Part shown: positions 1 through 64,000 of the stretch, piece after piece
How positions within the stretch are numbered: the stretch's first letter is position 1
Layout: every line of letters starts with the position of its first letter
Origin: Armatimonadota bacterium
GTDB lineage: Bacteria > Armatimonadota > Fimbriimonadia > Fimbriimonadales > Fimbriimonadaceae
Length of the DNA: 64,000 nt
Reading direction: 5' to 3'
NCBI GenBank assembly: GCA_025360125.1
Contig: JANYCU010000036.1
Span: 1-64,000 of the forward strand
The notes under the pieces: model-generated
The model's input: only the letters and a program-made list of their open reading frames with translations
What the model was told of the DNA's origin: nothing
The model's database searches: none
Made by a program: the position numbers and the translations under genes

Positions 1-265
1 TAGAATCCAACCCTATTGGCTTGCGACTGGCGAATCTTGGAACCCTCAACCATTCGACGAGTCGGAACTCGAAGCAGTTAGAAGGGAGATCGAGGAGCAG
101 GATGCAGTGGAGCGTTCACTAACCACGAAGCGATTTAACGAGAAAGGTCGTGAAATCCATATGGCGAAGATCGAGGACTTTCCCGCGCAACCTATTTGGA
201 CTTGCAAGAACTGTAAGTTCCGCTCGATTTGCCCCGAGGGAAAGGCACAAGAAAAGGCAAACTAA
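1..265 (+). CDS. C-terminal end of a RecB/Cas4-like PD-(D/E)XK nuclease (partial)
   Basis: The reading frame is open from the window edge (codons start at base 2) to TAA at 263-265, so only the last 87 residues are visible. The tail contains TCKNCKFRSICPEG, a C-x2-C-x5-C cluster. Such a C-terminal cysteine cluster is typical of RecB-family and Cas4-like exonucleases, where it helps bind a 4Fe-4S cluster. The catalytic PD-(D/E)XK core and the first cluster cysteine would lie upstream of the window. The frame closes just before a strong terminator, so this is the last gene of its transcript. Function is inferred from the cysteine spacing alone; another Fe-S protein cannot be excluded. Confidence 0.6.
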   Translation, partial: RIQPYWLATGESWNPQPFDESELEAVRREIEEQDAVERSLTTKRFNEKGREIHMAKIEDFPAQPIWTCKNCKFRSICPEGKAQEKAN

Positions 266-267
266 AC

Positions 268-318
268 AACTAAAAACAGGCCGCAAGAAAAGGAAGGGCT
301 GGCGGCCTGTTTTTAGTT
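268..318 (+). terminator. Rho-independent terminator after the RecB-like gene
   Basis: A perfect 17-bp inverted repeat joins AACTAAAAACAGGCCGC (268-284) to its complement (302-318), with a 17-nt loop. The GC-rich core GGCCGC/GCGGCC is bounded by A-rich and T-rich arms, so the hairpin could end transcription in either direction. It starts 3 bp after the TAA of the upstream gene. Confidence 0.85.
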
Positions 319-439
319 TTGTAAAAGGACTGCATACCCAGAATTTTTAATTGGAAATGGACTGATGCAGCGGACCCTGAATCATTGCTGTATGACGAAC
401 CTATAGTAACCACTATGACCGTTTACATAAATTAAATAG

Positions 440-1426
440 ATGATTACTGTTCTCGTTGCCCAACAATTGCTTGCTCAGTCATTTCTCGGAGGATCTGGGC
501 AAGACTTAGCCAGATTCTATCTTCTCTCTGCAAAGAGAAGTGTCGTATGTTCGGATCGAGTGTTCAAAACTTTTGGACCTAACAGGTTTTTTTTGAACTC
601 AGAAGATAACTTAATATATCCAGACGGCTCCTTATTTTCCATTCTTCACAATGCCCCTATTCAAAAGATTGAGATACCGTCCAGCGGGCAAATCAGGACC
701 CGACAATTTCCAAATGTAGATAGTATCATTTCGACAATACTTCCATTAACAGTGGCTGGTATTGTTACGGTTGATTCCGAAACTCAGTTGAAGGAAAAAA
801 CGACGAATCCTTCGAATTTTAGCCTTACTCCTTCTGGTCCGACGAAAGCTCTTATTGGAAAAGGGTCTGACTCAATTAGCGACCTAGTCAATGTAGGCTT
901 GAGCAAGCCGTTAATATATCCCGCTCTGCTAGGAAATATTTGGTTCTCTTGCTCGATGGTCCAGGCAAGCGAAATTGATTTCTTAAATGCTGTAGCTCAG
1001 ATTGCTGATTGTAAGCTTGTTGACAAGAAAGATGAGTACGAATTTGTACCTGATTTGGAAAGGCTTAGATTAAGGCTCTTGAATTCATATCACGCATATG
1101 GTGATACCAGTGACACCTACGAGGGGTTTCATCAGAAGGCTCTAACGAGGGCTTATGAGATTGCGGCGCCGGAAATTCTAGCGGAAACGATCTCGAATAC
1201 AAAAATGTCGAAGATAATGCCAATGCCCGATGATAGAGTACTGAAGTCATTGTGCCTGAATCTCAAAAGTGCAGCCGTAAAGACTTATTCGAAAAGCGAT
1301 AATCCGCTTGTTCGCGCACTAGCGGAGGGCGTTTCCGAGGAGGGCAGGATGTCGTTGGGATACTCATATGGGTTTGGCTTCTTTGTGGCGGTTCCGCTGA
1401 AAAATGGCCGTTTATGGTTCATCTAG
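440..1426 (+). CDS. Hypothetical secreted protein
   Basis: A 328-residue protein of unrecognised family. The short hydrophobic N-terminus (MITVLVAQQLLAQSF) could be a signal peptide, which would make it exported. The middle is rich in Ser, Thr and Pro. The C-terminal half is predicted helical with several charged stretches and ends in a hydrophobic segment with GYSYGFGFFVAV. No catalytic motif is visible. The start follows the hairpin terminator by about 120 bp. No Shine-Dalgarno is seen, but TAAATT lies at 428-433, 6 nt before ATG, the spacing also seen at other genes in this window. The frame is long and its codon use is like its neighbours, so it is probably real. Confidence 0.6.
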   Translation: MITVLVAQQLLAQSFLGGSGQDLARFYLLSAKRSVVCSDRVFKTFGPNRFFLNSEDNLIYPDGSLFSILHNAPIQKIEIPSSGQIRTRQFPNVDSIISTILPLTVAGIVTVDSETQLKEKTTNPSNFSLTPSGPTKALIGKGSDSISDLVNVGLSKPLIYPALLGNIWFSCSMVQASEIDFLNAVAQIADCKLVDKKDEYEFVPDLERLRLRLLNSYHAYGDTSDTYEGFHQKALTRAYEIAAPEILAETISNTKMSKIMPMPDDRVLKSLCLNLKSAAVKTYSKSDNPLVRALAEGVSEEGRMSLGYSYGFGFFVAVPLKNGRLWFI

Positions 1427-1501
1427 CAATTTCTTGGAAAGATCATTCCGGCAAAGCATTCGAATTTCTTGCGCTGAAAAATGAGTGAATAATAGTATCA
1501 G

Positions 1502-2212
1502 ATGTTCGTTCCCAACTACGTTCCTGAGCCAGAGCAGATTCCGGGCAACGTCACGAAAGAACCGTATGCTCTGCGCTTGACTTATATTCGGCACGTATTA
1601 AGCCGATATTTGGGTTCGGTTGGAATCGTCGTGGGACTTGGCATGCTTTTGCCGAGAGATCTTCCCTTGGTGCCGTGTACCATCGCAATGCTCATCTGCT
1701 TGTTTTTAGTGAGCGGGATTCGGAGCATCTTGAGAGGCACCGAAATGGAACCCAAACTGACCGCCTATTCTTTGCCAATCGTCCTTTTCGCTTTAGGGGC
1801 CGCGACGAGGTCATGGACAGCCAACGGATTTCCTGCGTGGTCGATTCTCGCGGGGATCGCATGTTTTGGACTCTATGCAGCATTTTGCGGTCGAGACTTT
1901 AGTTTTGTAGGCGGTTTTACGTTGGCTCTCATTGTTTCTAGTGTCATCATCGCCTTCGTCATGGTTGAAGAAGGCATGCCATCTGCGAGCAGCTCGCAGG
2001 CCCTCATTTGGAATGCGGTTGGGCTTTTTTACTTGGTCTATGACTTCGCGGCTTTACTTTCGAGACGAAAGTCGACAGAAACTTGGGCGGCAGTTGTGGA
2101 CCTGTATCGCGACGTTTTTAACTTTTTGGGCTATTTCCCAAGGGTTTTGATCCACTGGAATCGGCACCGAATTCTCAACGATCTGTCGATTGACAACCCT
2201 TTTCGCAACTAA
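1502..2212 (+). CDS. Multi-pass membrane protein, Bax-inhibitor-1-like
   Basis: A 236-residue protein with about six or seven hydrophobic segments after a 30-residue soluble N-terminus. The C-terminal part reads YLVYDFAALLSRR, then WAAVVDLYRDVFNFLGYF. This matches the shape of the Bax inhibitor-1/YbhL (TMBIM) signature, in which a YD motif is followed by an aliphatic helix with LxxDxxNxFxxLLR. TMBIM proteins are membrane calcium-leak or stress proteins. The length agrees with the family (220-240 residues). The match is by eye and limited to the C-terminus, so a general integral membrane protein is the safe call. It sits alone between two secreted-protein genes. Confidence 0.5.
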   Translation: MFVPNYVPEPEQIPGNVTKEPYALRLTYIRHVLSRYLGSVGIVVGLGMLLPRDLPLVPCTIAMLICLFLVSGIRSILRGTEMEPKLTAYSLPIVLFALGAATRSWTANGFPAWSILAGIACFGLYAAFCGRDFSFVGGFTLALIVSSVIIAFVMVEEGMPSASSSQALIWNAVGLFYLVYDFAALLSRRKSTETWAAVVDLYRDVFNFLGYFPRVLIHWNRHRILNDLSIDNPFRN

Positions 2213-2300
2213 ATCGGATACCAGATTTGTGTTTGAATAGCCTCAAATAGTAACGTCTTGACGCTCAATCCGTCATACTAAGCGATATCGGACGCGGCCC

Positions 2301-3980
2301 ATGAACGCACTTTCACTTCTAACTGTATTTTTCTCTTTGCATAGCGCTGGTTCCCAAAAGAATCTCAGCCTTGACGTATACCGGGTTACAGGAAGTAATC
2401 GGGTCCAGGTTAAAAACGGAGACAGCCTTACTGGTGAAATTCAATTTAAGGCAGTTGTTCAATCTGACCACCCGGTTCAAGCCGTTGAATTTTATGTCGG
2501 CAGTGACCTCCGTGAAACGGACGGAAGTACTCCATACGAATTTAAGCTCGATACCTTGTCTGAGCCAGATGGCGAGATCAAACTTAGATTCAAAGGATTT
2601 ACCACTGAAGGCCAAAATATCGAAAAATCGTTTACTTTAGTCATTGACAATGGCGTCAGCAAAGGCGCTGATTTCCATATTTCAAAAGGCAATGGTTATA
2701 TGACCGAAGGCAAATACGACGATGCCATCAACGAAGGTCGAATCGCGCAAAAGGCCGATAAGGTTTCACTTGGAGCCAGAATTTTGCTTGCAAAGGCAAA
2801 TTTTGCCAAAGGGCTGTATGACAAGGCTCAAAAATTTGCTGAGGACGCGCTTGAAATAGACAAGAACAGCCGAGCCGCTAAGGAAGTTATGATTTCGCTG
2901 AAGGTTGCCCAGGCTTTTAACGCTGTCTCCCGATCCACAACTGACCGAAAGGAAATCATCAGTTCAATCAAGCAGGGCCTCAGTCAAGCGATTAAGTACC
3001 AAGTAACTTTGCTTAACGAGGAAGTTGATAAGATTTCTGACAAATCCTCATTAGAGTATCTAGACGCGGCTATTCGGGCTCGACGCTATTCACTAGTTGT
3101 CGACTCACTGGCTGGACCACTCAAATCAAATTTCAAGAACAATGATTTGAATAATCGCTTGGCCTTCGCCTACCTCATGACCAATCAAATTGGGGGTGCC
3201 GAAGAGATCATGAAAAATGTCAAGAAATTTGGCGAAGTTGATGGCTATGGGTTTGCCTTGAATTCAATTATTGCTACCGAGCGAGGGGCCGACACGGTAG
3301 CCGACGACATGATCAAAGAAGCATTGTTGAACGTTCCGGACAGTTTGGGCCTCAAAACGGCTCAAGCGTTCATCGCCTTGAAGCGAAATAGTCCACGGTC
3401 GTTGGCTGATGCGGCGAATGCTTTGCTGAAAGACAATGAATATCGTTCAGAGTCGTACTACTTTGCGGCGGCCCTAAGCAACCGACTGAAGCGAATTGAA
3501 CTCGGTCGAAAGTACTTTGAGCGAGCTTTGAAAGCAGATGCGGCTGACCACGATATGTACGTGGAGCAAGGAAATGAGGCGATCTCCCTCGGTTTAATGG
3601 GAGGGGTTACCCCAACGGATAAGGACTTCCAACTTGAATATGCACGGGCAATGTTTGAACTCGCACTCATGTGCCGAGACAATAGCGCTCAGGCCCTAGC
3701 GGGGATTTCAATCTCAGCTATGTATCAAAAGAAGTCAACTGAAGCGCTCACCTACGCCGAAGCCGCGACCAAAGCTGGTCCAACTTACGCTGCAGGATGG
3801 TACACGTACGCTGCGGCTCTTAGCTATAAAAAGCTTGACGCTCGAGCAGCCTTTGCCAAGGCTCAGGAACTTGATCCTCGAAACTTGCGTGGGCGAGCAA
3901 TGCCGAATTCAGACCTCGTATTCAATTACTACAACACGACTGGTCGAACTCCGGTCGTATCGCCTCCTTCACGAGGCTGA
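2301..3980 (+). CDS. Secreted TPR-repeat protein with N-terminal Ig-like domain
   Basis: A 559-residue protein. Residues 1-19 form a signal peptide. Residues about 30-115 look like a beta-sandwich of the Ig type, with the pattern VEFYVGSDLRETDGSTPYEF common in carbohydrate-associated and adhesion proteins. From about residue 125 to the end the sequence is alpha-helical with tetratricopeptide repeats, for example the pairs around ILLAKANFAKGLYDKAQKFAEDAL and KSTEALTYAEAATKAG. TPR domains are protein-binding scaffolds, so a periplasmic or surface scaffolding role is inferred. A weak hairpin and a tRNA gene follow. No partner can be named from the context. Confidence 0.7.
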   Translation: MNALSLLTVFFSLHSAGSQKNLSLDVYRVTGSNRVQVKNGDSLTGEIQFKAVVQSDHPVQAVEFYVGSDLRETDGSTPYEFKLDTLSEPDGEIKLRFKGFTTEGQNIEKSFTLVIDNGVSKGADFHISKGNGYMTEGKYDDAINEGRIAQKADKVSLGARILLAKANFAKGLYDKAQKFAEDALEIDKNSRAAKEVMISLKVAQAFNAVSRSTTDRKEIISSIKQGLSQAIKYQVTLLNEEVDKISDKSSLEYLDAAIRARRYSLVVDSLAGPLKSNFKNNDLNNRLAFAYLMTNQIGGAEEIMKNVKKFGEVDGYGFALNSIIATERGADTVADDMIKEALLNVPDSLGLKTAQAFIALKRNSPRSLADAANALLKDNEYRSESYYFAAALSNRLKRIELGRKYFERALKADAADHDMYVEQGNEAISLGLMGGVTPTDKDFQLEYARAMFELALMCRDNSAQALAGISISAMYQKKSTEALTYAEAATKAGPTYAAGWYTYAAALSYKKLDARAAFAKAQELDPRNLRGRAMPNSDLVFNYYNTTGRTPVVSPPSRG

Positions 3981-3990
3981 TCTAGATTCT

Positions 3991-4016
3991 CAGGCCAAGG
4001 AAATCTCTTTGGCCTG
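3991..4016 (+). terminator. Possible weak terminator hairpin
   Basis: CAGGCCAA (3991-3998) pairs perfectly with TTGGCCTG (4009-4016) across a 10-nt loop, 10 bp after the TPR gene stop and 20 bp before the tRNA. There is no real T-tract behind it, so it may be only a weak terminator or a processing site. Confidence 0.35.
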
Positions 4017-4036
4017 GGTATCATTCTAAGTTCAGT

Positions 4037-4112
4037 CGGGGCGTAGCGCAGTTGGTAGCGCGTTTGCATGGGGTGCAAAAGGTCGCACGTTCGAATCGTG
4101 TCGCTCCGACCA
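4037..4112 (+). tRNA. tRNA-Pro (anticodon GGG)
   Basis: A 76-nt cloverleaf can be folded. The acceptor CGGGGCG pairs with CGCTCCG (one G-T pair), the D stem is GCGC/GCGC around AGTTGGTA, the anticodon stem is TTTGC/GCAAA with loop ATGGGGT (anticodon GGG), and the T arm has loop TTCGAAT. The discriminator base is A, and CCA is encoded (4110-4112). It would read CCC and CCU. It lies 13 bp before the next coding sequence. Confidence 0.95.
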
Positions 4113-4125
4113 ATCTCCTTCTCTC

Positions 4126-4734
4126 ATGAAAGTCGTCTTCGATGTCGGAAAGGTGTTGGCTCATGCCCATATGCAGTGGAAGAATGCGCTCGCGGCCAGC
4201 GGGCTTAACCACAACGACTCTCCTTTGCTCGAAAAGTATCTTTACGATTTGCCTCAGTACTTGCCCTACGAAGGTGGACAGATTTCTGAAGATACCTACC
4301 TCTCAGCTTTGGCTAAGGAATTCGGTCTGAAAGATACAGCGGCGGCCCTTCACTTGCACCGAAGTATTATTGGCGACGAGTATCCCGGCGTCGCGGATGT
4401 CATTCGAGAGCTAAGCGCCAAGGGAATTGAGACCGCGACCCTCAGCAATAACAACCCGATCCATTGGGCTTGGTTTACCGAGTCAGGGAAGTATCCAGCG
4501 ATCGAGGCGATCCAGTATCTTGTCGCCAGTTTTCAGTTGGGCCATTTCAAGCCCGAGCCTGCCATTTACACCGCTTTTTGCGATCGCTTGGGTTGGGAAG
4601 CGTCCAACCTCGTTTTCCTTGATGATTCCGAAGTAAATGTAATTGCGGCGAGGGAAGCTGGTTGGCAGGCGTTTGTCATCACCGAGGATGAGCCGAAAGC
4701 CGATCAGATTAGGCGAATTTTGAACCTTTATTGA
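4126..4734 (+). CDS. HAD-superfamily hydrolase, YihX-like
   Basis: A 202-residue haloacid-dehalogenase-type phosphatase. Motif I is FDVGKVL (residues 5-11), where the second Asp of the usual DxD is Gly, as in the YihX-like branch of subfamily IA. Motif II is LSNNN near residue 106, motif III is the Lys of GHFKPEP near residue 144, and motif IV is FLDDSEVN near residue 165. A helical cap lies between motifs I and II. YihX of E. coli dephosphorylates glucose-1-phosphate; the substrate here is unknown. The gene follows tRNA-Pro by 13 bp and overlaps the end of the convergent wecB by 26 bp. Confidence 0.8.
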   Translation: MKVVFDVGKVLAHAHMQWKNALAASGLNHNDSPLLEKYLYDLPQYLPYEGGQISEDTYLSALAKEFGLKDTAAALHLHRSIIGDEYPGVADVIRELSAKGIETATLSNNNPIHWAWFTESGKYPAIEAIQYLVASFQLGHFKPEPAIYTAFCDRLGWEASNLVFLDDSEVNVIAAREAGWQAFVITEDEPKADQIRRILNLY

Positions 4735-5830
4735 GGAGCAAAGCTCGAACTGCGTCGGCAATCTGAACCGAAGCCTTCCCGTCCCCGTAAGGGTTCGTTG
4801 ACTTAGCCATGGAATCATAATAGGCTTGGTCGGAAAATAGCTTTCGTCCGAATTCTAAGACAGCGACTGGATCGGTGCCGATAAGGCGGGCACATCCGGC
4901 GGTCACGCCTTCTGGTCGTTCGGTTGTTTCTCGCAAGACTAGCAGTGGCTTACCAAAGCTCGGCGCTTCTTCTTGCACTCCACCCGAATCGGTGAGAATA
5001 AAGTGCGACCGCTCCATCAGCTTCACAAATTGTTCGTACTGTGGGGGTTCGATCAGGTCGATGCGCGGGTGCCCGCCCAGGGCTTCGGTTAGCACTGATC
5101 TTACATCGGGATTTTTGTGCATGGCGACGACCAAATGAGAATCAGGATGCTCATCAATGAGTTTTCTTGCCGCATTCGCTACTCCAGCCATCGGCTCGCC
5201 CCAATTTTCACGTCGATGCATGGTCATGAGGATCAATCGTCCATTGAAGTCGGGATACCAGGTTTGAGGCAAGAGTTTTGCAACCTGCATGACTGCGTCT
5301 ATTCCGGTGTTACCCGTAATGAAAATATCTTCCGGTTTGACGCCTTCGTCGCGAAGGTTCTGTGCGGCGAGCTTGGTGGGAGCGTAGTGTTGCCTTGTTA
5401 CGAGCCGGGTCGCTTGACGGTTAAATTCTTCGGGGAATGGGTTATGGATGTTGTGGGTTCGTAGTCCGGCTTCGACATGGCCGAACGGTATTTGTCGGTA
5501 GAACGCAACTAAACTCGCGATGAACGTTGTTGTGGTGTCGCCTTGAGCAATGACGAAATCGGGCTGAGATTCAGCGAAAGCACCATCGAGGGCCAGGATC
5601 ATGCGGGATGACATTTCCGCCAGGCTTTGTCCATGCTTCATCAGGCCAAGATCGATATCTGGCTGGATTCTGAAAGTCTCAAAAACCTGGTCGAGCATTT
5701 CACGGTGTTGTCCGGTTGAAATGAGAACGGTTTTGATGTCCGATTTTTCACGCAAAGCTTGCACGACTGGCATTGACTTGATGCAATCCGGGCGAGTTCC
5801 AACGATAACGGCAACAGTCTTTTTAGGCAT
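4709..5830 (-). CDS. wecB: UDP-N-acetylglucosamine 2-epimerase (non-hydrolysing)
   Basis: A 373-residue enzyme of the expected family length. It interconverts UDP-GlcNAc and UDP-ManNAc in the cytoplasm, feeding cell-surface polysaccharide synthesis. Family motifs are clear: GTRPDCIKSMPVV at residues 11-23, GQHREMLDQV near 41, QGDTTTTF near 95, HVEAGLRTHN near 118, MHRRENWG near 204 and TDSGGVQEEAPSFGKP near 279-294. The gene is last in an eight-gene minus-strand operon. Its start overlaps the end of gmhA by 8 bp. The neighbouring heptose genes support a role in an LPS-like or other surface glycan. Confidence 0.93.
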   Translation of the reverse strand: MPKKTVAVIVGTRPDCIKSMPVVQALREKSDIKTVLISTGQHREMLDQVFETFRIQPDIDLGLMKHGQSLAEMSSRMILALDGAFAESQPDFVIAQGDTTTTFIASLVAFYRQIPFGHVEAGLRTHNIHNPFPEEFNRQATRLVTRQHYAPTKLAAQNLRDEGVKPEDIFITGNTGIDAVMQVAKLLPQTWYPDFNGRLILMTMHRRENWGEPMAGVANAARKLIDEHPDSHLVVAMHKNPDVRSVLTEALGGHPRIDLIEPPQYEQFVKLMERSHFILTDSGGVQEEAPSFGKPLLVLRETTERPEGVTAGCARLIGTDPVAVLEFGRKLFSDQAYYDSMAKSTNPYGDGKASVQIADAVRALLLNKGSKFA

Positions 5831-6440
5831 TTCTCTGTTCAGCTTCCGCCAATTCCGGGTTCAACATTCGCTCAACTATGTGGCAATAAATGTGATAGAG
5901 GGCGAGATGCGATTCTTGGACGTGCATCGTTTGACTGCTGGGGACGACGATCGCTATGTCGGCAAGCTCGGCCATTTTTCCGCCTGTTCCGCCAAGGAGG
6001 CCAATGGTGGTCATTCCGAGAGATTTTGCGGTCTCCATAGCCCGGATGCAGTTCTTTGATCCGCCGCTCGTGCTGATCGAAAGCAAGATGTCGCCTTTCG
6101 CGCCGAAAGCTTCGACTTGGCGAGAGTAAATTTCGTCGAACCCATAGTCGTTGGCGCGTGAGGTGATAGTAGATGTATCGGTGGTGAGGGCGATTGCGGG
6201 CAATGCCTTACGCTCAAACTTAGTCGAGAGGGTTGAAATGAATTCGGCGGCCAGGTGCTGGGCGTCGGCAGCGCTGCCTCCGTTTCCGCAGATCAACAAT
6301 TTGTTTCCGTTAGCGAAGCATTTTGCTGTCGCATCACAGGTGGCCATCAGGTCGGGGAGGCAAGTATCGATGACCGCTACCTTCACTTTGATGCTTTCGC
6401 GGAGGTGCGAGGTGGCGGTAGAAATCCAGTCGTTTGGCAT
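5823..6440 (-). CDS. gmhA: Phosphoheptose isomerase
   Basis: A 205-residue SIS-domain enzyme that converts sedoheptulose 7-phosphate to D-glycero-D-manno-heptose 7-phosphate, the first step of ADP-heptose synthesis. Diagnostic segments are CGNGGSAADAQHLAAEF (including zinc-ligand His and substrate-binding residues), SISTSGGSKN, and the late QESHLALYHIYCHIVE helix with the second metal-ligand His. The ATG at 6440 is preferred over an in-frame TTG at 6443. It lies between gmhB and wecB with almost no spacing. The heptose pathway implies an outer membrane with LPS-like material, or protein heptosylation. Confidence 0.93.
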   Translation of the reverse strand: MPNDWISTATSHLRESIKVKVAVIDTCLPDLMATCDATAKCFANGNKLLICGNGGSAADAQHLAAEFISTLSTKFERKALPAIALTTDTSTITSRANDYGFDEIYSRQVEAFGAKGDILLSISTSGGSKNCIRAMETAKSLGMTTIGLLGGTGGKMAELADIAIVVPSSQTMHVQESHLALYHIYCHIVERMLNPELAEAEQRNA

Positions 6441-6445
6441 CAAAT

Positions 6446-6988
6446 CTATCCCGGGAACTGTTCAAGTATGGCAGAAAGGTCGGCGAGGCTGTCGATTACG
6501 AAATCGGGTTCACAATCCTTTTGGGATTCATGCTTGGCTCCGTAGCCAGTTCGGACGAGAACTGTTCTCGCGCCGACGGCTTTGCCCAGGTCGATATCGG
6601 CGGGTTTGTCACCAATGACCACGCTTGCCGAAAGGTCGATATCGAAGTCTTTTGCGGCGTCGGTTGCCATCCCGGGGGCGGGCTTTCGGTGAGTCGACGG
6701 TAAATCAGGATGATCGGTGCAGAAATAGTATTCGTCAATCGAGGCGCCTTTGGCGTTGAGAAGAGATTCAACGCGTTCGTTGACAGCGATAACCGCCGCT
6801 TCGTCGAAGAAACCTCGGCCGACTCCGGCCTGATTGGAGATACAAACGATGCCCCAACCCGCATTTCTTGCTTCGGCTAGAGCTTGGGCTACACGGGGAA
6901 TCAATTCAACCTCGGCCGGGTCGTGAAGGTAGTTTTTCTCGACGATAAGAGTTCCATCTCGATCGACCAGCAGGAATGGCTTTGGCAT
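6446..6988 (-). CDS. gmhB: D,D-heptose 1,7-bisphosphate phosphatase
   Basis: A 180-residue HAD phosphatase that removes the 7-phosphate from heptose bisphosphate in ADP-heptose synthesis. Motif I is VDRDGTLI (residues 8-15), motif II is CISNQAGVGRG near 49-59, motif III contains the Lys of RKPAPGM near 104, and motif IV is VIGDKPADIDLGKA near 127-140. The family's zinc loop (C-x-H and C-x-C) is reduced here to CTDHPDLPSTHRKP, so zinc binding may be lost or altered. HisB-type histidinol phosphatase is the main alternative, but the adjacency to gmhA favours GmhB. It is 1 bp downstream of deoB. Confidence 0.9.
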   Translation of the reverse strand: MPKPFLLVDRDGTLIVEKNYLHDPAEVELIPRVAQALAEARNAGWGIVCISNQAGVGRGFFDEAAVIAVNERVESLLNAKGASIDEYYFCTDHPDLPSTHRKPAPGMATDAAKDFDIDLSASVVIGDKPADIDLGKAVGARTVLVRTGYGAKHESQKDCEPDFVIDSLADLSAILEQFPG

Positions 6989-6989
6989 G

Positions 6990-8102
6990 TTATTTCACTC
7001 CAAGCCATTGTGCGACAAGTTCGCCAACATATCCAAGGTGCTTTCCGTTGGCGACTTTGACGGCGGTCGCTCCTTTTGATGCCACGGTGAGCGGACTGTA
7101 TTCGCGCGAGTGGTCGGTTGATGAACTGGTAGGGTCATTGCCATGGTCGGCAGTTAATATCAAGAGATCATCTTCGGTCATTTGATTGAGCACATTGCCA
7201 AGTACGATGTCGAATTGCTCAAGGCATTTTGCAAATCCGGTTGGGTCATTACGGTGTCCAAAAAGCATGTCGGTATCTTCAAAATTAGCGAAAATGAACC
7301 GAGCATCGGAGGCCAGGGCGACTTGAAGCATCTTTGTGTGCTCTTCATTTGACTGGGTTCGTTTGACGGCTCGGAATCCGCGCGAGTTGAACAGCTCCGG
7401 CACGACTCCAATACCGAAGACGTTTCCGATCTCATCCACTAAATTTTGGATGGGGATGACGGGGAAGTCTTTGCGCTTTTCAGTGCGATAAAACCCGGTG
7501 GAAGCTTCACCATCGAAGGGTCTGGCGATCACTCGCTGGACGTTATTTGGTTCGATGCAGACCTCTCGAGCGATTCGGCAAAAGTCATAAAGTTGTTCGA
7601 TTGGAACGACTTTCTCATGGCAGGCAATTTGAAAAACACTGTCGGCGCTGGTGTAAAGAATTGGGGAGCCTGTTCGAATGTGCTCTTCGCCTAGTTCAGC
7701 GATTATCGCGGTTCCGCTTGCTGCTTTGTTGCCGATTACTTTTCGCCCGGTTCGGGCTTCGAACTCGGCGACGAGACCAGCGGGAAACCCGCCTGGGTAT
7801 GTCGGGAAAGCCTTATGGGTGACAATTCCCATCATTTCCCAGTGCCCAGTTACCGAATCCTTTCCCATTGACTGGGGCAGAAGTCGACCGTACTGAATCT
7901 GAAATCCGTCTCGGCCCGGAGTGGCGCGGACCCCTGCTCCACCGAAAAAGCCGAGGCTGATGAGGTTTGGAGCATTAATACCATCTGCGGTGTTCCAGAC
8001 GTTGAGAAGTGTATTGTCGGTTTCGTGATCGTGAAAAAGGTTGTGGTCAGGGGTTGAGCCAGCCCCACATCCGTCGAGAACAATTACGATGGCTCGCTTC
8101 AT
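6990..8102 (-). CDS. deoB: Phosphopentomutase
   Basis: A 370-residue member of the alkaline-phosphatase superfamily that interconverts ribose (or deoxyribose) 1-phosphate and 5-phosphate in nucleoside salvage. The metal and catalytic motifs are VLDGCGAG near residue 8, the phospho-Thr region TDNTL near 28, GHWEMMG near 87, and LTADHGNDP with the later TDHSREY near 321-340. It is slightly shorter than the typical 390 residues. It lies 3 bp downstream of purK and 1 bp upstream of gmhB. The operon therefore mixes purine and pentose metabolism with surface-sugar synthesis. Confidence 0.93.
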   Translation of the reverse strand: MKRAIVIVLDGCGAGSTPDHNLFHDHETDNTLLNVWNTADGINAPNLISLGFFGGAGVRATPGRDGFQIQYGRLLPQSMGKDSVTGHWEMMGIVTHKAFPTYPGGFPAGLVAEFEARTGRKVIGNKAASGTAIIAELGEEHIRTGSPILYTSADSVFQIACHEKVVPIEQLYDFCRIAREVCIEPNNVQRVIARPFDGEASTGFYRTEKRKDFPVIPIQNLVDEIGNVFGIGVVPELFNSRGFRAVKRTQSNEEHTKMLQVALASDARFIFANFEDTDMLFGHRNDPTGFAKCLEQFDIVLGNVLNQMTEDDLLILTADHGNDPTSSSTDHSREYSPLTVASKGATAVKVANGKHLGYVGELVAQWLGVK

Positions 8103-8105
8103 TAA

Positions 8106-9233
8106 CTATCTCCATGCAGCGTAAAAGGCATCTCGGGCATTCTCAGCCTCACCACAAATGTCGCCATCACCGGAGACATTGAGGTGTCCCATTTTGCGAC
8201 CAGGTATGGCGTCAGCTTTGCCATACCAGTGGAAGCGGGCACGGGGGTGGTGCTTCGAAACCTCGGAAAGGGCATTTTCGAAACTTTGGGCTTCGTCAAT
8301 GCCGAGGATATTGGCCATGCAAGTTGGAATTCCCGTTTCGACGGAGTGAAACCAGCCCAGGACGCTGAGTACATGCGCTTCAAATTGAGACATTCCTCCC
8401 CAGTCGAGCGTGTAGTGGCCAGTGTTATGGGGGCGTGGGGCGATTTCATTAACCGTGATCTCGCCATCATTTTGCAGGAATAGTTCGACCCCAAATAGGC
8501 CAATGCCATTGACCGCTTTTACGGCATCAATGGCGACTTGTTGAGCCTTGGCGGACAGTGCGGGTGATGGACAAGGATAGACGAGGTCGCACACGTAGTT
8601 TCGTTGGCGAGTAATCATGGCGGGGAAGGTATCGCAGGAGCCATCTTTTCGCGCGACGACCATCACCGCGATTTCGTCATCAAACGCAACGAGTTCTTCG
8701 GCGAGCCATCCTCCGGGTTCCCAGAGTGGCCTAAGCTCGTCGTATTCGGCCTTTGTATTGACGTATTTCGTGCCTTTGCCGTCGTACCCACCGTATCGGG
8801 CCTTGAGAACGCACGGAAAATCTATTGTTTCGGCTTGGTCGGCGGACACTGCTAGAGGAGTTGGAACTCCAAACTCTTGATAGGCTTGGCGTTGCAGCAG
8901 TTTGTCTTGAATCGTCCGAAGGGTGTTGATTCCTGGGACGATGTTTTTAGGATCAAAACTCGCGATTCGACAGGCTTCTTCGAGGACCTCGGCTTTGATG
9001 AATTCGTTTTCAAACGTGATGAATTCGCACTTTTGCATGACGGTAGAAATGTCGATCGCATCGTGGATGGAACCGAAAATTGCTGGTCCGACCTGGGCAG
9101 CGGGTGAGTTCTTGTCCTTGTCGAGGGAAATGACCGAGACGCCCATTCGTTGAGCGGCCATGACCGACATCCTGGCGAGTTGACCGCCGCCTAAAATTCC
9201 AAGCTTGACCTCTGGGACTGACTCTATTGGCAC
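8106..9233 (-). CDS. purK: N5-carboxyaminoimidazole ribonucleotide synthase
   Basis: A 375-residue ATP-grasp enzyme that carboxylates aminoimidazole ribonucleotide with bicarbonate and ATP in purine synthesis. The N-terminal GILGGGQLARM (residues 12-22) and the ATP-grasp segments VLKARYGGYDGKGT near 133 and NEIAPRPHNTGHYTLDW near 260 are diagnostic. The start is GTG at 9233. The usual partner purE is not adjacent. The gene is 18 bp after ftcD and 3 bp before deoB in the same operon. Confidence 0.95.
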   Translation of the reverse strand: MPIESVPEVKLGILGGGQLARMSVMAAQRMGVSVISLDKDKNSPAAQVGPAIFGSIHDAIDISTVMQKCEFITFENEFIKAEVLEEACRIASFDPKNIVPGINTLRTIQDKLLQRQAYQEFGVPTPLAVSADQAETIDFPCVLKARYGGYDGKGTKYVNTKAEYDELRPLWEPGGWLAEELVAFDDEIAVMVVARKDGSCDTFPAMITRQRNYVCDLVYPCPSPALSAKAQQVAIDAVKAVNGIGLFGVELFLQNDGEITVNEIAPRPHNTGHYTLDWGGMSQFEAHVLSVLGWFHSVETGIPTCMANILGIDEAQSFENALSEVSKHHPRARFHWYGKADAIPGRKMGHLNVSGDGDICGEAENARDAFYAAWR

Positions 9234-9251
9234 TGACTTTATGGTGACAGA

Positions 9252-10103
9252 TTAGGTGACAACTTGGCTTGGTTCGATTGTCAAATGCCGAGCACCTTGC
9301 ACATCCTTCGACCGGATAACACCGATCAATTCGGTTTCGATGACGAAAATAGTTTGCTCGGCCAAGAGGGCTTCGGCAATTTCAAACGCAGAATCAAAGG
9401 TGGTGGCATCGAGATTGGTGAAGTTAAGGCTTAGTTGGGTTATTCCTTGGCTGCTAAGCTTAAATCCAAGGGCGCGGACTCCAGAAAGGGCTTGATTTCC
9501 GCAATCTCGCTGATATCGAAGCCTTTTTGCAACATCTTTGACTGCGGTTATGTTATCTGAAGCAAGATTGAGGTTTGCGGCTAAGAGGAAGTCGCGAACG
9601 CCAACAATTGTGGTTCCCCATTGTTCATGTTCAAGGCTTCCGAAATCAGGAAGTTTTTCGAGCTCTCCCATTTGTCCGCGTAAATACGGCAATCGGTATT
9701 CGCTTCCTTTGCGAGCTGCTTTCTCGTAGAGATGGGTTGGCACCCGAAAGCGTAGTGAAAATGACTCGGACCATGTTTGGGTTGCTGAAATCAAGTCTGA
9801 CTCTAATCCTTCGATTAATACAAAAGGAGCGACATCAAGAGCACCAATTCTGGGGTGTACACCTTGTTGAAATTTGAGGTCAATTTTCGGCAATAGAACT
9901 TCGCAAAGTCGATCCATTCCTTTGAACACGGTGTCTTGGTCACCGGAAAACGCGGTAACTGTGCGCTCATGGTCAATGTCACCTTTGAAATAATGAATTG
10001 ATAGGCCAAGTTCGGCCACGGTCTTTCTTGCTTCTTGACACAAATCGGAATCAAAAAATGACCAATTTGGAATGGCGACGACTTTGTTCAAAGGGTTATC
10101 CAC
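9252..10103 (-). CDS. ftcD: Glutamate formimidoyltransferase, N-terminal-type
   Basis: A 283-residue protein matching the formiminotransferase domain of FtcD, which moves a formimino (or formyl) group between glutamate and tetrahydrofolate. Recognisable parts are VVAIPNWSFFD at the N-terminus, the active-site segment GVHPRIGALDVAPFVL near residues 82-97, and the C-terminal subdomain with LSLNFTNLDATT. The cyclodeaminase domain found in some family members is absent. The GTG start at 10103 lies inside the 3' end of comEA, overlapping by 16 bp, so translation is probably coupled. A folate one-carbon role fits the next gene, purK. Confidence 0.88.
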   Translation of the reverse strand: MDNPLNKVVAIPNWSFFDSDLCQEARKTVAELGLSIHYFKGDIDHERTVTAFSGDQDTVFKGMDRLCEVLLPKIDLKFQQGVHPRIGALDVAPFVLIEGLESDLISATQTWSESFSLRFRVPTHLYEKAARKGSEYRLPYLRGQMGELEKLPDFGSLEHEQWGTTIVGVRDFLLAANLNLASDNITAVKDVAKRLRYQRDCGNQALSGVRALGFKLSSQGITQLSLNFTNLDATTFDSAFEIAEALLAEQTIFVIETELIGVIRSKDVQGARHLTIEPSQVVT

Positions 10104-10813
10104 TCTTGAATTTTTGAAAACAATTTTTCACCCATTCCTTTCACCTTTCGTAGGTCTTCGAGTTGGGGGAAATCGCCATTGGCCATTCGATAGTCGATTA
10201 TGCGCTTGGCCATTGAAGGACCAATGCCAGGCACGGTTTGAAGTTCTATTTCCGTCGCACTGTTGATGCTAACTGGGGAAGTTGGAGGTTGCTTGCGATT
10301 TGTCTTTAATGGAGAGCGTTCATAGGTTGCAGGGTCGAGTGGGGTTGACGAACTTGTGCCAACAAAGGGACGCGGAGGGTGCGGAGCTCCCGGCTTTGCA
10401 ATTGGCGTAATGACAATTTTTTGTTCGTCTTTCAGTTTTTGAGCAAGGTTGATACTAACTCGATCTGCACCGGATTTTAGTCCTCCTGCGAGTTTAATTA
10501 GGTCTTCAACTCGTTGCCCTTCGGCAACTTCATAAACACCAGGCTTTACGATTTCGCCGCTTATGTCCACCTTGAATTTCTTTGCGACAGGAGACATGTT
10601 GAAATCACCGCCCGATTGAATTGTGGCTGGGACGTTGCTTTCCGTTGTTGGTGGGCTGCCGGACAACTTGGTAGGGTGTGCTTTTACGCTGTGGGTGGTA
10701 GTTGTTGGAGTGGCTCCCGTATGAATTCGGGCCTGGCCAAAGTAACCAATGGTCCCGAGTAACGCAACTCCGGCTGTGCCTCCTAAGATTTGCCTCCAGC
10801 TTGGGGATTCCAC
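10088..10813 (-). CDS. comEA: ComEA-type DNA-binding protein (SLBB plus helix-hairpin-helix)
   Basis: A 241-residue protein with a membrane anchor at about residues 9-27, a Thr/Pro-rich linker, an SLBB domain near 80-130 (ISGEIVKPGVYEVAEGQRV), and a C-terminal double helix-hairpin-helix near 175-241 with INSATEIELQTVPGIGPSMAKRI split over the first hairpin. ComEA binds incoming double-stranded DNA on the outer face of the cytoplasmic membrane during natural transformation. The GTG start at 10813 has TATAAC 6 nt upstream (10820-10825, minus), so an internal leaderless promoter is possible. comEC is not in the window. Confidence 0.9.
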   Translation of the reverse strand: MESPSWRQILGGTAGVALLGTIGYFGQARIHTGATPTTTTHSVKAHPTKLSGSPPTTESNVPATIQSGGDFNMSPVAKKFKVDISGEIVKPGVYEVAEGQRVEDLIKLAGGLKSGADRVSINLAQKLKDEQKIVITPIAKPGAPHPPRPFVGTSSSTPLDPATYERSPLKTNRKQPPTSPVSINSATEIELQTVPGIGPSMAKRIIDYRMANGDFPQLEDLRKVKGMGEKLFSKIQEWITL

Positions 10814-10820
10814 TTCTATG

Positions 10821-11747
10821 TTATAGCGGTTCGGAGCTTCCTTTTTCTAGTAGTGCATGGCGCCAACCTCGAACACTGACCAAACAATATTCGGCTCTGA
10901 GTGCGAAAAGGAATCTTTCAACTATGAGCGCGCCAACATGAATAGTCTTTTCCCGACCTGGTTCCATGCCGATTATTGCGGCTCGTTGCTTGTCGGTGAG
11001 GGGCATAAGCTGGCCGACGGCGGTGCTCACTTCTTCAAAGGTGAGCTGGGCCCCATGGACTCGGTCTGGTTGCCATGTGCCCAATTGATCTCGAATGGAG
11101 ACGAGATTGGTGCCAGCGGCTCCGAGGGTGACAACGGTTCCGCATTTTTGCGGCTGAATGCCTGCACCAACACTTTCGTCGATTGCAGTAGAAGCACGGA
11201 GGATTTCGATCCCAGTGGTCTGTTCATGGGGGAAGAAAAGAGATTTTAGGCCCAATGTGCCAACGGGGTAGCTCTTTTTGAAGAGGATATTCCAGCCATT
11301 GTCCGTTTGATCGGCCAAGACTATCTCGGTGCTTTGCCCGCCTGGATCGAGGATGGTGATCCGTTTTTGATCGGCGAAGATTGGGTCGGAAACGACCGAT
11401 TCGAACCCCAGTATGGCTTCTTGCTCACCGGAGAGGACGATGATTGGTGTCTCTTGTTGTTTCGCTCTTAGGAGTAGATCGTTTGTATTGGTTGCGATTC
11501 GGGCGGCCATAGTGGCGGCGATGAGAGTTGGACTGGCGTTGAGCTGGTGGGCTTTGTCAGCGAATTTCTTGACCGCGGCTAGAGTGCGTATCATAGCGGC
11601 CTCACTTAAAATTCCCGTTTGTTTGGTTCCTTCGCCGAGGGCGGTTACTGCGGTGTCTTCGAAAATTGGCTGCCACTTCTCGTTTTGATATTCGGATACC
11701 AGGAGGAGGACGGAGTTGGATCCAACATCAATGACTGATCGGCGCAT
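10821..11747 (-). CDS. Ppx/GppA-family exopolyphosphatase
   Basis: A 308-residue protein with the actin-like ASKHA fold of exopolyphosphatase and guanosine pentaphosphatase. Motifs are VIDVGSNSVLLLV near residues 5-17, LSGEQEAILGFE near 105-116 with the catalytic-type Glu, and LDPGGQSTEIVLA near 132-144 for nucleotide or phosphate binding. Its length matches the short one-domain form. It degrades polyphosphate or (p)ppGpp-type substrates; which one cannot be told here. It is the first gene of the eight-gene operon, and its promoter abuts the hexanucleotide repeat tract. Confidence 0.88.
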   Translation of the reverse strand: MRRSVIDVGSNSVLLLVSEYQNEKWQPIFEDTAVTALGEGTKQTGILSEAAMIRTLAAVKKFADKAHQLNASPTLIAATMAARIATNTNDLLLRAKQQETPIIVLSGEQEAILGFESVVSDPIFADQKRITILDPGGQSTEIVLADQTDNGWNILFKKSYPVGTLGLKSLFFPHEQTTGIEILRASTAIDESVGAGIQPQKCGTVVTLGAAGTNLVSIRDQLGTWQPDRVHGAQLTFEEVSTAVGQLMPLTDKQRAAIIGMEPGREKTIHVGALIVERFLFALRAEYCLVSVRGWRHALLEKGSSEPL

Positions 11748-11755
11748 TGGTAGAG

Positions 11756-11784
11756 AGTGTATCTCTTGTTTGGAGCGATGGCGA
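11756..11784 (-). promoter_or_regulatory. Candidate leaderless promoter of the ppx-wecB operon
   Basis: Read on the minus strand, TACACT (11756-11761) ends 8 nt before the ATG at 11747. A -35-like TCGCCA (11779-11784) stands 17 bp upstream and is formed by the first units of the hexanucleotide repeat. There is no Shine-Dalgarno before the ATG, so transcription would start at or very near the start codon. Confidence 0.45.
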
Positions 11785-11924
11785 TGGCGATGGCGATGGC
11801 GATGGCGATGGCGATGGCGATGGCGATGGCGATGGCGATGGCGATGGCGATGGCGATGGCGATGGCGAGGGCGAGGGCGAGGGCGAGGGCGAGGGCGAGG
11901 GCGAGGGCAAGTGCAAGTGCGAGG
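11775..11924. repeat. Hexanucleotide tandem repeat (GCGATG, GCGAGG, GCAAGT)
   Basis: Fifteen exact copies of GCGATG (11775-11864) are followed by seven of GCGAGG (11865-11906), two of GCAAGT (11907-11918) and a final GCGAGG. The blocks are internally perfect, as expected from recent slippage, and differ from each other by one or two bases. The tract lies between the divergent ppx and xylB genes. It is free of stops in several frames (Asp-Gly, Met-Ala or Arg-Trp plus-strand; Ser-Pro minus-strand) and so produces false long frames. Confidence 0.97.
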
Positions 11925-11992
11925 AGGAAGGCGATCTATTTTTATCGTTTTTGCTATCGCCTAGATCTCTTTCCAAGGGCTATTCTTTTAGC

Positions 11993-13432
11993 GTGGCACG
12001 ATTGCTTGGAATTGACATTGGGACATCGGGATGCAAGGTGATTCTCATTGATGAGCACGGGGCTTTGCTGAAGCAGTCGAGCGCGGAGTATCCGTTATTG
12101 ACTCCAAAGCCGATGTGGACGGAGCAGAATCCGAATGATTGGTGGAATGCGGTTCAAAAGTGTTTGATCGAGCTTGGCGAGCGATCGGTTGATGGCATCG
12201 GCGTGACGGGGCAGATGCACGGATCGGTGTTTCTGGATTCCCATGATGTAGTGATTCGTCCGGCTTTGCTTTGGAATGACCAGCGTACGACTGAGCAGTG
12301 TAAAAACATCGAAGAAAACATCGGGAAAGACGTGTTAATGAACCTAACTTGCAATCCAGCATTGACGGGTTTTCAGTTGCCAAAAATCTTATGGTTGCGT
12401 GATAACGAGCCGGAAAATTATCAGCGACTTCATTCGGTACTTCTGCCGAAGGATTATATTCGGTTGATGTTGACGGGAGTTAAGGCAAGTGAGGTGAGCG
12501 ACGCAAGTGGAACGGGCATATTTGAAGTACCAAAACGTGCATGGTCTTTAACTATGATGGAGAAACTAAGTCTACCAAAACATCTATTTCCGGAAGTTTA
12601 TGAGTCGGATGAAGTGACAGGCGTAACCAAGGAGTTTTCGTTTTTGACGGGTGGAATTCCGGTGGTTGGAGGTGGAGGTGATCAGGCGTCGGCGGCGGTT
12701 GGAACTGGGGCGGTAGATGTTGGGGCAATTTCGGTCAGTTTAGGAACGAGCGGCGTTGTCTTCACTTCCATCAGCAGTGCTGCGTACGATTCGAATGGGT
12801 CGGCTCACACGTTTTGTCACGCGAATCGAGGTTGGCATGCGATGGGAGTTATGTTGAGTTGCGGAGGAGCGCTTCGGTGGTTCCGAGACTTGTTTTGCCC
12901 GGGTGAATCCTATGACTCAATCACTGAGATGGCGCGTCGGTCAAAGGCGGGATCCGGTGAGGTTACGTTTTTGCCCTATTTGGCGGGTGAGCGGTGTCCT
13001 CATAACGATCCGAACGCCCGGGGTGCATTTGCGGGAATGTCGCTTTCGACGACGAAAGATGACCTCAGTCGATCGGTCTATGAGGGCGTGACTTTTGGCC
13101 TGTTGGACGGCTTTGCATTGTTAAGAAGTCTGGGGGCATCGGCGGACGTGGTCACGGTGACATCTGGGGGTGGCAAAAGTGATTTTTGGGTTCAAATGAT
13201 TGCCGATTGTTTTGAGGTTCCGTGTCAGCGTTTGGTCGTGGACGAAGGGCCAGCGTTTGGGGCGGCGATTCTGGCAGGGGTTGGAATTGGAGTTTGGAGT
13301 ACGGTTTCAGAGGCTTGTCGGGCGACGGTGAAGGTTAAGGACGTGCTTTTGCCTGGATCGAGTGAAACGATCCGATATTACGAAAGATATCGGAAACTTT
13401 ACGCGGATATCAGTAATTGGAGCCCCGTTTAA
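11993..13432 (+). CDS. xylB: Xylulokinase
   Basis: A 480-residue FGGY-family carbohydrate kinase that phosphorylates D-xylulose to xylulose 5-phosphate. Motifs are GIDIGTSGCKVILID at the N-terminus, GVTGQMHGSVFLD near 75, WNDQRTTEQC near 98, GGGGDQASAAVGTGAV near 228, and SGGGKSDFWVQMIADCF near 393, the FGGY signature region. The GTG at 11993 is chosen because the sugar-kinase fold begins four residues later and homologues are about 490 residues. The frame is open upstream through the repeat tract to 11747, but that extension encodes only Asp-Gly repeats. It is the last gene before rpsA. Confidence 0.92.
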   Translation: MARLLGIDIGTSGCKVILIDEHGALLKQSSAEYPLLTPKPMWTEQNPNDWWNAVQKCLIELGERSVDGIGVTGQMHGSVFLDSHDVVIRPALLWNDQRTTEQCKNIEENIGKDVLMNLTCNPALTGFQLPKILWLRDNEPENYQRLHSVLLPKDYIRLMLTGVKASEVSDASGTGIFEVPKRAWSLTMMEKLSLPKHLFPEVYESDEVTGVTKEFSFLTGGIPVVGGGGDQASAAVGTGAVDVGAISVSLGTSGVVFTSISSAAYDSNGSAHTFCHANRGWHAMGVMLSCGGALRWFRDLFCPGESYDSITEMARRSKAGSGEVTFLPYLAGERCPHNDPNARGAFAGMSLSTTKDDLSRSVYEGVTFGLLDGFALLRSLGASADVVTVTSGGGKSDFWVQMIADCFEVPCQRLVVDEGPAFGAAILAGVGIGVWSTVSEACRATVKVKDVLLPGSSETIRYYERYRKLYADISNWSPV

Positions 13433-13502
13433 TGTTCATTTCTTCAGAGTCAATGAGGTAAAGTTATGGTTCGCGCCCCATTGCGCCTTATCCGAGATAT
13501 TT

Positions 13503-15149
13503 ATGACCATTGACGAGACCCAGACACCTAAGAGCGAAATCGACGCTCATCAGCCGGAAGTAGTTCTAGCTGCGGTGTCCGACGACCAGCCCCCCACGCA
13601 AGAAGCTTCCGAGCCTGTTGCGACCGAGACACCCGACCCGACGATTGTTGCTGAATCAGCACCAGAAGCCGACCTACCCGCCGAGATTTCGGCCGCCGAA
13701 GCTCCCGTAGTTGAAGAAACGCCATTAGCGATTGTTGCTGAAGTCGTTGTTCCTGCTGCAGAAGTCGAAGCACCAGCCGTACTAGTTGCAAAAGCAGTTC
13801 CGGCTGTAGAAGCGGCACCTGCTGTCGTAGCCGATGGCGTATCTACCGCCAACGACGGCGACCTGTTTGAGCAGTACATGAATGCGCTCGACGGAGGCGA
13901 AACCGATGCCAATTCGGATTCCTCTTACAAGCGACTTAACAAGGGTGATCGAATTGAGGCGACCGTTATTCAGGTTGAGCATGATCGAGTTTTTGTTGAC
14001 TTAGGCACGAAAGCTGAGGGTGTTATTCCTCTTAGCGAGCTTAGCGACAAGAACCCTACGACGGCCATTGGATTTGTCCAACCCGGCGATAAGCTTCAAG
14101 TTGTTGTTTTGAATCCTACTGGTTCCGAAGGGAACCCAACCGTATCGCGAAAGCGAGCCGAGTTTGAAGAGCAGTGGGATCGCATTATCAAGGCGTTTGA
14201 GGAAGGAAGTCCGATTAACGCGATGGTTGTTGACCGAGTCAAGGGTGGCCTTGTCGTTGATGTGGGAGTCCGCGGATTTGTTCCGGCAACTCATGTTGGC
14301 AACGGAAAGCTTCGAAATATTGACAAGTTTGTCGGCCAAACGCTGACGTTGAAGGTTATTGAGCTTGAGCGAGAGCGAAAGAAGGTTGTTCTTTCGAACC
14401 GACAAGCCGAAGAGGAGACCCGAGGTGCTGCGAAGGAAGAAATCTTTAAGAACATTAAAGTTGGCGATACGCTTACTGGTACTGTTCGACGATTGACCGA
14501 CTACGGTGCGTTCATCGACCTTGGCGGCGTTGACGGTTTGCTGCACATTTCAGAAATGAGCTGGGCGCGCATTAGTCATCCTAAGGAAATTTTCAAGGAA
14601 GGGCAAGAGATTCCAGTTATGGTTCTCCGGCTGGACCAGAACGTTGGCAAGATTTCTCTTGGCCACCGACAGGTTTTGCCTGATCCATGGAACTTGATCA
14701 AGTCTAATTACAAGATTGGTCAGAAGATGATGGTCAAGATTGGTCGATTGGTACCAGCTGGTGCCTTCGTCAAGCTTGAAGAAGGCGCAGAGGCATTCTT
14801 GCCTTTGAGTGAAATCAGCTACCGACGGATCAAGAAGCCTGAAGAGGTTATTGTTGAAGGTCAGGAAGTTGAGATTCAAATCATTGATCTCAGAACTGAT
14901 GAGCGGCGTATGGTGCTTTCGATGCGTGCATTGAATCCTGGGGAAGGCGGAAGCCGACCTGCTGGCGGATACGGCATGGAAGAAGAGTATCGCAAGCCTC
15001 GTTCGGGTCCTGGCGGCAACAAGAGTGGCCGACGGCGTCAGAATGAAGATGCGGATGACTCACGTCGAGGAACTGCTACTGGCGGCGCCACGATTGGTGA
15101 GCGTCTTGGAATGCTGAAAGGCCTTCTGAAGAATTCTGAAGAAGAATAG
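13503..15149 (+). CDS. rpsA: Ribosomal protein S1 with four S1 domains
   Basis: A 548-residue protein. Four S1 OB-fold RNA-binding domains start near residues 147 (KGDRIEATV), 233 (GSPINAMVV), 320 (VGDTLTGTV) and 405 (IGQKMMVKI). Four domains is the form seen outside Proteobacteria, which have six. The first roughly 115 residues are a low-complexity tail rich in Ala, Glu, Val and Pro, followed by the helix DLFEQYMNALD. The C-terminus is a Gly/Arg-rich basic tail. The ATG at 13503 is chosen because upstream in-frame codons overlap xylB. S1 loads mRNA on the 30S subunit, and genomes with many leaderless mRNAs may rely on it differently. Confidence 0.93.
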   Translation: MTIDETQTPKSEIDAHQPEVVLAAVSDDQPPTQEASEPVATETPDPTIVAESAPEADLPAEISAAEAPVVEETPLAIVAEVVVPAAEVEAPAVLVAKAVPAVEAAPAVVADGVSTANDGDLFEQYMNALDGGETDANSDSSYKRLNKGDRIEATVIQVEHDRVFVDLGTKAEGVIPLSELSDKNPTTAIGFVQPGDKLQVVVLNPTGSEGNPTVSRKRAEFEEQWDRIIKAFEEGSPINAMVVDRVKGGLVVDVGVRGFVPATHVGNGKLRNIDKFVGQTLTLKVIELERERKKVVLSNRQAEEETRGAAKEEIFKNIKVGDTLTGTVRRLTDYGAFIDLGGVDGLLHISEMSWARISHPKEIFKEGQEIPVMVLRLDQNVGKISLGHRQVLPDPWNLIKSNYKIGQKMMVKIGRLVPAGAFVKLEEGAEAFLPLSEISYRRIKKPEEVIVEGQEVEIQIIDLRTDERRMVLSMRALNPGEGGSRPAGGYGMEEEYRKPRSGPGGNKSGRRRQNEDADDSRRGTATGGATIGERLGMLKGLLKNSEEE

Positions 15150-15188
15150 AACTATTTCCCGAAGGTTCTTGCCATTCTATAAAGCAAG

Positions 15189-15743
15189 ATGAGAATTGCC
15201 ATCACTGGCGGAATTGCTTCGGGGAAATCCACGCTATTGCAAATGCTCCGGGAACGGGGCATTTCTACTTTAAGTGCGGACGCCCTTGCGGGTGATGTCC
15301 TTTGGGAGAAGGGCATCCAGGGCCAATTAATGGGCCATTTTAAGACTCGTGAGCCAGTTTCACCAGTTGTCCTCAAGTCTTTGCTGTCGCAGGGCGATGA
15401 GAATCGTCGTGCGGTGAATCGCATCCTTCATCCGGCAATTGCCTCCGAGCTGGATCGATCTTCGGCGGTTGTTATTGAAGTGCCCTTGTTGCTTGAGACA
15501 TGTCTTCATGTGGCTTTTCAATCAATTTGGGTCGCAACATGTACAAAACATACACAAATCGACCGATTGCGCGCGAGGTATGGAAATGCGGCCAATTTGG
15601 AGCAGGTTTCCTGGCAATTAGATTCAAAAGTAGCGATTTCGTTTGCTGACTCGGTGATCTCGACCGATGGTGAACCAGGGGAAACTTTGACCACTTTGTT
15701 GCAAGAAGCAAAAAGATGGGGGCTGACACTTGCAGTTTCTTGA
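15189..15743 (+). CDS. coaE: Dephospho-CoA kinase
   Basis: A 184-residue P-loop kinase that phosphorylates the ribose 3'-OH of dephospho-CoA, the last step of coenzyme A synthesis. The N-terminus IAITGGIASGKST holds the Walker A motif, followed by LSADALAGDVLW with the conserved Asp-containing SADxxA segment. HPAIASEL and VVIEVPLLLET match the family near residues 82-103. The length is slightly below the usual 200. TATAAA lies 5 nt before the ATG. The gene is 39 bp downstream of rpsA, an order seen in other bacteria. Confidence 0.93.
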   Translation: MRIAITGGIASGKSTLLQMLRERGISTLSADALAGDVLWEKGIQGQLMGHFKTREPVSPVVLKSLLSQGDENRRAVNRILHPAIASELDRSSAVVIEVPLLLETCLHVAFQSIWVATCTKHTQIDRLRARYGNAANLEQVSWQLDSKVAISFADSVISTDGEPGETLTTLLQEAKRWGLTLAVS

Positions 15744-15853
15744 GACATTTCATGATATAATCCAGCGACCTGTCATCAAGGGAAGGTTTTTGCCTGTAAA
15801 GGTGTCAGGAATTCAAAATGAGGGAAATGGGAATCTTAGTGGTGGAAGAAATT

Positions 15854-15883
15854 GTGTCAAATTGTCATGATTCGGCATATAAT
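15854..15883 (+). promoter_or_regulatory. Candidate promoter for the CsgG/FlgT-like secreted protein
   Basis: TATAAT (15878-15883) has a weak -35-like GTGTCA 18 bp upstream (15854-15859). The leader would be about 55 nt and carries a strong Shine-Dalgarno, GGAGGA, at 15931-15936 before the GTG at 15946. A second TATAAT occurs at about 15755 after coaE. Confidence 0.4.
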
Positions 15884-15945
15884 GGATTTCTATCTGCCAC
15901 GGTGAGTACCCGCAGATTCGAGTCAGCTATGGAGGAGACGTCAAA

Positions 15946-17901
15946 GTGAGACGGTTCATCGCAACTTTGCCAGGCAAAGTAATCAGCAACGCATTAGTTG
16001 CAGCTCTTGTACTTCCGTACATGTTGCTGGGACTAGCTGCAAAGGGCAATGCCCAGTTGAGAAGCTTGCCAGGTTGGGCGGTCGTCGATTTCGTCAACAG
16101 AAAAGCCAAGGGAACAACGTTTGGAGCGCAAGCTGCAAAATCAATTTCCGGAAGCCTTTCGCGAACAGGTAAATACACGGTAGAGCCACCAGAAACGGTT
16201 GCTAGAATCGTTGAAGGTCTTGGGCTCTCCCAACCGCTACCTGACATCACCAATATTTTGCGAGTAGCAAATGAGATGAAGGTTCAGACAGTGGTTACGG
16301 GAGAAATTGCCGACTATCGGATTGATAAATCCGGTGCAGGCAAGCAAGCTCGAGTATCAATTCGAGCTGTATGCTACGACGTAGCATCAGGATTGCCAGT
16401 TAATGGAGCCGCGGTTTCAGCATCATCGATCGTTCGATCGGGCGATGTTGGAGATGATGTCCTCATTAACGATGCGATAAGTCAAGCTGCTAATTTGGCC
16501 GTAAACCAAATCAGTTCACAATCATTGCCTACTGGTACGGTTCTTAATACGAACGTAAAAGAAGCCTTGATTAATAGCGGTTCACGCAGTGGATTCCAGC
16601 AAGGCATGCACGTCATTATCACCCGTGGTCGCCAACAGGTTGCCAGCGGTGAGTTGATGGACCTTGGTCCGGATCGTTCAACAATCCGAATCACGCGATC
16701 CGAGTTAGGAATTCAGCCTGGAGATAAAGTCCGAGCCATCTTTGATGTGCCTGTGCTAGCTCCTGGATTCTCAGCAGGCGGCGATCCAATTGTTCTTAAG
16801 CCTAAGAGTCATGCGAGTCCGAGTGGATTCATCACGACCCTTTTGGTTGTTGGTTTGGCAGCTTTCCTTGTTGGTGGAAAGAGTGGAGCAGACGTTATTG
16901 CTATTCCTATCTCAGAAGCTTACAATGATCCTACAAATGGTGCTTCGGTTCGAATTTCGTGGAAACCAAATGGTTTTGCGAAAGGCAACTCGATCCGCCA
17001 ATCCTGGCAAATCTTCCGAAACGACTTGCTCGACACGAGCGTTGTTTCAGTTGCAGGAATCAACACCAAGGCCTTTGATAATGGTTTGGCCCGAGCGGTG
17101 ACCTGGACCGTATTGCCATCTAATGACCTCACGGTCTGTAATGGCAACAGTACAACAAATTCAGCTGCGGTTGCAGGTGTTGTGTCTGGTCGACCTTATC
17201 AGTATCAAGTTCAGCTCGTCTTTGCCTTGTCTCAATCAGACTTGGGAACAGGCGGCGGCGGAACTGCAGGCGGTACAGCTGGCGGAACTGCAGGCGGTAC
17301 AGCAGGTGGAACGGCTGGTACAACTGGCGGAACTGCTGGTACAACTGGCGGAACTGCTGGTACAACTGGTGGAACTGCTGGTACAACTGGTGGAACTGCT
17401 ACTGGTGGAACTGCTACTGGCGGAACTACTGGTGGAACTACGGCAGCTCTCTGCTACTTCTTGAGTGATCGAACAAACACGATTGGCTTTGCTACCCCGA
17501 TTAATCCTCCTGGATTGGTCGCACCGGCAACTAACACGTCGATGTCGTTCCCTCAGTCGTTCACGTTCAATTCGGTTGTTAACCCGCAATACGATCAAAC
17601 ATTCGAGTACGAGCTTCAGATTTCGAGTAGTCAAACCTTCACGAAATCGACGACGTACAAGAAGATCTTGGTTGCAACCAGGGACTCGGGAACTTTGGCC
17701 TCAGATGCAGTTGATATGAATGATCCGTCACTGCCCCTGTCCATTCGAAACGCTGCAGTTGTCTACTGGAGAATTGGCGCTCGAAACGTTCTTGACAATC
17801 CTGGTCCGGTGCCTGATGCGTTTACTCAAGATCGATATATCTTCAGTACCGCAAACCGACTCAATCGACCTGGTGGGCCACCCCCACCTCCGACCCTCTA
17901 A
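15946..17901 (+). CDS. Large secreted protein with CsgG/FlgT-like domain and Gly-Thr linker
   Basis: A 651-residue exported protein starting at GTG with GGAGGA 9 nt upstream. Residues 1-37 form a signal peptide ending near AKGNAQ. Residues about 40-185 resemble the CsgG/LpoB-type fold (AVVDFVNRKAKG, then VQTVVTGEIADYRI). Residues about 200-265 resemble a FlgT C-terminal domain (SGSRSGFQQGMHVIITRGR). After a transmembrane-like segment (FITTLLVVGLAAFLVGG, near 285) there is a fibronectin-like region, a linker of GGTAGGTAGTT repeats (about 432-500) and a second beta domain. An envelope-assembly or surface-scaffold role is inferred. A strong terminator follows. Confidence 0.6.
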   Translation: MRRFIATLPGKVISNALVAALVLPYMLLGLAAKGNAQLRSLPGWAVVDFVNRKAKGTTFGAQAAKSISGSLSRTGKYTVEPPETVARIVEGLGLSQPLPDITNILRVANEMKVQTVVTGEIADYRIDKSGAGKQARVSIRAVCYDVASGLPVNGAAVSASSIVRSGDVGDDVLINDAISQAANLAVNQISSQSLPTGTVLNTNVKEALINSGSRSGFQQGMHVIITRGRQQVASGELMDLGPDRSTIRITRSELGIQPGDKVRAIFDVPVLAPGFSAGGDPIVLKPKSHASPSGFITTLLVVGLAAFLVGGKSGADVIAIPISEAYNDPTNGASVRISWKPNGFAKGNSIRQSWQIFRNDLLDTSVVSVAGINTKAFDNGLARAVTWTVLPSNDLTVCNGNSTTNSAAVAGVVSGRPYQYQVQLVFALSQSDLGTGGGGTAGGTAGGTAGGTAGGTAGTTGGTAGTTGGTAGTTGGTAGTTGGTATGGTATGGTTGGTTAALCYFLSDRTNTIGFATPINPPGLVAPATNTSMSFPQSFTFNSVVNPQYDQTFEYELQISSSQTFTKSTTYKKILVATRDSGTLASDAVDMNDPSLPLSIRNAAVVYWRIGARNVLDNPGPVPDAFTQDRYIFSTANRLNRPGGPPPPPTL

Positions 17902-17911
17902 TAAAAATAAA

Positions 17912-17941
17912 CCCCCCAGAGGGAACCTTCTGGGGGGATTG
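17912..17941 (+). terminator. Terminator hairpin
   Basis: CCCCCCAGA (17912-17920) pairs with TCTGGGGGG (17929-17937) across an 8-nt loop, 10 bp after the stop of the CsgG/FlgT-like gene. The stem is very GC-rich. The T-tract on the plus side is short (ATTGA), while an A-rich run precedes the stem. Confidence 0.75.
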
Positions 17942-17968
17942 ACCTTCTATTCGAACTAAGCCTTTACT

Positions 17969-20776
17969 ATGAGCAAGTTTCGTTTTAATCATAATCTGCT
18001 ATCTGTAGCATTAATATCTGCGTGTGCTGCCGGCGCCAGAGCCGACTTCTTGAATTTTTGTGTTGGACCAACTCCACGATTTTCACCTGGTTTCATTGCA
18101 TATGAAGTTCAATCTCCAATTTTCGCAGTCTCCATGGGTATTGCTGGAACAGTTGACTACAACGCTGGGACTGACACACCTCCTGGATGCTTTGGAGCAC
18201 ACATCTCTGGAAACGTCCGCGGCCGGATTGGTTTTGGCGCGGGAACTCGAGGGACCATCCATTCCGACATTGACGACAATATGGGCTTTACCTGGGGCTT
18301 TCACCCAGCAAGAGATGGAATTTCCGGCGTATGCGGTACATCGGCCTATGCGATCTTAACTGAGGACACCACAACATCGCTTTTCGGTGCTAATGGTTTC
18401 CAAACAGCCTTTGTTGGATTGTCAGATACCTACTTCTTTGCCCGAACTACCAACGGAAACACTCGCATTGAGTGCCGAATTGACTTGGTCGCGGATTCCG
18501 CACGTGTCAATTGGGTCTTGACAAATACTGATACTGTGAGCCACTCAATTGGCCTTGGTTTTGGTTCAACCGTTGCGTTGTTTAGCGAAAATCTTCAAGA
18601 AATTCATGGCGCTTCGCCAAGTACGTCACCAGATGGTACGTATGTGACCGTTCCTGGCATTAAGCCGCCAAGAACTGAGCATCGATGGATTCGATCCCTG
18701 GATCCAGCTGGATTCCCATCATCGGTCAACTTTTCGTGGAGTCAACCCGAAGCAGTCGGTATTCAAATTATGAATACCAAGGATACGGCAACAACAGACC
18801 CGAACGATCCGAACCAGAGCCAAACGGCGGTTGACGGATTTGTTTTGGGCAACGCGAACTTTCTGATTGGATGGGTTAGCGGTGCTGATTCAAACGCCTT
18901 TAGCAACTTCATCTTCCAAGAGCCAGTTTCGGATGTCGGGTTTGCGGCCAACGATGCTTACATTCAGACTTGGAATCCTCAGCTTGTTGGAGCTGGCAGT
19001 AAGAGAACGATTAACGCATTCTATCGATCAACTTGGGGTGACTCACTTTATGGTCGACCTTATTCGGTCGTCGCAGATACTCCTAAGGTCATCAACTTGG
19101 CTCAAGGCGATGCAAATCAATTCGCTCAAAATCCTTTCCCAATTCGGGTTTGGGTTGATAACAACCGTGGCTTTGCTTCGATTGATACTGAGTTGCCATT
19201 GCAAGACGTACGAGTCCAGCTTCTTCTTCCTGATGGAATGACCATTGTTGGCCCTTCAGTCAAGACAATTGCTAACATCGACGCTCGAAAGCAAGGGTTT
19301 GTTGACTTCTTGGTTCAAGTCGATTCATTCGCGGCTGGAGACATGACTTACCAAGTCAAAATCACTCCAACGCCAGGACCTCAGAAGACTCTTACTGGAG
19401 TTATCCAAGTTATTGCCCAGCCGAAGATGACTCTTCGAACTGATGCGAACTTGATCACTTCACCTTGGACATTTGATTCACCAACTTGGGAGAACATCCT
19501 AGGATTGGTTCCAGATCAAGACTATCAAGCCTTTACCTACGATCCAGTTCAAAAGGGATACATCGTATCAACTGGTCCAGATCGTGGACATGGCGCTTGG
19601 ATCATCTCCAAGATTGCAACGACTAATATTCAATTGGGAAGCAACCCACAAGCGCCAACGGACTACAAGCCACAAGCTGACGGTTCTGGTGGAGCTCCGC
19701 TGATTTCGCTTAAGCCAGGCTGGAATCTTATTGGTAACCCTTATCATGTTGCGTTCCAACTCGGCCAAATCGTCGGTGCAAGCAATGCTAACCCGAACCA
19801 ATCCTACACTTACGTTGACTTGGTCAAGCAAAACTTGATCAGTGGCTCCCTCGCTTATTGGGATCCTTCAACTGTGAACTATGGGTTTATTCAAAAGACT
19901 ACGGATCACGTAGAGCCACAGCGAGGATATTGGATCTTCGTACCATCATCGCAAGATGTTGTTATTCGGTTCCCGCCAATCTTCCAGGTCGGCGTTCGAA
20001 GTCAAGACGAAGTTGCCAAGCCATGGCAGCAGACAGAAAAGCAGTGGCGACTTCAGATTGCCGCTCGTAGCAACTCTGCCGCTGATGACCAAAACTTTGT
20101 CGGATTCGCTTCGAGTGCGACCAATGCTAAGTCACTTCGAGTCTACGAGCCACCAATGGCTCCGATTAAGAATGGCCTTAGCCTTGCAGTCGACCAAAAC
20201 GTTGCTGGTACTCAAACCCGAATGTCTCAAGCCCTTACGGAAGGAACAGGACGACAAGAGTTCAGCATCAAGGTTGATGCACGAGAAGCTGGTCCAGTCA
20301 CAGTTACATGGCCTAACCTCTCGACTATTCCTAAGAATGTTCGAGCAAAGTTGGTCGACGTAGCTACAGGCGAAACTCGAGACCTTCGAAAGGTATCTGG
20401 ATACACGTTCCAAGCTGAAGCGAATCTGACACGATCGTTCAAGATTCAACTTGAGCCAGGAACCGTATCGAAGGCGATCATCGGCAGCGTGGTTGTTACT
20501 CCATCCGGTCGAGGACCATCTGCATCGATTCGACTGAACTATACACTTGGTTCAGACGCAACGACAACGGTTCGAATCCTGAGTTCCAATGGCCGAGAAG
20601 TCATGGTAGTTGGATCTGGCCGAGCCGATAAGGCTGGTCAGAATGAAGTGGTCTGGAATCTTCGAGACCAAGCAAACCGAGCGGTCGCTCCTGGTACTTA
20701 CCGGGCAGAGATCGTGGCTGAAGGAGCCGACGGCGAGCGAGTTCGAAAGATCACTCCGATCATCGTCATTCGATAA
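17969..20776 (+). CDS. Large secreted surface protein with FlgD-type Ig C-terminus
   Basis: A 935-residue exported protein of unrecognised family. Residues 1-25 are a signal peptide ending AGARA. Residues about 30-370 are beta-rich and Gly/Thr/Asn-rich. Residues about 500-680 include a W-rich segment (GWNLIGNPYHVAF, GYWIFVPSS) of a type common in secreted proteins of this group. The last 80 residues (TTVRILSSNGREVM, then VVWNLRDQANRAVAPGTYRAEI) match the FlgD Ig-like fold, which is frequent at the C-termini of surface proteins. It lies between two terminators, so it is probably monocistronic. Confidence 0.6.
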   Translation: MSKFRFNHNLLSVALISACAAGARADFLNFCVGPTPRFSPGFIAYEVQSPIFAVSMGIAGTVDYNAGTDTPPGCFGAHISGNVRGRIGFGAGTRGTIHSDIDDNMGFTWGFHPARDGISGVCGTSAYAILTEDTTTSLFGANGFQTAFVGLSDTYFFARTTNGNTRIECRIDLVADSARVNWVLTNTDTVSHSIGLGFGSTVALFSENLQEIHGASPSTSPDGTYVTVPGIKPPRTEHRWIRSLDPAGFPSSVNFSWSQPEAVGIQIMNTKDTATTDPNDPNQSQTAVDGFVLGNANFLIGWVSGADSNAFSNFIFQEPVSDVGFAANDAYIQTWNPQLVGAGSKRTINAFYRSTWGDSLYGRPYSVVADTPKVINLAQGDANQFAQNPFPIRVWVDNNRGFASIDTELPLQDVRVQLLLPDGMTIVGPSVKTIANIDARKQGFVDFLVQVDSFAAGDMTYQVKITPTPGPQKTLTGVIQVIAQPKMTLRTDANLITSPWTFDSPTWENILGLVPDQDYQAFTYDPVQKGYIVSTGPDRGHGAWIISKIATTNIQLGSNPQAPTDYKPQADGSGGAPLISLKPGWNLIGNPYHVAFQLGQIVGASNANPNQSYTYVDLVKQNLISGSLAYWDPSTVNYGFIQKTTDHVEPQRGYWIFVPSSQDVVIRFPPIFQVGVRSQDEVAKPWQQTEKQWRLQIAARSNSAADDQNFVGFASSATNAKSLRVYEPPMAPIKNGLSLAVDQNVAGTQTRMSQALTEGTGRQEFSIKVDAREAGPVTVTWPNLSTIPKNVRAKLVDVATGETRDLRKVSGYTFQAEANLTRSFKIQLEPGTVSKAIIGSVVVTPSGRGPSASIRLNYTLGSDATTTVRILSSNGREVMVVGSGRADKAGQNEVVWNLRDQANRAVAPGTYRAEIVAEGADGERVRKITPIIVIR

Positions 20777-20785
20777 GTCACAATC

Positions 20786-20829
20786 AAAAACAAAAAAAGC
20801 CTGCGAAACTCGCAGGCTTTTTTGTTTTT
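20786..20829 (+). terminator. Rho-independent terminator
   Basis: An A-rich arm plus GCCTGCG (to 20805) pairs with CGCAGGC plus a T-rich arm (from 20811) across a 5-nt loop. One bulge interrupts the A/T part. It begins 10 bp after the surface-protein stop. The stem with flanking A and T runs can act in both directions. Confidence 0.9.
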
Positions 20830-20848
20830 GGCTATACAATAATCCTTA

Positions 20849-22945
20849 ATGTCCAAGCAGATTTCGCGGGGAGCGTTTCTTGCCCTCGCCGTAGCCTACG
20901 CCAGCGTTTGTTCAGCAGCAGCTACGATCAACATCCAGATTCAAGCTTTTCCTGGTGAGGCCGTCGCGGATGGGCGAAGTTCGATTGCGATTACCCTTTT
21001 TGTCCGAAATTCTGATGGAAGCAATGTTCCGGATGGAACACAGATTGTTCTCAGCACAACGCTTGGAGGATTCCGAGAGACGATCGTCCGAACATCGAGC
21101 GGCGTAGCGCGAACGACTCTGGTGGCAGGGAACATTCCGGGTACGGCTCGAATCACTGCGGCAACGCTTCAAAATCAATCGAATCCTTCGACGATTGAAG
21201 TTGAGTTTGTATCGGATCGATCTCAGCTAGCATCCAACAACGATTTTGTCGAAATTTCTACTCCTGGGTCGCTGGAATTTACCTTTGCCAAACGAATCAC
21301 GACCGCTTCGGGAGCTAACAGTGGTGTCCGCTTACAGTTTCGAGACCGCGTTTTGCTTGCCGACGATATTCAGTACCTTTATGACACGCAGGAATTACGG
21401 GCGCGCCACGCAACCCTAAAAGTTGGAGCGAAGGAATATGTCTTTTCTGACTTGTACCTAAACATTCGGAATCAAAAGGGCTACGGAATTACCGAGATTG
21501 ACAACTGGGCGGTTGATCGCTTGCGATATGCGAACGGTGTCTTCATTTTTGAGCAGCTGAACCCAATTACTGAGAAGTACGAATTGAGTACGGTCAAAAA
21601 ACGAACTGCCGTTGTTGCCATATCTCGAACTGCCGTTTCGATTCCGACTCAGCCAGTTAGCCCAAAAATTTTCGATTATGTTCCTATTCGGGAGGGAATT
21701 ATCCCGATAACCGAGGGTGAGGTCAAAAAGGAAAGCGATAAGGACTATCAGACGGTTCGAATTACTGCCAAGCGAATGACCATCGTGAGCCGGAAGGAGA
21801 TTCAATTTCAAAACGCCAAGTTTTATGTTGGTGAAACCAAGATCTTGAGCCAGCAGCTCTATCGACTGGATTCTCAGGGCATGCAGGGCCAGTTTCCTAC
21901 CGAGCAATATATTTCGTTCAATAATAACCAGATTGGGGTTAATTTTCCTTACTATTTGTCCCTTGAGCGCAACCAGTCTCAGGACGTTCGATTTAGCACC
22001 GGACAGACATTTGGTAGAGGTTATTCGGCAAACCGAGGCGTGTTTGTTGACTACGAGCAATCATGGAATCGTTCGAACGGCGACGGAAAATTCACCTATT
22101 CAGGAATCGGGCGCGACGACTTCAACATCGGACTTCGCCAATTTACGAAGCTTGACGATAGCACAACTGCTTCTTTTGCAATCGACGCGCCTCAGGTCAA
22201 AAACCTCATTAGTACAGCGTCGATCAGTCGATATCAGCCAGGACTCCAAACTTCCCTGTCTGGCACCGTTCTTCATTCTCTCAAGGGGGTCACGGCCACT
22301 GATCGCCAAGACTATTACTTGGTTGCCGAGAAGGACCCGATTAAGCTCGGAAAGCTACCTTGGCGACTTTACTACGGCCTCAATGCGACCTATTCGAAGA
22401 CAGCCACGACTACGGGTAACGGAGCAGGTGCACGGGTTCGAATTCTTTCGAATCCATTCGGAACTGATCGCTCGGGCGGGTCGTTATCGGCTGGTTTGAC
22501 GTTTGCCCAGTTTGCGGGCACCAATGTTGCTACTCCGCTTGCAACGACGGCAACGGTGTCCTATAGCAAGCCGTTCGGTCAACGGTTCAATTCGATCGTG
22601 ACGTACGACTACGCTCGGGATGGAATCACGGAACAGGCCTATGGATTTCACCGAGTGAGCACCCAGCTTTTCTATAACGATCAGAAATTTACAGGCAGTG
22701 TCTATTCGTCACAAAGCATCGGACAGAATAGTATGAGTCTTTTTGCTGACTCATCGTATCGCATTGCCAACCTCTGGCGGGTAGGGTATCAGTACACATT
22801 AAATCGCTACAGTGGTACATCTTTTGTTGACTATAACATTGTGCTCGGTTATCGAATCGGCACGGACAAACCCGAGTTTGGTTTGCTGTATTCGCAGCAG
22901 ACGAAACGGCTTGGTTTTGTCCTTCTTGGCATGTCTCGCAATTAG
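20849..22945 (+). CDS. Outer-membrane protein: Ig-like domain fused to an LptD/OstA-like beta-barrel
   Basis: A 698-residue exported protein. Residues 1-24 are a signal peptide. Residues about 27-125 form an invasin-type Ig domain (VADGRSSIAITLFVRNSDG, PDGTQIVLSTTLGGF, GVARTTLVAG). Residues about 150-340 recall the OstA/LptA jellyroll strand pattern (LQFRDRVLLADDIQYLYDTQ, then ITAKRMTIVSRKEIQFQNAKFYVG). Residues 360-698 have the alternating aromatic strands of a beta-barrel (VFVDYEQSW, GYQYTLNRYSG), and the C-terminal part reads GFVLLGMSRN. LptD inserts LPS in the outer leaflet; a divergent LptD or a surface protein is possible here. The next gene overlaps it by 35 bp. Confidence 0.6.
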   Translation: MSKQISRGAFLALAVAYASVCSAAATINIQIQAFPGEAVADGRSSIAITLFVRNSDGSNVPDGTQIVLSTTLGGFRETIVRTSSGVARTTLVAGNIPGTARITAATLQNQSNPSTIEVEFVSDRSQLASNNDFVEISTPGSLEFTFAKRITTASGANSGVRLQFRDRVLLADDIQYLYDTQELRARHATLKVGAKEYVFSDLYLNIRNQKGYGITEIDNWAVDRLRYANGVFIFEQLNPITEKYELSTVKKRTAVVAISRTAVSIPTQPVSPKIFDYVPIREGIIPITEGEVKKESDKDYQTVRITAKRMTIVSRKEIQFQNAKFYVGETKILSQQLYRLDSQGMQGQFPTEQYISFNNNQIGVNFPYYLSLERNQSQDVRFSTGQTFGRGYSANRGVFVDYEQSWNRSNGDGKFTYSGIGRDDFNIGLRQFTKLDDSTTASFAIDAPQVKNLISTASISRYQPGLQTSLSGTVLHSLKGVTATDRQDYYLVAEKDPIKLGKLPWRLYYGLNATYSKTATTTGNGAGARVRILSNPFGTDRSGGSLSAGLTFAQFAGTNVATPLATTATVSYSKPFGQRFNSIVTYDYARDGITEQAYGFHRVSTQLFYNDQKFTGSVYSSQSIGQNSMSLFADSSYRIANLWRVGYQYTLNRYSGTSFVDYNIVLGYRIGTDKPEFGLLYSQQTKRLGFVLLGMSRN

Positions 22946-24710
22946 TAGCTCGGTCTGCCCGGCTCAAGAAGGGTTTGGTCGATTTGGGTACACCAAGACG
23001 CCGTTAGTGCCTGGATTTGAGGTGAATCAAAGTGGATTCAAGACTTTATTCTCGGGAAGCGATCGGTTTACTTTTGCGTCGCCCTTAAAGATATGGAATC
23101 CTGTTTTGACGAACCAGGGTCGTCAAGTTGTGTTGACTGACGGAGGGATTGGAAAACCTTCCAAGATTCGGTTTGACTTGTGGGACTGTGGAGTTTCCTT
23201 TTACTTTCCGGCGGGCATTGACCTCAAGTTGCACTCGACAGGTAGTCCGTTTTTATCTTGGCAAGATGGTAGTGTGCGCGATGGTATTCCGACTCCTAAA
23301 GTGCCCTGGGTTTGTCTGTCTTTTTCTGATCAACAGCCACCCATCATCTTTGGTTTTCCGGGTGAAAAGGGGGCTTTAGAGATTTCTGGTGAGCTGGGTA
23401 ACTGGAGCATTCGCTCGGCAAAAACGTTTAAAGGTTGGGTTCGAGTTGCTTTGCCGTTTGGATTAGAACCCATGCGGTCTACGACGGTGCAAGGTCTCGG
23501 GAAAGTATCACTCCGCTGTAAGAAGGAAGAGGATTTGTGGTCGGCCCCCATTGGAGATGTGTCGGAGCCAGTTTTGGAAGACGACCCGGACGGCATTGTG
23601 GCAACATGGACTTTGCCACGAAAGCGAACGGTCGTGCCCAATTCGTTCTATTTGAGCGCGCTGGGTGGCTACCCTTGTCATATTCTCTCGGATGTGGCCA
23701 CTTATGCCTCGTCTACCAATGAGGGGCCCCTTGTGCTTTCGAAGACGAATACGCTGGTGGTGAGGCTACCTATCAAGCGGATTCCTTCTGGGCGCGGACT
23801 GAGCATTGGTGAACCAATCCCGCAGTCCTATGATTCGGTCGCATGGAAGAATCCACTCAGCATTGTTGATTTAGCTTTGGCGAATACTCTTTCCGGTAGA
23901 AACCGATTGGCGAGTCAGAAGGCGAGGGAGGTCTTGTCGCAATACTACGACCTATCGATAGCCGAGGCGGAACCAAACACTAAGCAGTCGGTTTTTTATA
24001 GGGCCACTGGCGAGGGACTTCTTGAGGCGTCGGTCCATTCTTTGCTGGGTCAATCGGTTCGTACGGGGGAATTGGATGCGACAACAGAAGACCCGCAACT
24101 TGTGAGCATATACTGGCGATTGGACCCTTTTTCTTGCGGGTTAAACTTGGCAAGTGACGACGCTTTGCGGGCAGAGGCGATTGCGGCGGTATCGGGAAGC
24201 TTTAGTCCTTTGCCCTCGACGCGGTTTAAGGCGGCAATGTTTCAGGCTTGTTTGAGCGGCCTTCGTGGCCTCAATACTTGGAAAAGGAGAACTGGCATGA
24301 TTTCGGTCGAACCAAAAATGAAGGAGCCATTATTGAGTCTTCGTAAGGGGCTATTTTCGCTCAATGTACAGGTTCCTCAGTCTCCGGTGGTTTCCAATTG
24401 GATGTCAGAAGTTCGATGTTATGGCGACGCTCCGATGTGGCTACAGAAACAGTCAGAAGGATATGAGTTTTGCTGGACTGCCATCGATAAGATCGTGGGC
24501 CGGTTCTCGTTAGACAGTGCTTATGTCATTCGGGTATCGAATAGAAAGAACTTGCAGAGCCTCTATTTTTCTCAGAGAATTGGTTATAGCGAAATGCGAT
24601 TTGAGCCCGAGGTCCCGGGAACTTGCTCGGCAAATTTGGTTGTTCCTACTTGGGCCGATCCGTTTCCGCTTACCGCGTTGCCACCGGAATATTCTGAGTC
24701 GATTCTGTAG
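22911..24710 (+). CDS. Hypothetical secreted protein, coupled to the LptD-like gene
   Basis: A 599-residue exported protein if translation starts at TTG 22911, chosen because LVLSFLACLAISSSVCPAQ then forms a complete signal peptide. The frame is open back to GTG 22812, which would add 33 residues overlapping the upstream gene. The first half is beta-rich (FRFGYT-type strands, ISGELGNWSI). The second half, from about residue 310, is helical with paired helices resembling TPR or alpha-toroid repeats. No catalytic motif is recognised. The 35-bp overlap suggests it is co-translated with, and works with, the LptD-like protein. Its end overlaps the convergent nadB by 41 bp. Confidence 0.55.
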   Translation: MVLSFLACLAISSSVCPAQEGFGRFGYTKTPLVPGFEVNQSGFKTLFSGSDRFTFASPLKIWNPVLTNQGRQVVLTDGGIGKPSKIRFDLWDCGVSFYFPAGIDLKLHSTGSPFLSWQDGSVRDGIPTPKVPWVCLSFSDQQPPIIFGFPGEKGALEISGELGNWSIRSAKTFKGWVRVALPFGLEPMRSTTVQGLGKVSLRCKKEEDLWSAPIGDVSEPVLEDDPDGIVATWTLPRKRTVVPNSFYLSALGGYPCHILSDVATYASSTNEGPLVLSKTNTLVVRLPIKRIPSGRGLSIGEPIPQSYDSVAWKNPLSIVDLALANTLSGRNRLASQKAREVLSQYYDLSIAEAEPNTKQSVFYRATGEGLLEASVHSLLGQSVRTGELDATTEDPQLVSIYWRLDPFSCGLNLASDDALRAEAIAAVSGSFSPLPSTRFKAAMFQACLSGLRGLNTWKRRTGMISVEPKMKEPLLSLRKGLFSLNVQVPQSPVVSNWMSEVRCYGDAPMWLQKQSEGYEFCWTAIDKIVGRFSLDSAYVIRVSNRKNLQSLYFSQRIGYSEMRFEPEVPGTCSANLVVPTWADPFPLTALPPEYSESIL

Positions 24711-26202
24711 GCAGGTCTTGGTTAAAGTGAAGGCCAATGTTTTTGGTTCTTGCAAGAGCTTGGGTTGCGACGTAGTTTGCCGAAATCAGTAAGTTTTTCG
24801 TTTCGATGGGGTGGCTTGAAAAGGGCGCCGTTGCCTGGGAATCATATTCCTTTATCAGGCCCTGAATGACTGCCGCGGTTTCTTTGAGGCCCTCGGTGGT
24901 GCGAACAATTCCGGCTCCCTTGGTCATTTGGTGCTGAAGGATGGTTCGGATGCGAACCGAGTTTGCCTCTGATACGCATTTGACGGGGACTGGTTCGAGC
25001 CGGGCGAAAATGCTCGACGTATTATTGACAACGGCTTCGGAGGCGGCTTTCGCGAAAACGATGGCTTCGAGAAGCGAGTTACTAGCTAGGCGGTTTGCGC
25101 CGTGCACTCCCGTTCGGGATACTTCTCCTGCTGCATAGAGCCCAGGAATTGTGGTTTGGCTCTGCGAGTTAGTTTTGACGCCTCCACACGAGTAGTGTTG
25201 AGCTGGGACAACGGGAATCCAGTCACGATCCATTTCGATACCGATCGTGCGGAGCTTTTCGTAAATGGTGGGGAATTCGTGGGTCAGTTGGTGGGTTTCG
25301 AGGTGGGTTGTGTCGAGGTAGACGCACCAAGTTTGTAGCTTCTTCATTTCCGCGTCTATGGCACGGGCGACGACATCGCGGGGGGCTAGTTCCAGTCGGG
25401 CATCGTAGTCGTACATGAATCTTCGTCCGTGATGGTTTCGGAGGGTACCGCCAGCACCGCGGACGGCTTCGGTGATGAGGAAACTCCGCATTTGAGGGTG
25501 GTAGAGCGTGGTGGGGTGGAATTGCATGAATTCCATATCGAGGATTTCGGCCCCGATAGCGTGGGCGAGGGCGATGCCATCGCCAGTTGCGACTCGGGGG
25601 TTGGTGGTGTGCTGATACATTCGCCCACAGCCGCCCGTTGCGAGCATGGTCGCTTTTGCGGCAAAGACTCTTTGTCCGAGCCCGCTGATGGTGGCTTGGC
25701 AGCCACGGCACACTCCGTCTACGGTGATCAGGGCGGTTACGTATGCCTTTTCGTAGATAGTGATGTTCTTAGAGGCTTGTACGGCGGCGACCATTGTACG
25801 CTCGACTTCCCAGCCGGTGTTGTCGGCGTGTCGCACGATTCGGTGGGTGCTGTGGCCTCCTTCTTTGCCGAGGGAGAGTTCGCCATGCTCCTTGTCGAAC
25901 TTTGCGCCGAGGTCTTCGAGCCATTGGATGGCGCCTGTGGCGTTTTGGACCAAGTAGCGGACGGCTTCGGGATCATTGATATTTCCGCCTGCTATGAGGG
26001 TGTCTTGCTCGTGTAGGAGCCAGGTATCGGATTCGCCGACGGCGGCAGCAATGCCACCTTGGGCCCACTGGGTGTTTGAGTCGCTAATTTCAGCTTTGGT
26101 GAGAACGCAGACCTTTGCGAACTCGGAAACAGAGAGCGCGAAGCTGAGGCCAGCCAGGCCGCTGCCGATAACTAGAAAATCATATTGCTCGGTGATTGCC
26201 AC
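24670..26202 (-). CDS. nadB: L-aspartate oxidase
   Basis: A 510-residue FAD enzyme that oxidises L-aspartate to iminoaspartate in de novo NAD synthesis. The FAD-binding VIGSGLAGLSFALSV is at residues 11-25, the second motif SNTQWAQGGIAAA is near 42-54, the substrate-binding EGGHSTHRIVRHAD is near 113-126, and the C-terminal CGGVKTNSQ, GLYAAGEVSRTGVHGANR and LASNSLLEAIVFA blocks are all present. The GTG start at 26202 follows the stop of the upstream glycosidase by 9 bp. nadA and nadC are not in the window. Confidence 0.95.
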   Translation of the reverse strand: MAITEQYDFLVIGSGLAGLSFALSVSEFAKVCVLTKAEISDSNTQWAQGGIAAAVGESDTWLLHEQDTLIAGGNINDPEAVRYLVQNATGAIQWLEDLGAKFDKEHGELSLGKEGGHSTHRIVRHADNTGWEVERTMVAAVQASKNITIYEKAYVTALITVDGVCRGCQATISGLGQRVFAAKATMLATGGCGRMYQHTTNPRVATGDGIALAHAIGAEILDMEFMQFHPTTLYHPQMRSFLITEAVRGAGGTLRNHHGRRFMYDYDARLELAPRDVVARAIDAEMKKLQTWCVYLDTTHLETHQLTHEFPTIYEKLRTIGIEMDRDWIPVVPAQHYSCGGVKTNSQSQTTIPGLYAAGEVSRTGVHGANRLASNSLLEAIVFAKAASEAVVNNTSSIFARLEPVPVKCVSEANSVRIRTILQHQMTKGAGIVRTTEGLKETAAVIQGLIKEYDSQATAPFSSHPIETKNLLISANYVATQALARTKNIGLHFNQDLPTESTQNIPVATR

Positions 26203-26211
26203 TACTTGTTC

Positions 26212-28452
26212 CTACGGAGACATCTTGACAGCTTTGACGGCAATATCGGATTCTATTACTGGAAGATCGAATTTTAGCTTGCCATCGAGGCCGACTTTTG
26301 TGATCGTCGTTCTGATTTCTTCTCCTTTCCAAGTGTCCCAAAGGATGACGTTCCAGTTTCCGTTTGACAGTCCATCGAGGACAAAGGTGGAGGCAGGAGC
26401 GGGGGCGACCTTTTCTTTTTGGACGCAGATTTTGGTCCAGGATCGATCTTCGACTCGGAGCCATGCGATTGCTACCGTGTCGCCGACGGTGGCCCAGCTG
26501 ACGAGTGGCGTCGTCGTGCGAGGGTTGAGGTCGCGGAATCGGTAATTTGCCATCAGCCAGTCTTGACCATTGTTGGTTACGGTTACGGAGTGTTTTCCGG
26601 CGGGAATTTGGACGGTGTAGGTCCCGTCGAATTGATGCATTGTTTCGGTTTTGGTGTTTCCGTCGGGGTCGGCGAAGTCGCGAGTGAGGTAAGTAGAGCC
26701 GTCGAGGTCAATTCTGAGTTTGGCGCCGCCAAAGCCCGATACACCTGAAACGATTACATCAAATGTAGTTGGTTTGTCGAAGGTGCAAGCGAATGTGACG
26801 GGGTTGTGGCAGTCTGGATGGTTGCCCATGCCGTGGAGTATCGAGGATAGAGGCATTTGGCCAGATGCTCCGGACGGTGAGATTTTAACTGTTCGGGGTT
26901 GATTGAATGGACTGGGTTCCCAGGTGGCTGGCCCCCCTTGGAGGGAGACATCTCGGCGAGGGATAGGATTTGGTTTGACTTTCCAGGTGATAGTCGGTTG
27001 AGTCTGGCGGAAGGCTTCGTTTTGCCAATCGATGCCTTTGATGAATTTGGCCACTGAACCGAAGAGGGGGTAAAGGCCTTTTGGTTCGATTAAGTTGTCC
27101 CACCACCACGGTTGGGCAGCTCCGCTGGAACCCATGCAGACGGAAATCCACATGGGGTCGTGGACTTGGATTCCGGTTGGGTCGTCTTCGGCGCGGGGCC
27201 CGCTTGCGTCGGCTCCGATTTCCGCAATATAGTGGGGTTTGCCCCAGCTTCCCTTCCGCGATTGTTGGTTTGCGATTTGGGAGATGATATCGGGCGATCC
27301 ATAGTTGTGGGTTTGGGTGTAATCCATTTCGGTCAAGTAGTCGATGTCTTTGAAGCCCATTGAATTTGCAAAACTTGTGGTGATGAGGTGATGGTACGGA
27401 TCAATTTTTTGGAGGTGCTTGGCCATTCGTTGATGCCAATCTTTGACTAATTCGAGGGGCATATCTCGGGTCATGTCGACTTCATTCCAGAGTTCCCAGG
27501 CGAATACGGTTGGGTCGGCTGAATAGCGAGCCACGAGGTATTGGAGTTTTTCCATGTAGACCCGGTCCATTTCAGGGCTTTGCCAAAACTCGGAGGTGGA
27601 GTGGAGGATTCCTCCATTGGCGATGTTGAAGGCACCTTCTTCCCAATTTGGATAGCCGTCTTTGTCGCGCAACATATTGTAGGAATCGATACAGAGCTTG
27701 ACCTTCATATCGTACTTGCGAGCGAGTTTGAGGACATAGTCGAGGCGCCAAAGATTTTCGAGCGAAAATTGGCCAAGACCCTTTCCATCTTTGGCCAGTC
27801 CTGGTTGTTCGATGCCGAATGTGGACCAATGTGGGCTTAGCCAAACGCGGAAAAAATTACACCCTTGGGCGGCGTATTGGGGAATCCATTTGTCATAGCT
27901 GACGGTACCTGGTTCACCGCCCCAACAAACATTTGCCCCAAGTGGGAAGAAGCTCTTTCCATCGGACGTTTGAAAGAACCGTCTATCTTTTTCGGAAACG
28001 GTGGCGAAGCCGGACTTGATCGCGGGAGTCACGGTCACTTCACATTCATCGGTGATTGACGAGCCGCTTCGGTCCTTCACAGTGGCGCCAATTTTATGCG
28101 GACCGAGTTTTCGGAAAGAAATTCGTGCTCGCCATTTTCCGGTTGTGGCTTTTGTGATGACCTCTTTTCCATCGACTATTTTTCTTTCACAGTCAGCATC
28201 GAAGTAGCCGGAAAAGGTGGATGTTTGGCCATCAGGATCGTTCACCTGAACTCGAACGGAAATATCACTGGAGTCGAAGGGATTGTCGTAGGTGGCTTTG
28301 AGCGTTATGTCAAAGTCGACGGTCTCATATTGGTTTGTGACGGATACCGAAGGTTTGATCGTTCGGGCGGAAAGGGCTTCTCGGCTTTGGTATGGCGTGA
28401 TAATTGGCGATGCCAGTGCAGATAGGAATCCCAGGAGGCCAATAAAAACCAT
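26212..28452 (-). CDS. Secreted glycoside hydrolase, GH5-like with DUF5060 domain
   Basis: A 746-residue exported enzyme. The ATG at 28452 gives a signal peptide (MVFIGLLGFLSALAS), and TATAGT lies 10 nt upstream on the minus strand; an in-frame GTG at 28464 is an alternative. A DUF5060-like beta domain (about 25-120) is followed by a TIM barrel. WELWNEVDMTRD (near 322) would hold the acid/base Glu and YIAEIGADASG (near 413) the nucleophile Glu of a GH-A clan enzyme. The C-terminal part contains beta-sandwich modules. It probably acts on plant or microbial polysaccharide. It shares a divergent intergenic region with the GH127 gene. Confidence 0.8.
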   Translation of the reverse strand: MVFIGLLGFLSALASPIITPYQSREALSARTIKPSVSVTNQYETVDFDITLKATYDNPFDSSDISVRVQVNDPDGQTSTFSGYFDADCERKIVDGKEVITKATTGKWRARISFRKLGPHKIGATVKDRSGSSITDECEVTVTPAIKSGFATVSEKDRRFFQTSDGKSFFPLGANVCWGGEPGTVSYDKWIPQYAAQGCNFFRVWLSPHWSTFGIEQPGLAKDGKGLGQFSLENLWRLDYVLKLARKYDMKVKLCIDSYNMLRDKDGYPNWEEGAFNIANGGILHSTSEFWQSPEMDRVYMEKLQYLVARYSADPTVFAWELWNEVDMTRDMPLELVKDWHQRMAKHLQKIDPYHHLITTSFANSMGFKDIDYLTEMDYTQTHNYGSPDIISQIANQQSRKGSWGKPHYIAEIGADASGPRAEDDPTGIQVHDPMWISVCMGSSGAAQPWWWDNLIEPKGLYPLFGSVAKFIKGIDWQNEAFRQTQPTITWKVKPNPIPRRDVSLQGGPATWEPSPFNQPRTVKISPSGASGQMPLSSILHGMGNHPDCHNPVTFACTFDKPTTFDVIVSGVSGFGGAKLRIDLDGSTYLTRDFADPDGNTKTETMHQFDGTYTVQIPAGKHSVTVTNNGQDWLMANYRFRDLNPRTTTPLVSWATVGDTVAIAWLRVEDRSWTKICVQKEKVAPAPASTFVLDGLSNGNWNVILWDTWKGEEIRTTITKVGLDGKLKFDLPVIESDIAVKAVKMSP

Positions 28453-28479
28453 TAGTCCCTTCACTATAGTAAGGATTGG

Positions 28480-28508
28480 TTGATTGGTGCAAGGTTTCCA
28501 GGTAAAAA
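28480..28508 (+). promoter_or_regulatory. Candidate leaderless promoter of the GH127 gene
   Basis: TTGATT (28480-28485), a 17-bp spacer and TAAAAA (28503-28508) stand 6 nt before the GTG at 28515. No leader would remain in the mRNA. Confidence 0.55.
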
Positions 28509-28514
28509 CGGGAA

Positions 28515-30863
28515 GTGATTGCGGCTTCACTTCTTCTTCTTTTGCATTTGGCTGGTGGTTCTATGGCGCGAGCCAAAATTGAACCCGTTTCTTGGATGAA
28601 TGTACGCGTCAAAAGTGACTTTTGGTCGCCCCGCCAAAAATCGTTGCTGACCCACACGATGAGGGAGCAGTTTGACCAACTTGTCGATAAGAAGTATAAG
28701 CAAAACTTTGAGCGCGCGGCAAAGCGGTTGACGGGTGGCTACGTCGGTTATGTTTTCAATGATTCCGATGTCTACAAGGTTTTAGAGGCGGCAAGCTTCA
28801 CCCTCGGGATTGAGCGAGCACCGTGGCTCGAAAAAGAAGTTGATGAATGGATTGATCTGATTAGCCGGGCGCAAGAATCGGATGGCTACCTTGACTGCCA
28901 TTACCAATTGATGGAGCCAAAGAATAAGTGGACGAACCTTCGTGACAACCACGAAATGTATTGCGCGGGCCACCTGTTTGAGGCGGCTGCGGCTCACTAT
29001 CAGGCGACGGGTAAGACGACGTTGCTTAATGTTGCGAAAAAGCTTGCCGATCAAATGGACGCCCGTTTTGGTCCAGGCAAACACATGGGATATCCTGGCC
29101 ACCCAGAGGCGGAACTAGCCCTTTTTAAGTTGGCTAAGGCCACAGGTGAGCAACGGTATGCGAAGTTGGCGGAATTCTTTTTGAATAGCCGGGGATCCAA
29201 ATGGTTTGCCACGGAGCATAACACTCCTTTGAGTGAATACAACGGTGATTATTGGAGCGACAATGCCATGATCCGGGATCATGATACGATCATCGGACAC
29301 GCTGTTCGAGCGGCTTATCTGATGAGCGGGGCAACGGACCTAGCCCGGGCAACGGATGATCCGAAATTAGTCTCAATGCTTGACCGAATCTGGGCATCGA
29401 CGACCGAGAAGCGAATGTTTGTTACCGGGGGAATCGGACCAAGCGGAAGCAACGAAGGGTTTACCGTTGACTACGACTTGCCGACGTTTAGTGCGTATCA
29501 AGAGTCTTGTGCGAGCATCGCAAACGCGCTCTGGAATTACCGGATGGCATTGCTTCATGGCGATGGGAAATATGCCGACATTATGGAAACCGCGATCTAT
29601 AACGGATCGCTTGCGGGAATCAATTACGAAGGCGACAAGTATTACTACACGAATCCTTTAGCGAGCCATGGGGGACATCATCGTCAGGATTGGTTTGCTT
29701 GTGCCTGTTGTCCGCCAAACTTGGCTCGCCTTATTGGGCAGGTTGGTGGCCTGGCCTACGCACAATCTGCGGATGCGGCTTATATCATGCTTTATGTCGG
29801 CGGTACGGCAAAATTGAATATTGGCGGCACCGATGTTGGTTTGAATGTCGAAACAAAGTATCCGTACGATGGTGCGATTAGAGTCATGGTTGATCCCACA
29901 GTATCGAAGCATTTCGCCCTGAACTTTCGGGTTCCATCTTGGGTTGAAGGGATTGGAATTCGGGTGAATGGTCGTTCGGAGCGATTCTTTGTTCCGAATG
30001 GTTTTGCGAAAATTGAGCGGACATGGAAAAAGGGCGATGTCGTGACGATGGATATTGACATGCGCGTGCGACGAGTCATTTCGCATCCATCGGTGAAGGA
30101 GACTTTTGGCATGTATTCGTTCGAGCGTGGCCCATTGGTTTATTGTCTGGAAGGGGTGGACAATCCATTTGATATGGATAAGGTCGGGATTCCGATTAAT
30201 AGCGAGGTCAAGCCAAAGAATGAGCCGAGTCTCTTTGGCGGCACGGTGGTTTTAGAGGGCGATGCGTTTCTAACCCGCGATGAAACTTGGACTGGCAAGC
30301 TATTTGCGAGTACTTCGGCCATTAAGCCCGTCAAATTCCGAGCGATTCCTTACTGTTTTTGGGATAACCGTGGATCGAGTGAAATGCGCGTTTGGGTGAA
30401 CGCCAATCCGATGCCTGCGCCGATGAGAGGAATTGAGAAGGATGCAACGGTGAGCATGTCGTTTACGAATTCGAATTGTGATCCTGGTGGAGCCAATGAT
30501 GGTTATATACCGACAGACAGTAACCAGGTGTCGCCGAAACAGTGTCATTTCTGGCCACATAAGGGCGGACAAGAATGGGTTCAGTATTCGTTCCCGAAGA
30601 ATACAACGGTTAGTTCGACCCGAATCTATTGGTTTGATGACACTGGGCATGGCGAATGTCGAATTCCTCAGTCCTGGGTTCTACAAGTGAAGGAAGGTCG
30701 CGATTGGAAAACCGTCCCGTTGAAGATGGGAGATAAATATTCCCTTGCTTTGAATGCCTGGAACGAGGTTCATTTTGCTCCAGTTAAGGGGCAGGAATTT
30801 CGACTTCTGGTTGACCAGAAAAAAAACTGGGCTTCGGGAATTCATGAATGGCAAATTTACTAG
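28515..30863 (+). CDS. Secreted beta-L-arabinofuranosidase, GH127
   Basis: A 782-residue exported enzyme of the GH127 (DUF1680) family, which removes beta-L-arabinofuranose from plant glycoproteins and glycans. The GTG start gives a signal peptide (about residues 1-20). The zinc/cysteine centre is complete: QESCASIA supplies the Glu-x-Cys ligands (near 331) and CACCPPN supplies the catalytic Cys-Cys pair (near 396). A six-hairpin barrel precedes it, and the C-terminal 150 residues resemble a discoidin (F5/8-type) sugar-binding domain (VQYSFPKNTTVSSTRIYWFDD). The adjacent divergent GH5-like gene suggests a polysaccharide-use locus. Confidence 0.9.
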   Translation: MIAASLLLLLHLAGGSMARAKIEPVSWMNVRVKSDFWSPRQKSLLTHTMREQFDQLVDKKYKQNFERAAKRLTGGYVGYVFNDSDVYKVLEAASFTLGIERAPWLEKEVDEWIDLISRAQESDGYLDCHYQLMEPKNKWTNLRDNHEMYCAGHLFEAAAAHYQATGKTTLLNVAKKLADQMDARFGPGKHMGYPGHPEAELALFKLAKATGEQRYAKLAEFFLNSRGSKWFATEHNTPLSEYNGDYWSDNAMIRDHDTIIGHAVRAAYLMSGATDLARATDDPKLVSMLDRIWASTTEKRMFVTGGIGPSGSNEGFTVDYDLPTFSAYQESCASIANALWNYRMALLHGDGKYADIMETAIYNGSLAGINYEGDKYYYTNPLASHGGHHRQDWFACACCPPNLARLIGQVGGLAYAQSADAAYIMLYVGGTAKLNIGGTDVGLNVETKYPYDGAIRVMVDPTVSKHFALNFRVPSWVEGIGIRVNGRSERFFVPNGFAKIERTWKKGDVVTMDIDMRVRRVISHPSVKETFGMYSFERGPLVYCLEGVDNPFDMDKVGIPINSEVKPKNEPSLFGGTVVLEGDAFLTRDETWTGKLFASTSAIKPVKFRAIPYCFWDNRGSSEMRVWVNANPMPAPMRGIEKDATVSMSFTNSNCDPGGANDGYIPTDSNQVSPKQCHFWPHKGGQEWVQYSFPKNTTVSSTRIYWFDDTGHGECRIPQSWVLQVKEGRDWKTVPLKMGDKYSLALNAWNEVHFAPVKGQEFRLLVDQKKNWASGIHEWQIY

Positions 30864-30874
30864 GTCTTTTTTCG

Positions 30875-30903
30875 TTGCATTTTGCCCGAAAAGCAACTAG
30901 AAT
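30875..30903 (+). promoter_or_regulatory. Candidate leaderless promoter of the beta-propeller gene
   Basis: TTGCAT (30875-30880), a 17-bp spacer and TAGAAT (30898-30903) stand 6 nt before the ATG at 30910, with no Shine-Dalgarno. Confidence 0.6.
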
Positions 30904-30909
30904 TCGACT

Positions 30910-32427
30910 ATGGTTTTAAGTGTTCTTCTTTCTTTGGCTGCGCATAGTTCGTCTGGTCAAATAATTTCGCGAACGAGTCAAGTTTGGGCTGGGCACGGAG
31001 GGAACTGGTCTCATACGGGAATTTCTTCGGTTCCATCGAGAAAGTTGGACGCTATTCTTTGGAGCGCGCCGATCGACTTGAATCCGCGTTATAGTGGAAA
31101 CGACCTCTTGACCCATTACGGTGAGGTATGCGTTACGGGCTCGAACATTGTTATCACTTCGGTGAAGCAAAACCTGACTGATGGTTTTAAGATTCAAGCC
31201 TACAAAGGCACTGGGGCTGCCGTTTGGCTTGCCGATACCGATTACTCATTACCATCTCAAAGTTGGATACCGAGTTGCAGCCCGACGTTAGTTTTCACTC
31301 GTGGAACCTTTGCCGACCCGATGGTTGCTTACCCGATGGGTGGTGGACGAGTCGCTTTTCGGTCAACAACTAGCCCGAGTGCTTTGCCGGTGGTTCACGC
31401 ATTTTACGGGGATGCGAATTTTTCGGCAAATTCAGCACCTTACTTGAGCAACGTCAAGATTTGTACGCCATTGACGACGAGTCTCGATGGCACGATTTAC
31501 TTTGGTTTCCAAGTTTCGGGAGGGAATCCGTTGAACCTTACGAGCGGACTTGGGAAGATCGATAAGGACGGCAATGGTTCTTGGATTCCGGCTAGCTCGC
31601 TGTCTGGCGACGGGGCAGTCAACCAAATGAAGATCAATTGTGCCCCAGGGCTGGATGCTCGCAGTCAGAACCTGTATGTTACGACGAGTACCGGAAGCTT
31701 TGGCCGAGGATTTCTCGCTCGAGTTAATCCTTCGACATTTCAAGTCTTGAGCCGGGTGCGTTTATTGGATCCGCGCAATGGTAACGATGCTAATATTGAC
31801 GACCAAGGGACTTCTTCTCCTTTGATTGGACCAGATGGCGATGTCTACCAAGGCGTTTTGGTTAGTGGAAATCACTCTCGAGGATTCTTGCTCCATTACT
31901 CTGCTGATTTGAGCCAGACAAAAATCCCTGGTGCGTTTGGTTGGGACGATACTCCGACCGTCGTTCCGAGTTATATGGTTGGTGGGTACACGGGTAATTC
32001 CTCGTATCTCCTCTTTTGTAAATACAACAACTACGCGGGTGCAGGTGGAACTGGACAGAACCGTGTAGCGGTTGTCGACCCTAACACGTCGGACCTTGAC
32101 ACGATTTCGAATATTCAAACGATGCGCATAGCTGATTCGGTGCTTTGCCCGACGCCTGACGGAGAGTTTCCGGGTACCCCGGGTGCCGTTCGAGAATGGT
32201 GTGTTAATTCAGCCGCGATAGACGTGCCAAAGAGTTGCGTGATCGTCAGTGCCGAGGATGGGGTTTTGTACCGCTGGAACTTGCAGACCCACTCGCTGAC
32301 GGAGTCGATTCGCATTTCACCTCCGCCGGGAATTGGCGAGGCCTATACTCCGACGGCAATTGGCCCCGATGGGCGCATCTACGCAATGTCGAACGCGACG
32401 CTGTTCGCCATCGGTATTAATCGGTAG
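30910..32427 (+). CDS. Secreted beta-propeller-like protein
   Basis: A 505-residue exported protein with a signal peptide (about residues 1-19). The body has repeated beta-blade segments of the PQQ/quinoprotein kind, each with a Gly-x-Ala/Val core and a following Trp or Tyr, for example DGTIYFGFQVSG, DGDVYQGVLVSG, EDGVLYRWNLQTHSL and DGRIYAMSNATLFAIG. No enzymatic residues for PQQ binding are obvious, so a binding or scaffold role is possible. Its TAG shares one base with the GTG of the next gene (TAGTG), so both are translated together. The partner is a c-type cytochrome, which suggests a redox function. Confidence 0.65.
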   Translation: MVLSVLLSLAAHSSSGQIISRTSQVWAGHGGNWSHTGISSVPSRKLDAILWSAPIDLNPRYSGNDLLTHYGEVCVTGSNIVITSVKQNLTDGFKIQAYKGTGAAVWLADTDYSLPSQSWIPSCSPTLVFTRGTFADPMVAYPMGGGRVAFRSTTSPSALPVVHAFYGDANFSANSAPYLSNVKICTPLTTSLDGTIYFGFQVSGGNPLNLTSGLGKIDKDGNGSWIPASSLSGDGAVNQMKINCAPGLDARSQNLYVTTSTGSFGRGFLARVNPSTFQVLSRVRLLDPRNGNDANIDDQGTSSPLIGPDGDVYQGVLVSGNHSRGFLLHYSADLSQTKIPGAFGWDDTPTVVPSYMVGGYTGNSSYLLFCKYNNYAGAGGTGQNRVAVVDPNTSDLDTISNIQTMRIADSVLCPTPDGEFPGTPGAVREWCVNSAAIDVPKSCVIVSAEDGVLYRWNLQTHSLTESIRISPPPGIGEAYTPTAIGPDGRIYAMSNATLFAIGINR

Positions 32428-33779
32428 TGGTTTTGACTTCCTGGCTTGTGGCTCTTGTGGCTCTTGTGGCGGCTGGATCGCAAGGCAGGAATTCGTCTCT
32501 AGATGCGTGGTTTCTGAAGGATGGGAAGGGCCAGAGTTGCGCTTCGTGCCACTCGGTTGATGGAATTGAACTTCGAGGTTTTTCTGAAGCTGATTTGTCG
32601 CGGAGGATGGCACGGCATCATCCGAACGAGGTTGCGGCGAAAATTCGGGGGATCCTTTTGGGGAAGGTTCCAGCGGAATCGGGTCTGGAAACTCGTCCAC
32701 TGCAACCGGGCGGTGCGGTTTTGGCGGGAGCCACTGCGGTTGATCGTGATAACGCCTTTTTGGCGCAAATCAAAAGTAAGTTTCCTGAGTTATTGAAGCC
32801 AATTCAGGATTTACCCGGTGCATTGGCGTTTCAGAAAGCGGTTTTGAGTATCGACCTTCGGCAGTTGTCGATTGGGATTCCTCTGAATCGATTGAGTGAG
32901 GATGGATTTCACGGAGAGAGTCATCGGAGCATTGCGAATTGGTTTCCTGATGTCGTGACTTTTGATTCGGACCAGCTTAGGGTTGAGTTGGAGAAGTACC
33001 GAGCGGACCCGAGTGACTTCAATTTGGCCGATGTCGACAATAAGTTACTGGCTATTGCGACGGTGAATAGTCCTTTTGCTGAGCTGTCACTCGCGAAATA
33101 TCGGTGCTTGATGGTGTATCAGCATGAGTTGAGGACGGGGCGGGCTTCGAACGTTTTGCTGAAGGGGAATCCGTTTTGGCTGGTTGGGGAATTTGGTCGT
33201 ACGTACCCGGACGCGGATCCGGTGACGATTAGAGTTCCAGAAGAGATTGCCGCCGCGAAGGCGATGCCTCAGACCTATAAGGACCAATTAAGGGAATTGA
33301 GGCTGCCGTGGTTTTGGTTGGGTTGGATTTTTGACCCGAGCCTTACGAAGACATCGCTTTCGAAGGAGACGGTTCGCGGGGATTATTTCTGTCGGTCGTT
33401 GGAGGGAGACGGGCCTTATATTGGGCATGAGATTTTTATGCTGAGCCGAAAGCTGGCAGAGCAGACTCGGAATCCGCTGTACGCCAAGATTCCGTTTGAG
33501 ATTCAGTACTCGTTCTTCTTGACAAATATTCCGCTGGTTGAGAGGGAGCCGAAGGACGCGGCGGCAAAGGCGATTTTTCGTCAGTTGACGGCGAATTCGT
33601 TTCGGATGTCATTGTTTTTGCTTCGGGACGATTTGACTCGGACCAATCGGGCGCTTCACGCAGTGCCGCAGGCTAACCAGATCCAGTACATGCGGAAGTA
33701 TTTGGAAGCAATTGGTTCGCCGGAGCCGGGGCTGATTGATTCGACGCTGAAATTGTTGAAGAGCGCGAAGATTAATTAG
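32427..33779 (+). CDS. Secreted single-haem cytochrome c protein
   Basis: A 450-residue exported protein starting at GTG 32427, which overlaps the previous stop by 1 nt. Residues 1-19 are a signal peptide. The only haem motif is CASCH at about residues 36-40, followed by a segment (LRGFSEADLSRRMARHHP) like a small cytochrome c fold. The remaining 350 residues are mainly helical and of unknown family, with KYRCLMVYQHELRTGR and WFWLGWIFDPSL as conserved-looking blocks. The coupling to a beta-propeller suggests a periplasmic redox pair. No methionine axial ligand can be assigned with confidence. Confidence 0.7.
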   Translation: MVLTSWLVALVALVAAGSQGRNSSLDAWFLKDGKGQSCASCHSVDGIELRGFSEADLSRRMARHHPNEVAAKIRGILLGKVPAESGLETRPLQPGGAVLAGATAVDRDNAFLAQIKSKFPELLKPIQDLPGALAFQKAVLSIDLRQLSIGIPLNRLSEDGFHGESHRSIANWFPDVVTFDSDQLRVELEKYRADPSDFNLADVDNKLLAIATVNSPFAELSLAKYRCLMVYQHELRTGRASNVLLKGNPFWLVGEFGRTYPDADPVTIRVPEEIAAAKAMPQTYKDQLRELRLPWFWLGWIFDPSLTKTSLSKETVRGDYFCRSLEGDGPYIGHEIFMLSRKLAEQTRNPLYAKIPFEIQYSFFLTNIPLVEREPKDAAAKAIFRQLTANSFRMSLFLLRDDLTRTNRALHAVPQANQIQYMRKYLEAIGSPEPGLIDSTLKLLKSAKIN

Positions 33780-33863
33780 TTTGAGTCAGGATGGCGGCAG
33801 AATAATCAGCCCCTTCGTCAGGCAAATCGACGTGTCATCCAATCTCTCTTCAAGGTGGTCAGC

Positions 33864-34013
33864 TTAAGTGGGACCAGTCACAGTGACTTGGAGAGCGTCT
33901 TGGGGTCCGAGTTTGAGTTTGGTGCGGATGTCTTCGGGAACTTGGCGGAAAGGGATGCCGAGAGTACCTTTTCGGGGAAGCGTTCCGGCGATTAAAAGTC
34001 CAGCAACAAGCAC
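33864..34013 (-). CDS. Small SpoVT/AbrB-like protein, possibly a remnant
   Basis: A 49-residue frame from GTG 34013 to TAA at 33864. The core RKGTLGIPFRQVPEDIRTKLK followed by LGPQDALQVTVTG has the swapped-hairpin AbrB pattern seen in antitoxins (KGxxxIPxxxRxxLxLxxGDxVxV). The N-terminus is a short hydrophobic stretch rather than the usual Met-x-x-x start, and a stop lies just upstream, so it may be truncated. It is alone in the 347-bp gap between the cytochrome gene and the aminotransferase (33780-34126); the rest of that gap shows nothing else except the promoter at 34091. No toxin partner is visible. Confidence 0.4.
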   Translation of the reverse strand: MLVAGLLIAGTLPRKGTLGIPFRQVPEDIRTKLKLGPQDALQVTVTGPT

Positions 34014-34090
34014 GACGATGAGACCGGGTTAACCGCATCACAGGGAAATACGTGCAGGGTTCAAAATCTAGTTCCTAGACTCCAAAATCG

Positions 34091-34119
34091 TTGTAGTTTT
34101 GTCGGATAAGTCATATACT
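34091..34119 (+). promoter_or_regulatory. Candidate leaderless promoter of the class V aminotransferase
   Basis: TTGTAG (34091-34096), a 17-bp spacer and TATACT (34114-34119) stand 7 nt before the ATG at 34127. Confidence 0.6.
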
Positions 34120-34126
34120 GCCGGGT

Positions 34127-35398
34127 ATGCCTCTTTCTCGTCGTGAACTTTTAGCTGGATCGGTTGCCGTTGCGGCTTTTCGGAATGACACGTTGGATTT
34201 TGTTGCCAATGCGGTCGCGAAGTACGGAAGCTATGACGATGCTCGCGACGAAGATTTTTGGATGCAGATTCAACAGGCGTTTACGCTTGACCGCAATACG
34301 GTTAATTTCAATAATGGTGGTTGCTCGCCTTCGCCCCGCATCGTTCAAGATGCTTTGCGACGTCAGATCGAGTTTTCGAACCAGGCCCCGAGCAACTACA
34401 TGTGGCGGATTCTTGAGCCTGAAATTGAATCGGTCCGGGCTGGATTGGCTCGGGTGTTTAAGTGTGAGACCGAAGAGGTTGCGATTACTCGCAATGCAAG
34501 CGAGTCGTTAGAGATTTTGATTTTGGGAATGGATTTGCATCCGGGGGATGAGATTTTGACGTCGATTTTGGATTACCCGCGGATGATTACGACCATTCAG
34601 CAGCGCGAACGCCGGGACGGGGTGAAGATGGTTCAGGTGAAGATTCCGGCCCCGGCTACCTCGCATAAGGAGTTGTTGGCGGCATTTGAGAACGGGATTA
34701 CGTCGAAGACAAAGATGATTGTGGCGTCACAGGTTTCGTTTATGAACGGCCAAATTTTCCCGATTCGTGAGATTGTCGATCTTGGTCGAAAGCACGGGAT
34801 TCCGGTGGTGGTTGATGGCGCACACGCCTTCGTTCAATACACGTTTGACAATCGCGATTTGAATTGCGACTTCTACGGGACATCGCTGCATAAGTGGATG
34901 ATGGCGCCGATTGGGACGGGCATGTTGTACGTGCGCAAGAACAAGATTGAGAGCGTTTGGCCGATGATGGCGGCGGACAAGACGGCGAACAACAACATTC
35001 GAAAGTTTGAGGAGATTGGGACTCACCCAGCGGCAAACCACAACGCGATTGGGGAGGCGTTGACGTTTCACGAGACGATTGGGATGCGGCGGAAAGAGGC
35101 GCGGTTGCGGTACTTGCGGCATCGGTGGACGGACAAGATTGTTGACATGAAGAACGTTCACTTTTATACCAATTTGGATCCGGCCCATTCGTGTGCATTG
35201 ACGACAGTGGGGATTCAGGGGATCAAGACGGGCGATTTGGCGGGTTGGCTTTTGGCGAAGCACGGGATTTTTGTGACCGCGATTGTGAATGATTTCATTG
35301 ATGGGCTGCGGATCTCGCCGAATGTGTATTCGACGGTTCAGGAAGTTGATCGATTGGCGGATGCGATGATTATTGCGGCGACGAAGGGGATTGACTAA
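34127..35398 (+). CDS. Class V aminotransferase-fold PLP enzyme with Tat signal
   Basis: A 423-residue PLP-dependent enzyme of the isopenicillin-N-epimerase/cysteine-desulfurase-like class. The N-terminus SRRELLAGSVAVAA has the twin-arginine pattern, so the folded enzyme with cofactor is probably exported. PLP-binding landmarks are ITRNASESLEIL near residue 119, VVDGAHAFVQY near 227 (the Asp that contacts the pyridine nitrogen) and GTSLHKWMMAP near 250 with the Schiff-base Lys. FNNGGCSPSP near residue 60 matches the substrate-side loop. The substrate is unknown. An 86-bp repeat copy lies 17 bp after its stop. Confidence 0.85.
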   Translation: MPLSRRELLAGSVAVAAFRNDTLDFVANAVAKYGSYDDARDEDFWMQIQQAFTLDRNTVNFNNGGCSPSPRIVQDALRRQIEFSNQAPSNYMWRILEPEIESVRAGLARVFKCETEEVAITRNASESLEILILGMDLHPGDEILTSILDYPRMITTIQQRERRDGVKMVQVKIPAPATSHKELLAAFENGITSKTKMIVASQVSFMNGQIFPIREIVDLGRKHGIPVVVDGAHAFVQYTFDNRDLNCDFYGTSLHKWMMAPIGTGMLYVRKNKIESVWPMMAADKTANNNIRKFEEIGTHPAANHNAIGEALTFHETIGMRRKEARLRYLRHRWTDKIVDMKNVHFYTNLDPAHSCALTTVGIQGIKTGDLAGWLLAKHGIFVTAIVNDFIDGLRISPNVYSTVQEVDRLADAMIIAATKGID

Positions 35399-35415
35399 GG
35401 CCCAGCTGTAACTCG

Positions 35416-35501
35416 ACTGTTGGAGGGCTGGAAGCCCACCCTCCATATGTCATCGCTGCGAGTTTGGTGACGGTGTTCCAGTTTCGTCCGGTCCAGGATT
35501 T
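35416..35501. repeat. 86-bp direct repeat, copy 1 (with internal palindrome)
   Basis: This copy differs from copy 2 (35536-35621) at only two bases, and the offset is exactly 120 bp. Its start holds the palindrome TGGAGGG...CCCTCCA. It is noncoding and looks like a duplicate of the 3' end of the DUF1697 gene. Confidence 0.95.
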
Positions 35502-35528
35502 CCCTCTTCAATTATAAGTGTCAAGCTG

Positions 35529-36095
35529 TCAGTCAACTGTTGGAGGGCTGGAAGCCCACCCTCCATATGTCATAGCCGCGAGTTTGGTGACGGTGTTCCA
35601 GTTTCGTCCGGTCCAGGATTTGCCGAGCTTGCGATCGAGTTGGGAAGTCAGTTTGGAGTCGCCGATTCCGTCGGGGAAGATTGCGTAGATGTGTTGACCG
35701 TCGGCTTGGATGACCTCGCGGCCGACGATGCTGCCTTGGAGGAGAGCAAGATCTTTCTCAGCGGGGACCGATTTCATGAATAGAACGAGGAAATGGCCTG
35801 GATCTTGGATGGCTTCGTCAGGAAACGGGTTTCGCTCGATGACGGAGGCGAGGTCGGCAGGGGTTCGGACGACGAACTCGGTAGTTAGTTCAAATCGTTG
35901 CTCGACTTGTTGGGAGAGATAGGTTTCGAGCTCTTTGAGGTCGCGATCTTCGGATTCGAAAACGACATTACCACTCTGGAGGAGGGTTTGGACTTTGGTG
36001 AATCCGAGTTCGGTTAGAAATTCGCGGAGGTCTCCCATCGAGAGTTTCTTGTTCCCGCCGACATTTATTCCCCTTAAGAACGCAATGACTATCAA
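35529..36095 (-). CDS. DUF1697 family protein
   Basis: A 188-residue protein of the DUF1697 family, function unknown. The N-terminal AFLRGINVGGNKKLSM and the C-terminal GRNWNTVTKLAAM blocks are the family signatures, and QSGNVVFES near residue 40 fits as well. The start is TTG at 36095, with TAAACT (36102-36107, minus) 6 nt upstream. The last 11 residues (GGWASSPPTVD) come from a repeat palindrome and are unlikely to be ancestral. It is divergent from the Tricorn-like gene. Confidence 0.85.
   Translation of the reverse strand: MIVIAFLRGINVGGNKKLSMGDLREFLTELGFTKVQTLLQSGNVVFESEDRDLKELETYLSQQVEQRFELTTEFVVRTPADLASVIERNPFPDEAIQDPGHFLVLFMKSVPAEKDLALLQGSIVGREVIQADGQHIYAIFPDGIGDSKLTSQLDRKLGKSWTGRNWNTVTKLAAMTYGGWASSPPTVD
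35536..35621. repeat. 86-bp direct repeat, copy 2 (inside the DUF1697 3' end)
   Basis: This copy is the 3' end of the minus-strand DUF1697 gene. The palindrome TGGAGGG...CCCTCCA encodes the last residues GGWASSPP before the stop, so the gene's C-terminus is partly repeat-derived. Confidence 0.95.
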
Positions 36096-36154
36096 GGCAT
36101 CAGTTTACAGTTAGTGCTCTGAACTTGGGGCCAGTTCAGGTAAAAACAAGGTCA

Positions 36155-39100
36155 ATGCTTACGCTATCATCACTCATTTTGCTTGCGGGGACCCATCAGG
36201 GGGTCTACAATGCGGGCCCTAATCCTTTATTGATGCAGCATCCGACGATCAACCGCACGACGATCGTTTTTGAATACGCGGGTGACCTTTGGTCTGTGCC
36301 TCGATCGGGCGGCGATGCGACTCGCTTGACGAGTTCGCCGGGAATCGAGACGAATCCTTATTTCTCTCCTGATGGGTCGACGATTGCTTTTACAGGGCAA
36401 TATCACGGCAATGCTGATGTTTTCTCGGTTCCTGTAGGTGGCGGAGTGCCTAAGCGATTAACCTATCATCCGGCAGCGAAGATCGTTCGTGGGTGGACTC
36501 CAGACGGCAAGTCAATCGTTTTTGAATCGGCGATGATGTCGAATACGGATGCGCCGAGAATGTTTACGGTTAGTGTCGAGGGTGGAGTACCAAATCAACT
36601 CCCTTTCCCGATGGGCACAATGTCTTCATTCTCCCCGGACGGTAAGCACCTAGCCTATGTTCCCGGATTTAAATGGCAAGACGCCTGGAAGCGATATCGA
36701 GGCGGGCAGGCTTATTCGATTTGGATTGGGCAAATGTCCGATTCGAAGGTTTACGAGATTCCGCGGAAGGGTTGGAATGATTCGTACCCGATGTGGGTTG
36801 GGAATAAGGTCTATTTCTTGAGCGACCCGAAAGGGCCAGTCGGTCTGAATTCTTATGATTTGGACACCAAGCGAGTCACCGAAGAGGTGGCGGGCAATGG
36901 ATTTGACTTAAAGTCGGCATCGGCGGGGCCCGGGGCGATCGTTTTCGAGAAGCTCGGTTCGATCAATTTATTTGATCTCAATACGAAGGCCACGACCCGA
37001 GTGAACATTAACATTCGCGGTGACTTTCCTGAGGTGCGGACTCAATTTAAGGCGATTGGCGGTCAACTGACAGGAGCGAGCATTTCTCCGAGCGGACAGC
37101 GAGCAGTGGTTGCGGCACGGGGCTGGGTTGCTACGATTCCAGCGGCGAAGGGTGACGCTCGATTCGTAAGTTCGACTCAGGGCGTTCATCGCCGGGATCC
37201 ATCGTGGTCGCCTGACGGCAAGACGATTTCGTACATCACCGATGAAGGTGGAAAACAGCAATTGGCGTTGTTTGATACTGCTACGTCGACGATGAAACTG
37301 ATGAATCTTGGCGATTCTCCCGCGTATTATTACGGCTCGGGACAATCTTATTGGTCGCCTGACTCTTCGAAAGTTGCTTATACGGACAATCGCAATAAGT
37401 TGTGGATTTTGGATATTGCTTCTGGCAAGAATACACAGGTCGATCAGACGACTTTTACTGATCCGAACGTTTCGATGATTGCTCGATGGTCGCCGGATTC
37501 GAAGTGGATCACTTATGCGCGGGACCTCGATAGCCACATGCAAGCGGTGTTTGTTTACAGTCTGGATTCAGGCAAGCGGACTCAGATAACGGATGGATTG
37601 AGCCTTGCGAAGAGTCCGGTTTTCGATAAGAACGGGAAGTATCTGTACTTCTATGCGAGCACCAACGCGGGACCTGCGACGAGCTGGTTGGATATGTCGA
37701 GCATGACAAATCCGGTGGTTTTGAGCTCGGTTTATTGCGTCGTTTTGCGAAAAGATCTTCCGAATCCGCTTTCTCCGGAGAGTGATGAAGAGGTTGTCGC
37801 GACACTTCCGGGTGCTGAGCCCGCAAAGAAGGCGGACGAGCCGAAATTTACGGTTGATCTTGACGATATTGAGCATCGAATTATTTCGTTGCCGATGGCG
37901 ACGGCCGAGTATCGAGAATTGGTTCCGGCAACGGCGGGTGCTTTTTTCGCCTTGTCTAGTCCGGCACATGTGAATCCACAAGCACCGTCACCATTGTTGA
38001 TGGCTAGTAAGTGGACGATGTCTGATCGGAAATCAACTCCTTTTGGAATGGTTGGCTCAGTGACGACAACTCCTGATGGCACCAAGGCGTTGGTCTCGGG
38101 GATTGGTGGTCTCGCTATTGCAAGTACGATGGCTCCCTTTAGTCCGGGAGCTGGGTCGATTGATATTGACAGTTTGAAGGTTAAAATTGATCCTAAAGCC
38201 GAGTGGAAGTCGATTTTTAATGAGATTTGGAATAATGAGCCGATCTTGTTTTATGCGGCGAATATGCACGGCATAAGCGCCGAAGAAATGCGGGCTCGAT
38301 ATGCTCCATTTGTAGATGGAGTTGCTTCGCGAAGTGATTTGAATTACTTATTTACCGACATGCTTGGTGAAATGGTGATTGGTCATATGTGGGCAGCGGG
38401 CGGAGATATTCCGGGTGTTGCGGGGACTCCGGGCGGACTGCTCGGGGCTGACTATTCGATGGAAGGCGGCAAGTATCGGTTGACGCGAATCTACGATGGT
38501 GAGCGATGGAATCCGGGTCTGTACGCACCTTTGGCTCAGCCGGGCATCAATGCTAAGGTCGGCGAGTACATTCTGGCGATTGACGGCAAGGATTTGGTGG
38601 ATTCGAACGACATCTATGAAATGCTGGAAGGCAAGGCTGGAAAGCAGGTCAGGGTCAAGCTTGGCCCGAACCCGAACGATGTTGGATCGCGTGAAGTTAC
38701 GGTCTTACCTGTCGGTAGTGAAGGTGCTTTGCGCAATCGAGCCTGGGCGGAGGATAACCGACGATATGTTGACAAAATGACGGGCGGTCGAGCGGGATAC
38801 GTTCATGTGCCGGATACGGGCGGTGGAGGATGGACGTCGTTCAATCGATACTATTATTCTCAGACGGGCAAAGACGGAATTGTCGTTGACGAGCGATTCA
38901 ATCACGGTGGGTTGATTGTTGACCATATCGTTTACGAGATGAGCAAGAAGCTTGAGGGTGCGTTTACCCCTCGCGACGGCAAGGATTGGCCGACTCCTGG
39001 CACGACCATTTATGGTCCGAAGGTGTTGTTGACGAACCAGTTCGCTGGATCGGGTGGAGACATGTTCCCTTGGCTCTTTAAGCACAAGAAGATTGGGCCA

Positions 39101-39400
39101 CTGATTGGAAAGCGAACTTGGGGAGGCTTGGTGGCATCCTTCGGATTTGCGACTGTTGATGGCGGAAAGATCAACTCTCCGAACTGCGCGTTTTACAACG
39201 TGGACGACGGAATTTGGGACGTTGAAGGTCACGGGGTAGACCCCGACTTTGATGTTGAGTTAGACCCGTATATGTGGCGTCAAGGCAAGGATTCCCAATT
39301 GGAGAAAGCAATTGTGGAGATTAACAAGCGACTGGCGAACTACAAGGCTCCGGTTCTGCATCGACCTGCAAATCCGGACAAGAGCAAGATCGGCGGTTAG
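36155..39400 (+). CDS. Tricorn-like S41 family protease
   Basis: A 1081-residue exported protein related to archaeal Tricorn and bacterial homologues, which cut small peptides released by other proteases. A signal peptide (about 1-16) is followed by two beta-propellers of TolB/WD40-like blades (YAGDLWSVPRSGGDATRLT, YFSPDGSTIAFTG, WSPDGKTISYITDEGG), a helical C1 domain, a PDZ domain near 795-850 (GEYILAIDGKDLVDSNDIYEML) and the S41 catalytic core with NQFAGSGGDMFPWLF, whose Ser is the nucleophile, near residue 965. The ATG at 36155 is preferred over TTG 36125 for the signal peptide; AAGG lies 5 nt upstream. Confidence 0.9.
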   Translation: MLTLSSLILLAGTHQGVYNAGPNPLLMQHPTINRTTIVFEYAGDLWSVPRSGGDATRLTSSPGIETNPYFSPDGSTIAFTGQYHGNADVFSVPVGGGVPKRLTYHPAAKIVRGWTPDGKSIVFESAMMSNTDAPRMFTVSVEGGVPNQLPFPMGTMSSFSPDGKHLAYVPGFKWQDAWKRYRGGQAYSIWIGQMSDSKVYEIPRKGWNDSYPMWVGNKVYFLSDPKGPVGLNSYDLDTKRVTEEVAGNGFDLKSASAGPGAIVFEKLGSINLFDLNTKATTRVNINIRGDFPEVRTQFKAIGGQLTGASISPSGQRAVVAARGWVATIPAAKGDARFVSSTQGVHRRDPSWSPDGKTISYITDEGGKQQLALFDTATSTMKLMNLGDSPAYYYGSGQSYWSPDSSKVAYTDNRNKLWILDIASGKNTQVDQTTFTDPNVSMIARWSPDSKWITYARDLDSHMQAVFVYSLDSGKRTQITDGLSLAKSPVFDKNGKYLYFYASTNAGPATSWLDMSSMTNPVVLSSVYCVVLRKDLPNPLSPESDEEVVATLPGAEPAKKADEPKFTVDLDDIEHRIISLPMATAEYRELVPATAGAFFALSSPAHVNPQAPSPLLMASKWTMSDRKSTPFGMVGSVTTTPDGTKALVSGIGGLAIASTMAPFSPGAGSIDIDSLKVKIDPKAEWKSIFNEIWNNEPILFYAANMHGISAEEMRARYAPFVDGVASRSDLNYLFTDMLGEMVIGHMWAAGGDIPGVAGTPGGLLGADYSMEGGKYRLTRIYDGERWNPGLYAPLAQPGINAKVGEYILAIDGKDLVDSNDIYEMLEGKAGKQVRVKLGPNPNDVGSREVTVLPVGSEGALRNRAWAEDNRRYVDKMTGGRAGYVHVPDTGGGGWTSFNRYYYSQTGKDGIVVDERFNHGGLIVDHIVYEMSKKLEGAFTPRDGKDWPTPGTTIYGPKVLLTNQFAGSGGDMFPWLFKHKKIGPLIGKRTWGGLVASFGFATVDGGKINSPNCAFYNVDDGIWDVEGHGVDPDFDVELDPYMWRQGKDSQLEKAIVEINKRLANYKAPVLHRPANPDKSKIGG

Positions 39401-39921
39401 AAGTCGAGCAAACCACCGAGGAGGCCGCCAGCACTTTCGTGGCCTCCTTCGTGGCACGCCATGTCGATGACGACGGTACACGCGAGGAGGAGGACATCGT
39501 CAGCACCGGGTGCGGTTTCGACGCCGTAGCTGTCGGCAAAGGTAAACCACTGTTTGGAGATGAAGCCGACGACGTTTGGTCCTTGTACGATTTGGTAGTT
39601 GTGGTCGCTAAAATCTCCTTCAGCGCGTAGATCGTATGGGCCAGGGATATCGATTTCGAACGAGCAATTGAAGAACGAAAAGAGGTTCTTTTTGACGGTT
39701 GCGTAGAGCTGTCCGCTTCGATAGATTTCGTAAGTCGGTCCCCAGCTCATGACTTGTTGCCGGATGAAGGCAACTTCTTGACCGTCCATGGTTTGAAAGG
39801 TGAGCTGCTTGCCAAAGGAAAACATGCGCCCAATCACCCGGAAGACGTCGCGTCCGAATTCATCTTTGATGGTGAAATCGTCGCGGAGGGTGAAGAGTTT
39901 TTGGAGCATTTGGTAACGCAT
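39397..39921 (-). CDS. LURP-one-related (Tubby-like) protein
   Basis: A 174-residue protein of the LURP-one/DUF567 family, a beta-barrel around a central helix related to Tubby C-terminal domains. It begins MRYQMLQKLFTLRDDFTIKD, and VIGRMFSFGKQLTFQTMDG plus YEIYRSGQLYATVKKNL fit the family. The C-terminal DVLLLACTVVIDMACHE forms the buried helix, and the tail is Gly-rich (SAGGLLGGLLDF). Function in bacteria is unknown; phospholipid binding or scramblase-like roles have been proposed for relatives. It overlaps the convergent Tricorn-like gene by 4 bp. Confidence 0.85.
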   Translation of the reverse strand: MRYQMLQKLFTLRDDFTIKDEFGRDVFRVIGRMFSFGKQLTFQTMDGQEVAFIRQQVMSWGPTYEIYRSGQLYATVKKNLFSFFNCSFEIDIPGPYDLRAEGDFSDHNYQIVQGPNVVGFISKQWFTFADSYGVETAPGADDVLLLACTVVIDMACHEGGHESAGGLLGGLLDF

Positions 39922-40013
39922 ATCGAATTGGTTCTCCAGAATCAGAGACGGTCCACGGTGCGAATGGGTTGCAATCTGAAACTTAGTGGGTTGATTTATC
40001 GGTATTTAGTCTG

Positions 40014-40850
40014 ATGACTTTTCCTGAGCTATCCGAGCATCGAGCGATTGAATTTACACCCGCACAGCTTGCTGATGCGATGAATGTTTGTTTCGAGGGT
40101 TATGTCATGACCTTCACGCTGGATGCGGCGGCATTCGAGCGGCGATTTCGATCGGAGGGTTTGGACACGATTTCGAGTGTGATTTTGAAAAGTGGGGATG
40201 CATTTGCTGCCATTTGCTTGATTGCTCGCCAAGGATGGACTTCGAGGGTCGCAGCGATGGCCATTGCTCCGAGTTTTCGCCGACAGGGGGTGGGGCAGCG
40301 GTTGATGAATAAGGTCATCGACGAGGCTCGATCACGGGGAGACAAACATATGGTCTTAGAAGTCATTGAGCAGAATCCGCCCGCTATCGCGTTGTACGAA
40401 GGCGTTGGAATGTGCAAGACGCGACGGCTTGCGGGATATCGGCGTGAGCCGAGCGTGGGCTTGGCGGCGGATCTGGTTCGGATTGATCCTTCGGCGGTGA
40501 TTCGGGCTCAGGCGGCCGAGTGCCCATCGGATTTGCCATGGGACTTTAAGGCGGAAACTTTGACGTTGAAAGTCGGCTTTTTGAAGGGTTTTAGCTTGGG
40601 TGATGAGGCGTTTGCCTTGATCTCTGATCCACCCGGCCAGCGGGTAATTATTTGGACCTTGTTTACTCGAAAGGGTTCGCGGCGGTCAGGTCATGGAAGA
40701 AAGTTGGTCGAAGCGTTGGCGGCGTTGTATCCGGATCGAGCGTTGGTGACGTCGGTTACGTTGCCAGACGATTATTGTCCGGAGTTTTTAACCGCTTTGG
40801 GTTTTGCGGAAGTGTCAATTAGTCAGTTTGAAATGGCGCTTGAGCTATGA
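40014..40850 (+). CDS. Tandem GNAT-family acetyltransferase
   Basis: A 278-residue protein with two GNAT domains. The first (about 1-145) has the acetyl-CoA loop IAPSFRRQGVGQRLM (Q/RxxGxG/A) and the following NPPAIALYEGVGM motif. The second (about 185-278) has a degenerate version, TRKGSRRSGHGRKLVEALAALYP, and GFAEVSISQFEM. The substrate is unknown. It is a single gene, with the GAAAG repeat tract about 95 bp downstream. Confidence 0.85.
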   Translation: MTFPELSEHRAIEFTPAQLADAMNVCFEGYVMTFTLDAAAFERRFRSEGLDTISSVILKSGDAFAAICLIARQGWTSRVAAMAIAPSFRRQGVGQRLMNKVIDEARSRGDKHMVLEVIEQNPPAIALYEGVGMCKTRRLAGYRREPSVGLAADLVRIDPSAVIRAQAAECPSDLPWDFKAETLTLKVGFLKGFSLGDEAFALISDPPGQRVIIWTLFTRKGSRRSGHGRKLVEALAALYPDRALVTSVTLPDDYCPEFLTALGFAEVSISQFEMALEL

Positions 40851-40945
40851 AACGCTTTCAGAATGTTTTGTATCACCTAAGTATTTGATGTTCAATACAA
40901 ATTGGATGTAAGTTCAAAGTGGTGCCAGAAAGCACAATAAAGTTC

Positions 40946-41015
40946 GAAAGGAAAGGAAAGGAAAGGAAAGGAAAGGAAAGGAAAGGAAAGGAAAGGAAAG
41001 GAAAGGAAAGGAAAG
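40946..41015. repeat. Pentanucleotide tandem repeat (GAAAG x14)
   Basis: Fourteen exact GAAAG units are followed by a variant GAAAA. The tract ends about 20 bp upstream of the -35 box of the Cys-rich peptide cassette. A pentamer gain or loss changes helical phase by half a turn. Confidence 0.97.
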
Positions 41016-41036
41016 GAAAAAATGTTTGAACAAACG

Positions 41037-41065
41037 TTGACATAATTCGATTAAAAGCATAAAAT
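41037..41065 (+). promoter_or_regulatory. Near-consensus promoter of the Cys-rich peptide cassette
   Basis: TTGACA (41037-41042), a 17-bp AT-rich spacer and TAAAAT (41060-41065) form the best sigma-70-type promoter seen in the window. The ATG at 41075 follows after 9 nt, so the mRNA has almost no leader. Confidence 0.8.
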
Positions 41066-41074
41066 GCAAATGTC

Positions 41075-41311
41075 ATGAGAGGATTCATCCCGATATTAGC
41101 CGCTTGCCTTTTGTTCGTCGCTGGTTTTGCCCTCGGTGAAGGTACCATTCCAGGCAAATGGCCTGATTGTTCGCACACAACTGAGGTTAACTGCTCCGTC
41201 AAAGAGACAAAACTTGAATGCTACAATTGTTGTATTGACCATTGCCCAATTTTTGCGGAACACGCCGCCTGTTCTAACTGCTGCAACAATCCTGGAAACT
41301 GCTCCAATTGA
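41075..41311 (+). CDS. Small secreted cysteine-rich protein
   Basis: A 78-residue precursor. Residues 1-21 are a clear signal peptide (ILAACLLFVAGFALG). The mature part of about 57 residues holds ten cysteines, including two CC pairs in NCCIDHC and NCCNNPGNC, arranged as in disulfide-rich peptides. No known bacteriocin or toxin family is recognised. It is the first gene of a four-gene overlapping unit whose last gene is a membrane-anchored CPPC thioredoxin, which could oxidise it. Its stop overlaps the start of the next gene (TTGA). The protein could also bind metal through the cysteines. Confidence 0.75.
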   Translation: MRGFIPILAACLLFVAGFALGEGTIPGKWPDCSHTTEVNCSVKETKLECYNCCIDHCPIFAEHAACSNCCNNPGNCSN

Positions 41312-41772
41312 AAATCCGGCCACTTTACCTAATAGCCGCAGTGTCCGGGCTAACAGCTTCTGTGTGGCACATTATCATTCGGCCAAAGAACGATCTTGAA
41401 TTGGGCTCTAGAGGCGCAACTCTTGGAATTCCTAACGACTCTGATTACAAAGAGGCCTCCGAATTAGTTAATTCGAAGGCAATAAAGGAATTGAATCCAG
41501 ATATTAAACCCAAATTGCATATTTGGGCTCGGAAAGAGCAAAGCATGCTGTTTTCGACTCTCATTCTGGCCAATTTTAGGAACGAGGGCCTGATGTCTGA
41601 GTTTGTCCCCGATTTGAAAGTTATGAGAGGATCCAAAGGAATGGATGAATCGGTCAAGACGGTGATGAAGGTGTGGAATCAAAACGGATTTTCGGACAAA
41701 GTCAAAAGTATTAGCAAAGATAAGAATTCAGGTATTCAAGATTTAGCCGATGAAGCACTCAAAGAAAAATAG
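41308..41772 (+). CDS. Hypothetical membrane-anchored protein
   Basis: A 154-residue protein of unknown family. The TTG at 41308 overlaps the stop of the Cys-rich gene by 4 nt, so the two are translationally coupled. Residues 6-22 form one hydrophobic segment (LYLIAAVSGLTASVW), an anchor or uncleaved signal. The rest is charged and helical, with no cysteine and no recognised motif. It overlaps the next gene by 23 bp. Its position between a secreted cysteine-rich peptide and a pseudopilin suggests a part in export or processing, but nothing in the sequence proves this. Confidence 0.65.
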   Translation: MKIRPLYLIAAVSGLTASVWHIIIRPKNDLELGSRGATLGIPNDSDYKEASELVNSKAIKELNPDIKPKLHIWARKEQSMLFSTLILANFRNEGLMSEFVPDLKVMRGSKGMDESVKTVMKVWNQNGFSDKVKSISKDKNSGIQDLADEALKEK

Positions 41773-42415
41773 TCTCGGCAAGGCATTCACACTCGTTGAA
41801 TTGCTATGCGTAATATTTATAATCGCAGCTCTTTCGAGTATCGTTCTTCCTGTCTTTATCAATGCAAAGCTCTCAGCAAAAATAGTCTCGTGTGTCAGTA
41901 ACTTGCGCCAGATTGGAATTATTTCTAACCTCTATCAGGCGGACAATGATGATACCTATCCATACGGTATCAACGGAGTAGAACGAATTGGAGCGGGACC
42001 CTCTTTCGGGCGCCCCGCAGGCTCGAACGCGAGCGATTATCCCTTGCAGAGCCAGGCAATTTCTGCCTATTATTCGAATCGCTCGATTTTTGTTTGCCCC
42101 ACCGATACAGGTCGCTCATTTCTTTCAGCCCCCCCGACGAATCGATTAGCGGATGTAAATGACGGATCAAGTTATTTTTGCTCAGACCTTTTAGAGGGCC
42201 AGACTTCTTCAACGTGGCCGAATCCATCAGCGAATGGATATTGCTCTGATGGCTCGGACTTTTGGCATCTTGGATATTCCAAGGCAGATAGAGAGGCAAT
42301 GAGTGAAGAAGGAAAAGCGGCTTTATCCAAGAAGAACTTGTTGTTTTATGACGGGCATGTCAAAAGTGTAAAGACACAAGTAATTTGTTGGAACCTTCAA
42401 TCATGTTCTCCGTAG
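41750..42415 (+). CDS. Type II secretion/type IV pilus-type pseudopilin, DUF1559-like
   Basis: A 221-residue protein with a type III prepilin signal, KAFTLVELLCVIFIIAALSSIVLP, in two parts: the peptidase site and the hydrophobic helix that packs pilus cores. The residue before the cleavage site is Ala rather than the usual Gly. The C-terminal LFYDGHVKSVKTQVICWN is the DG-type signature typical of DUF1559 and related pseudopilins in this group. Such proteins form short pseudopili or are processed membrane proteins of unknown role. It overlaps both its neighbours. Confidence 0.85.
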   Translation: MKHSKKNSLGKAFTLVELLCVIFIIAALSSIVLPVFINAKLSAKIVSCVSNLRQIGIISNLYQADNDDTYPYGINGVERIGAGPSFGRPAGSNASDYPLQSQAISAYYSNRSIFVCPTDTGRSFLSAPPTNRLADVNDGSSYFCSDLLEGQTSSTWPNPSANGYCSDGSDFWHLGYSKADREAMSEEGKAALSKKNLLFYDGHVKSVKTQVICWNLQSCSP

Positions 42416-43050
42416 CCCAAAAGCAAACCTTATTGAGGCGATTCCCTTGGATCGTCCTTGGTATTGTAACGGCAATTGGAATCATTGGTCTCGTCAAAAT
42501 CGCTCGGGATCCTTACATGTCAGGAGCTTTGTATGTGGAAGTGACCTATCCAGCTGCGCCGTTGATTGATGTAAGTCGCCCACTGGAAAAGCGGAGGGAA
42601 TTTAGGTTGCAGATTATTGAGTTCATGGATTATGAGTGTCCGCCCTGTCGCGCATTTGCTAAGAAGCTGGAAGCGTTGGAAGAAAACCCGCAGGTGGAAA
42701 TCAGAATAGCCAACTTCCCACTTTCCATACACAAAACGGCAATGCCGTTTGCCAAAGCAATGCTGACTGTACCAGATGATCAATTTAGATTCATCCATAA
42801 GCAATTTCTCGAAATTAAGCTCTTTGATGCACAAATTCGAGTCCTCAAGCTAGACCAAGACTTTAAGAAAAAAAGTGTAGCGGATCGTCAATTAATAGAG
42901 AACCGAATAAAATCTGGGCTAAGAGCGGCGGAAACTTATAATGTAAACAGCACGCCAACTGCCTTCATCTATCGGCACATTGACAATAAGCTATTCAAAG
43001 TGATTGATCTTTCGAAATTGTCCGAAGTAGTGGCAGTCCTTTCAAAGTAG
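42403..43050 (+). CDS. Membrane-anchored DsbA-like thiol oxidoreductase
   Basis: A 215-residue protein from ATG 42403 (a TTG at 42385 is possible). Residues about 13-33 are a transmembrane anchor. The DsbA/thioredoxin-type domain has the redox motif CPPC (YECPPCRAFAKKLE), and the cis-proline loop NSTPTAFIY near 180. The Pro-rich active site is like that of VKOR/BdbD-type and secreted DsbA relatives. It would form or reshuffle disulfides outside the cytoplasm. Its likely substrate is the 10-cysteine protein of the same unit. It ends 3 bp before the convergent DUF1501 gene. Confidence 0.85.
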   Translation: MFSVAQKQTLLRRFPWIVLGIVTAIGIIGLVKIARDPYMSGALYVEVTYPAAPLIDVSRPLEKRREFRLQIIEFMDYECPPCRAFAKKLEALEENPQVEIRIANFPLSIHKTAMPFAKAMLTVPDDQFRFIHKQFLEIKLFDAQIRVLKLDQDFKKKSVADRQLIENRIKSGLRAAETYNVNSTPTAFIYRHIDNKLFKVIDLSKLSEVVAVLSK

Positions 43051-43053
43051 CTT

Positions 43054-44520
43054 CTACGCAATGAGGTCGTGGATGACGTTGCCGTAGACGTCGGTTAGAC
43101 GGAAGTCACGACCGGCGTGACGGTAGGTTAGTTTGGTGTGATCAAATCCGAGGAGGTGCAGGATGGTTGCGTGGAGGTCATGTACGTGGACTGGGTTGGT
43201 TTCGGCTTTGAACCCAAATTCGTCGGTTGCGCCGTAGACCGTGCCGCCTTTGACTCCGCCGCCCGCCATCCAATAGGTAAAGCCGTAGTGGTTATGGTCT
43301 CGTCCATTGGATTTTCCGGCATTGGAGCCAGGGGTTGGGAGCTCAACGGTTGGTGTTCGTCCGAATTCTCCACCCCAAATGACTAATGTTTCTTCGAGCA
43401 TTCCTCGTTGTTTGAGGTCGGTGAGCAAGGCGCCGATGCCTTGGTCTGATTCTCTCGCGAGGTTTCGGTGGGCAACTGCGATATCATCATGGCTATCCCA
43501 TGGTTGACCCGCGCCGTGGTAGAGCTGAATAAACCGGACGCCACGCTCAGCCAGCCTTCGGGCGATGAGACATTGCCGGGAGAAATTTCCCTTTCCGTAC
43601 ATGTCACGGGTTGCTTGAGATTCTTTGGAAACATCAAATGCGTCGGTCGCCTCAGTTTGCATTCGGTAGGCGAGTTCGAAGGATTGGATGCGCGATTCGA
43701 GGGCTGGATCGTTGTCGCGTTTGGTCATGTGTTCGCGATTGAGTTTTTGCACCAGATCAAGTTGCTCACGTTGATCGCTCGGCAATGTGTAGTGATTTCG
43801 AATGTTTTCGACGATCTTGTCAATGTCGGTTTGGTTGGGATCGATGTAGGTCCCCGCTAAGACTCCGGGAAGGAAACCGGACTGCCAATTCTGGGTTTCT
43901 TGGATTGGGAAACCGCCCGGGCACATGGAAATAAATCCCGGCAGGTTTTGGTTCTCAGTTCCCAAACCGTACAAGACCCACGAACCCATTGAAGGGCGAA
44001 TTTGGCGAGCATCACCGCAGTTCATGAGCATGAGGGACGGCTCGTGATTGGGGACGTCGGCATGCATGGAGCGGATGATGCACATGTCGTCGACATGCTC
44101 GGCAACATGGGGAAATATTTCGCTGACTTCGATTCCCGACTGACCGTACTTTTTGAACGTGTAAGGGGAGGCCATGGCGGCTCCGGTTCGCCGTTCGGTT
44201 GGGAGATTGAGCGGGATTACCTGACCGTTGTATTTGGTCAGTTGTGGTTTGGGGTCGAACGTATCGACCTGGGAGGGTCCGCCGTTCATGAAGAGGAAGA
44301 TGACCCGCTTAGCTTTGGCGGGCATCGGTGGTTTGCGAGGTGCCATCGGATTGTAGGGTCCGGTTTGAGCTCCGCCCTGCAAAGATGGAGAGCCAAGGGC
44401 TGATTCGCCGAGCAGACTCATGAGGCCAAGAGCCGCGAATCCGTTACCCATTCTGCCGATGAGTTCACGGCGGGTGAGGAAAAGATCTCGGATTTGACGG
44501 TTGTGATCGTAATCGGACAT
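43054..44520 (-). CDS. DUF1501 family protein with Tat signal
   Basis: A 488-residue protein of the DUF1501 family, an alkaline-phosphatase-superfamily fold related to sulfatases, usual in Planctomycetota and Armatimonadota. The N-terminus LTRRELIGRMGNGFAALGLMSLL is a twin-arginine signal. VIFLFMNGGPSQVDTFDPKP near residue 70 is the metal-binding start, and WGGEFGRTPTVE near 378 and NGRDHNHYG near 400 are conserved blocks. Function is unknown. The upstream PSCyt1/DUF1553 gene is its constant partner in many genomes, and the two lie 12 bp apart in one operon. Confidence 0.92.
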   Translation of the reverse strand: MSDYDHNRQIRDLFLTRRELIGRMGNGFAALGLMSLLGESALGSPSLQGGAQTGPYNPMAPRKPPMPAKAKRVIFLFMNGGPSQVDTFDPKPQLTKYNGQVIPLNLPTERRTGAAMASPYTFKKYGQSGIEVSEIFPHVAEHVDDMCIIRSMHADVPNHEPSLMLMNCGDARQIRPSMGSWVLYGLGTENQNLPGFISMCPGGFPIQETQNWQSGFLPGVLAGTYIDPNQTDIDKIVENIRNHYTLPSDQREQLDLVQKLNREHMTKRDNDPALESRIQSFELAYRMQTEATDAFDVSKESQATRDMYGKGNFSRQCLIARRLAERGVRFIQLYHGAGQPWDSHDDIAVAHRNLARESDQGIGALLTDLKQRGMLEETLVIWGGEFGRTPTVELPTPGSNAGKSNGRDHNHYGFTYWMAGGGVKGGTVYGATDEFGFKAETNPVHVHDLHATILHLLGFDHTKLTYRHAGRDFRLTDVYGNVIHDLIA

Positions 44521-44532
44521 GGCTAAAAACTC

Positions 44533-47484
44533 TTAGTCGACAAAGAGAAACTCGTTGGTCATCATGAGGGCTTGGGTGTAGAGTACCAAGCGGGTGAGCG
44601 CTTCACCAGGAGGTGGACCAAAATTCGCCGTGGCATCCCAGACCGTTTTTCCATCAGCGGAGACAATTTTAGGGCTCCATTCGAATCCGTCGTATCCCTC
44701 GTTGGTGATTGGGTCAACCATGAAGTCGATGGTATCTCCTTTCTGGACGGTAAGAGATGTCAGGTCAGTCTGGGTTGACGAATTGTGAACGGTCCACTCT
44801 CCCAGCAAACCTTCACGACTCGAAATAATGCGTCCGCGAACGCCGTCGCCCTCTGATCTCGGATGCTTGAAATTGCCTTGGACTAGGACCGTGGCGGCTG
44901 CAGATGCGATCCATCGGCGAACAACTGCGTGGGCACCATCGTGACCAGGGTGGCCGCCAGATGGGTTGAGAATCAGGTATCCCAATTTGGGATCGGGGAA
45001 TTCCTTCCCGATTCGGTAACTACCATCGCCGAAGAATCCAAATTGAGTGAACGAAGACATTCGCTTGGTGGATGCATCGTATTCACCGTAGCCATATCTC
45101 CAATCGCCTTGGGGTGCTTCGACTTTTGTTTGGCTTCCTTTTTTCAGGTAATTCATACCAGCCGCGAGTTCATTCGCGTCCGGCAAGCGGGCAAAGAGGA
45201 GTTGATAGAGACGCCTAATTCTCTGAGTATCATCGGTTGCGCTCTGAATGGGGGCTCTTTGGGTGATGGCCTTCGCTTCGTCGACGCTCATTGAAGCGTT
45301 CATGAAGAACAACGCTTGCTGAGGGACGGTGGTGGTGAATCGGCGAGAACTGGTGATGTCGGGGGATGCAAAGTCAAAGGTTCGGAATATTCCAGGTAGG
45401 TTTTGCCGCTCAATGTATCCGTATGTGGCTCGGCGTGGGGAATATGGAGTCGACCAAAGGTCAACCGAGATTCCTCCGGTTTTACTGAGATCTAATGTGC
45501 CTGCCGATTGAAAGAGCGAATCTCGCAACTGCTCGAGATCTAGGCGTCTTCGGTTCATGTGGGCCAGATTCTTGTTCTCTGGGTCGGCATTAAACGTGGC
45601 TGGTGATACTGCGCTGGATTGACGATAGGTCGCAGAGGTGACGATCAACTTTTGAAGCTTTTTGATGGACCATCCCTTGTCCATGAAGCTTGTGGCTAGA
45701 AAGTCCAGAAGTTCGGGGTGGGTCGGCTTCTCGCCTTGATTGCCAAAGTCCGAAGGAGTTCGGACAATGCCTGCGCCAAAATGGTCTTGCCAGAGTCGAT
45801 TGACAAAGACTCTCGCAGTCAAGGGATTTGATTTGGACGCGATCGATTTGGCCAAGTCGAGGCGTCCGCTGCCTTTTGTCCAGTGCGGCCTCTCTTCGGC
45901 GGGCTTTGATAGCGCGAGTAGAAATCGTCGAGGAGCCGGATCGCCGTGGTTCCCAGGATTGCCACGCTTGAAAACGACACCATCGTGGCCGTTTCCGACA
46001 TCCTGCATCGCCATCGCAAATTCGGGAGACTTTGGTTCGGTCTTTTTTAGTTCGGTCAGTTCATCGCGAAGCGAAACCACTTTTTCCTTCATCGGAGCGT
46101 CAAATGCATCGAGGACCACGTTGAGGTTCGGCCCCTCGGGCAGGACTTCGGGACGAGTTGATTGCAAGACAGCTTTGACTTTATCGGAGAGGTTTTTTGA
46201 CAATGTGGGGGACGTCGCGATGGCGCGCAATTTGGCCATTTGAACCCGGACTATTTCGTTACTGGTCTGGACATTAACTGTAGTCTTTTGGTTGAATGCA
46301 ACCCATGGGTCAGTAATTGACTTGTCTGAAATGGGAGTTTTGCTTTCTTGAGAAGAGTCAAAGATAGCGTAAAGCGAATAGTAGTCCTGGGTGGGAATTG
46401 GATCAAATTTATGGTCGTGGCAGCGGGCACACCCGACAGTAAATCCCTGAAATCCTCGCATGGTTACATCGATTTGATCATCGATGATGTCGGGACGGCT
46501 GTTGATGAATTTTCGACCAATGTTGAGGAAGCCGAGGGCGGCTAGCGGGGTTTTGTCCTCGCTGTTTTGAACTTCTGGCAGGGCGTCGGCGGCGAGCTGT
46601 TGGGTGATGAATTGGTCGTAGGGGAGGTCTCGATTGAATGCATTGATGACCCAGTCTCGATAGGTGTATGCGTTCGGAAATCGTCGATCTTCTTCAAAGA
46701 CATATCCCTTTGTGTCGGCGTATCGGGCGACATCCAGCCAGTGACGGGCCCAGCGTTCGCCATATTGCGGTGAGGCAAGGAGGCGATCGACAACCTTTTC
46801 GTAGGCGTCAACCGATTTATCGGCAGCAAAGGCATCTACTTCGGCGGCAGTTGGCGCGAGTCCGATGAGATCGTAGGTCACTCTGCGAAGGAGGGTTCGG
46901 CGGTCGGTTTCGACAGCGGGGGATAGCTTGAGAGACTCAAGTTTGGCAAGGATGAATGAATCGATTGGGTTGCGTACCCATTTGGAGTTCGAAACTTTCG
47001 GGACGGTTGGATTTTGGACTGGTCGCAGAGACCAAAGCGGAGCTTTATCTCCAGAATTGACCTTGGGCCAGGGAGCACCCATTTTGATCCAAGCCTCAAG
47101 GTTTGTGATTTGCTCTGGGGTCAATTTTTTGCCGGGCGGCATTTTGAGCGATCCAGATTGGTGCACGGCCGTAATGAGGAGGCTCTTGGTCGGATCACCG
47201 GGAACGATTGAGGGTCCATTGTTTCCCCCTTTCATTACGGCGGAGGCTGAATCGAGTCGGAGTTCGCCATTTTGGGATGTTGATCCATGGCAGGCAAGGC
47301 AATTGTCGACGAGAACTGGTCGAATTTTTGACTCAAAAAAGGCGGCTTGTTCGGCATTAGCGTCGGGCAAAACTTGGGCTTGCTCTACTGCAGAAGCGAC
47401 ACCAAAAAAACCAAGACTTGCGCACAGACCCCAAGAAGACAGTCTTGGTCTCCATTTTGGGTGGGTTGACGAACGAAAATTCAT
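44533..47484 (-). CDS. PSCyt1/DUF1549/DUF1553 planctomycete-type cytochrome protein
   Basis: A 983-residue exported protein. A signal peptide (to about residue 32) is followed by a cytochrome-c-like PSCyt1 domain with NCLACHGSTSQNGELRLDS (haem motif CLACH near residue 62) and the axial region LKMPPGKKLT. DUF1549 follows with ARHWLDVARYADTKGY and the motif VGCARCHDHKFDPI, a second CxxCH near 353. DUF1553 follows with ARVFVNRLWQDHFGAGIV and RRLDLEQLRDSLF. A carbohydrate-binding-like insert is near the C-terminus. It works with the DUF1501 protein by genomic association; the pair has no assigned substrate. Confidence 0.92.
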   Translation of the reverse strand: MNFRSSTHPKWRPRLSSWGLCASLGFFGVASAVEQAQVLPDANAEQAAFFESKIRPVLVDNCLACHGSTSQNGELRLDSASAVMKGGNNGPSIVPGDPTKSLLITAVHQSGSLKMPPGKKLTPEQITNLEAWIKMGAPWPKVNSGDKAPLWSLRPVQNPTVPKVSNSKWVRNPIDSFILAKLESLKLSPAVETDRRTLLRRVTYDLIGLAPTAAEVDAFAADKSVDAYEKVVDRLLASPQYGERWARHWLDVARYADTKGYVFEEDRRFPNAYTYRDWVINAFNRDLPYDQFITQQLAADALPEVQNSEDKTPLAALGFLNIGRKFINSRPDIIDDQIDVTMRGFQGFTVGCARCHDHKFDPIPTQDYYSLYAIFDSSQESKTPISDKSITDPWVAFNQKTTVNVQTSNEIVRVQMAKLRAIATSPTLSKNLSDKVKAVLQSTRPEVLPEGPNLNVVLDAFDAPMKEKVVSLRDELTELKKTEPKSPEFAMAMQDVGNGHDGVVFKRGNPGNHGDPAPRRFLLALSKPAEERPHWTKGSGRLDLAKSIASKSNPLTARVFVNRLWQDHFGAGIVRTPSDFGNQGEKPTHPELLDFLATSFMDKGWSIKKLQKLIVTSATYRQSSAVSPATFNADPENKNLAHMNRRRLDLEQLRDSLFQSAGTLDLSKTGGISVDLWSTPYSPRRATYGYIERQNLPGIFRTFDFASPDITSSRRFTTTVPQQALFFMNASMSVDEAKAITQRAPIQSATDDTQRIRRLYQLLFARLPDANELAAGMNYLKKGSQTKVEAPQGDWRYGYGEYDASTKRMSSFTQFGFFGDGSYRIGKEFPDPKLGYLILNPSGGHPGHDGAHAVVRRWIASAAATVLVQGNFKHPRSEGDGVRGRIISSREGLLGEWTVHNSSTQTDLTSLTVQKGDTIDFMVDPITNEGYDGFEWSPKIVSADGKTVWDATANFGPPPGEALTRLVLYTQALMMTNEFLFVD

Positions 47485-47540
47485 GGCAAACGAAGCTATT
47501 TAGAGCATAACACAGGCCGCCGTAAAAAGAACATTTTGCG

Positions 47541-47569
47541 TTGACAAGCCGAGTTAATTCGAATACTCT
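47541..47569 (+). promoter_or_regulatory. Candidate promoter of the 47588-49113 gene pair
   Basis: TTGACA (47541-47546), a 17-bp spacer and TACTCT (47564-47569) precede the ATG at 47588, giving a leader of about 12 nt without a Shine-Dalgarno. Confidence 0.55.
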
Positions 47570-47587
47570 AATATTCAAATTCTCGCC

Positions 47588-48319
47588 ATGAAACAATTGC
47601 TTTCTATTTTGCTCGTCATTGCCACGATTGGTTCCGTCCATGCCCAGGAAGAAATGCCCAAAACGAGTTCTGCCTCCAAGCAGTATCGTCTTTATCGGGA
47701 AGCTATCTCGATGCCGAATCACAGCCTGGCCAAGGTTAAAGCACTTATCAAGCAAATCAAGCCGGACAAGGAGGAAAACACGAGACTGTCCGACAAAGTG
47801 TACGGAAGTCTTACAGTGGAAGAACGATTTACCTACACCATGATTCACGGCGAAGACTCATCGCAAAACTGTGACGCGATGATGCCAGTGGTCGACGAAG
47901 AAAAGAAGATTTTTCGATATCGGCCCGATGCGTTCGGAGGAGATTCGTTGTGGAGCGATCGTCAGAGGCAATTTCTATCCAATAACCGAATGAAAGTGAT
48001 TGAACTGTTGCGAGCGACCATGAAACTGCGAGAAAGAGCAGGTGCAAACATCAAAGATGCGGTGATTGAACTCAATGCCAACGAACTCATTCCGGACCTC
48101 ATTGCAGTTTACAAGATTAAACGGAAAGATCATGACATCCTCACAGTCTTGATGGAATTGATGAAGGAAGGGCAATATCCGGAATTCATTCATTCAGCTT
48201 CATACACCAAACTTTTCGGTGACGACGCAAATTACAAGGCATATCTCGACGCGAATATGGCCAATCAGCAACTCGTCATAGACCGGGCGATGGGTTTCTA
48301 CAAGTCGCTCCATAAGTAG
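47588..48319 (+). CDS. Hypothetical secreted helical protein
   Basis: A 243-residue exported protein with a signal peptide ending SVHAQ near residue 20. The mature part is highly charged and helical, without recognisable family motifs. Near residue 92 there is one cysteine in QNCDAMM. It is 2 bp upstream of the FGE-sulfatase gene and shares its promoter, so the two are likely to act together. Its helical repeats could be HEAT- or TPR-like, but no clear consensus is seen. Confidence 0.6.
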   Translation: MKQLLSILLVIATIGSVHAQEEMPKTSSASKQYRLYREAISMPNHSLAKVKALIKQIKPDKEENTRLSDKVYGSLTVEERFTYTMIHGEDSSQNCDAMMPVVDEEKKIFRYRPDAFGGDSLWSDRQRQFLSNNRMKVIELLRATMKLRERAGANIKDAVIELNANELIPDLIAVYKIKRKDHDILTVLMELMKEGQYPEFIHSASYTKLFGDDANYKAYLDANMANQQLVIDRAMGFYKSLHK

Positions 48320-48321
48320 TC

Positions 48322-49113
48322 ATGATTATTTCTTGTCTTGTTGGTCTGGCAGTTGGATTTGATACCAAATTTGTCACCATCAAGGCAGGCACGTATCGGG
48401 TTGGCAAGTCTGACCGCTTGTACCGTCCGGTTCATCGGGTGAAGCTCCAGAGCTTCCAACTATCGGCTTATGAGCTCACGAACGTCGAGTTCGAAACTTT
48501 TGTTTTGGCAACGCATTACTGGACGGATGCCGAACGTTTGCACAATGCCATGGTTTTTGAACCGGGACTGAAGGAGTTCCGCTGGATCCATGACAAGACT
48601 GCCTTCTGGAGATTTCCGAATGGGGTTACACGGGGTGGGATCGTCGATAAGATGAACCATCCAGTAACGAGCATTAGTTTCCGTGATGCCTTGGCGTACT
48701 GCAAGTGGGCGAAGGTCCGGCTTCCCTCGCTCGATGAGTGGGAAGTTGCCTGCCGGGCTGGCACCACGACTGACTACTTCTTTGGGAGCGAAACAAAGGA
48801 CATTGGAAAGTATGCCAATGTCTGGCATGGTCGGGACCATTTGAAGCCGGATACGTCGGATGGGTATCTGTATACGTCGCCCGTGGGTTCGTTCTTGCCG
48901 AGTTCGTGGGGGCTTTACGATATGTACGGGAATGTGTTTGAGTTCTGTTCTGGACGCGTTGCTGGGGACAAGCGGTCTTCCACAAAGCATTCGCGAGGCG
49001 GCTCGTGGTGGTGCAGCAAGAATTCTTGCTGCTTCTTTAATTCGGTCGATATTGGGTCGGTGAATGAGCGGGGTTCATTTAGCAACCAGGGCTTTCGGGT
49101 TGTCAAACTGTAG
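48322..49113 (+). CDS. Formylglycine-generating-enzyme (SUMF1) family protein
   Basis: A 263-residue protein of the FGE-sulfatase fold. Residues 1-13 may be a short signal peptide. Family blocks are FQLSAYELTNVEFETF near 50, HPVTSISFRDALAYCKWA near 113-130, RLPSLDEWEVACRAGT near 133-148 and GLYDMYGNVFEFC near 194. The active-site region GGSWWCSKNSC keeps the two cysteines in C-x4-C spacing seen in true FGE, which turns a sulfatase Cys into formylglycine. Many family members lack these cysteines, so real FGE activity is possible. No classic sulfatase is in the window. Confidence 0.85.
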   Translation: MIISCLVGLAVGFDTKFVTIKAGTYRVGKSDRLYRPVHRVKLQSFQLSAYELTNVEFETFVLATHYWTDAERLHNAMVFEPGLKEFRWIHDKTAFWRFPNGVTRGGIVDKMNHPVTSISFRDALAYCKWAKVRLPSLDEWEVACRAGTTTDYFFGSETKDIGKYANVWHGRDHLKPDTSDGYLYTSPVGSFLPSSWGLYDMYGNVFEFCSGRVAGDKRSSTKHSRGGSWWCSKNSCCFFNSVDIGSVNERGSFSNQGFRVVKL

Positions 49114-50625
49114 TCAGTGGCCCGGTGGTCGATTCACATATGGCATCATGATCACCAATTGCTTGGCGTCGCCCGTAAACCGGTTATAGCCGTGCTGGCC
49201 GATCGGATACTGAGTGCCTCCCAATGTTGCATTGATTTTGAGGTCCGACATGTTCCAGTTGTCTCCGTCGAATCCGCCACTGGCGTTTTTGACTAAGACA
49301 ATCTTCTTCACGCCGTTCCAACGTTGCGCTTTGTTGAACGTTAGGGTGACTCGATGGGTTGAATTGTTGTCCCATTTTAGGCCACGGTTGACGTTATCGA
49401 ACCGTTGTCCGGTGTTGTCGTCAAACGTGAGGATGATGTCGAGGTTGTCATTGCCGCCCCTCAAGTCGTCGTCGCTCGTTTTGAATTCGAGGACAAGATC
49501 GCTGATCATTCCCGGTGAAGCGGGGGGTGCGGTGTTGATAACGAAGGTGTGTTGCTTATTGCTGTCGGTGAAGCGGTGGGCTGGAGTGTCGAGCATGTTG
49601 GCATCCACATTGCCACCGATTCCACGAACGTTCATTGACTTGAGGTCCCAGTTGTCGGGGCTCAATCCCCCGCCCGTGGAGTGGAAAATTTCAACACTCT
49701 TAATCTGATTTGGCGAAATTGGCGTTCTTAGCGTGAATTCCATGGACTGGGAATATTTCCCGATCCAGGTTTGTCCCCGGTTGACGTTGAAAAACTTCTG
49801 CTGAGTTCCGTCGAGGCCGTTGATGGTTACATCGACATTGGCTCCGCCGCCTCGCATGTCATCAATTCCCGTTTTAAAGGTTAAGACCAGCATGTGGACT
49901 TTGTTGTCATTGGGGAAAGTCGCGCTTGGAACCGTTGGCGGGGTTTTGGCGTGGTAGTTGCGATTGACGAACCAAGTTCGATATTTGTCGTCTTCTCCAT
50001 CGACTTGGAAGACTCGTTCGGCGACGACAGTTTTCAGGATTGTCGTTCGGTCGGGGAAATTTGGGTTGTAACAAAAGATTTTGAAGTCCTCACGGAATTG
50101 CGGGTTTGAGCCGTTGTAGCGACCCATGTCGTATCCGATGGCGAGGACTTGGTGGTCTCCATGTCCTCCAGCGCCCTTTAGCCCCAACGGCACAGGGATG
50201 CCTCGGTCGATGAATTGTTTAAGCTCGGCGATTCGGCTGCCTGCTTGAGTTTGAAGACCCCAATCGAAGAACTCAGTATCGCGGGCTCCCGCCGGGTTCA
50301 AAATAACTTCGAGCCACTTATCAACGTTCGAATTGACCGAATCGGTTTGTCGGTCCCACGTGTATTGTTCGAGAACGGTTCCGGTTGCGGGGCACCAGTC
50401 TTGCTTTGGGACGGGCTTGTGGGCGTTAAAATAATCAAGGGCGGTGTACACCATTCCGCCGCAGTAACCGGGCCAAGTAATGTCGACGGCCTTTAGGTCG
50501 CGGGTTAATCGGTTGACAAAGTGAAGGCCCTGCGTTTCCGGTTGAAAACTGGTCATTACGGGGGCAGCCAATGAGGTGGCGGTTAAGACCAACCCAGTTA
50601 TTATCCCAGCAACTTTGCGAATCAT
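49114..50625 (-). CDS. Secreted papain-like protein with two C-terminal beta repeats
   Basis: A 503-residue exported protein, signal peptide about residues 1-20. The N-terminal 220 residues contain PGYCGGMVYTALDYF near 53-67 and GHGDHQVLAIGYDMG near 155, the Cys and His elements of a papain-like (C39-type) fold; the catalytic Asn or Asp is not certain. The C-terminal part has two copies of a beta domain, one with TGIDDMRGGGANVDVTING and one with SDDDLRGGNDNLDIILTFDD, both followed by DNW(D/N). These look like sugar- or calcium-binding modules. TAAAAT lies 6 nt before its ATG. Confidence 0.65.
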   Translation of the reverse strand: MIRKVAGIITGLVLTATSLAAPVMTSFQPETQGLHFVNRLTRDLKAVDITWPGYCGGMVYTALDYFNAHKPVPKQDWCPATGTVLEQYTWDRQTDSVNSNVDKWLEVILNPAGARDTEFFDWGLQTQAGSRIAELKQFIDRGIPVPLGLKGAGGHGDHQVLAIGYDMGRYNGSNPQFREDFKIFCYNPNFPDRTTILKTVVAERVFQVDGEDDKYRTWFVNRNYHAKTPPTVPSATFPNDNKVHMLVLTFKTGIDDMRGGGANVDVTINGLDGTQQKFFNVNRGQTWIGKYSQSMEFTLRTPISPNQIKSVEIFHSTGGGLSPDNWDLKSMNVRGIGGNVDANMLDTPAHRFTDSNKQHTFVINTAPPASPGMISDLVLEFKTSDDDLRGGNDNLDIILTFDDNTGQRFDNVNRGLKWDNNSTHRVTLTFNKAQRWNGVKKIVLVKNASGGFDGDNWNMSDLKINATLGGTQYPIGQHGYNRFTGDAKQLVIMMPYVNRPPGH

Positions 50626-50631
50626 GAAGTC

Positions 50632-50660
50632 ATTTTACAACGGCTTTTGATGATTCGGAA
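50632..50660 (-). promoter_or_regulatory. Candidate leaderless promoter of the papain-like gene
   Basis: On the minus strand, TTCCGA (50655-50660), a 17-bp spacer and TAAAAT (50632-50637) stand 6 nt before the ATG at 50625. The -35 is weak. Confidence 0.5.
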
Positions 50661-50694
50661 ATTTGTAGTTATTTAGCCTTACCTCGCACGAATT

Positions 50695-53283
50695 TTAGCC
50701 TCCGCTTGATCGGAAGATTGCATTCATGAGGAGTTTGTACGCCCCGTGGTTTTGGCCTCGGAAGAGGATTTCTGGCCCCACCAAGACCACTTGACCTTTG
50801 CCGAGGGTAACGTCGATGACTCCGGCAGAACCCTTCAGTACCTCTTGCCCCCACGCCCAGCCTGACCGAAGTGGCTTGTCGGAATTGTAGGTGCCGACCG
50901 CTTTGGCGTCGCCCGAAACTTTGAATGCGGGTGAATTGTCAAACATCACGTCGACGGTTTCTTCCATGCCTCTGGTGAGTCTTGAGCTTTCCAGTTTGAG
51001 TTGGAGAACGGAGCCTGGGATGTAGAATTTGGTATTTGGGAGGGCAACGCCTTTGTCGTCGACGATGGCGGATTTGATGGGAAGCTTCATCTGCTGGGCG
51101 AAGCTGGTTGCGGCGGAGCCGATGCAAAAGATGTGGCCGCCGTCGCGGACAAATTTCTCGATACGGGTGATGGTTTCTGCCGACATCGAGCCCATGCGAA
51201 GTCGGTAACGAAACGGTATCGTCATGTCTTCGGCCAGGTTGTTGGCGGGAGCATTTCCACCACCACCCGCTCGATTGCCTCGAACGCCAGCCCCGTTGGG
51301 GAAGATGATGATGTCGTATTTTGATCGAAGGTCCATGCTGTCGAGGTCGGGTGGATAGACCACATCGAAATCAAAACCGAATTGCTCGAGGGTGAAGCGG
51401 GTCCAGCCGGATTCCATCGAGCCGCCATATTGATCCCAGAGGGCGATTCGGGGTTTCTGGATAGTCGCGAAGCCTCCTGCTGGGCCATGAGTTGTAGCTA
51501 CTAGATTGGCGATTCCGCTGGTAAGCCCTTTTAATTTGGCCGGGTCTCCTTGGACTTCAATTCCCCAGGGTTGGCTTCCAACCATTAAGCCTTGCTTCCA
51601 GGCACGATTTGCAATGGTGAACGAATCGTTTTGGCTGGCAGGGAGAAAAATTGCGTTACCATCGGTGCTTAAAGGTGGCATTCCATCCAGATGATTTAGA
51701 TCAACTTTCTCGGTATCCAGTTTCGGTGTTTCAAGAACTCGACCGAATTTGACACCCATTTGGAAGGCGAGAGTGTAGCCTGCGTTATCGTATGGTGGAA
51801 TTGGAGGTCCACCGGGGAATTGGAAGTCATTGGGGTGATCTTGCGGCTCAAACATGTCCAAAATGTGAGGTCGGTAGGACTGGTCGCATAAGACAACGAA
51901 GGAACCTTTCTGCCAGTTTCCATTGTCTTTGGTTAATCGTTGGACTTCAATTCCACATTCCATCAATTTTTTGATGAACTTGGTGGCGGTAGCAAAATCA
52001 TGTTGATCGGACGGAACAACGTAGGCTCGGGCATCGCGGAGTTCGGGCTTTTTGAGCGCATCCGCGCCGTACTTGGCGATGCGGGACGGATAGCGGGACC
52101 AACTGTCTTTTGATCCTCGATCGACGGAGTTTCGGCCAGCTCGATAGAAGTCGAAAAGCACTCGTTCGCGGTACCGAGATGCGTAGTCGAGGATGGCGTA
52201 GTTCGCCGAGATTTCGTATTCGAGCGAGTCGCGGAGGTGCCACATCTTGCCGCCTTCTACTGGGAGAGGGACATCGGTTGAGGGAATTTGGTACTTCTCT
52301 ACGAACGGCAGTGGAGCGGGATTTGGGCTGCCGTAAGTTTCGGTCAAGATTCCGATCATGTTGTGGAAGTAGGTTGTGGTTCGGAGGCCGCCGTTCCACC
52401 AAGTTGAGTAGAGGGTGGTGTTGCGCATCGCGGTTCCGGGTTTGCCTTCGGCGATCATGCGCTGGTGCATGTGAGTGCCGACGAGGTCGGTACCAATGTC
52501 AATCATGGCGTCCATGTTGTAATTGAACGGATTTCGGAACGGAGGGCAAAACATGATGGTTCCAGCCGGGGCCGATTGGTGGTGGTTGTATACGACTTGG
52601 GGATACCACTGCGAGTAGAGAACGCGATTGATGTTGCGCGTCTCGGACATGTTGTTGGCGTAGAAATCGCGGTTGTTGTCGTGGCCACAGTACTTTTGGT
52701 AGAGGTAGGGGAGCCCGGCCATGCTGCGGGTTTTGGGGTCGGAGCGGCGCATGTACCAGTTGGAAACCCAATCGTTACCGTCGGGGTTGGCGTGGACAAG
52801 GAGGATGACGCAGTCCTTGAGTACTCGCTTGGTTTCGGCGTCGTCTTGTGACGTGAGGCGGTACGCCATTTCGATGAGGTGTTGGGTTTCGAGGACTTCG
52901 CTGGCGTGGAGTCCGCCGTCGATCCAGATGACGGCCTTTTGATTTTTGACGAAGTTTCGGACGTCGTCGTCGTTTTTGAAGTCTTTGGCTTTTGCCAGTC
53001 GCTCGTTGCCTTTGCGGATACTTTCAAGGTTGCGGCGGTTTGATGGGTCGGTGATGACGCACATCATCTGGTCGCGGCCGTCTTCGGTTTTGCCGATGCT
53101 TTCTACGGTGAGGCGGTCGGATTTTGTCGCGAGGAGCTTCCAGTAGTCGGTTAGTTCGGTGTAATTGGCCAGATAGTAGTCTTCGCAGGCATCGTGTCCG
53201 AGGAATTGCTTGGGTGAAGGGACGTTTGACGCTGAAGCCAAAGAGGTGAGAGCGAGAATGACAAAAAGTGCGAACCGACGCAT
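50695..53283 (-). CDS. Secreted M14-family zinc carboxypeptidase
   Basis: An 862-residue exported peptidase. Residues 1-18 are a signal peptide. The M14 zinc ligands are in GGLHASEVLET (HxxE, near residue 110) and the later His in YNHHQSAP near 240, and NNRDFYANN lies between them. The catalytic Glu may be in GILTETYGSP near 313. The remaining 500 residues are a large C-terminal region with a Rossmann-like class I glutamine amidotransferase-type fold (FPNGAGVRGN, FVRDGGHIFCIGSAATSF). It would trim peptides in the periplasm or outside the cell. TAAAGT lies 6 nt upstream of the ATG. Confidence 0.88.
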   Translation of the reverse strand: MRRFALFVILALTSLASASNVPSPKQFLGHDACEDYYLANYTELTDYWKLLATKSDRLTVESIGKTEDGRDQMMCVITDPSNRRNLESIRKGNERLAKAKDFKNDDDVRNFVKNQKAVIWIDGGLHASEVLETQHLIEMAYRLTSQDDAETKRVLKDCVILLVHANPDGNDWVSNWYMRRSDPKTRSMAGLPYLYQKYCGHDNNRDFYANNMSETRNINRVLYSQWYPQVVYNHHQSAPAGTIMFCPPFRNPFNYNMDAMIDIGTDLVGTHMHQRMIAEGKPGTAMRNTTLYSTWWNGGLRTTTYFHNMIGILTETYGSPNPAPLPFVEKYQIPSTDVPLPVEGGKMWHLRDSLEYEISANYAILDYASRYRERVLFDFYRAGRNSVDRGSKDSWSRYPSRIAKYGADALKKPELRDARAYVVPSDQHDFATATKFIKKLMECGIEVQRLTKDNGNWQKGSFVVLCDQSYRPHILDMFEPQDHPNDFQFPGGPPIPPYDNAGYTLAFQMGVKFGRVLETPKLDTEKVDLNHLDGMPPLSTDGNAIFLPASQNDSFTIANRAWKQGLMVGSQPWGIEVQGDPAKLKGLTSGIANLVATTHGPAGGFATIQKPRIALWDQYGGSMESGWTRFTLEQFGFDFDVVYPPDLDSMDLRSKYDIIIFPNGAGVRGNRAGGGGNAPANNLAEDMTIPFRYRLRMGSMSAETITRIEKFVRDGGHIFCIGSAATSFAQQMKLPIKSAIVDDKGVALPNTKFYIPGSVLQLKLESSRLTRGMEETVDVMFDNSPAFKVSGDAKAVGTYNSDKPLRSGWAWGQEVLKGSAGVIDVTLGKGQVVLVGPEILFRGQNHGAYKLLMNAIFRSSGG

Positions 53284-53398
53284 TTGGTGACTTTACCTTT
53301 CTGGGAGGGGCGAGGGGCTGAAGAAGGGCAAGCTCCGCTTGGGCTTGCTTCGCTAGGGCGAGGGGCCAAAAGAAGACAACTTAAAAGTTCGTGGCCTC

Positions 53399-53458
53399 CG
53401 TAACGATTTGAATTCAAATTTTTGGTTTTTTCAAATTTGTGTCGATTTTTTCGAACCT
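53399..53458. repeat. 60-bp degenerate direct repeat, copy A
   Basis: Shares CGTAAC(G/A)ATTTGA at its start and the exact block TCAAATTTGTGTCGATT with copy B about 309 bp downstream; the differences lie in the T-run and middle. Confidence 0.85.
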
Positions 53459-53475
53459 GGGTGCAAGGAAGCAAT

Positions 53476-53511
53476 GGCAAGGGCAAGGGCAAGGGCAAGG
53501 GCAAGGGCAAG
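53476..53511. repeat. Hexanucleotide tandem repeat (GGCAAG x6)
   Basis: Six exact GGCAAG units. The unit is one or two bases away from GCGAGG and GCAAGT in the xylB-upstream tract and from AGTGCA at 53631. Confidence 0.95.
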
Positions 53512-53630
53512 GGACAAAGAAGCTGGGAAGCGAGGGAATGAAATTTCACTAGGGTTGGGAAGTGCAGGGTTTGGAAGACATGGGTGAGTGATATTGAAAA
53601 ACTTTGTTCCTAAAACTTGGGAGAGTGCTG

Positions 53631-53654
53631 AGTGCGAGTGCAAGTGCAAGTGCA
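53631..53654. repeat. Hexanucleotide tandem repeat (AGTGCA type x4)
   Basis: One AGTGCG followed by three AGTGCA units. It is a cyclic variant of the GCAAGT units found at 11907-11918. Confidence 0.9.
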
Positions 53655-53707
53655 AGGTGGAGAATGGGAAAGAATCGGCTCTGGAGTTCGCTTCGCTTTG
53701 GAATGTT

Positions 53708-53766
53708 CGTAACAATTTGAGCCTGAATTTTTATTTTTTTCAAATTTGTGTCGATTGTTTTGAACC
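53708..53766. repeat. 60-bp degenerate direct repeat, copy B
   Basis: See copy A at 53399. Each copy lies next to a hexamer array, so the pair suggests a duplicated noncoding unit of about 300 bp. Confidence 0.85.
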
Positions 53767-53963
53767 TCTGAACGGCCGTGAAAAAAAACCTTCCTAAAAT
53801 CACCTAACTGACCAAGTCGAGCTAGAGATTGGTTTTGGGATTATTTTTCGAGGCATACTGTATTAGACGTCGTAATAGTAGACATTGTTCTACTTTTTAA
53901 TATAATTTCGGAAATTTTTGCCTCTGCTAGGTCAGGAGGATAGCAGGTGATCATTAGCTTGTC

Positions 53964-54052
53964 CCTGCTTAAGCTCGCAGCTGCGCAGATGGTCGCTTAA
54001 ACAGGCCACCCCTTTTTAGGATTTCCACCCAGCCCACGCAGTGGCTTGCCGG
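53964..54052 (+). repeat. Left arm of a long inverted repeat around the full-length Rhs gene
   Basis: Bases 53964-54014 match the reverse complement of 59155-59205 with 2 mismatches in 51. The similarity then continues inward at lower identity through CCCACGCAGTGGCTTGCC to about 54052. The outer part contains CTTAAG and the palindrome CGCAGCTGCG. A second copy of the CCCACGCA-TGGCT-GCC motif is at 54076-54094. Confidence 0.9.
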
Positions 54053-54185
54053 AGCCAGTGCCACAAAATAGCCCCGCCCACGCATTGGCTCGCCAGATAT
54101 TGCCATAAATGTCAATGTGACAAAAGAAAAACGAGCAATTGCAAGGAGAAACAAGAGGAATTGAAAAAAATGGTCATAAAAAAGG

Positions 54186-54214
54186 TACACAAATATCGAG
54201 AACTGCTATATGAT
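54186..54214 (+). promoter_or_regulatory. Candidate promoter of the full-length Rhs gene
   Basis: TACACA (54186-54191), a 17-bp spacer and TATGAT (54209-54214) precede a leader of about 50 nt and the Shine-Dalgarno GAGGGGAG. Unlike many neighbours, this gene is not leaderless. Confidence 0.4.
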
Positions 54215-54273
54215 GGAGACTATTGCGAACAAGGGCCTGGTAAAAATGGCAGGTCTTGGTCGAGGGGAGTTTA

Positions 54274-57200
54274 ATGAGAATGTTTAAACGTAACAGCCTG
54301 TCCTTAAGGATGACCTGTATCTTTGCCGCCGTGATGATGGCGTACTCGTCTTCCGCGAATGGAATAAACAGCATCATCGGGTCATTCGGGCGAATGGTGA
54401 TCTTGCAGGGCACGGGCGACTACACCGACAGTCCATACACTCCAAGTACGCTTTCCAGCCCGGTTGTGCAGGCGGATACTCGGGGAGATTTCTATCTGCC
54501 CGCAGATATCGCGAGTATTGAGACTGCCGCTCGGATCCAAATGGATTTGCAGACTCAACCGGATACGCAGAATTTATCAGACCCTGCACCAGTCGACCCC
54601 GGCGACAACAGTGCACTCTACGGACGGCCCGCGATTGCGGATAAGAGTCAGGGGGACCCTAACGCTGTGGCCGGAGGCGGTCTTGGCGGTACGGATACGG
54701 GTACCACGGGGACATCTGGTACGGCCAGTACCGCCGGTACAACTGGAACGACGGGCACGACAGGAACAACTGGCACGACGGGAACCACTGGACTCACGGG
54801 CGTAACCGGGGGCGGCAACGGAACTCGCGCCGGAGGTCCGTTTCCCTGGGAAGGCGGACGTCCTGGCGGCGGATCCGAATTTGCGGCGGCCCAGGTTAAT
54901 ACTCAAACGGGCAATCGACTTACTTCGGTGCCAATCGTCGGTTGGAAAGTCAAAGGCGGAGTTCCGTTTGGACTTTCACTCACCCACAATGCGCAAGATG
55001 CCACGGATACGGGCTGGGGCAAAGGTTGGCGGTCCAACATCGACTTTACCATCACCTATGTTGGCAAGAATCTCACGAGCGGAATTTCTACCGCGGTTGT
55101 CACCTATCCAGATGGACGACGATTAACTTTCACTTACCAAACAGGGTCTAACCCAGATTTTGGCGGAGTCTTCAATCCTCCGAAGGGCTTTTACGACACT
55201 TTGTATCCGCTCGGGACCGCGGGTCTAAAGCCAATTGGTTGGAGTTTGCGAACGAAGTCGCAGATGATTTATGTCTTTAATGTTCAGGGGCAACTGACAT
55301 CGTATCGGGACCGCTTTGGCAACAATGTTAGCATCACCAGAATTTCGCCGGAAACCCGGATTGTTAGCCCGACGGGCGAGTACATCTCCATCATCGATTC
55401 GCCCGCGTCTCAATTTAGTTCGGCCCAGCCGACGCAGAGTATGAAGTCTCGGTATTACTCGCATGTTTCGGTTCCTGGAAGCCGGGTTTGGGACTTCAAC
55501 TACACGAGAAGACCGACGGATATGACGCTGACGACGGTCACCTATCCGGTGCTTAACTCCGCTCGGCCAACGCAAAGCTTTACTTATCCGGCCACGGTTC
55601 AGAACGATGATCCGTTCAAGTGCGCGCCAATCGTCACCGAAGTGGACCCAATTAGCCGCACTTGGCGGCAAACTTACGACTCATCCAACCGGATGCTCAC
55701 TTTTCAGCTCCCGGTCACGGGCAACACGGGGACAGACCCGAAGTATCAGTTCAACTATTTCAGCGACCGAACTGAGTTTGTGCAGCCAAGTTTCCAGAGA
55801 ACGATAGATTATTACAACTCAGGAATACTTTCTCAGGTTAAGGACCAGGCGGGGTACATCACCTCGTACACCTATGACCAGTACTATAATGTCAAAATTT
55901 TGAGAGATGGCCGGGGTAACCGCGCCTATGCGGATTACGATGCTTTTGGGAATGTTTTAGATTCGCAAGACCAGCGGCAATACAACAACAGCGTCAAGTT
56001 GTATTGCACCTATAACCCGGTCAATGACCTTATCACGCAAAAGGACGCCCGGGGAATTACGACCCAATATGTCCGCGATGGAATTTCTGGCGTGGTCACG
56101 AGCATCATCGATGGCAAAAACAATACGCTTGTCGTCAACACCTATAACGGGGATGGATCGCTTGCGACGACGGCAAGCCAAGGCGTCACGACAGTTTTTG
56201 GCTACGACGGCGCGTATCGTCTGAACACGGTCACGACTCCGGATGGCTCGGCGACAATCATTTACGGAACGAGCGACCAGCGAATTGGGAAACCAATCTC
56301 GGTTACGACCAGACTGGGAACGTCGACACTCTACTACGACTCGTGGGGACGATTAACGAGCACGAACCGTTTCGATAGCGCAAATGCCTCGGTTACGATG
56401 AATGTGATGGGCTACGTCAGCTCGGCGACCGACGTTTTGAACCGAACGACGAATTTGGTTCGGGACGGGATTGGTCGGGTAACCCAGGTGACGAATGCTC
56501 GGGGCGACGTTGAGCAGTATCGCTTCAATTCGGAAGGGTATATGGACCAGGTCATTAATGGCATGGGCAAATACCGCTACTACTATTACACGGCGCGGGG
56601 CGAACTTCGCAGCATCGTGTTTGGCGATGGCAACGTTGAGTTGTACCGCTTTGACGGGAACGGCAACCAGACTCAGCGCATCAACGGCCTTGCTCAGCTG
56701 ATTGCCTACGGTTATGACAACGTCGACAACCTTTCGACGGTGACTTACCCAACCGGGCCAGGGACGACGCTGAATTACGATAACGACGGCCGTCAGACCT
56801 CGATGGTCGATGGAACCGGAACCTCGAGCTGGCTTTATGACAACGCGGACAATGTGACGAAGCTCACCACTCCGCAAGGGGTGATGGATTATGCCTACGA
56901 CGTTTGGAACCGAAGAACGAGCCTGACCGAAGGGACGGCGGTGACGAACTACGGCTTTGTCAGCGGAAAGCTCAAGACGATCGTGAAGTCCACGGATAAC
57001 GTCTCGACGACTTTAAGCTATGACCAGTATGGGCGGGTGTTTGCCAAGAACGATGGCGCCACGACCACAACTTACGGCTATGACGCAAACGACCGGGTGA
57101 ACTCAATCGTTCACTCGAATTCGAGTACCAATGCGGTCTTGCATCAAGAGTGGTACAACTTCGATGCGGCGAACAACCTTCAGACGAAGATTGTGAACTC

Positions 57201-58527
57201 GGCGGCCACAAGCTACACCTACGATGGCATCGACCAGCTTCTCACTGAGAACGGGGGCGGCATTGCAAACACCTACGCCTACGATGCCAACGGCAACCGC
57301 ACGAGCAAGAACGCCGAGCTTTACACGTACGACGACGGCGACAAGCTTCTGACTCGCGGTTCGACGAGCTACAGCTACGATGCCTGCGGAAGAACGAAGA
57401 CGATCGTGGGTCCGAGTGGAACCAGAACCTTTACGTGGGACTACGAAGACAGATTGACAAATCTCTCGGGCGGTGGAGTTTCTTCGACAAACTACGGATA
57501 TAACGGAGTCGGCTCTCGAACTTCGAAATCTAATTCTTCTGGTTCGAGAACTTATAAGCGCAACGGAGTGGGCGTCACTGCTCCGGTCCTTTCGGACGGA
57601 GTGGCGAGCATGGTTCCAGGAATCTCTGAGAAGTCTGGTGGCGTCACGAGCTTTCCGCATACCGATCGTCTCGGCTCGATGAAGGGGCTTTCCGCCTCTG
57701 GAGTCTTGACGGATACGGCCGACTACGACGCCTTTGGCAAAGTCGTTTCGCGAACGGGAACGAATTCCACACAGAAGGGCTTTGCGTCTGGCTTTGGCTA
57801 CCAGGAAGATGGGGAATCTGGCTACAAGCTGCTTGGGCATCGCTATTACGATCCGGAGACGGGGCGATTCCTGAGCAGAGACCCTGTTAGAGCAGGGAAT
57901 AACTGGTACTCATACTGTAGTAACAATCCCGTTAAAGCAGTGGACCCAAACGGCCTCGACGAAGAGAAGCTTTTTGGCGTAGGTTTTTATCAGCGGGTTC
58001 TGGCGATGTCACCTTGGTGGCAAGCCTTTTGGGCCAGAGTATTAGGCGTCTCTACTGCATCGATGAAATTAGCTGTCGATGCATGGAAGACCGCTGTGCA
58101 AGGGGGCGAAACTGCATTGGAGGATGCAGTCCCCCTTGCTCAAAAAATCGTAGACGGGGCTTCGCGTGGCCCAAATCCCTATGGCTGCTTGGGTAAACCT
58201 GACCACCAACAGGCCATTGCTGACTGGGGTGAATCAGTCTTGGCCCAGGGTGGCGAGGTGGAAAGTGGAGGTGGGATTGCGAAAACGATTATGTATAGAA
58301 TGTCAAATGACCGCCTTCAGGCGCCCGATGGCGTGGCTGCTTATACGGGAGGCATGAGAGAAGCCTTTGAATCCGGTCGAGCATTACTGAATGGTGAACC
58401 AAACATGAGAGAATTTATTAAGATCGGTAACCTTCTCGACTCACGTTTCGACAGTGTAGACTGGGGAGGTCTTGGGATGCATACGACCAAGCTCGGAGGA
58501 GGTAAATTTGGGTCAACGCACATTTAG
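54274..58527 (+). CDS. Full-length secreted Rhs/YD-repeat protein with C-terminal toxin domain
   Basis: A 1417-residue polymorphic toxin. ATG 54274 is preceded by GAGGGGAG at good spacing; residues 1-30 are a signal peptide. A linker of TGTTGT repeats is near 145-180. Residues about 200-1150 are YD repeats (YDxxGRVT-type), which build the cage that encloses the toxin. The core ends with GYKLLGHRYYDPETGRFLSRDP near 1190-1212 and NNPVKAVDPNGL near 1220. The last 190 residues are the toxin: GKPDHQQAI near 1305, APDGVAAY near 1352 and ESGRALLNGEPNMREF near 1368 recall REase-fold (PD-(D/E)XK) toxins; this is inference. The next gene overlaps it by 20 bp. Confidence 0.9.
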   Translation: MRMFKRNSLSLRMTCIFAAVMMAYSSSANGINSIIGSFGRMVILQGTGDYTDSPYTPSTLSSPVVQADTRGDFYLPADIASIETAARIQMDLQTQPDTQNLSDPAPVDPGDNSALYGRPAIADKSQGDPNAVAGGGLGGTDTGTTGTSGTASTAGTTGTTGTTGTTGTTGTTGLTGVTGGGNGTRAGGPFPWEGGRPGGGSEFAAAQVNTQTGNRLTSVPIVGWKVKGGVPFGLSLTHNAQDATDTGWGKGWRSNIDFTITYVGKNLTSGISTAVVTYPDGRRLTFTYQTGSNPDFGGVFNPPKGFYDTLYPLGTAGLKPIGWSLRTKSQMIYVFNVQGQLTSYRDRFGNNVSITRISPETRIVSPTGEYISIIDSPASQFSSAQPTQSMKSRYYSHVSVPGSRVWDFNYTRRPTDMTLTTVTYPVLNSARPTQSFTYPATVQNDDPFKCAPIVTEVDPISRTWRQTYDSSNRMLTFQLPVTGNTGTDPKYQFNYFSDRTEFVQPSFQRTIDYYNSGILSQVKDQAGYITSYTYDQYYNVKILRDGRGNRAYADYDAFGNVLDSQDQRQYNNSVKLYCTYNPVNDLITQKDARGITTQYVRDGISGVVTSIIDGKNNTLVVNTYNGDGSLATTASQGVTTVFGYDGAYRLNTVTTPDGSATIIYGTSDQRIGKPISVTTRLGTSTLYYDSWGRLTSTNRFDSANASVTMNVMGYVSSATDVLNRTTNLVRDGIGRVTQVTNARGDVEQYRFNSEGYMDQVINGMGKYRYYYYTARGELRSIVFGDGNVELYRFDGNGNQTQRINGLAQLIAYGYDNVDNLSTVTYPTGPGTTLNYDNDGRQTSMVDGTGTSSWLYDNADNVTKLTTPQGVMDYAYDVWNRRTSLTEGTAVTNYGFVSGKLKTIVKSTDNVSTTLSYDQYGRVFAKNDGATTTTYGYDANDRVNSIVHSNSSTNAVLHQEWYNFDAANNLQTKIVNSAATSYTYDGIDQLLTENGGGIANTYAYDANGNRTSKNAELYTYDDGDKLLTRGSTSYSYDACGRTKTIVGPSGTRTFTWDYEDRLTNLSGGGVSSTNYGYNGVGSRTSKSNSSGSRTYKRNGVGVTAPVLSDGVASMVPGISEKSGGVTSFPHTDRLGSMKGLSASGVLTDTADYDAFGKVVSRTGTNSTQKGFASGFGYQEDGESGYKLLGHRYYDPETGRFLSRDPVRAGNNWYSYCSNNPVKAVDPNGLDEEKLFGVGFYQRVLAMSPWWQAFWARVLGVSTASMKLAVDAWKTAVQGGETALEDAVPLAQKIVDGASRGPNPYGCLGKPDHQQAIADWGESVLAQGGEVESGGGIAKTIMYRMSNDRLQAPDGVAAYTGGMREAFESGRALLNGEPNMREFIKIGNLLDSRFDSVDWGGLGMHTTKLGGGKFGSTHI

Positions 58528-59074
58528 ATGCTACATAACGCCAAAAGAATTCGAAGAGATTATTTTCAGATCTTCAGGAATATTTCAATTTAAATTTATA
58601 GGATCAAGTTGGAACCAATGTGAGTTAGTCGACATTGGAATTATGACGAGACAAGAAGGGTTAGAGTATGGTAATTTTATCTTTAGTGAAACTGAAATAC
58701 CAGTTAGTATTTATGAGAGCTGGGCAAGGGGAGACTTGCAGTTCTCCAACATATCTAACATGTTTGGATATATTGATATGTTGCAACTCTGCTTTAAAAT
58801 GAACAAAAGCGAGCTGACCGGCAAAGGCATGCCAATAAATCAGATGTCCTACCGACTTTTTAATTGGATCGTAAAGGAAATCCGAAAAATATCTGAGCTA
58901 TGTGATGATCTCTGTGTCATTTCAAGTGGGTCAAAACTTCACGAGAAAACAAGAATTACAAGTGGCATCCGGAAGGCTTTGATGGAAGGGACCTTACTTA
59001 CAGGAGGAAATTCACCTACAAGGAAGCCTGTCGTGGTCATTGGGTTGTGTCATGACTGTCAAAATAGACCTTAA
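58508..59074 (+). CDS. Candidate immunity protein for Rhs toxin 1
   Basis: A 188-residue protein starting at TTG 58508. The Shine-Dalgarno GGAGGAGG at 58495-58502 lies inside the toxin gene, and the gene begins 20 bp before the toxin stop, so the two are translationally coupled. That is the usual order of toxin and immunity genes. The protein is soluble and acidic, without signal peptide, as expected for a cytoplasmic antidote. It has no recognised immunity family motif. The AT content is higher than in the Rhs core, as for horizontally acquired toxin-immunity modules. Confidence 0.7.
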   Translation: MGQRTFRCYITPKEFEEIIFRSSGIFQFKFIGSSWNQCELVDIGIMTRQEGLEYGNFIFSETEIPVSIYESWARGDLQFSNISNMFGYIDMLQLCFKMNKSELTGKGMPINQMSYRLFNWIVKEIRKISELCDDLCVISSGSKLHEKTRITSGIRKALMEGTLLTGGNSPTRKPVVVIGLCHDCQNRP

Positions 59075-59115
59075 CTAGCCGGGATTGCAGGCAGATTTAC
59101 CCTCAAAGTAGACCT

Positions 59116-59205
59116 TTGGCGAGCCACTGTGTGGGATGGGTAAAAATTCTAAGTAAGGGGTGGCCTATTTAAGCGACCACCTGCGCAGCTGCGAGCTTAA
59201 GCAGG
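59116..59205 (-). repeat. Right arm of the long inverted repeat
   Basis: The complement of the left arm at 53964-54052: 51 bp at 49/51 identity (59155-59205) and an inner stretch with GGCGAGCCACTGTGTGGG (59118-59135). It lies between the immunity gene and the second Rhs tip, and its frame is open into that tip. Confidence 0.9.
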
Positions 59206-59217
59206 AATAAGAATACC

Positions 59218-60624
59218 AGCGACCGGGTGAACAGCATCGTTCACTCGAATTCGAGTACCAATGCGGTCTTGCATCAGGAGTGGTATAGCTTTGATGCGGC
59301 GAACAACCTTCAGACGAAGATTGTGAACTCGGCCGCAACGAGCTACACCTACGATGGCATCGACCAGCTTCTCACTGAGAACGGCGGCGGCATTGCGAAC
59401 ACGTACGCTTACGATGCGAACGGCAACCGAACGAGCAAGAACGCCGAGCTTTACACGTACGACGATGGCGACAAGCTTCTAACTCGTGGTTCAACGAGCT
59501 ATAGCTACGATGCCTGCGGGAGAACGAAGACAATCGTTGGACCGAGCGGAACCAGAACTTTCACCTGGGACTACGAAGACCGCTTAACCAACCTCTCGGG
59601 CGGTGGAGTCAGCAGTACCAGCTACGGTTACAACGGTCTTGGGACGCGAACTTCTAAATCTAATTCGTCTGGTTCTCGAACTTATAAGAGAAATGGAGTC
59701 GGTGTTACCGCTCCAGTGCTTTCGGACGGAGTTGCGAGCATGGTTCCGGGAATCTCGGAGAAGTCTGGTGGTGTGACGAGCTTCACTCATACTGACCGTC
59801 TTGGCTCGATGAAGGGGCTTTCCGCTTCGGGCGCAGTGACCGACACGGCGGATTACGATGCGTTCGGGATGGTGGTCTATCGCACGGGAACGACGAATAC
59901 CGAAAAAGGTTATATGGGCAATGCAAATTCATTCGAGGACGTTGAAAGCGGCTTCAAATCTATTGAAGGCCAAAATTATGATGCTGGAACTGGAAGGTTT
60001 CTGGCTAGAAATTCGAATCTAGGAGGAAGGTCAGGATATACGTTTATGCAAAACAACCCTCTTAAAAGTGATGGCGACACGAACACCGAGGCAGCAATCC
60101 TTGCCGGATATGGTACTGGCATACTTAAGACCCCAGGGTTAGTCGATAAAGACGGCCAGTGGATTATTGGGAATCCTGATAGTATCGGACGAAAGGGTTA
60201 CCCGGAAGTTACGAATCGTGTATTTCACCTTGACTTTCCGCATGGGAAGGCTGGTTCTGCTTCCGACTGCTATCACGTGGATTCTAAAGTGTTCAAAATC
60301 AAACACCTTGAAGTTTCTGCTTGGACTCGGTATGCTGGAAATGCAAAAGTATGGCGTGGCTTGGGCCTTTGCGCGGCTGGGGTAGCATTGGTTTTCGACG
60401 CAAACGACATCATACACTCTCCAAGACCGATGGAAACGCTGTGTAAATCTGCTTGTGTTTGGGGTGGTGCTTGGGTTGGTGCTGAGATTGGTACAGCGAT
60501 CTGTCCGGGGATTGGGACTTTCATTGGAGCACTTATCGGGGGAATTGGAACATCATTAGTCGTTCATGCAAATGACAATGAAGACGGTGAAATTCGAGTT
60601 GTCCATGGATTGGTTGCTGGCTAG
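59218..60624 (+). pseudogene. Displaced Rhs tip 2, 5'-truncated, with a different toxin domain
   Basis: Homology with the full-length Rhs begins abruptly at GACCGGGTGAAC (59221; parent 57091). The frame from 59227 gives 465 residues: an Rhs core (to about residue 240) that ends in a divergent form, VESGFKSIEGQNYDAGTGRFLARNS, then a new C-terminus. That C-terminus has HVDSKVFKIKHLEVSAWT and a hydrophobic glycine-zipper stretch (GAWVGAEIGTAICPGIGTFIGALIGGIG, positions roughly 415-445), suggesting a membrane-inserting or unknown toxin. Only a GTG at 59227 could start it, with no Shine-Dalgarno or secretion signal. It fits a silent cassette. A candidate immunity gene follows 70 bp later. Confidence 0.75.
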
Positions 60625-60694
60625 GACGAGGGTACGCCCCAAAGCGTAGTCTATTTAAGTCCCATGAAAACTAGGTTAGAATTCATAATACAAA

Positions 60695-61138
60695 ATGGTT
60701 AAATCATTGAGACGTTGTGTCGACAACATTTTCGAGCTGGAATGCATTTGTGACGGAAACTGCGAAACACTAAAGGACATTTTTTCACAGTTTACGACGA
60801 GAGATTGGCTCGTGACGCACCCAGATCCGTATTCAGACGGATTGTATTCGCCAACGTTATTTGGATACGAAGAATATCGTGAACACAATAATCCAATAAT
60901 TCTTGGAATTTCCACGGCTCTCATGACTCCGGCATCAACAAACGAACAGATTACGGAAACAATCGCTTCTATCCGGTCAAGTGATTGGACGGACAACTTG
61001 GCCCTTTATTGGGACTGTGATTCATTGACTATGTTTTTTATGGGTCAATACGAGCCAATTTTGGCCAATTTCAACACCAAAGGATTAAAGTTGAAAAACT
61101 CAAAATATATGTCTACGTACTGTTGGTTAGAAAAATGA
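60695..61138 (+). CDS. Candidate immunity protein for Rhs tip 2
   Basis: A 147-residue soluble protein of unknown family, with CICDGNCETLKDIF near the N-terminus and DNLALYWDCDSLTMFFMGQ near 110. It lies 70 bp after the tip-2 frame, in the position of an immunity gene. The codon use is AT-rich, unlike the Rhs core. No Shine-Dalgarno is clear. The assignment rests on position; no immunity fold was recognised. The next fragment begins within its last codons. Confidence 0.55.
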   Translation: MVKSLRRCVDNIFELECICDGNCETLKDIFSQFTTRDWLVTHPDPYSDGLYSPTLFGYEEYREHNNPIILGISTALMTPASTNEQITETIASIRSSDWTDNLALYWDCDSLTMFFMGQYEPILANFNTKGLKLKNSKYMSTYCWLEK

Positions 61139-61424
61139 CTATGGTGCGACAGGTCACGGCGAGCCAGTCAATGGTATTCCAAATTGGGGAACTTAGCGAA
61201 TTCGCCTGGAACCTGATGCTAGCAATAACATGTATGGACGAGACAACGTATATTTTCACAACTCTGGCAAAGGATATTCGCATGGCTGTGTCGAATGCGG
61301 TCCAAATTCAGGCAATAAAAGACTCTGGCACGACCTATTAAAGTATCGATTGAAACATAAAGATATTCGAGTTCGAATTAAGTATAGGTATCCGAGTACA
61401 AATGGGAATACGATAGGCAAATAA
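61131..61424 (+). pseudogene. L,D-transpeptidase-like (DUF2778/Tlde1-type) effector remnant
   Basis: One frame from 61131 to TAA 61422-61424, broken by a single TAG at 61194-61196. Before the stop it reads GHGEPVNGIPNWGT, and after it RIRLEPDASNNMYGRDNVYFHN, given here in two parts, then YSHGCVECGPNSG. This order (RIRL...P...MYGR...F.HN...SHGC) is that of the DUF2778/Tlde1 family, T6SS peptidoglycan effectors with a catalytic Cys in SHGC. The N-terminal part of the domain is missing. It looks like a decayed toxin tip; no immunity gene is certain, but the lipoprotein downstream is a candidate. Confidence 0.5.
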
Positions 61425-61459
61425 TCAAGGCGAGGCGAGATTTAAACTTTTTAGCTTGT

Positions 61460-61912
61460 TTGGTGTTTTTGGCTTCTTGCAAAAATTCGCCAACACCACG
61501 GGCCACGCATGATGAACCTGTGGGTCCGGCGAGTGCGAATGTCCCGAAGTCAGGGGCTACTAATTTGACTGTTGATGCAAAAGTGTTGGATGGCCCAACT
61601 ATTTTGATTAAGCTGACGAATATGAGTGGTAAGTCAATCAAAGGAGTTACCATAGCGGCGCAAGAACCATATGTCGATGAAACTGGTAAGAATCGAGGTT
61701 GGTCTACGCTCATAGACCAAATATCTGCCCGTCTTGAGGACGAGGTCATTTCACCAGGTGAACCGAAAGAATTTAATTGGGTTCCGTCAAGTGAGGAAAT
61801 GGGGCAACTGAAGGCTAAAAAGTCAATCAGGCTCTCCGTTACCACTATGGTCAATGCCAATTATGGCGGACTTAGCTTCTATTCCAAGCCAATTGCTCTA
61901 ACTGGTAAATAA
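61460..61912 (+). CDS. Small lipoprotein, start uncertain; possible immunity lipoprotein
   Basis: From TTG 61460 the frame gives 150 residues with a lipobox VFLASC at the very start, so the hydrophobic part of the signal is cut short. The same frame continues upstream with RRDLNFLACLVFLASC, a good lipoprotein signal, but has no ATG, GTG or TTG before 61460 back to the stop at 61385; ATC 61424 or ATA 61421 would be the only natural starts. The mature domain is beta-rich (VLDGPTILIKLTNMSGKSIKG). A periplasmic lipoprotein is the expected form of immunity against a peptidoglycan-acting toxin such as the adjacent remnant. Confidence 0.5.
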   Translation: MVFLASCKNSPTPRATHDEPVGPASANVPKSGATNLTVDAKVLDGPTILIKLTNMSGKSIKGVTIAAQEPYVDETGKNRGWSTLIDQISARLEDEVISPGEPKEFNWVPSSEEMGQLKAKKSIRLSVTTMVNANYGGLSFYSKPIALTGK

Positions 61913-61926
61913 AGGGCCAGGGTAAA

Positions 61927-61945
61927 TCCTAGATCAAACCTAGGA
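61927..61945. other. Short hairpin before Rhs tip 3
   Basis: TCCTAG (61927-61932) and CTAGGA (61940-61945) form a perfect 6-bp stem with a 7-nt loop between the lipoprotein stop and the third Rhs tip. It could be a junction mark or weak terminator. Confidence 0.35.
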
Positions 61946-61961
61946 ATTGAATTAAAGCAAC

Positions 61962-63440
61962 GACCGGGTAAACAGCATTGTTCTCTCGAACGCGTCGACC
62001 AACGCGGTTTTGCACCAAGAGTGGTACAGCTTTGATGCGGCGAACAACCTTCAGACGAAGATTGTGAACTCGGCCGCCACGGGCTACACCTACGATGGCA
62101 TCGACCAGCTTCTCACTGAGAACGGGGGCGGCGTTGCCAACACCTACACCTACGATGCGAACGGCAACCGCACGAGCAAGAACGCCGAGATTTACGCCTA
62201 TGACGACGGCGACAAGCTTCTAACTCGTGGTTCGACGAGCTACAGCTACGACGCGTGCGGACGAACCAAGACGATTGTGGGTCCGAGTGGAACCAGAACG
62301 TTTACTTGGGACTACGAAGACAGATTGACGAATCTCTCGGGCGGTGGCGTTTCTTCGACGAATTACGGATACAACGGTCTTGGGACGCGAACTTCTAAGT
62401 CTAACTCCTCTGGATCTCGGACGTATAAGCGCAACGGAGTCGGTGTTACCGCTCCAGTCCTTTCGGATGGCGTTGCTACGATGGTTCCGGGAATCTAAGA
62501 GAAGTCCGGTGGTGTGACGAGCTTTACGCATACGGATCGGCTTGGCTCGATGAAGGGGCTTTCCGCTTCGGGCGCGGTGACCGACACGGCCAACTACGAT
62601 GCCTTTGGCATGGTCGTCTCGCGGACGGGCACGAGTTCGACCCAGAAGGGGTTTGCGTCGGGCTTTGGGTATCAAGAAGACGGGGAATCTGGCTACAAGC
62701 TGCTGGGGCATCGGTATTACGATCCGGAGACGGGACGGTTCTTGAGTAGGGATCCGGCATTTTCGGGTCGAAACTGGTTCGCCTATTGCGGAAATAATCC
62801 GCTGAAATATGCCGACCCTGAAGGTGAAAGCTGGCGAGTTATCGGCGGCATCATCGGTGGAATTGTCGGTTCGGTCGCTGGCGGAATGACAACGGCTGGA
62901 TGCGGAGCATGGGTTGGAGGTGCAGCTGGTAATGCTCTTGGCGCCTATATTGGTTCGTGGCTTGACGGCGACGATGCAGAGCAAGCCGCATTAAATGGCG
63001 CAGAAGACGGCCTCATATCACTCCTGTTGGGTGCCGCCATCGAGAAGGTAGCTCCGTACGCAAGCAGCGTTCTTGGAAGAATCTTAAACGGAGCTGCTAC
63101 GGAAGCATGTGAGATTGGAGCTCCACAGGTTGCGAGAGTCGCCGCCGAAGATGTCGCCGTGATAGTTGAAACCGACGCTCAAAAATATGCTAGGTTAGTC
63201 GAGGAAGCAGAAGCAAAGTATCCCAATAAAGCTGGCAAATTTGAGAAACATCATGAACACCCCAAATATCTTGGGGGTGACAAGAATGGCAAACTGGTAT
63301 CAATACCAGCCGCCTATCATCAACTCATTACCAATGAATTTAGGTCACTGGCGCCATATGGAAAGAAACCAATAAGGAGTGCTGCAGACATAATGAAGGA
63401 TGTGTACAAAAAATATCCTTTGCCATTCAAAGCTAGATGA
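61962..63440 (+). pseudogene. Displaced Rhs tip 3 with in-frame stop and HNH-like toxin domain
   Basis: Homology to the parent starts at GACCGGGTAAAC (61962), the same point as in tip 2. Upstream is an immediate stop and there is no usable start. The core is interrupted by TAA at 62496-62498 where the other copies read TCT (GIS becomes GI-stop), then continues in the same frame to 63440. The core end GYKLLGHRYYDPETGRFLSRDP is intact. The C-terminal 200 residues have a glycine-rich hydrophobic zone and then FEKHHEHPKYLGGDKNG and YHQLITNEFR, an HHE-type metal-nuclease pattern like HNH/endonuclease VII-fold toxins. The next gene overlaps by 4 nt. Confidence 0.8.
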
Positions 63441-64000
63441 ACCATAAGATAGAAATACGAATTGCAAATCCTTCGGAAAGGACCAGAGGAAACTTAGACG
63501 CACCACAGATCGCAATGGATAAGGGTGATCTTATCGTCGTTCGAATATCGAGCCTCGAATACCACTTCGACCAGGTCGTGGCTCGAGTTCGAGAAATCTT
63601 GAGCAAGGTCGAAGCGTCTAGTGAGTTTGTTTCGTTTCTGGAATGCCGCTTCAATTGGAGCCCGCAAGAATTCGAGGACGCGGCAGCGTTTGCACTTTGT
63701 CCGTTCCGCCGATATTATCGCGAAGTCGAAAATGAAGGCACTTTGTACGAGGACACGGATCAGCCAGGCTTAGGCTATGTTCGAGTTCAAAGGTCCCTTC
63801 TTGTTTTGCCCGATCTGAAAGATACAGGATCTGAACTTCGCTACTTATCGAATGGTGCATTGGTTGTTTCCAAAAGCTTGAAAGAACGACTCGAAGTTTT
63901 CGATTTACATGAATTGAAATTTGTGCCCGTAAACACAAGTGGGTCAACACCAACTGGAAGCTGTCGCCTGCTGGATCTTTGCATCGTGGAAGAGTTGCCC
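63437..64000 (+). CDS. Candidate immunity protein for tip 3 (partial, runs off the window)
   Basis: The ATG at 63437 overlaps the tip-3 stop (ATGA), and the frame is open to the end of the window: 188 codons without a stop. It is soluble and acidic. The segment GALVVSKSLKERLEVFDLHELKFVPV, seen in two parts here, has the pattern of DUF1629/Imm11-type immunity proteins (..VVSxxLxxxLE...GVxFxPV). The cysteines in CRFNW and LCPFRR may matter. Tight coupling to the HNH-like toxin domain supports the immunity role. Confidence 0.65.
   Translation, partial: MNHKIEIRIANPSERTRGNLDAPQIAMDKGDLIVVRISSLEYHFDQVVARVREILSKVEASSEFVSFLECRFNWSPQEFEDAAAFALCPFRRYYREVENEGTLYEDTDQPGLGYVRVQRSLLVLPDLKDTGSELRYLSNGALVVSKSLKERLEVFDLHELKFVPVNTSGSTPTGSCRLLDLCIVEELP

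Follow-up and report, generated by a model that had tools for sequence, protein, structure and literature searches.

The window (the whole 64-kb stretch of DNA that was analyzed, from the source genome G000 of 4.13 Mb in 58 contigs) carries four genes on the + strand at positions 41075–43050, and the ORFs overlap at each junction. They encode a Sec-exported Cys-rich peptide of 78 aa (41075–41311), a membrane-anchored protein of 154 aa with a TTG start and a TM helix (41308–41772), a type IV prepilin or pseudopilin of 221 aa (41750–42415), and a putative membrane-anchored disulfide oxidase of the DsbA/BdbD type with a CPPC motif (42403–43050). The gene of the anchored protein overlaps the peptide stop by 4 nt, the prepilin gene overlaps the anchored gene by 23 nt, and the oxidase gene, for which ATG 42403 was the best start (TTG 42385 is possible), overlaps the prepilin gene by 13 nt. 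The ORFs are therefore where the sequence-only reading had placed a peptide, an anchored protein, a pseudopilin and a CPPC thioredoxin. Two features absent from that reading precede the genes, namely, an intergenic (GAAAG)14.8 array (40946–41019) and a strong predicted promoter of the sigma-70 type (41037–41065, + strand).

Products of the four genes

The mature peptide had been read as 57 residues with ten Cys, and this held, since all ten Cys lie past the predicted signal cut near residue 21. The signature of the mature part was WPxC-C-C-x2-CC-x3-C-C-x2-CC-C. In an alignment of 11 copies, the Trp-Pro pair just before the first Cys was invariant and most Cys columns were invariant or nearly so, with almost nothing else kept, and the identity between copies was 26–41%. 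Of 18 mature peptides, 17 had an even Cys count, in keeping with the pairing of all Cys in disulfides, although this figure carries less weight because the sequences are related; most of the mature peptides were acidic. Pfam and NCBIfam gave no family match for the peptide. Its AlphaFold model, of low confidence (pLDDT 64), had two short helices bearing most of the Cys (25–35 and 42–50), and a Foldseek search with this model returned zero structural matches. Alpha-hairpinins have two helices joined by CxxxC pairs; against the two helices of this low-confidence model stand hairpinin matches at no better than E about 0.8.

For the anchored protein of the window, no family match was found in Pfam or NCBIfam, nothing was found by Foldseek at E ≤ 0.001, and no match was found in a plasmid search. 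Three Pfam matches, each to one of eleven anchored proteins, were at chance level and have no bearing. The AlphaFold model of a homologue (L134 of genome G019, 176 aa), the input alignment of which included the anchored protein of the window, showed eight helices behind a TM helix (mean pLDDT 82.8). The VIA-align rows for this model were dominated by HEAT/ARM chains, many with Z of 8–10.5 (adaptins, importin alpha, YibA and designed repeats), a result that, for helical repeats, a shared arrangement alone may explain; PF13646 (HEAT_2) matched three cassette homologues weakly, below its cut-off. On the basis of the model, the anchored protein is read as a putative protein-binding scaffold on the periplasmic side.

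The prepilin had a cleavage-type N-terminus (A↓FTLVELL) and six Cys in its globular part. It matched TIGR02532 at 21.5 bits, over the cut-off of 16.3, and thereby has the class III signal with a conserved Glu and a hydrophobic helix; the score for Pfam N_methyl was 19.9 bits, just below the cut-off of 21.2. Assignment to the major pseudopilin GspG of type II secretion systems (T2SS) was rejected (TIGR01710, 29 bits against a cut-off of 88.85). A homologous pilin adjoins the peptide gene in other copies, and across copies the globular part holds 2–6 Cys; thus, the oxidase may serve the pilin too. The genome itself contained ten matches to T2SS/type IV pilus (T4P) ATPases, possibly including retraction ATPases, and five secretins.

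The oxidase matched Thioredoxin_4 (PF13462, 45.2 bits, cut-off 23.2) and DSBA (PF01323, 31.1 bits, cut-off 25.6), and its solved relatives by profile were BdbD, ScsC and DsbA. In ten oxidase copies, C79/C82 and T184-P185 of the cis-Pro TP loop were invariant, as was the DY-x-C context. An N-terminal TM anchor precedes the thioredoxin-fold domain, and the genome contained one VKOR; together, the anchor and the host VKOR are consistent with oxidation in the periplasm by the predicted oxidase. Both protein descriptions given earlier were corrected: the anchored protein has a probable helical-repeat, HEAT/ARM-like character, and the CPPC thioredoxin was refined by Pfam to the DsbA/BdbD type.

Recurrence of the cassette

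A clean test of the association between the genes was made with the window peptide alone as the query against 85 genomes of the family, the neighbors being unused in the search. This single-sequence search found five further places at E ≤ 0.012; the anchored gene and the pilin lay beside all five and the oxidase beside four. At one of these loci (L013), a prepilin of another subtype was located about 2 kb further on, past a TPR-sulfotransferase gene. Three weaker matches (L015–L017, E = 0.013–0.08) had none of the partner genes alongside and, like L048 and L049 (E above 0.002), were taken as chance, the cassette being absent on inspection. When a profile of the window peptide and the five newly found ones was run against 291 genomes of the phylum, six more places appeared at E ≤ 3.3 × 10−4, with the prepilin and the anchored gene beside all six (the latter broken in one) and the oxidase beside five; an additional WPxC copy, L124, had a frameshifted peptide gene. 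In total, there were 13 cassettes of the WPxC type in nine Armatimonadota genomes of three families, with three each in the genome of the window and in G019; two copies (L011 and L044) were without a recognizable oxidase alongside.

The oxidase profile was built from ten cassette oxidases, and their own top rank is therefore not evidence; only the second-tier finds, mostly at 97–125 bits, count. The second tier contained at least eight more cassettes (L094, L096, L099, L102, L104, L105, L107 and L108) with other Cys-rich peptides of 8–12 Cys. The core C-x2-CC-x3-C ... C-x2-CC returns in these peptides in a looser form, and the Trp-Pro pair is missing from them. A profile recognized the anchored protein of L094, L096, L104 and L108, whereas that of L105 and L107 was identified from its position and a TM helix, and L105 has, in tandem, another anchored gene and another pilin; L099 and L102 were counted without a confirmed anchored protein. 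When the contigs of 84,980 species were scanned with the oxidase profile by a single narrow search pattern, 34 loci were obtained, of which the best four were cassettes and the remaining 30 were DsbA relatives, mostly from other phyla, without the cassette gene set; no spread beyond Armatimonadota emerged with this pattern.

The gene order was nearly constant among copies, and the neighbors differed on both sides in all cassettes examined, which means that the genes stay together as a unit and not through a conserved surrounding region. The cassette sits at many unrelated chromosomal sites, and mobility is a possibility. According to the Mantel test for eight cassettes, the distances of the anchored protein correlated with those of the DsbA-type enzyme (r = 0.82, p = 0.0004), as did those of the peptide (r = 0.40, p = 0.014); the distances of the peptide and the pilin showed no correlation (r = 0.01). 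In-frame stops in the peptide genes of L047 and L108 and frameshifts in L043 (anchored gene) and L124 (peptide gene) may reflect decay or assembly errors. In L047 (~6435) and L108 (~3511), which belong to two genomes, the stop is a TAA early in the mature part of Cys-peptide genes that are otherwise intact.

Thus, the gene order proposed for comparison with other genomes recurs in 13 WPxC and at least eight other cassettes, and the small gene proved to be tied to the CPPC gene, which lay beside four of five and then five of six new places; the refuting outcome named for the small gene thus did not occur. The peptide-only searches support a recurring module in which a Cys-rich peptide exported by Sec goes together with a pilin and with a disulfide oxidase of its own. 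The earlier statement that no named system has this gene set also agrees with Pfam, NCBIfam, PADLOC, PHROGs and the literature searched: PADLOC gave no match of note for the cassette proteins, PHROGs matched only the pilin N-terminus, apart from one weak thioredoxin match, and the literature search, thin in its coverage of subscription journals and preprints, found no description of the set. In the libraries searched, neither the peptide nor the anchored protein nor the combination had a precedent; the enzyme and the pilin are ordinary members of large families.

Several related loci were noticed alongside. Cys-rich secreted proteins of about 115–160 aa with 8–12 Cys were encoded beside a DsbA gene in L120, L121, L129, L112, L113 and L117, where the anchored gene was absent and the pilin mostly absent, representing a simpler pairing of secreted protein and oxidase within this phylum. 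In a locus from Bacteroidetes (L147, 4218–5633), two tandem secreted peptides of 77–82 aa with 8–9 Cys were encoded immediately upstream of a gene of the DsbA type, possibly an analogue outside the phylum. In two genomes from separate families, the gene after the cassette oxidase was a TPR-plus-sulfotransferase gene (L013, 8480–10315; L042, 1–1337), the product of which could sulfate the peptide or a glycan.

Simple-sequence repeats at the promoters

The GAAAG array of the window has a GNAT gene on its upstream side and the peptide gene on its downstream side. It is a perfect pentanucleotide repeat (Tandem Repeats Finder score of 148, 100% matches), and the 15-mer GAAAGGAAAGGAAAG is confined to it within the 4.13 Mb genome. 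The array lies 17 bp upstream of the −35 box of the predicted promoter, TTGACA-17-TAAAAT, which agrees with the consensus at 11 of 12 positions; only 9 nt separate the end of the −10 box from the peptide ATG, so that the mRNA would be nearly leaderless. The 64-kb window holds other intergenic short-unit arrays, and the GAAAG array taken alone is therefore weak evidence of switching. One of the other repeats, (GCGATG)22, occupies 11775–11908 between two genes that we take, from their sequence, to be Ppx/GppA-like and xylulokinase-like. A 120-bp unit present in 1.8 copies with 94% identity (35404–35621) covers the 3′ end of a 188-codon gene on the − strand (35529–36095) and continues beyond it.

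A homopolymer or short tandem repeat was present in the 150 bp upstream of five of 20 cassettes, in a scan performed after the first repeat had been noticed and with most homopolymer tracts near the minimum length scanned; most copies, including the other two in the genome of the window, had none. As background, the same loci contained 14 repeats over 552 kb (0.0038 per 150 bp), several of these 14 being the cassette repeats themselves or repeats at other DsbA loci. L110 and L128 had 12 consecutive C upstream of the oxidase, close to where a sigma-factor gene has its 3′ end, and L130 had C14 inside the oxidase gene. Genome G132 contained two cassettes with different peptide types, and in both a G9 tract was found in the −35/−10 region, with TTGACA or TTGACC on one side and a −10-like box on the other. 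There were nine G9+ tracts in the 4.2 Mb of this genome, two of them in the cassette promoters (P about 2 × 10−7 for the position), and the other seven adjoined secreted-protein or pilin genes. As read from sequence, this is the pattern of a putative phase-variable set of surface and secreted genes. In the window copy and in both G132 copies, a short repeat tract thus adjoins the promoter or lies within it, and the promoter repeats of several copies, that of the window included, are candidate phase-variation tracts that probably turn the module on or off from cell to cell.

Further tracts were observed in two of the genomes. In G132 (L224, L225, L226 and L228), several large secreted proteins had poly-G or poly-C tracts of 9–13 where they begin, and a repeat-rich start with GGTKYGLQT is common to some of them, suggesting a wider, possibly phase-variable surface repertoire. 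In G093, two DsbA genes contained runs of 14 and 12 C (L130, 3750–3763; L238, 2533–2544), both located in the linker that follows the TM helix, where slippage would switch the DsbA-type enzyme off; many such tracts occur in this genome, one of them within an FtsZ-like gene.

Proposed function and relation to known systems

From the computed gene set, its conservation and order, the Cys framework, the repeats and the general machinery present in the genome, a partly phase-variable module is proposed in which a Cys-rich peptide is oxidized and, by means of a type IV filament, exported or displayed, a reading to which we give about an even chance. The peptide would leave the cytoplasm by Sec, and its disulfides would be closed in the periplasm by the membrane-anchored CPPC DsbA of the module, itself probably re-oxidized by the VKOR of the genome; oxidation of the peptide by this enzyme is likely. 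We infer the later steps, namely, pilin-dependent export or display, a scaffold role and switching. The HEAT-like anchored protein might act as a scaffold joining peptide, pilin and oxidase, and the pilin of the module would join the general type IV pilus or type II secretion machine of the host, carrying or presenting the peptide as the minor pilin TcpB does TcpF, so that the peptide would be delivered to the cell surface or outside. By analogy with TcpF, the invariant Trp-Pro pair might dock the peptide on the pilin, and in several copies the simple-sequence repeat of the promoter would probably toggle the module between cells. Several results count against this reading: the uncorrelated distances of peptide and pilin, the displaced pilin of another subtype in L013, the two copies that lack a recognizable neighboring oxidase, the Cys of the pilins themselves, the low confidence of the peptide model, and the many copies whose promoters carry no repeat.

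As to the purpose of the peptide, antagonism, adhesion or phage evasion would all fit a variable sequence together with switching. A released antibacterial or anti-predator disulfide peptide, with the pilin aiding its export and the HEAT-like protein providing self-protection, would agree with a small, Sec-exported and stable-looking product that diverges fast around a fixed Cys frame (26–41% identity), with several non-identical copies per genome, and with the patchy distribution and phase-variable-looking promoters; we regard such a competition system as unlikely, however, because no recognized bacteriocin, immunity or ABC-transporter family was found by the Pfam, NCBIfam and PADLOC searches, the mature peptides are mostly acidic, and the anchored protein resembles a protein-binding solenoid and no known immunity fold. 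The antimicrobial role suggested for the peptide in the sequence-only reading accordingly found no specific support, given the acidity of most mature peptides and the cassettes' lack of an immunity or ABC-transporter gene. The oxidase and the peptide, the latter as a periplasmic helper, might instead assist assembly of the pilin, the filament being the sole export. Disulfides made by DsbA in pilins are established in other bacteria, and the cassette pilins have 2–6 Cys in the globular part, but the peptide is the most Cys-constrained part of the module, with an even Cys count in 17 of 18, and in L120, L121 and L129 DsbA is paired with a Cys-rich secreted protein, the pilin being absent; we regard this explanation as improbable.

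The same even counts, together with an oxidase encoded beside nearly all of the peptides, indicate disulfides and render a metal-binding peptide, the other role considered earlier, less likely; no metal transporter or regulator was present in the cassettes or in the flanks inspected. The CxxC and CC motifs and the ScsC-type proteins among the solved relatives of the oxidase would suit a copper- or zinc-binding peptide with an ScsC-like partner, an explanation to which we assign a very small probability. It also appears unlikely that the peptide is the variable tip of a surface adhesin or phage-facing pilus, with phase variation tuning attachment or phage sensitivity, since it is a separate Sec-exported protein unfused to the pilin. 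Such a tip would be in line with the phase-variation-like tracts and with the position of the other G132 poly-G tracts beside secreted-protein or pilin genes, surface structures being a predominant phase-variable class according to a review (PMC11868660).

In its more general form, the reading of oxidation and filament-borne export would mean that Armatimonadota have a hitherto undescribed, partly phase-variable class of modules that equip the general type IV filament with exchangeable peptides rich in disulfides, every module bringing its own peptide, pilin adaptor, scaffold and oxidase; this generalization is tentative and has, in our estimate, somewhat lower odds of being correct than of being wrong. 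If true, one type IV filament would be re-tipped or re-loaded by plug-in modules, each with a disulfide-rich peptide and an oxidase and some of them stochastically switched, type IV filaments would gain peptide delivery as a role besides those already known, and phase variation driven by repeats, so far familiar chiefly from pathogens, would extend to a little-studied environmental phylum. The cassettes are also a source of new disulfide-rich peptide scaffolds open to direct testing.

Among known systems, the Verru_Chthon cassette (TIGR02596–TIGR02600) is likewise a recurring set with a prepilin-type protein, found in another bacterial group; its gene content differs, and with the model of protein D, which has a cut-off of 70, the cassette pilin scored 12.8 bits. 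Bacteriocins of the sublancin type also comprise a small Cys-bearing peptide encoded beside its own thiol-disulfide enzyme. The cassette peptide, in contrast, has ten Cys and a Sec signal, not a double-glycine leader, and the cassettes contain a pilin and a HEAT-like protein but no ABC exporter or immunity gene; on the leader, the transporter and the immunity gene, membership in this type was rejected. With DsbA, BdbD and ScsC, the cassette oxidase has in common the fold family, the CxxC motif, the cis-Pro and probably the periplasmic location, whereas CPPC, the N-terminal TM anchor and the linkage to one kind of peptide gene set it apart. Phase-variable loci of Neisseria (NadA), Haemophilus and Campylobacter resemble the cassettes in having short repeats at the promoters of surface or secreted genes; the cassettes differ in belonging to an environmental phylum, in having repeats at only part of the copies, and in that their switching is predicted.

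Cargo secretion that depends on type IVb pili (TcpF/TcpB of Vibrio cholerae and CofJ/CofB of ETEC) resembles the cassette in that a soluble protein exported by Sec is encoded next to a pilin gene. TcpF, a soluble protein of the pilus operon, docks on the minor pilin TcpB via an aromatic residue in its flexible N-terminus and is then pushed out by the filament (PMC9565799). The counterpart of this aromatic residue in the cassette would be the Trp-Pro pair that is invariant before the first Cys in the 11 WPxC peptides. Both the cargo and the minor pilin of TcpF-type systems are inside a complete T4P operon, and the cassette was not assigned to them, since it has one pilin gene and no pilus machinery, which is encoded elsewhere in the genome. 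The cassette differs further in that its cargo is a Cys-rich peptide of 40–70 residues, that the unit adds a dedicated oxidase and a HEAT-like anchor, and that several copies per genome occupy unrelated sites. By this analogy, the cassette may work like pilus-borne cargo export.
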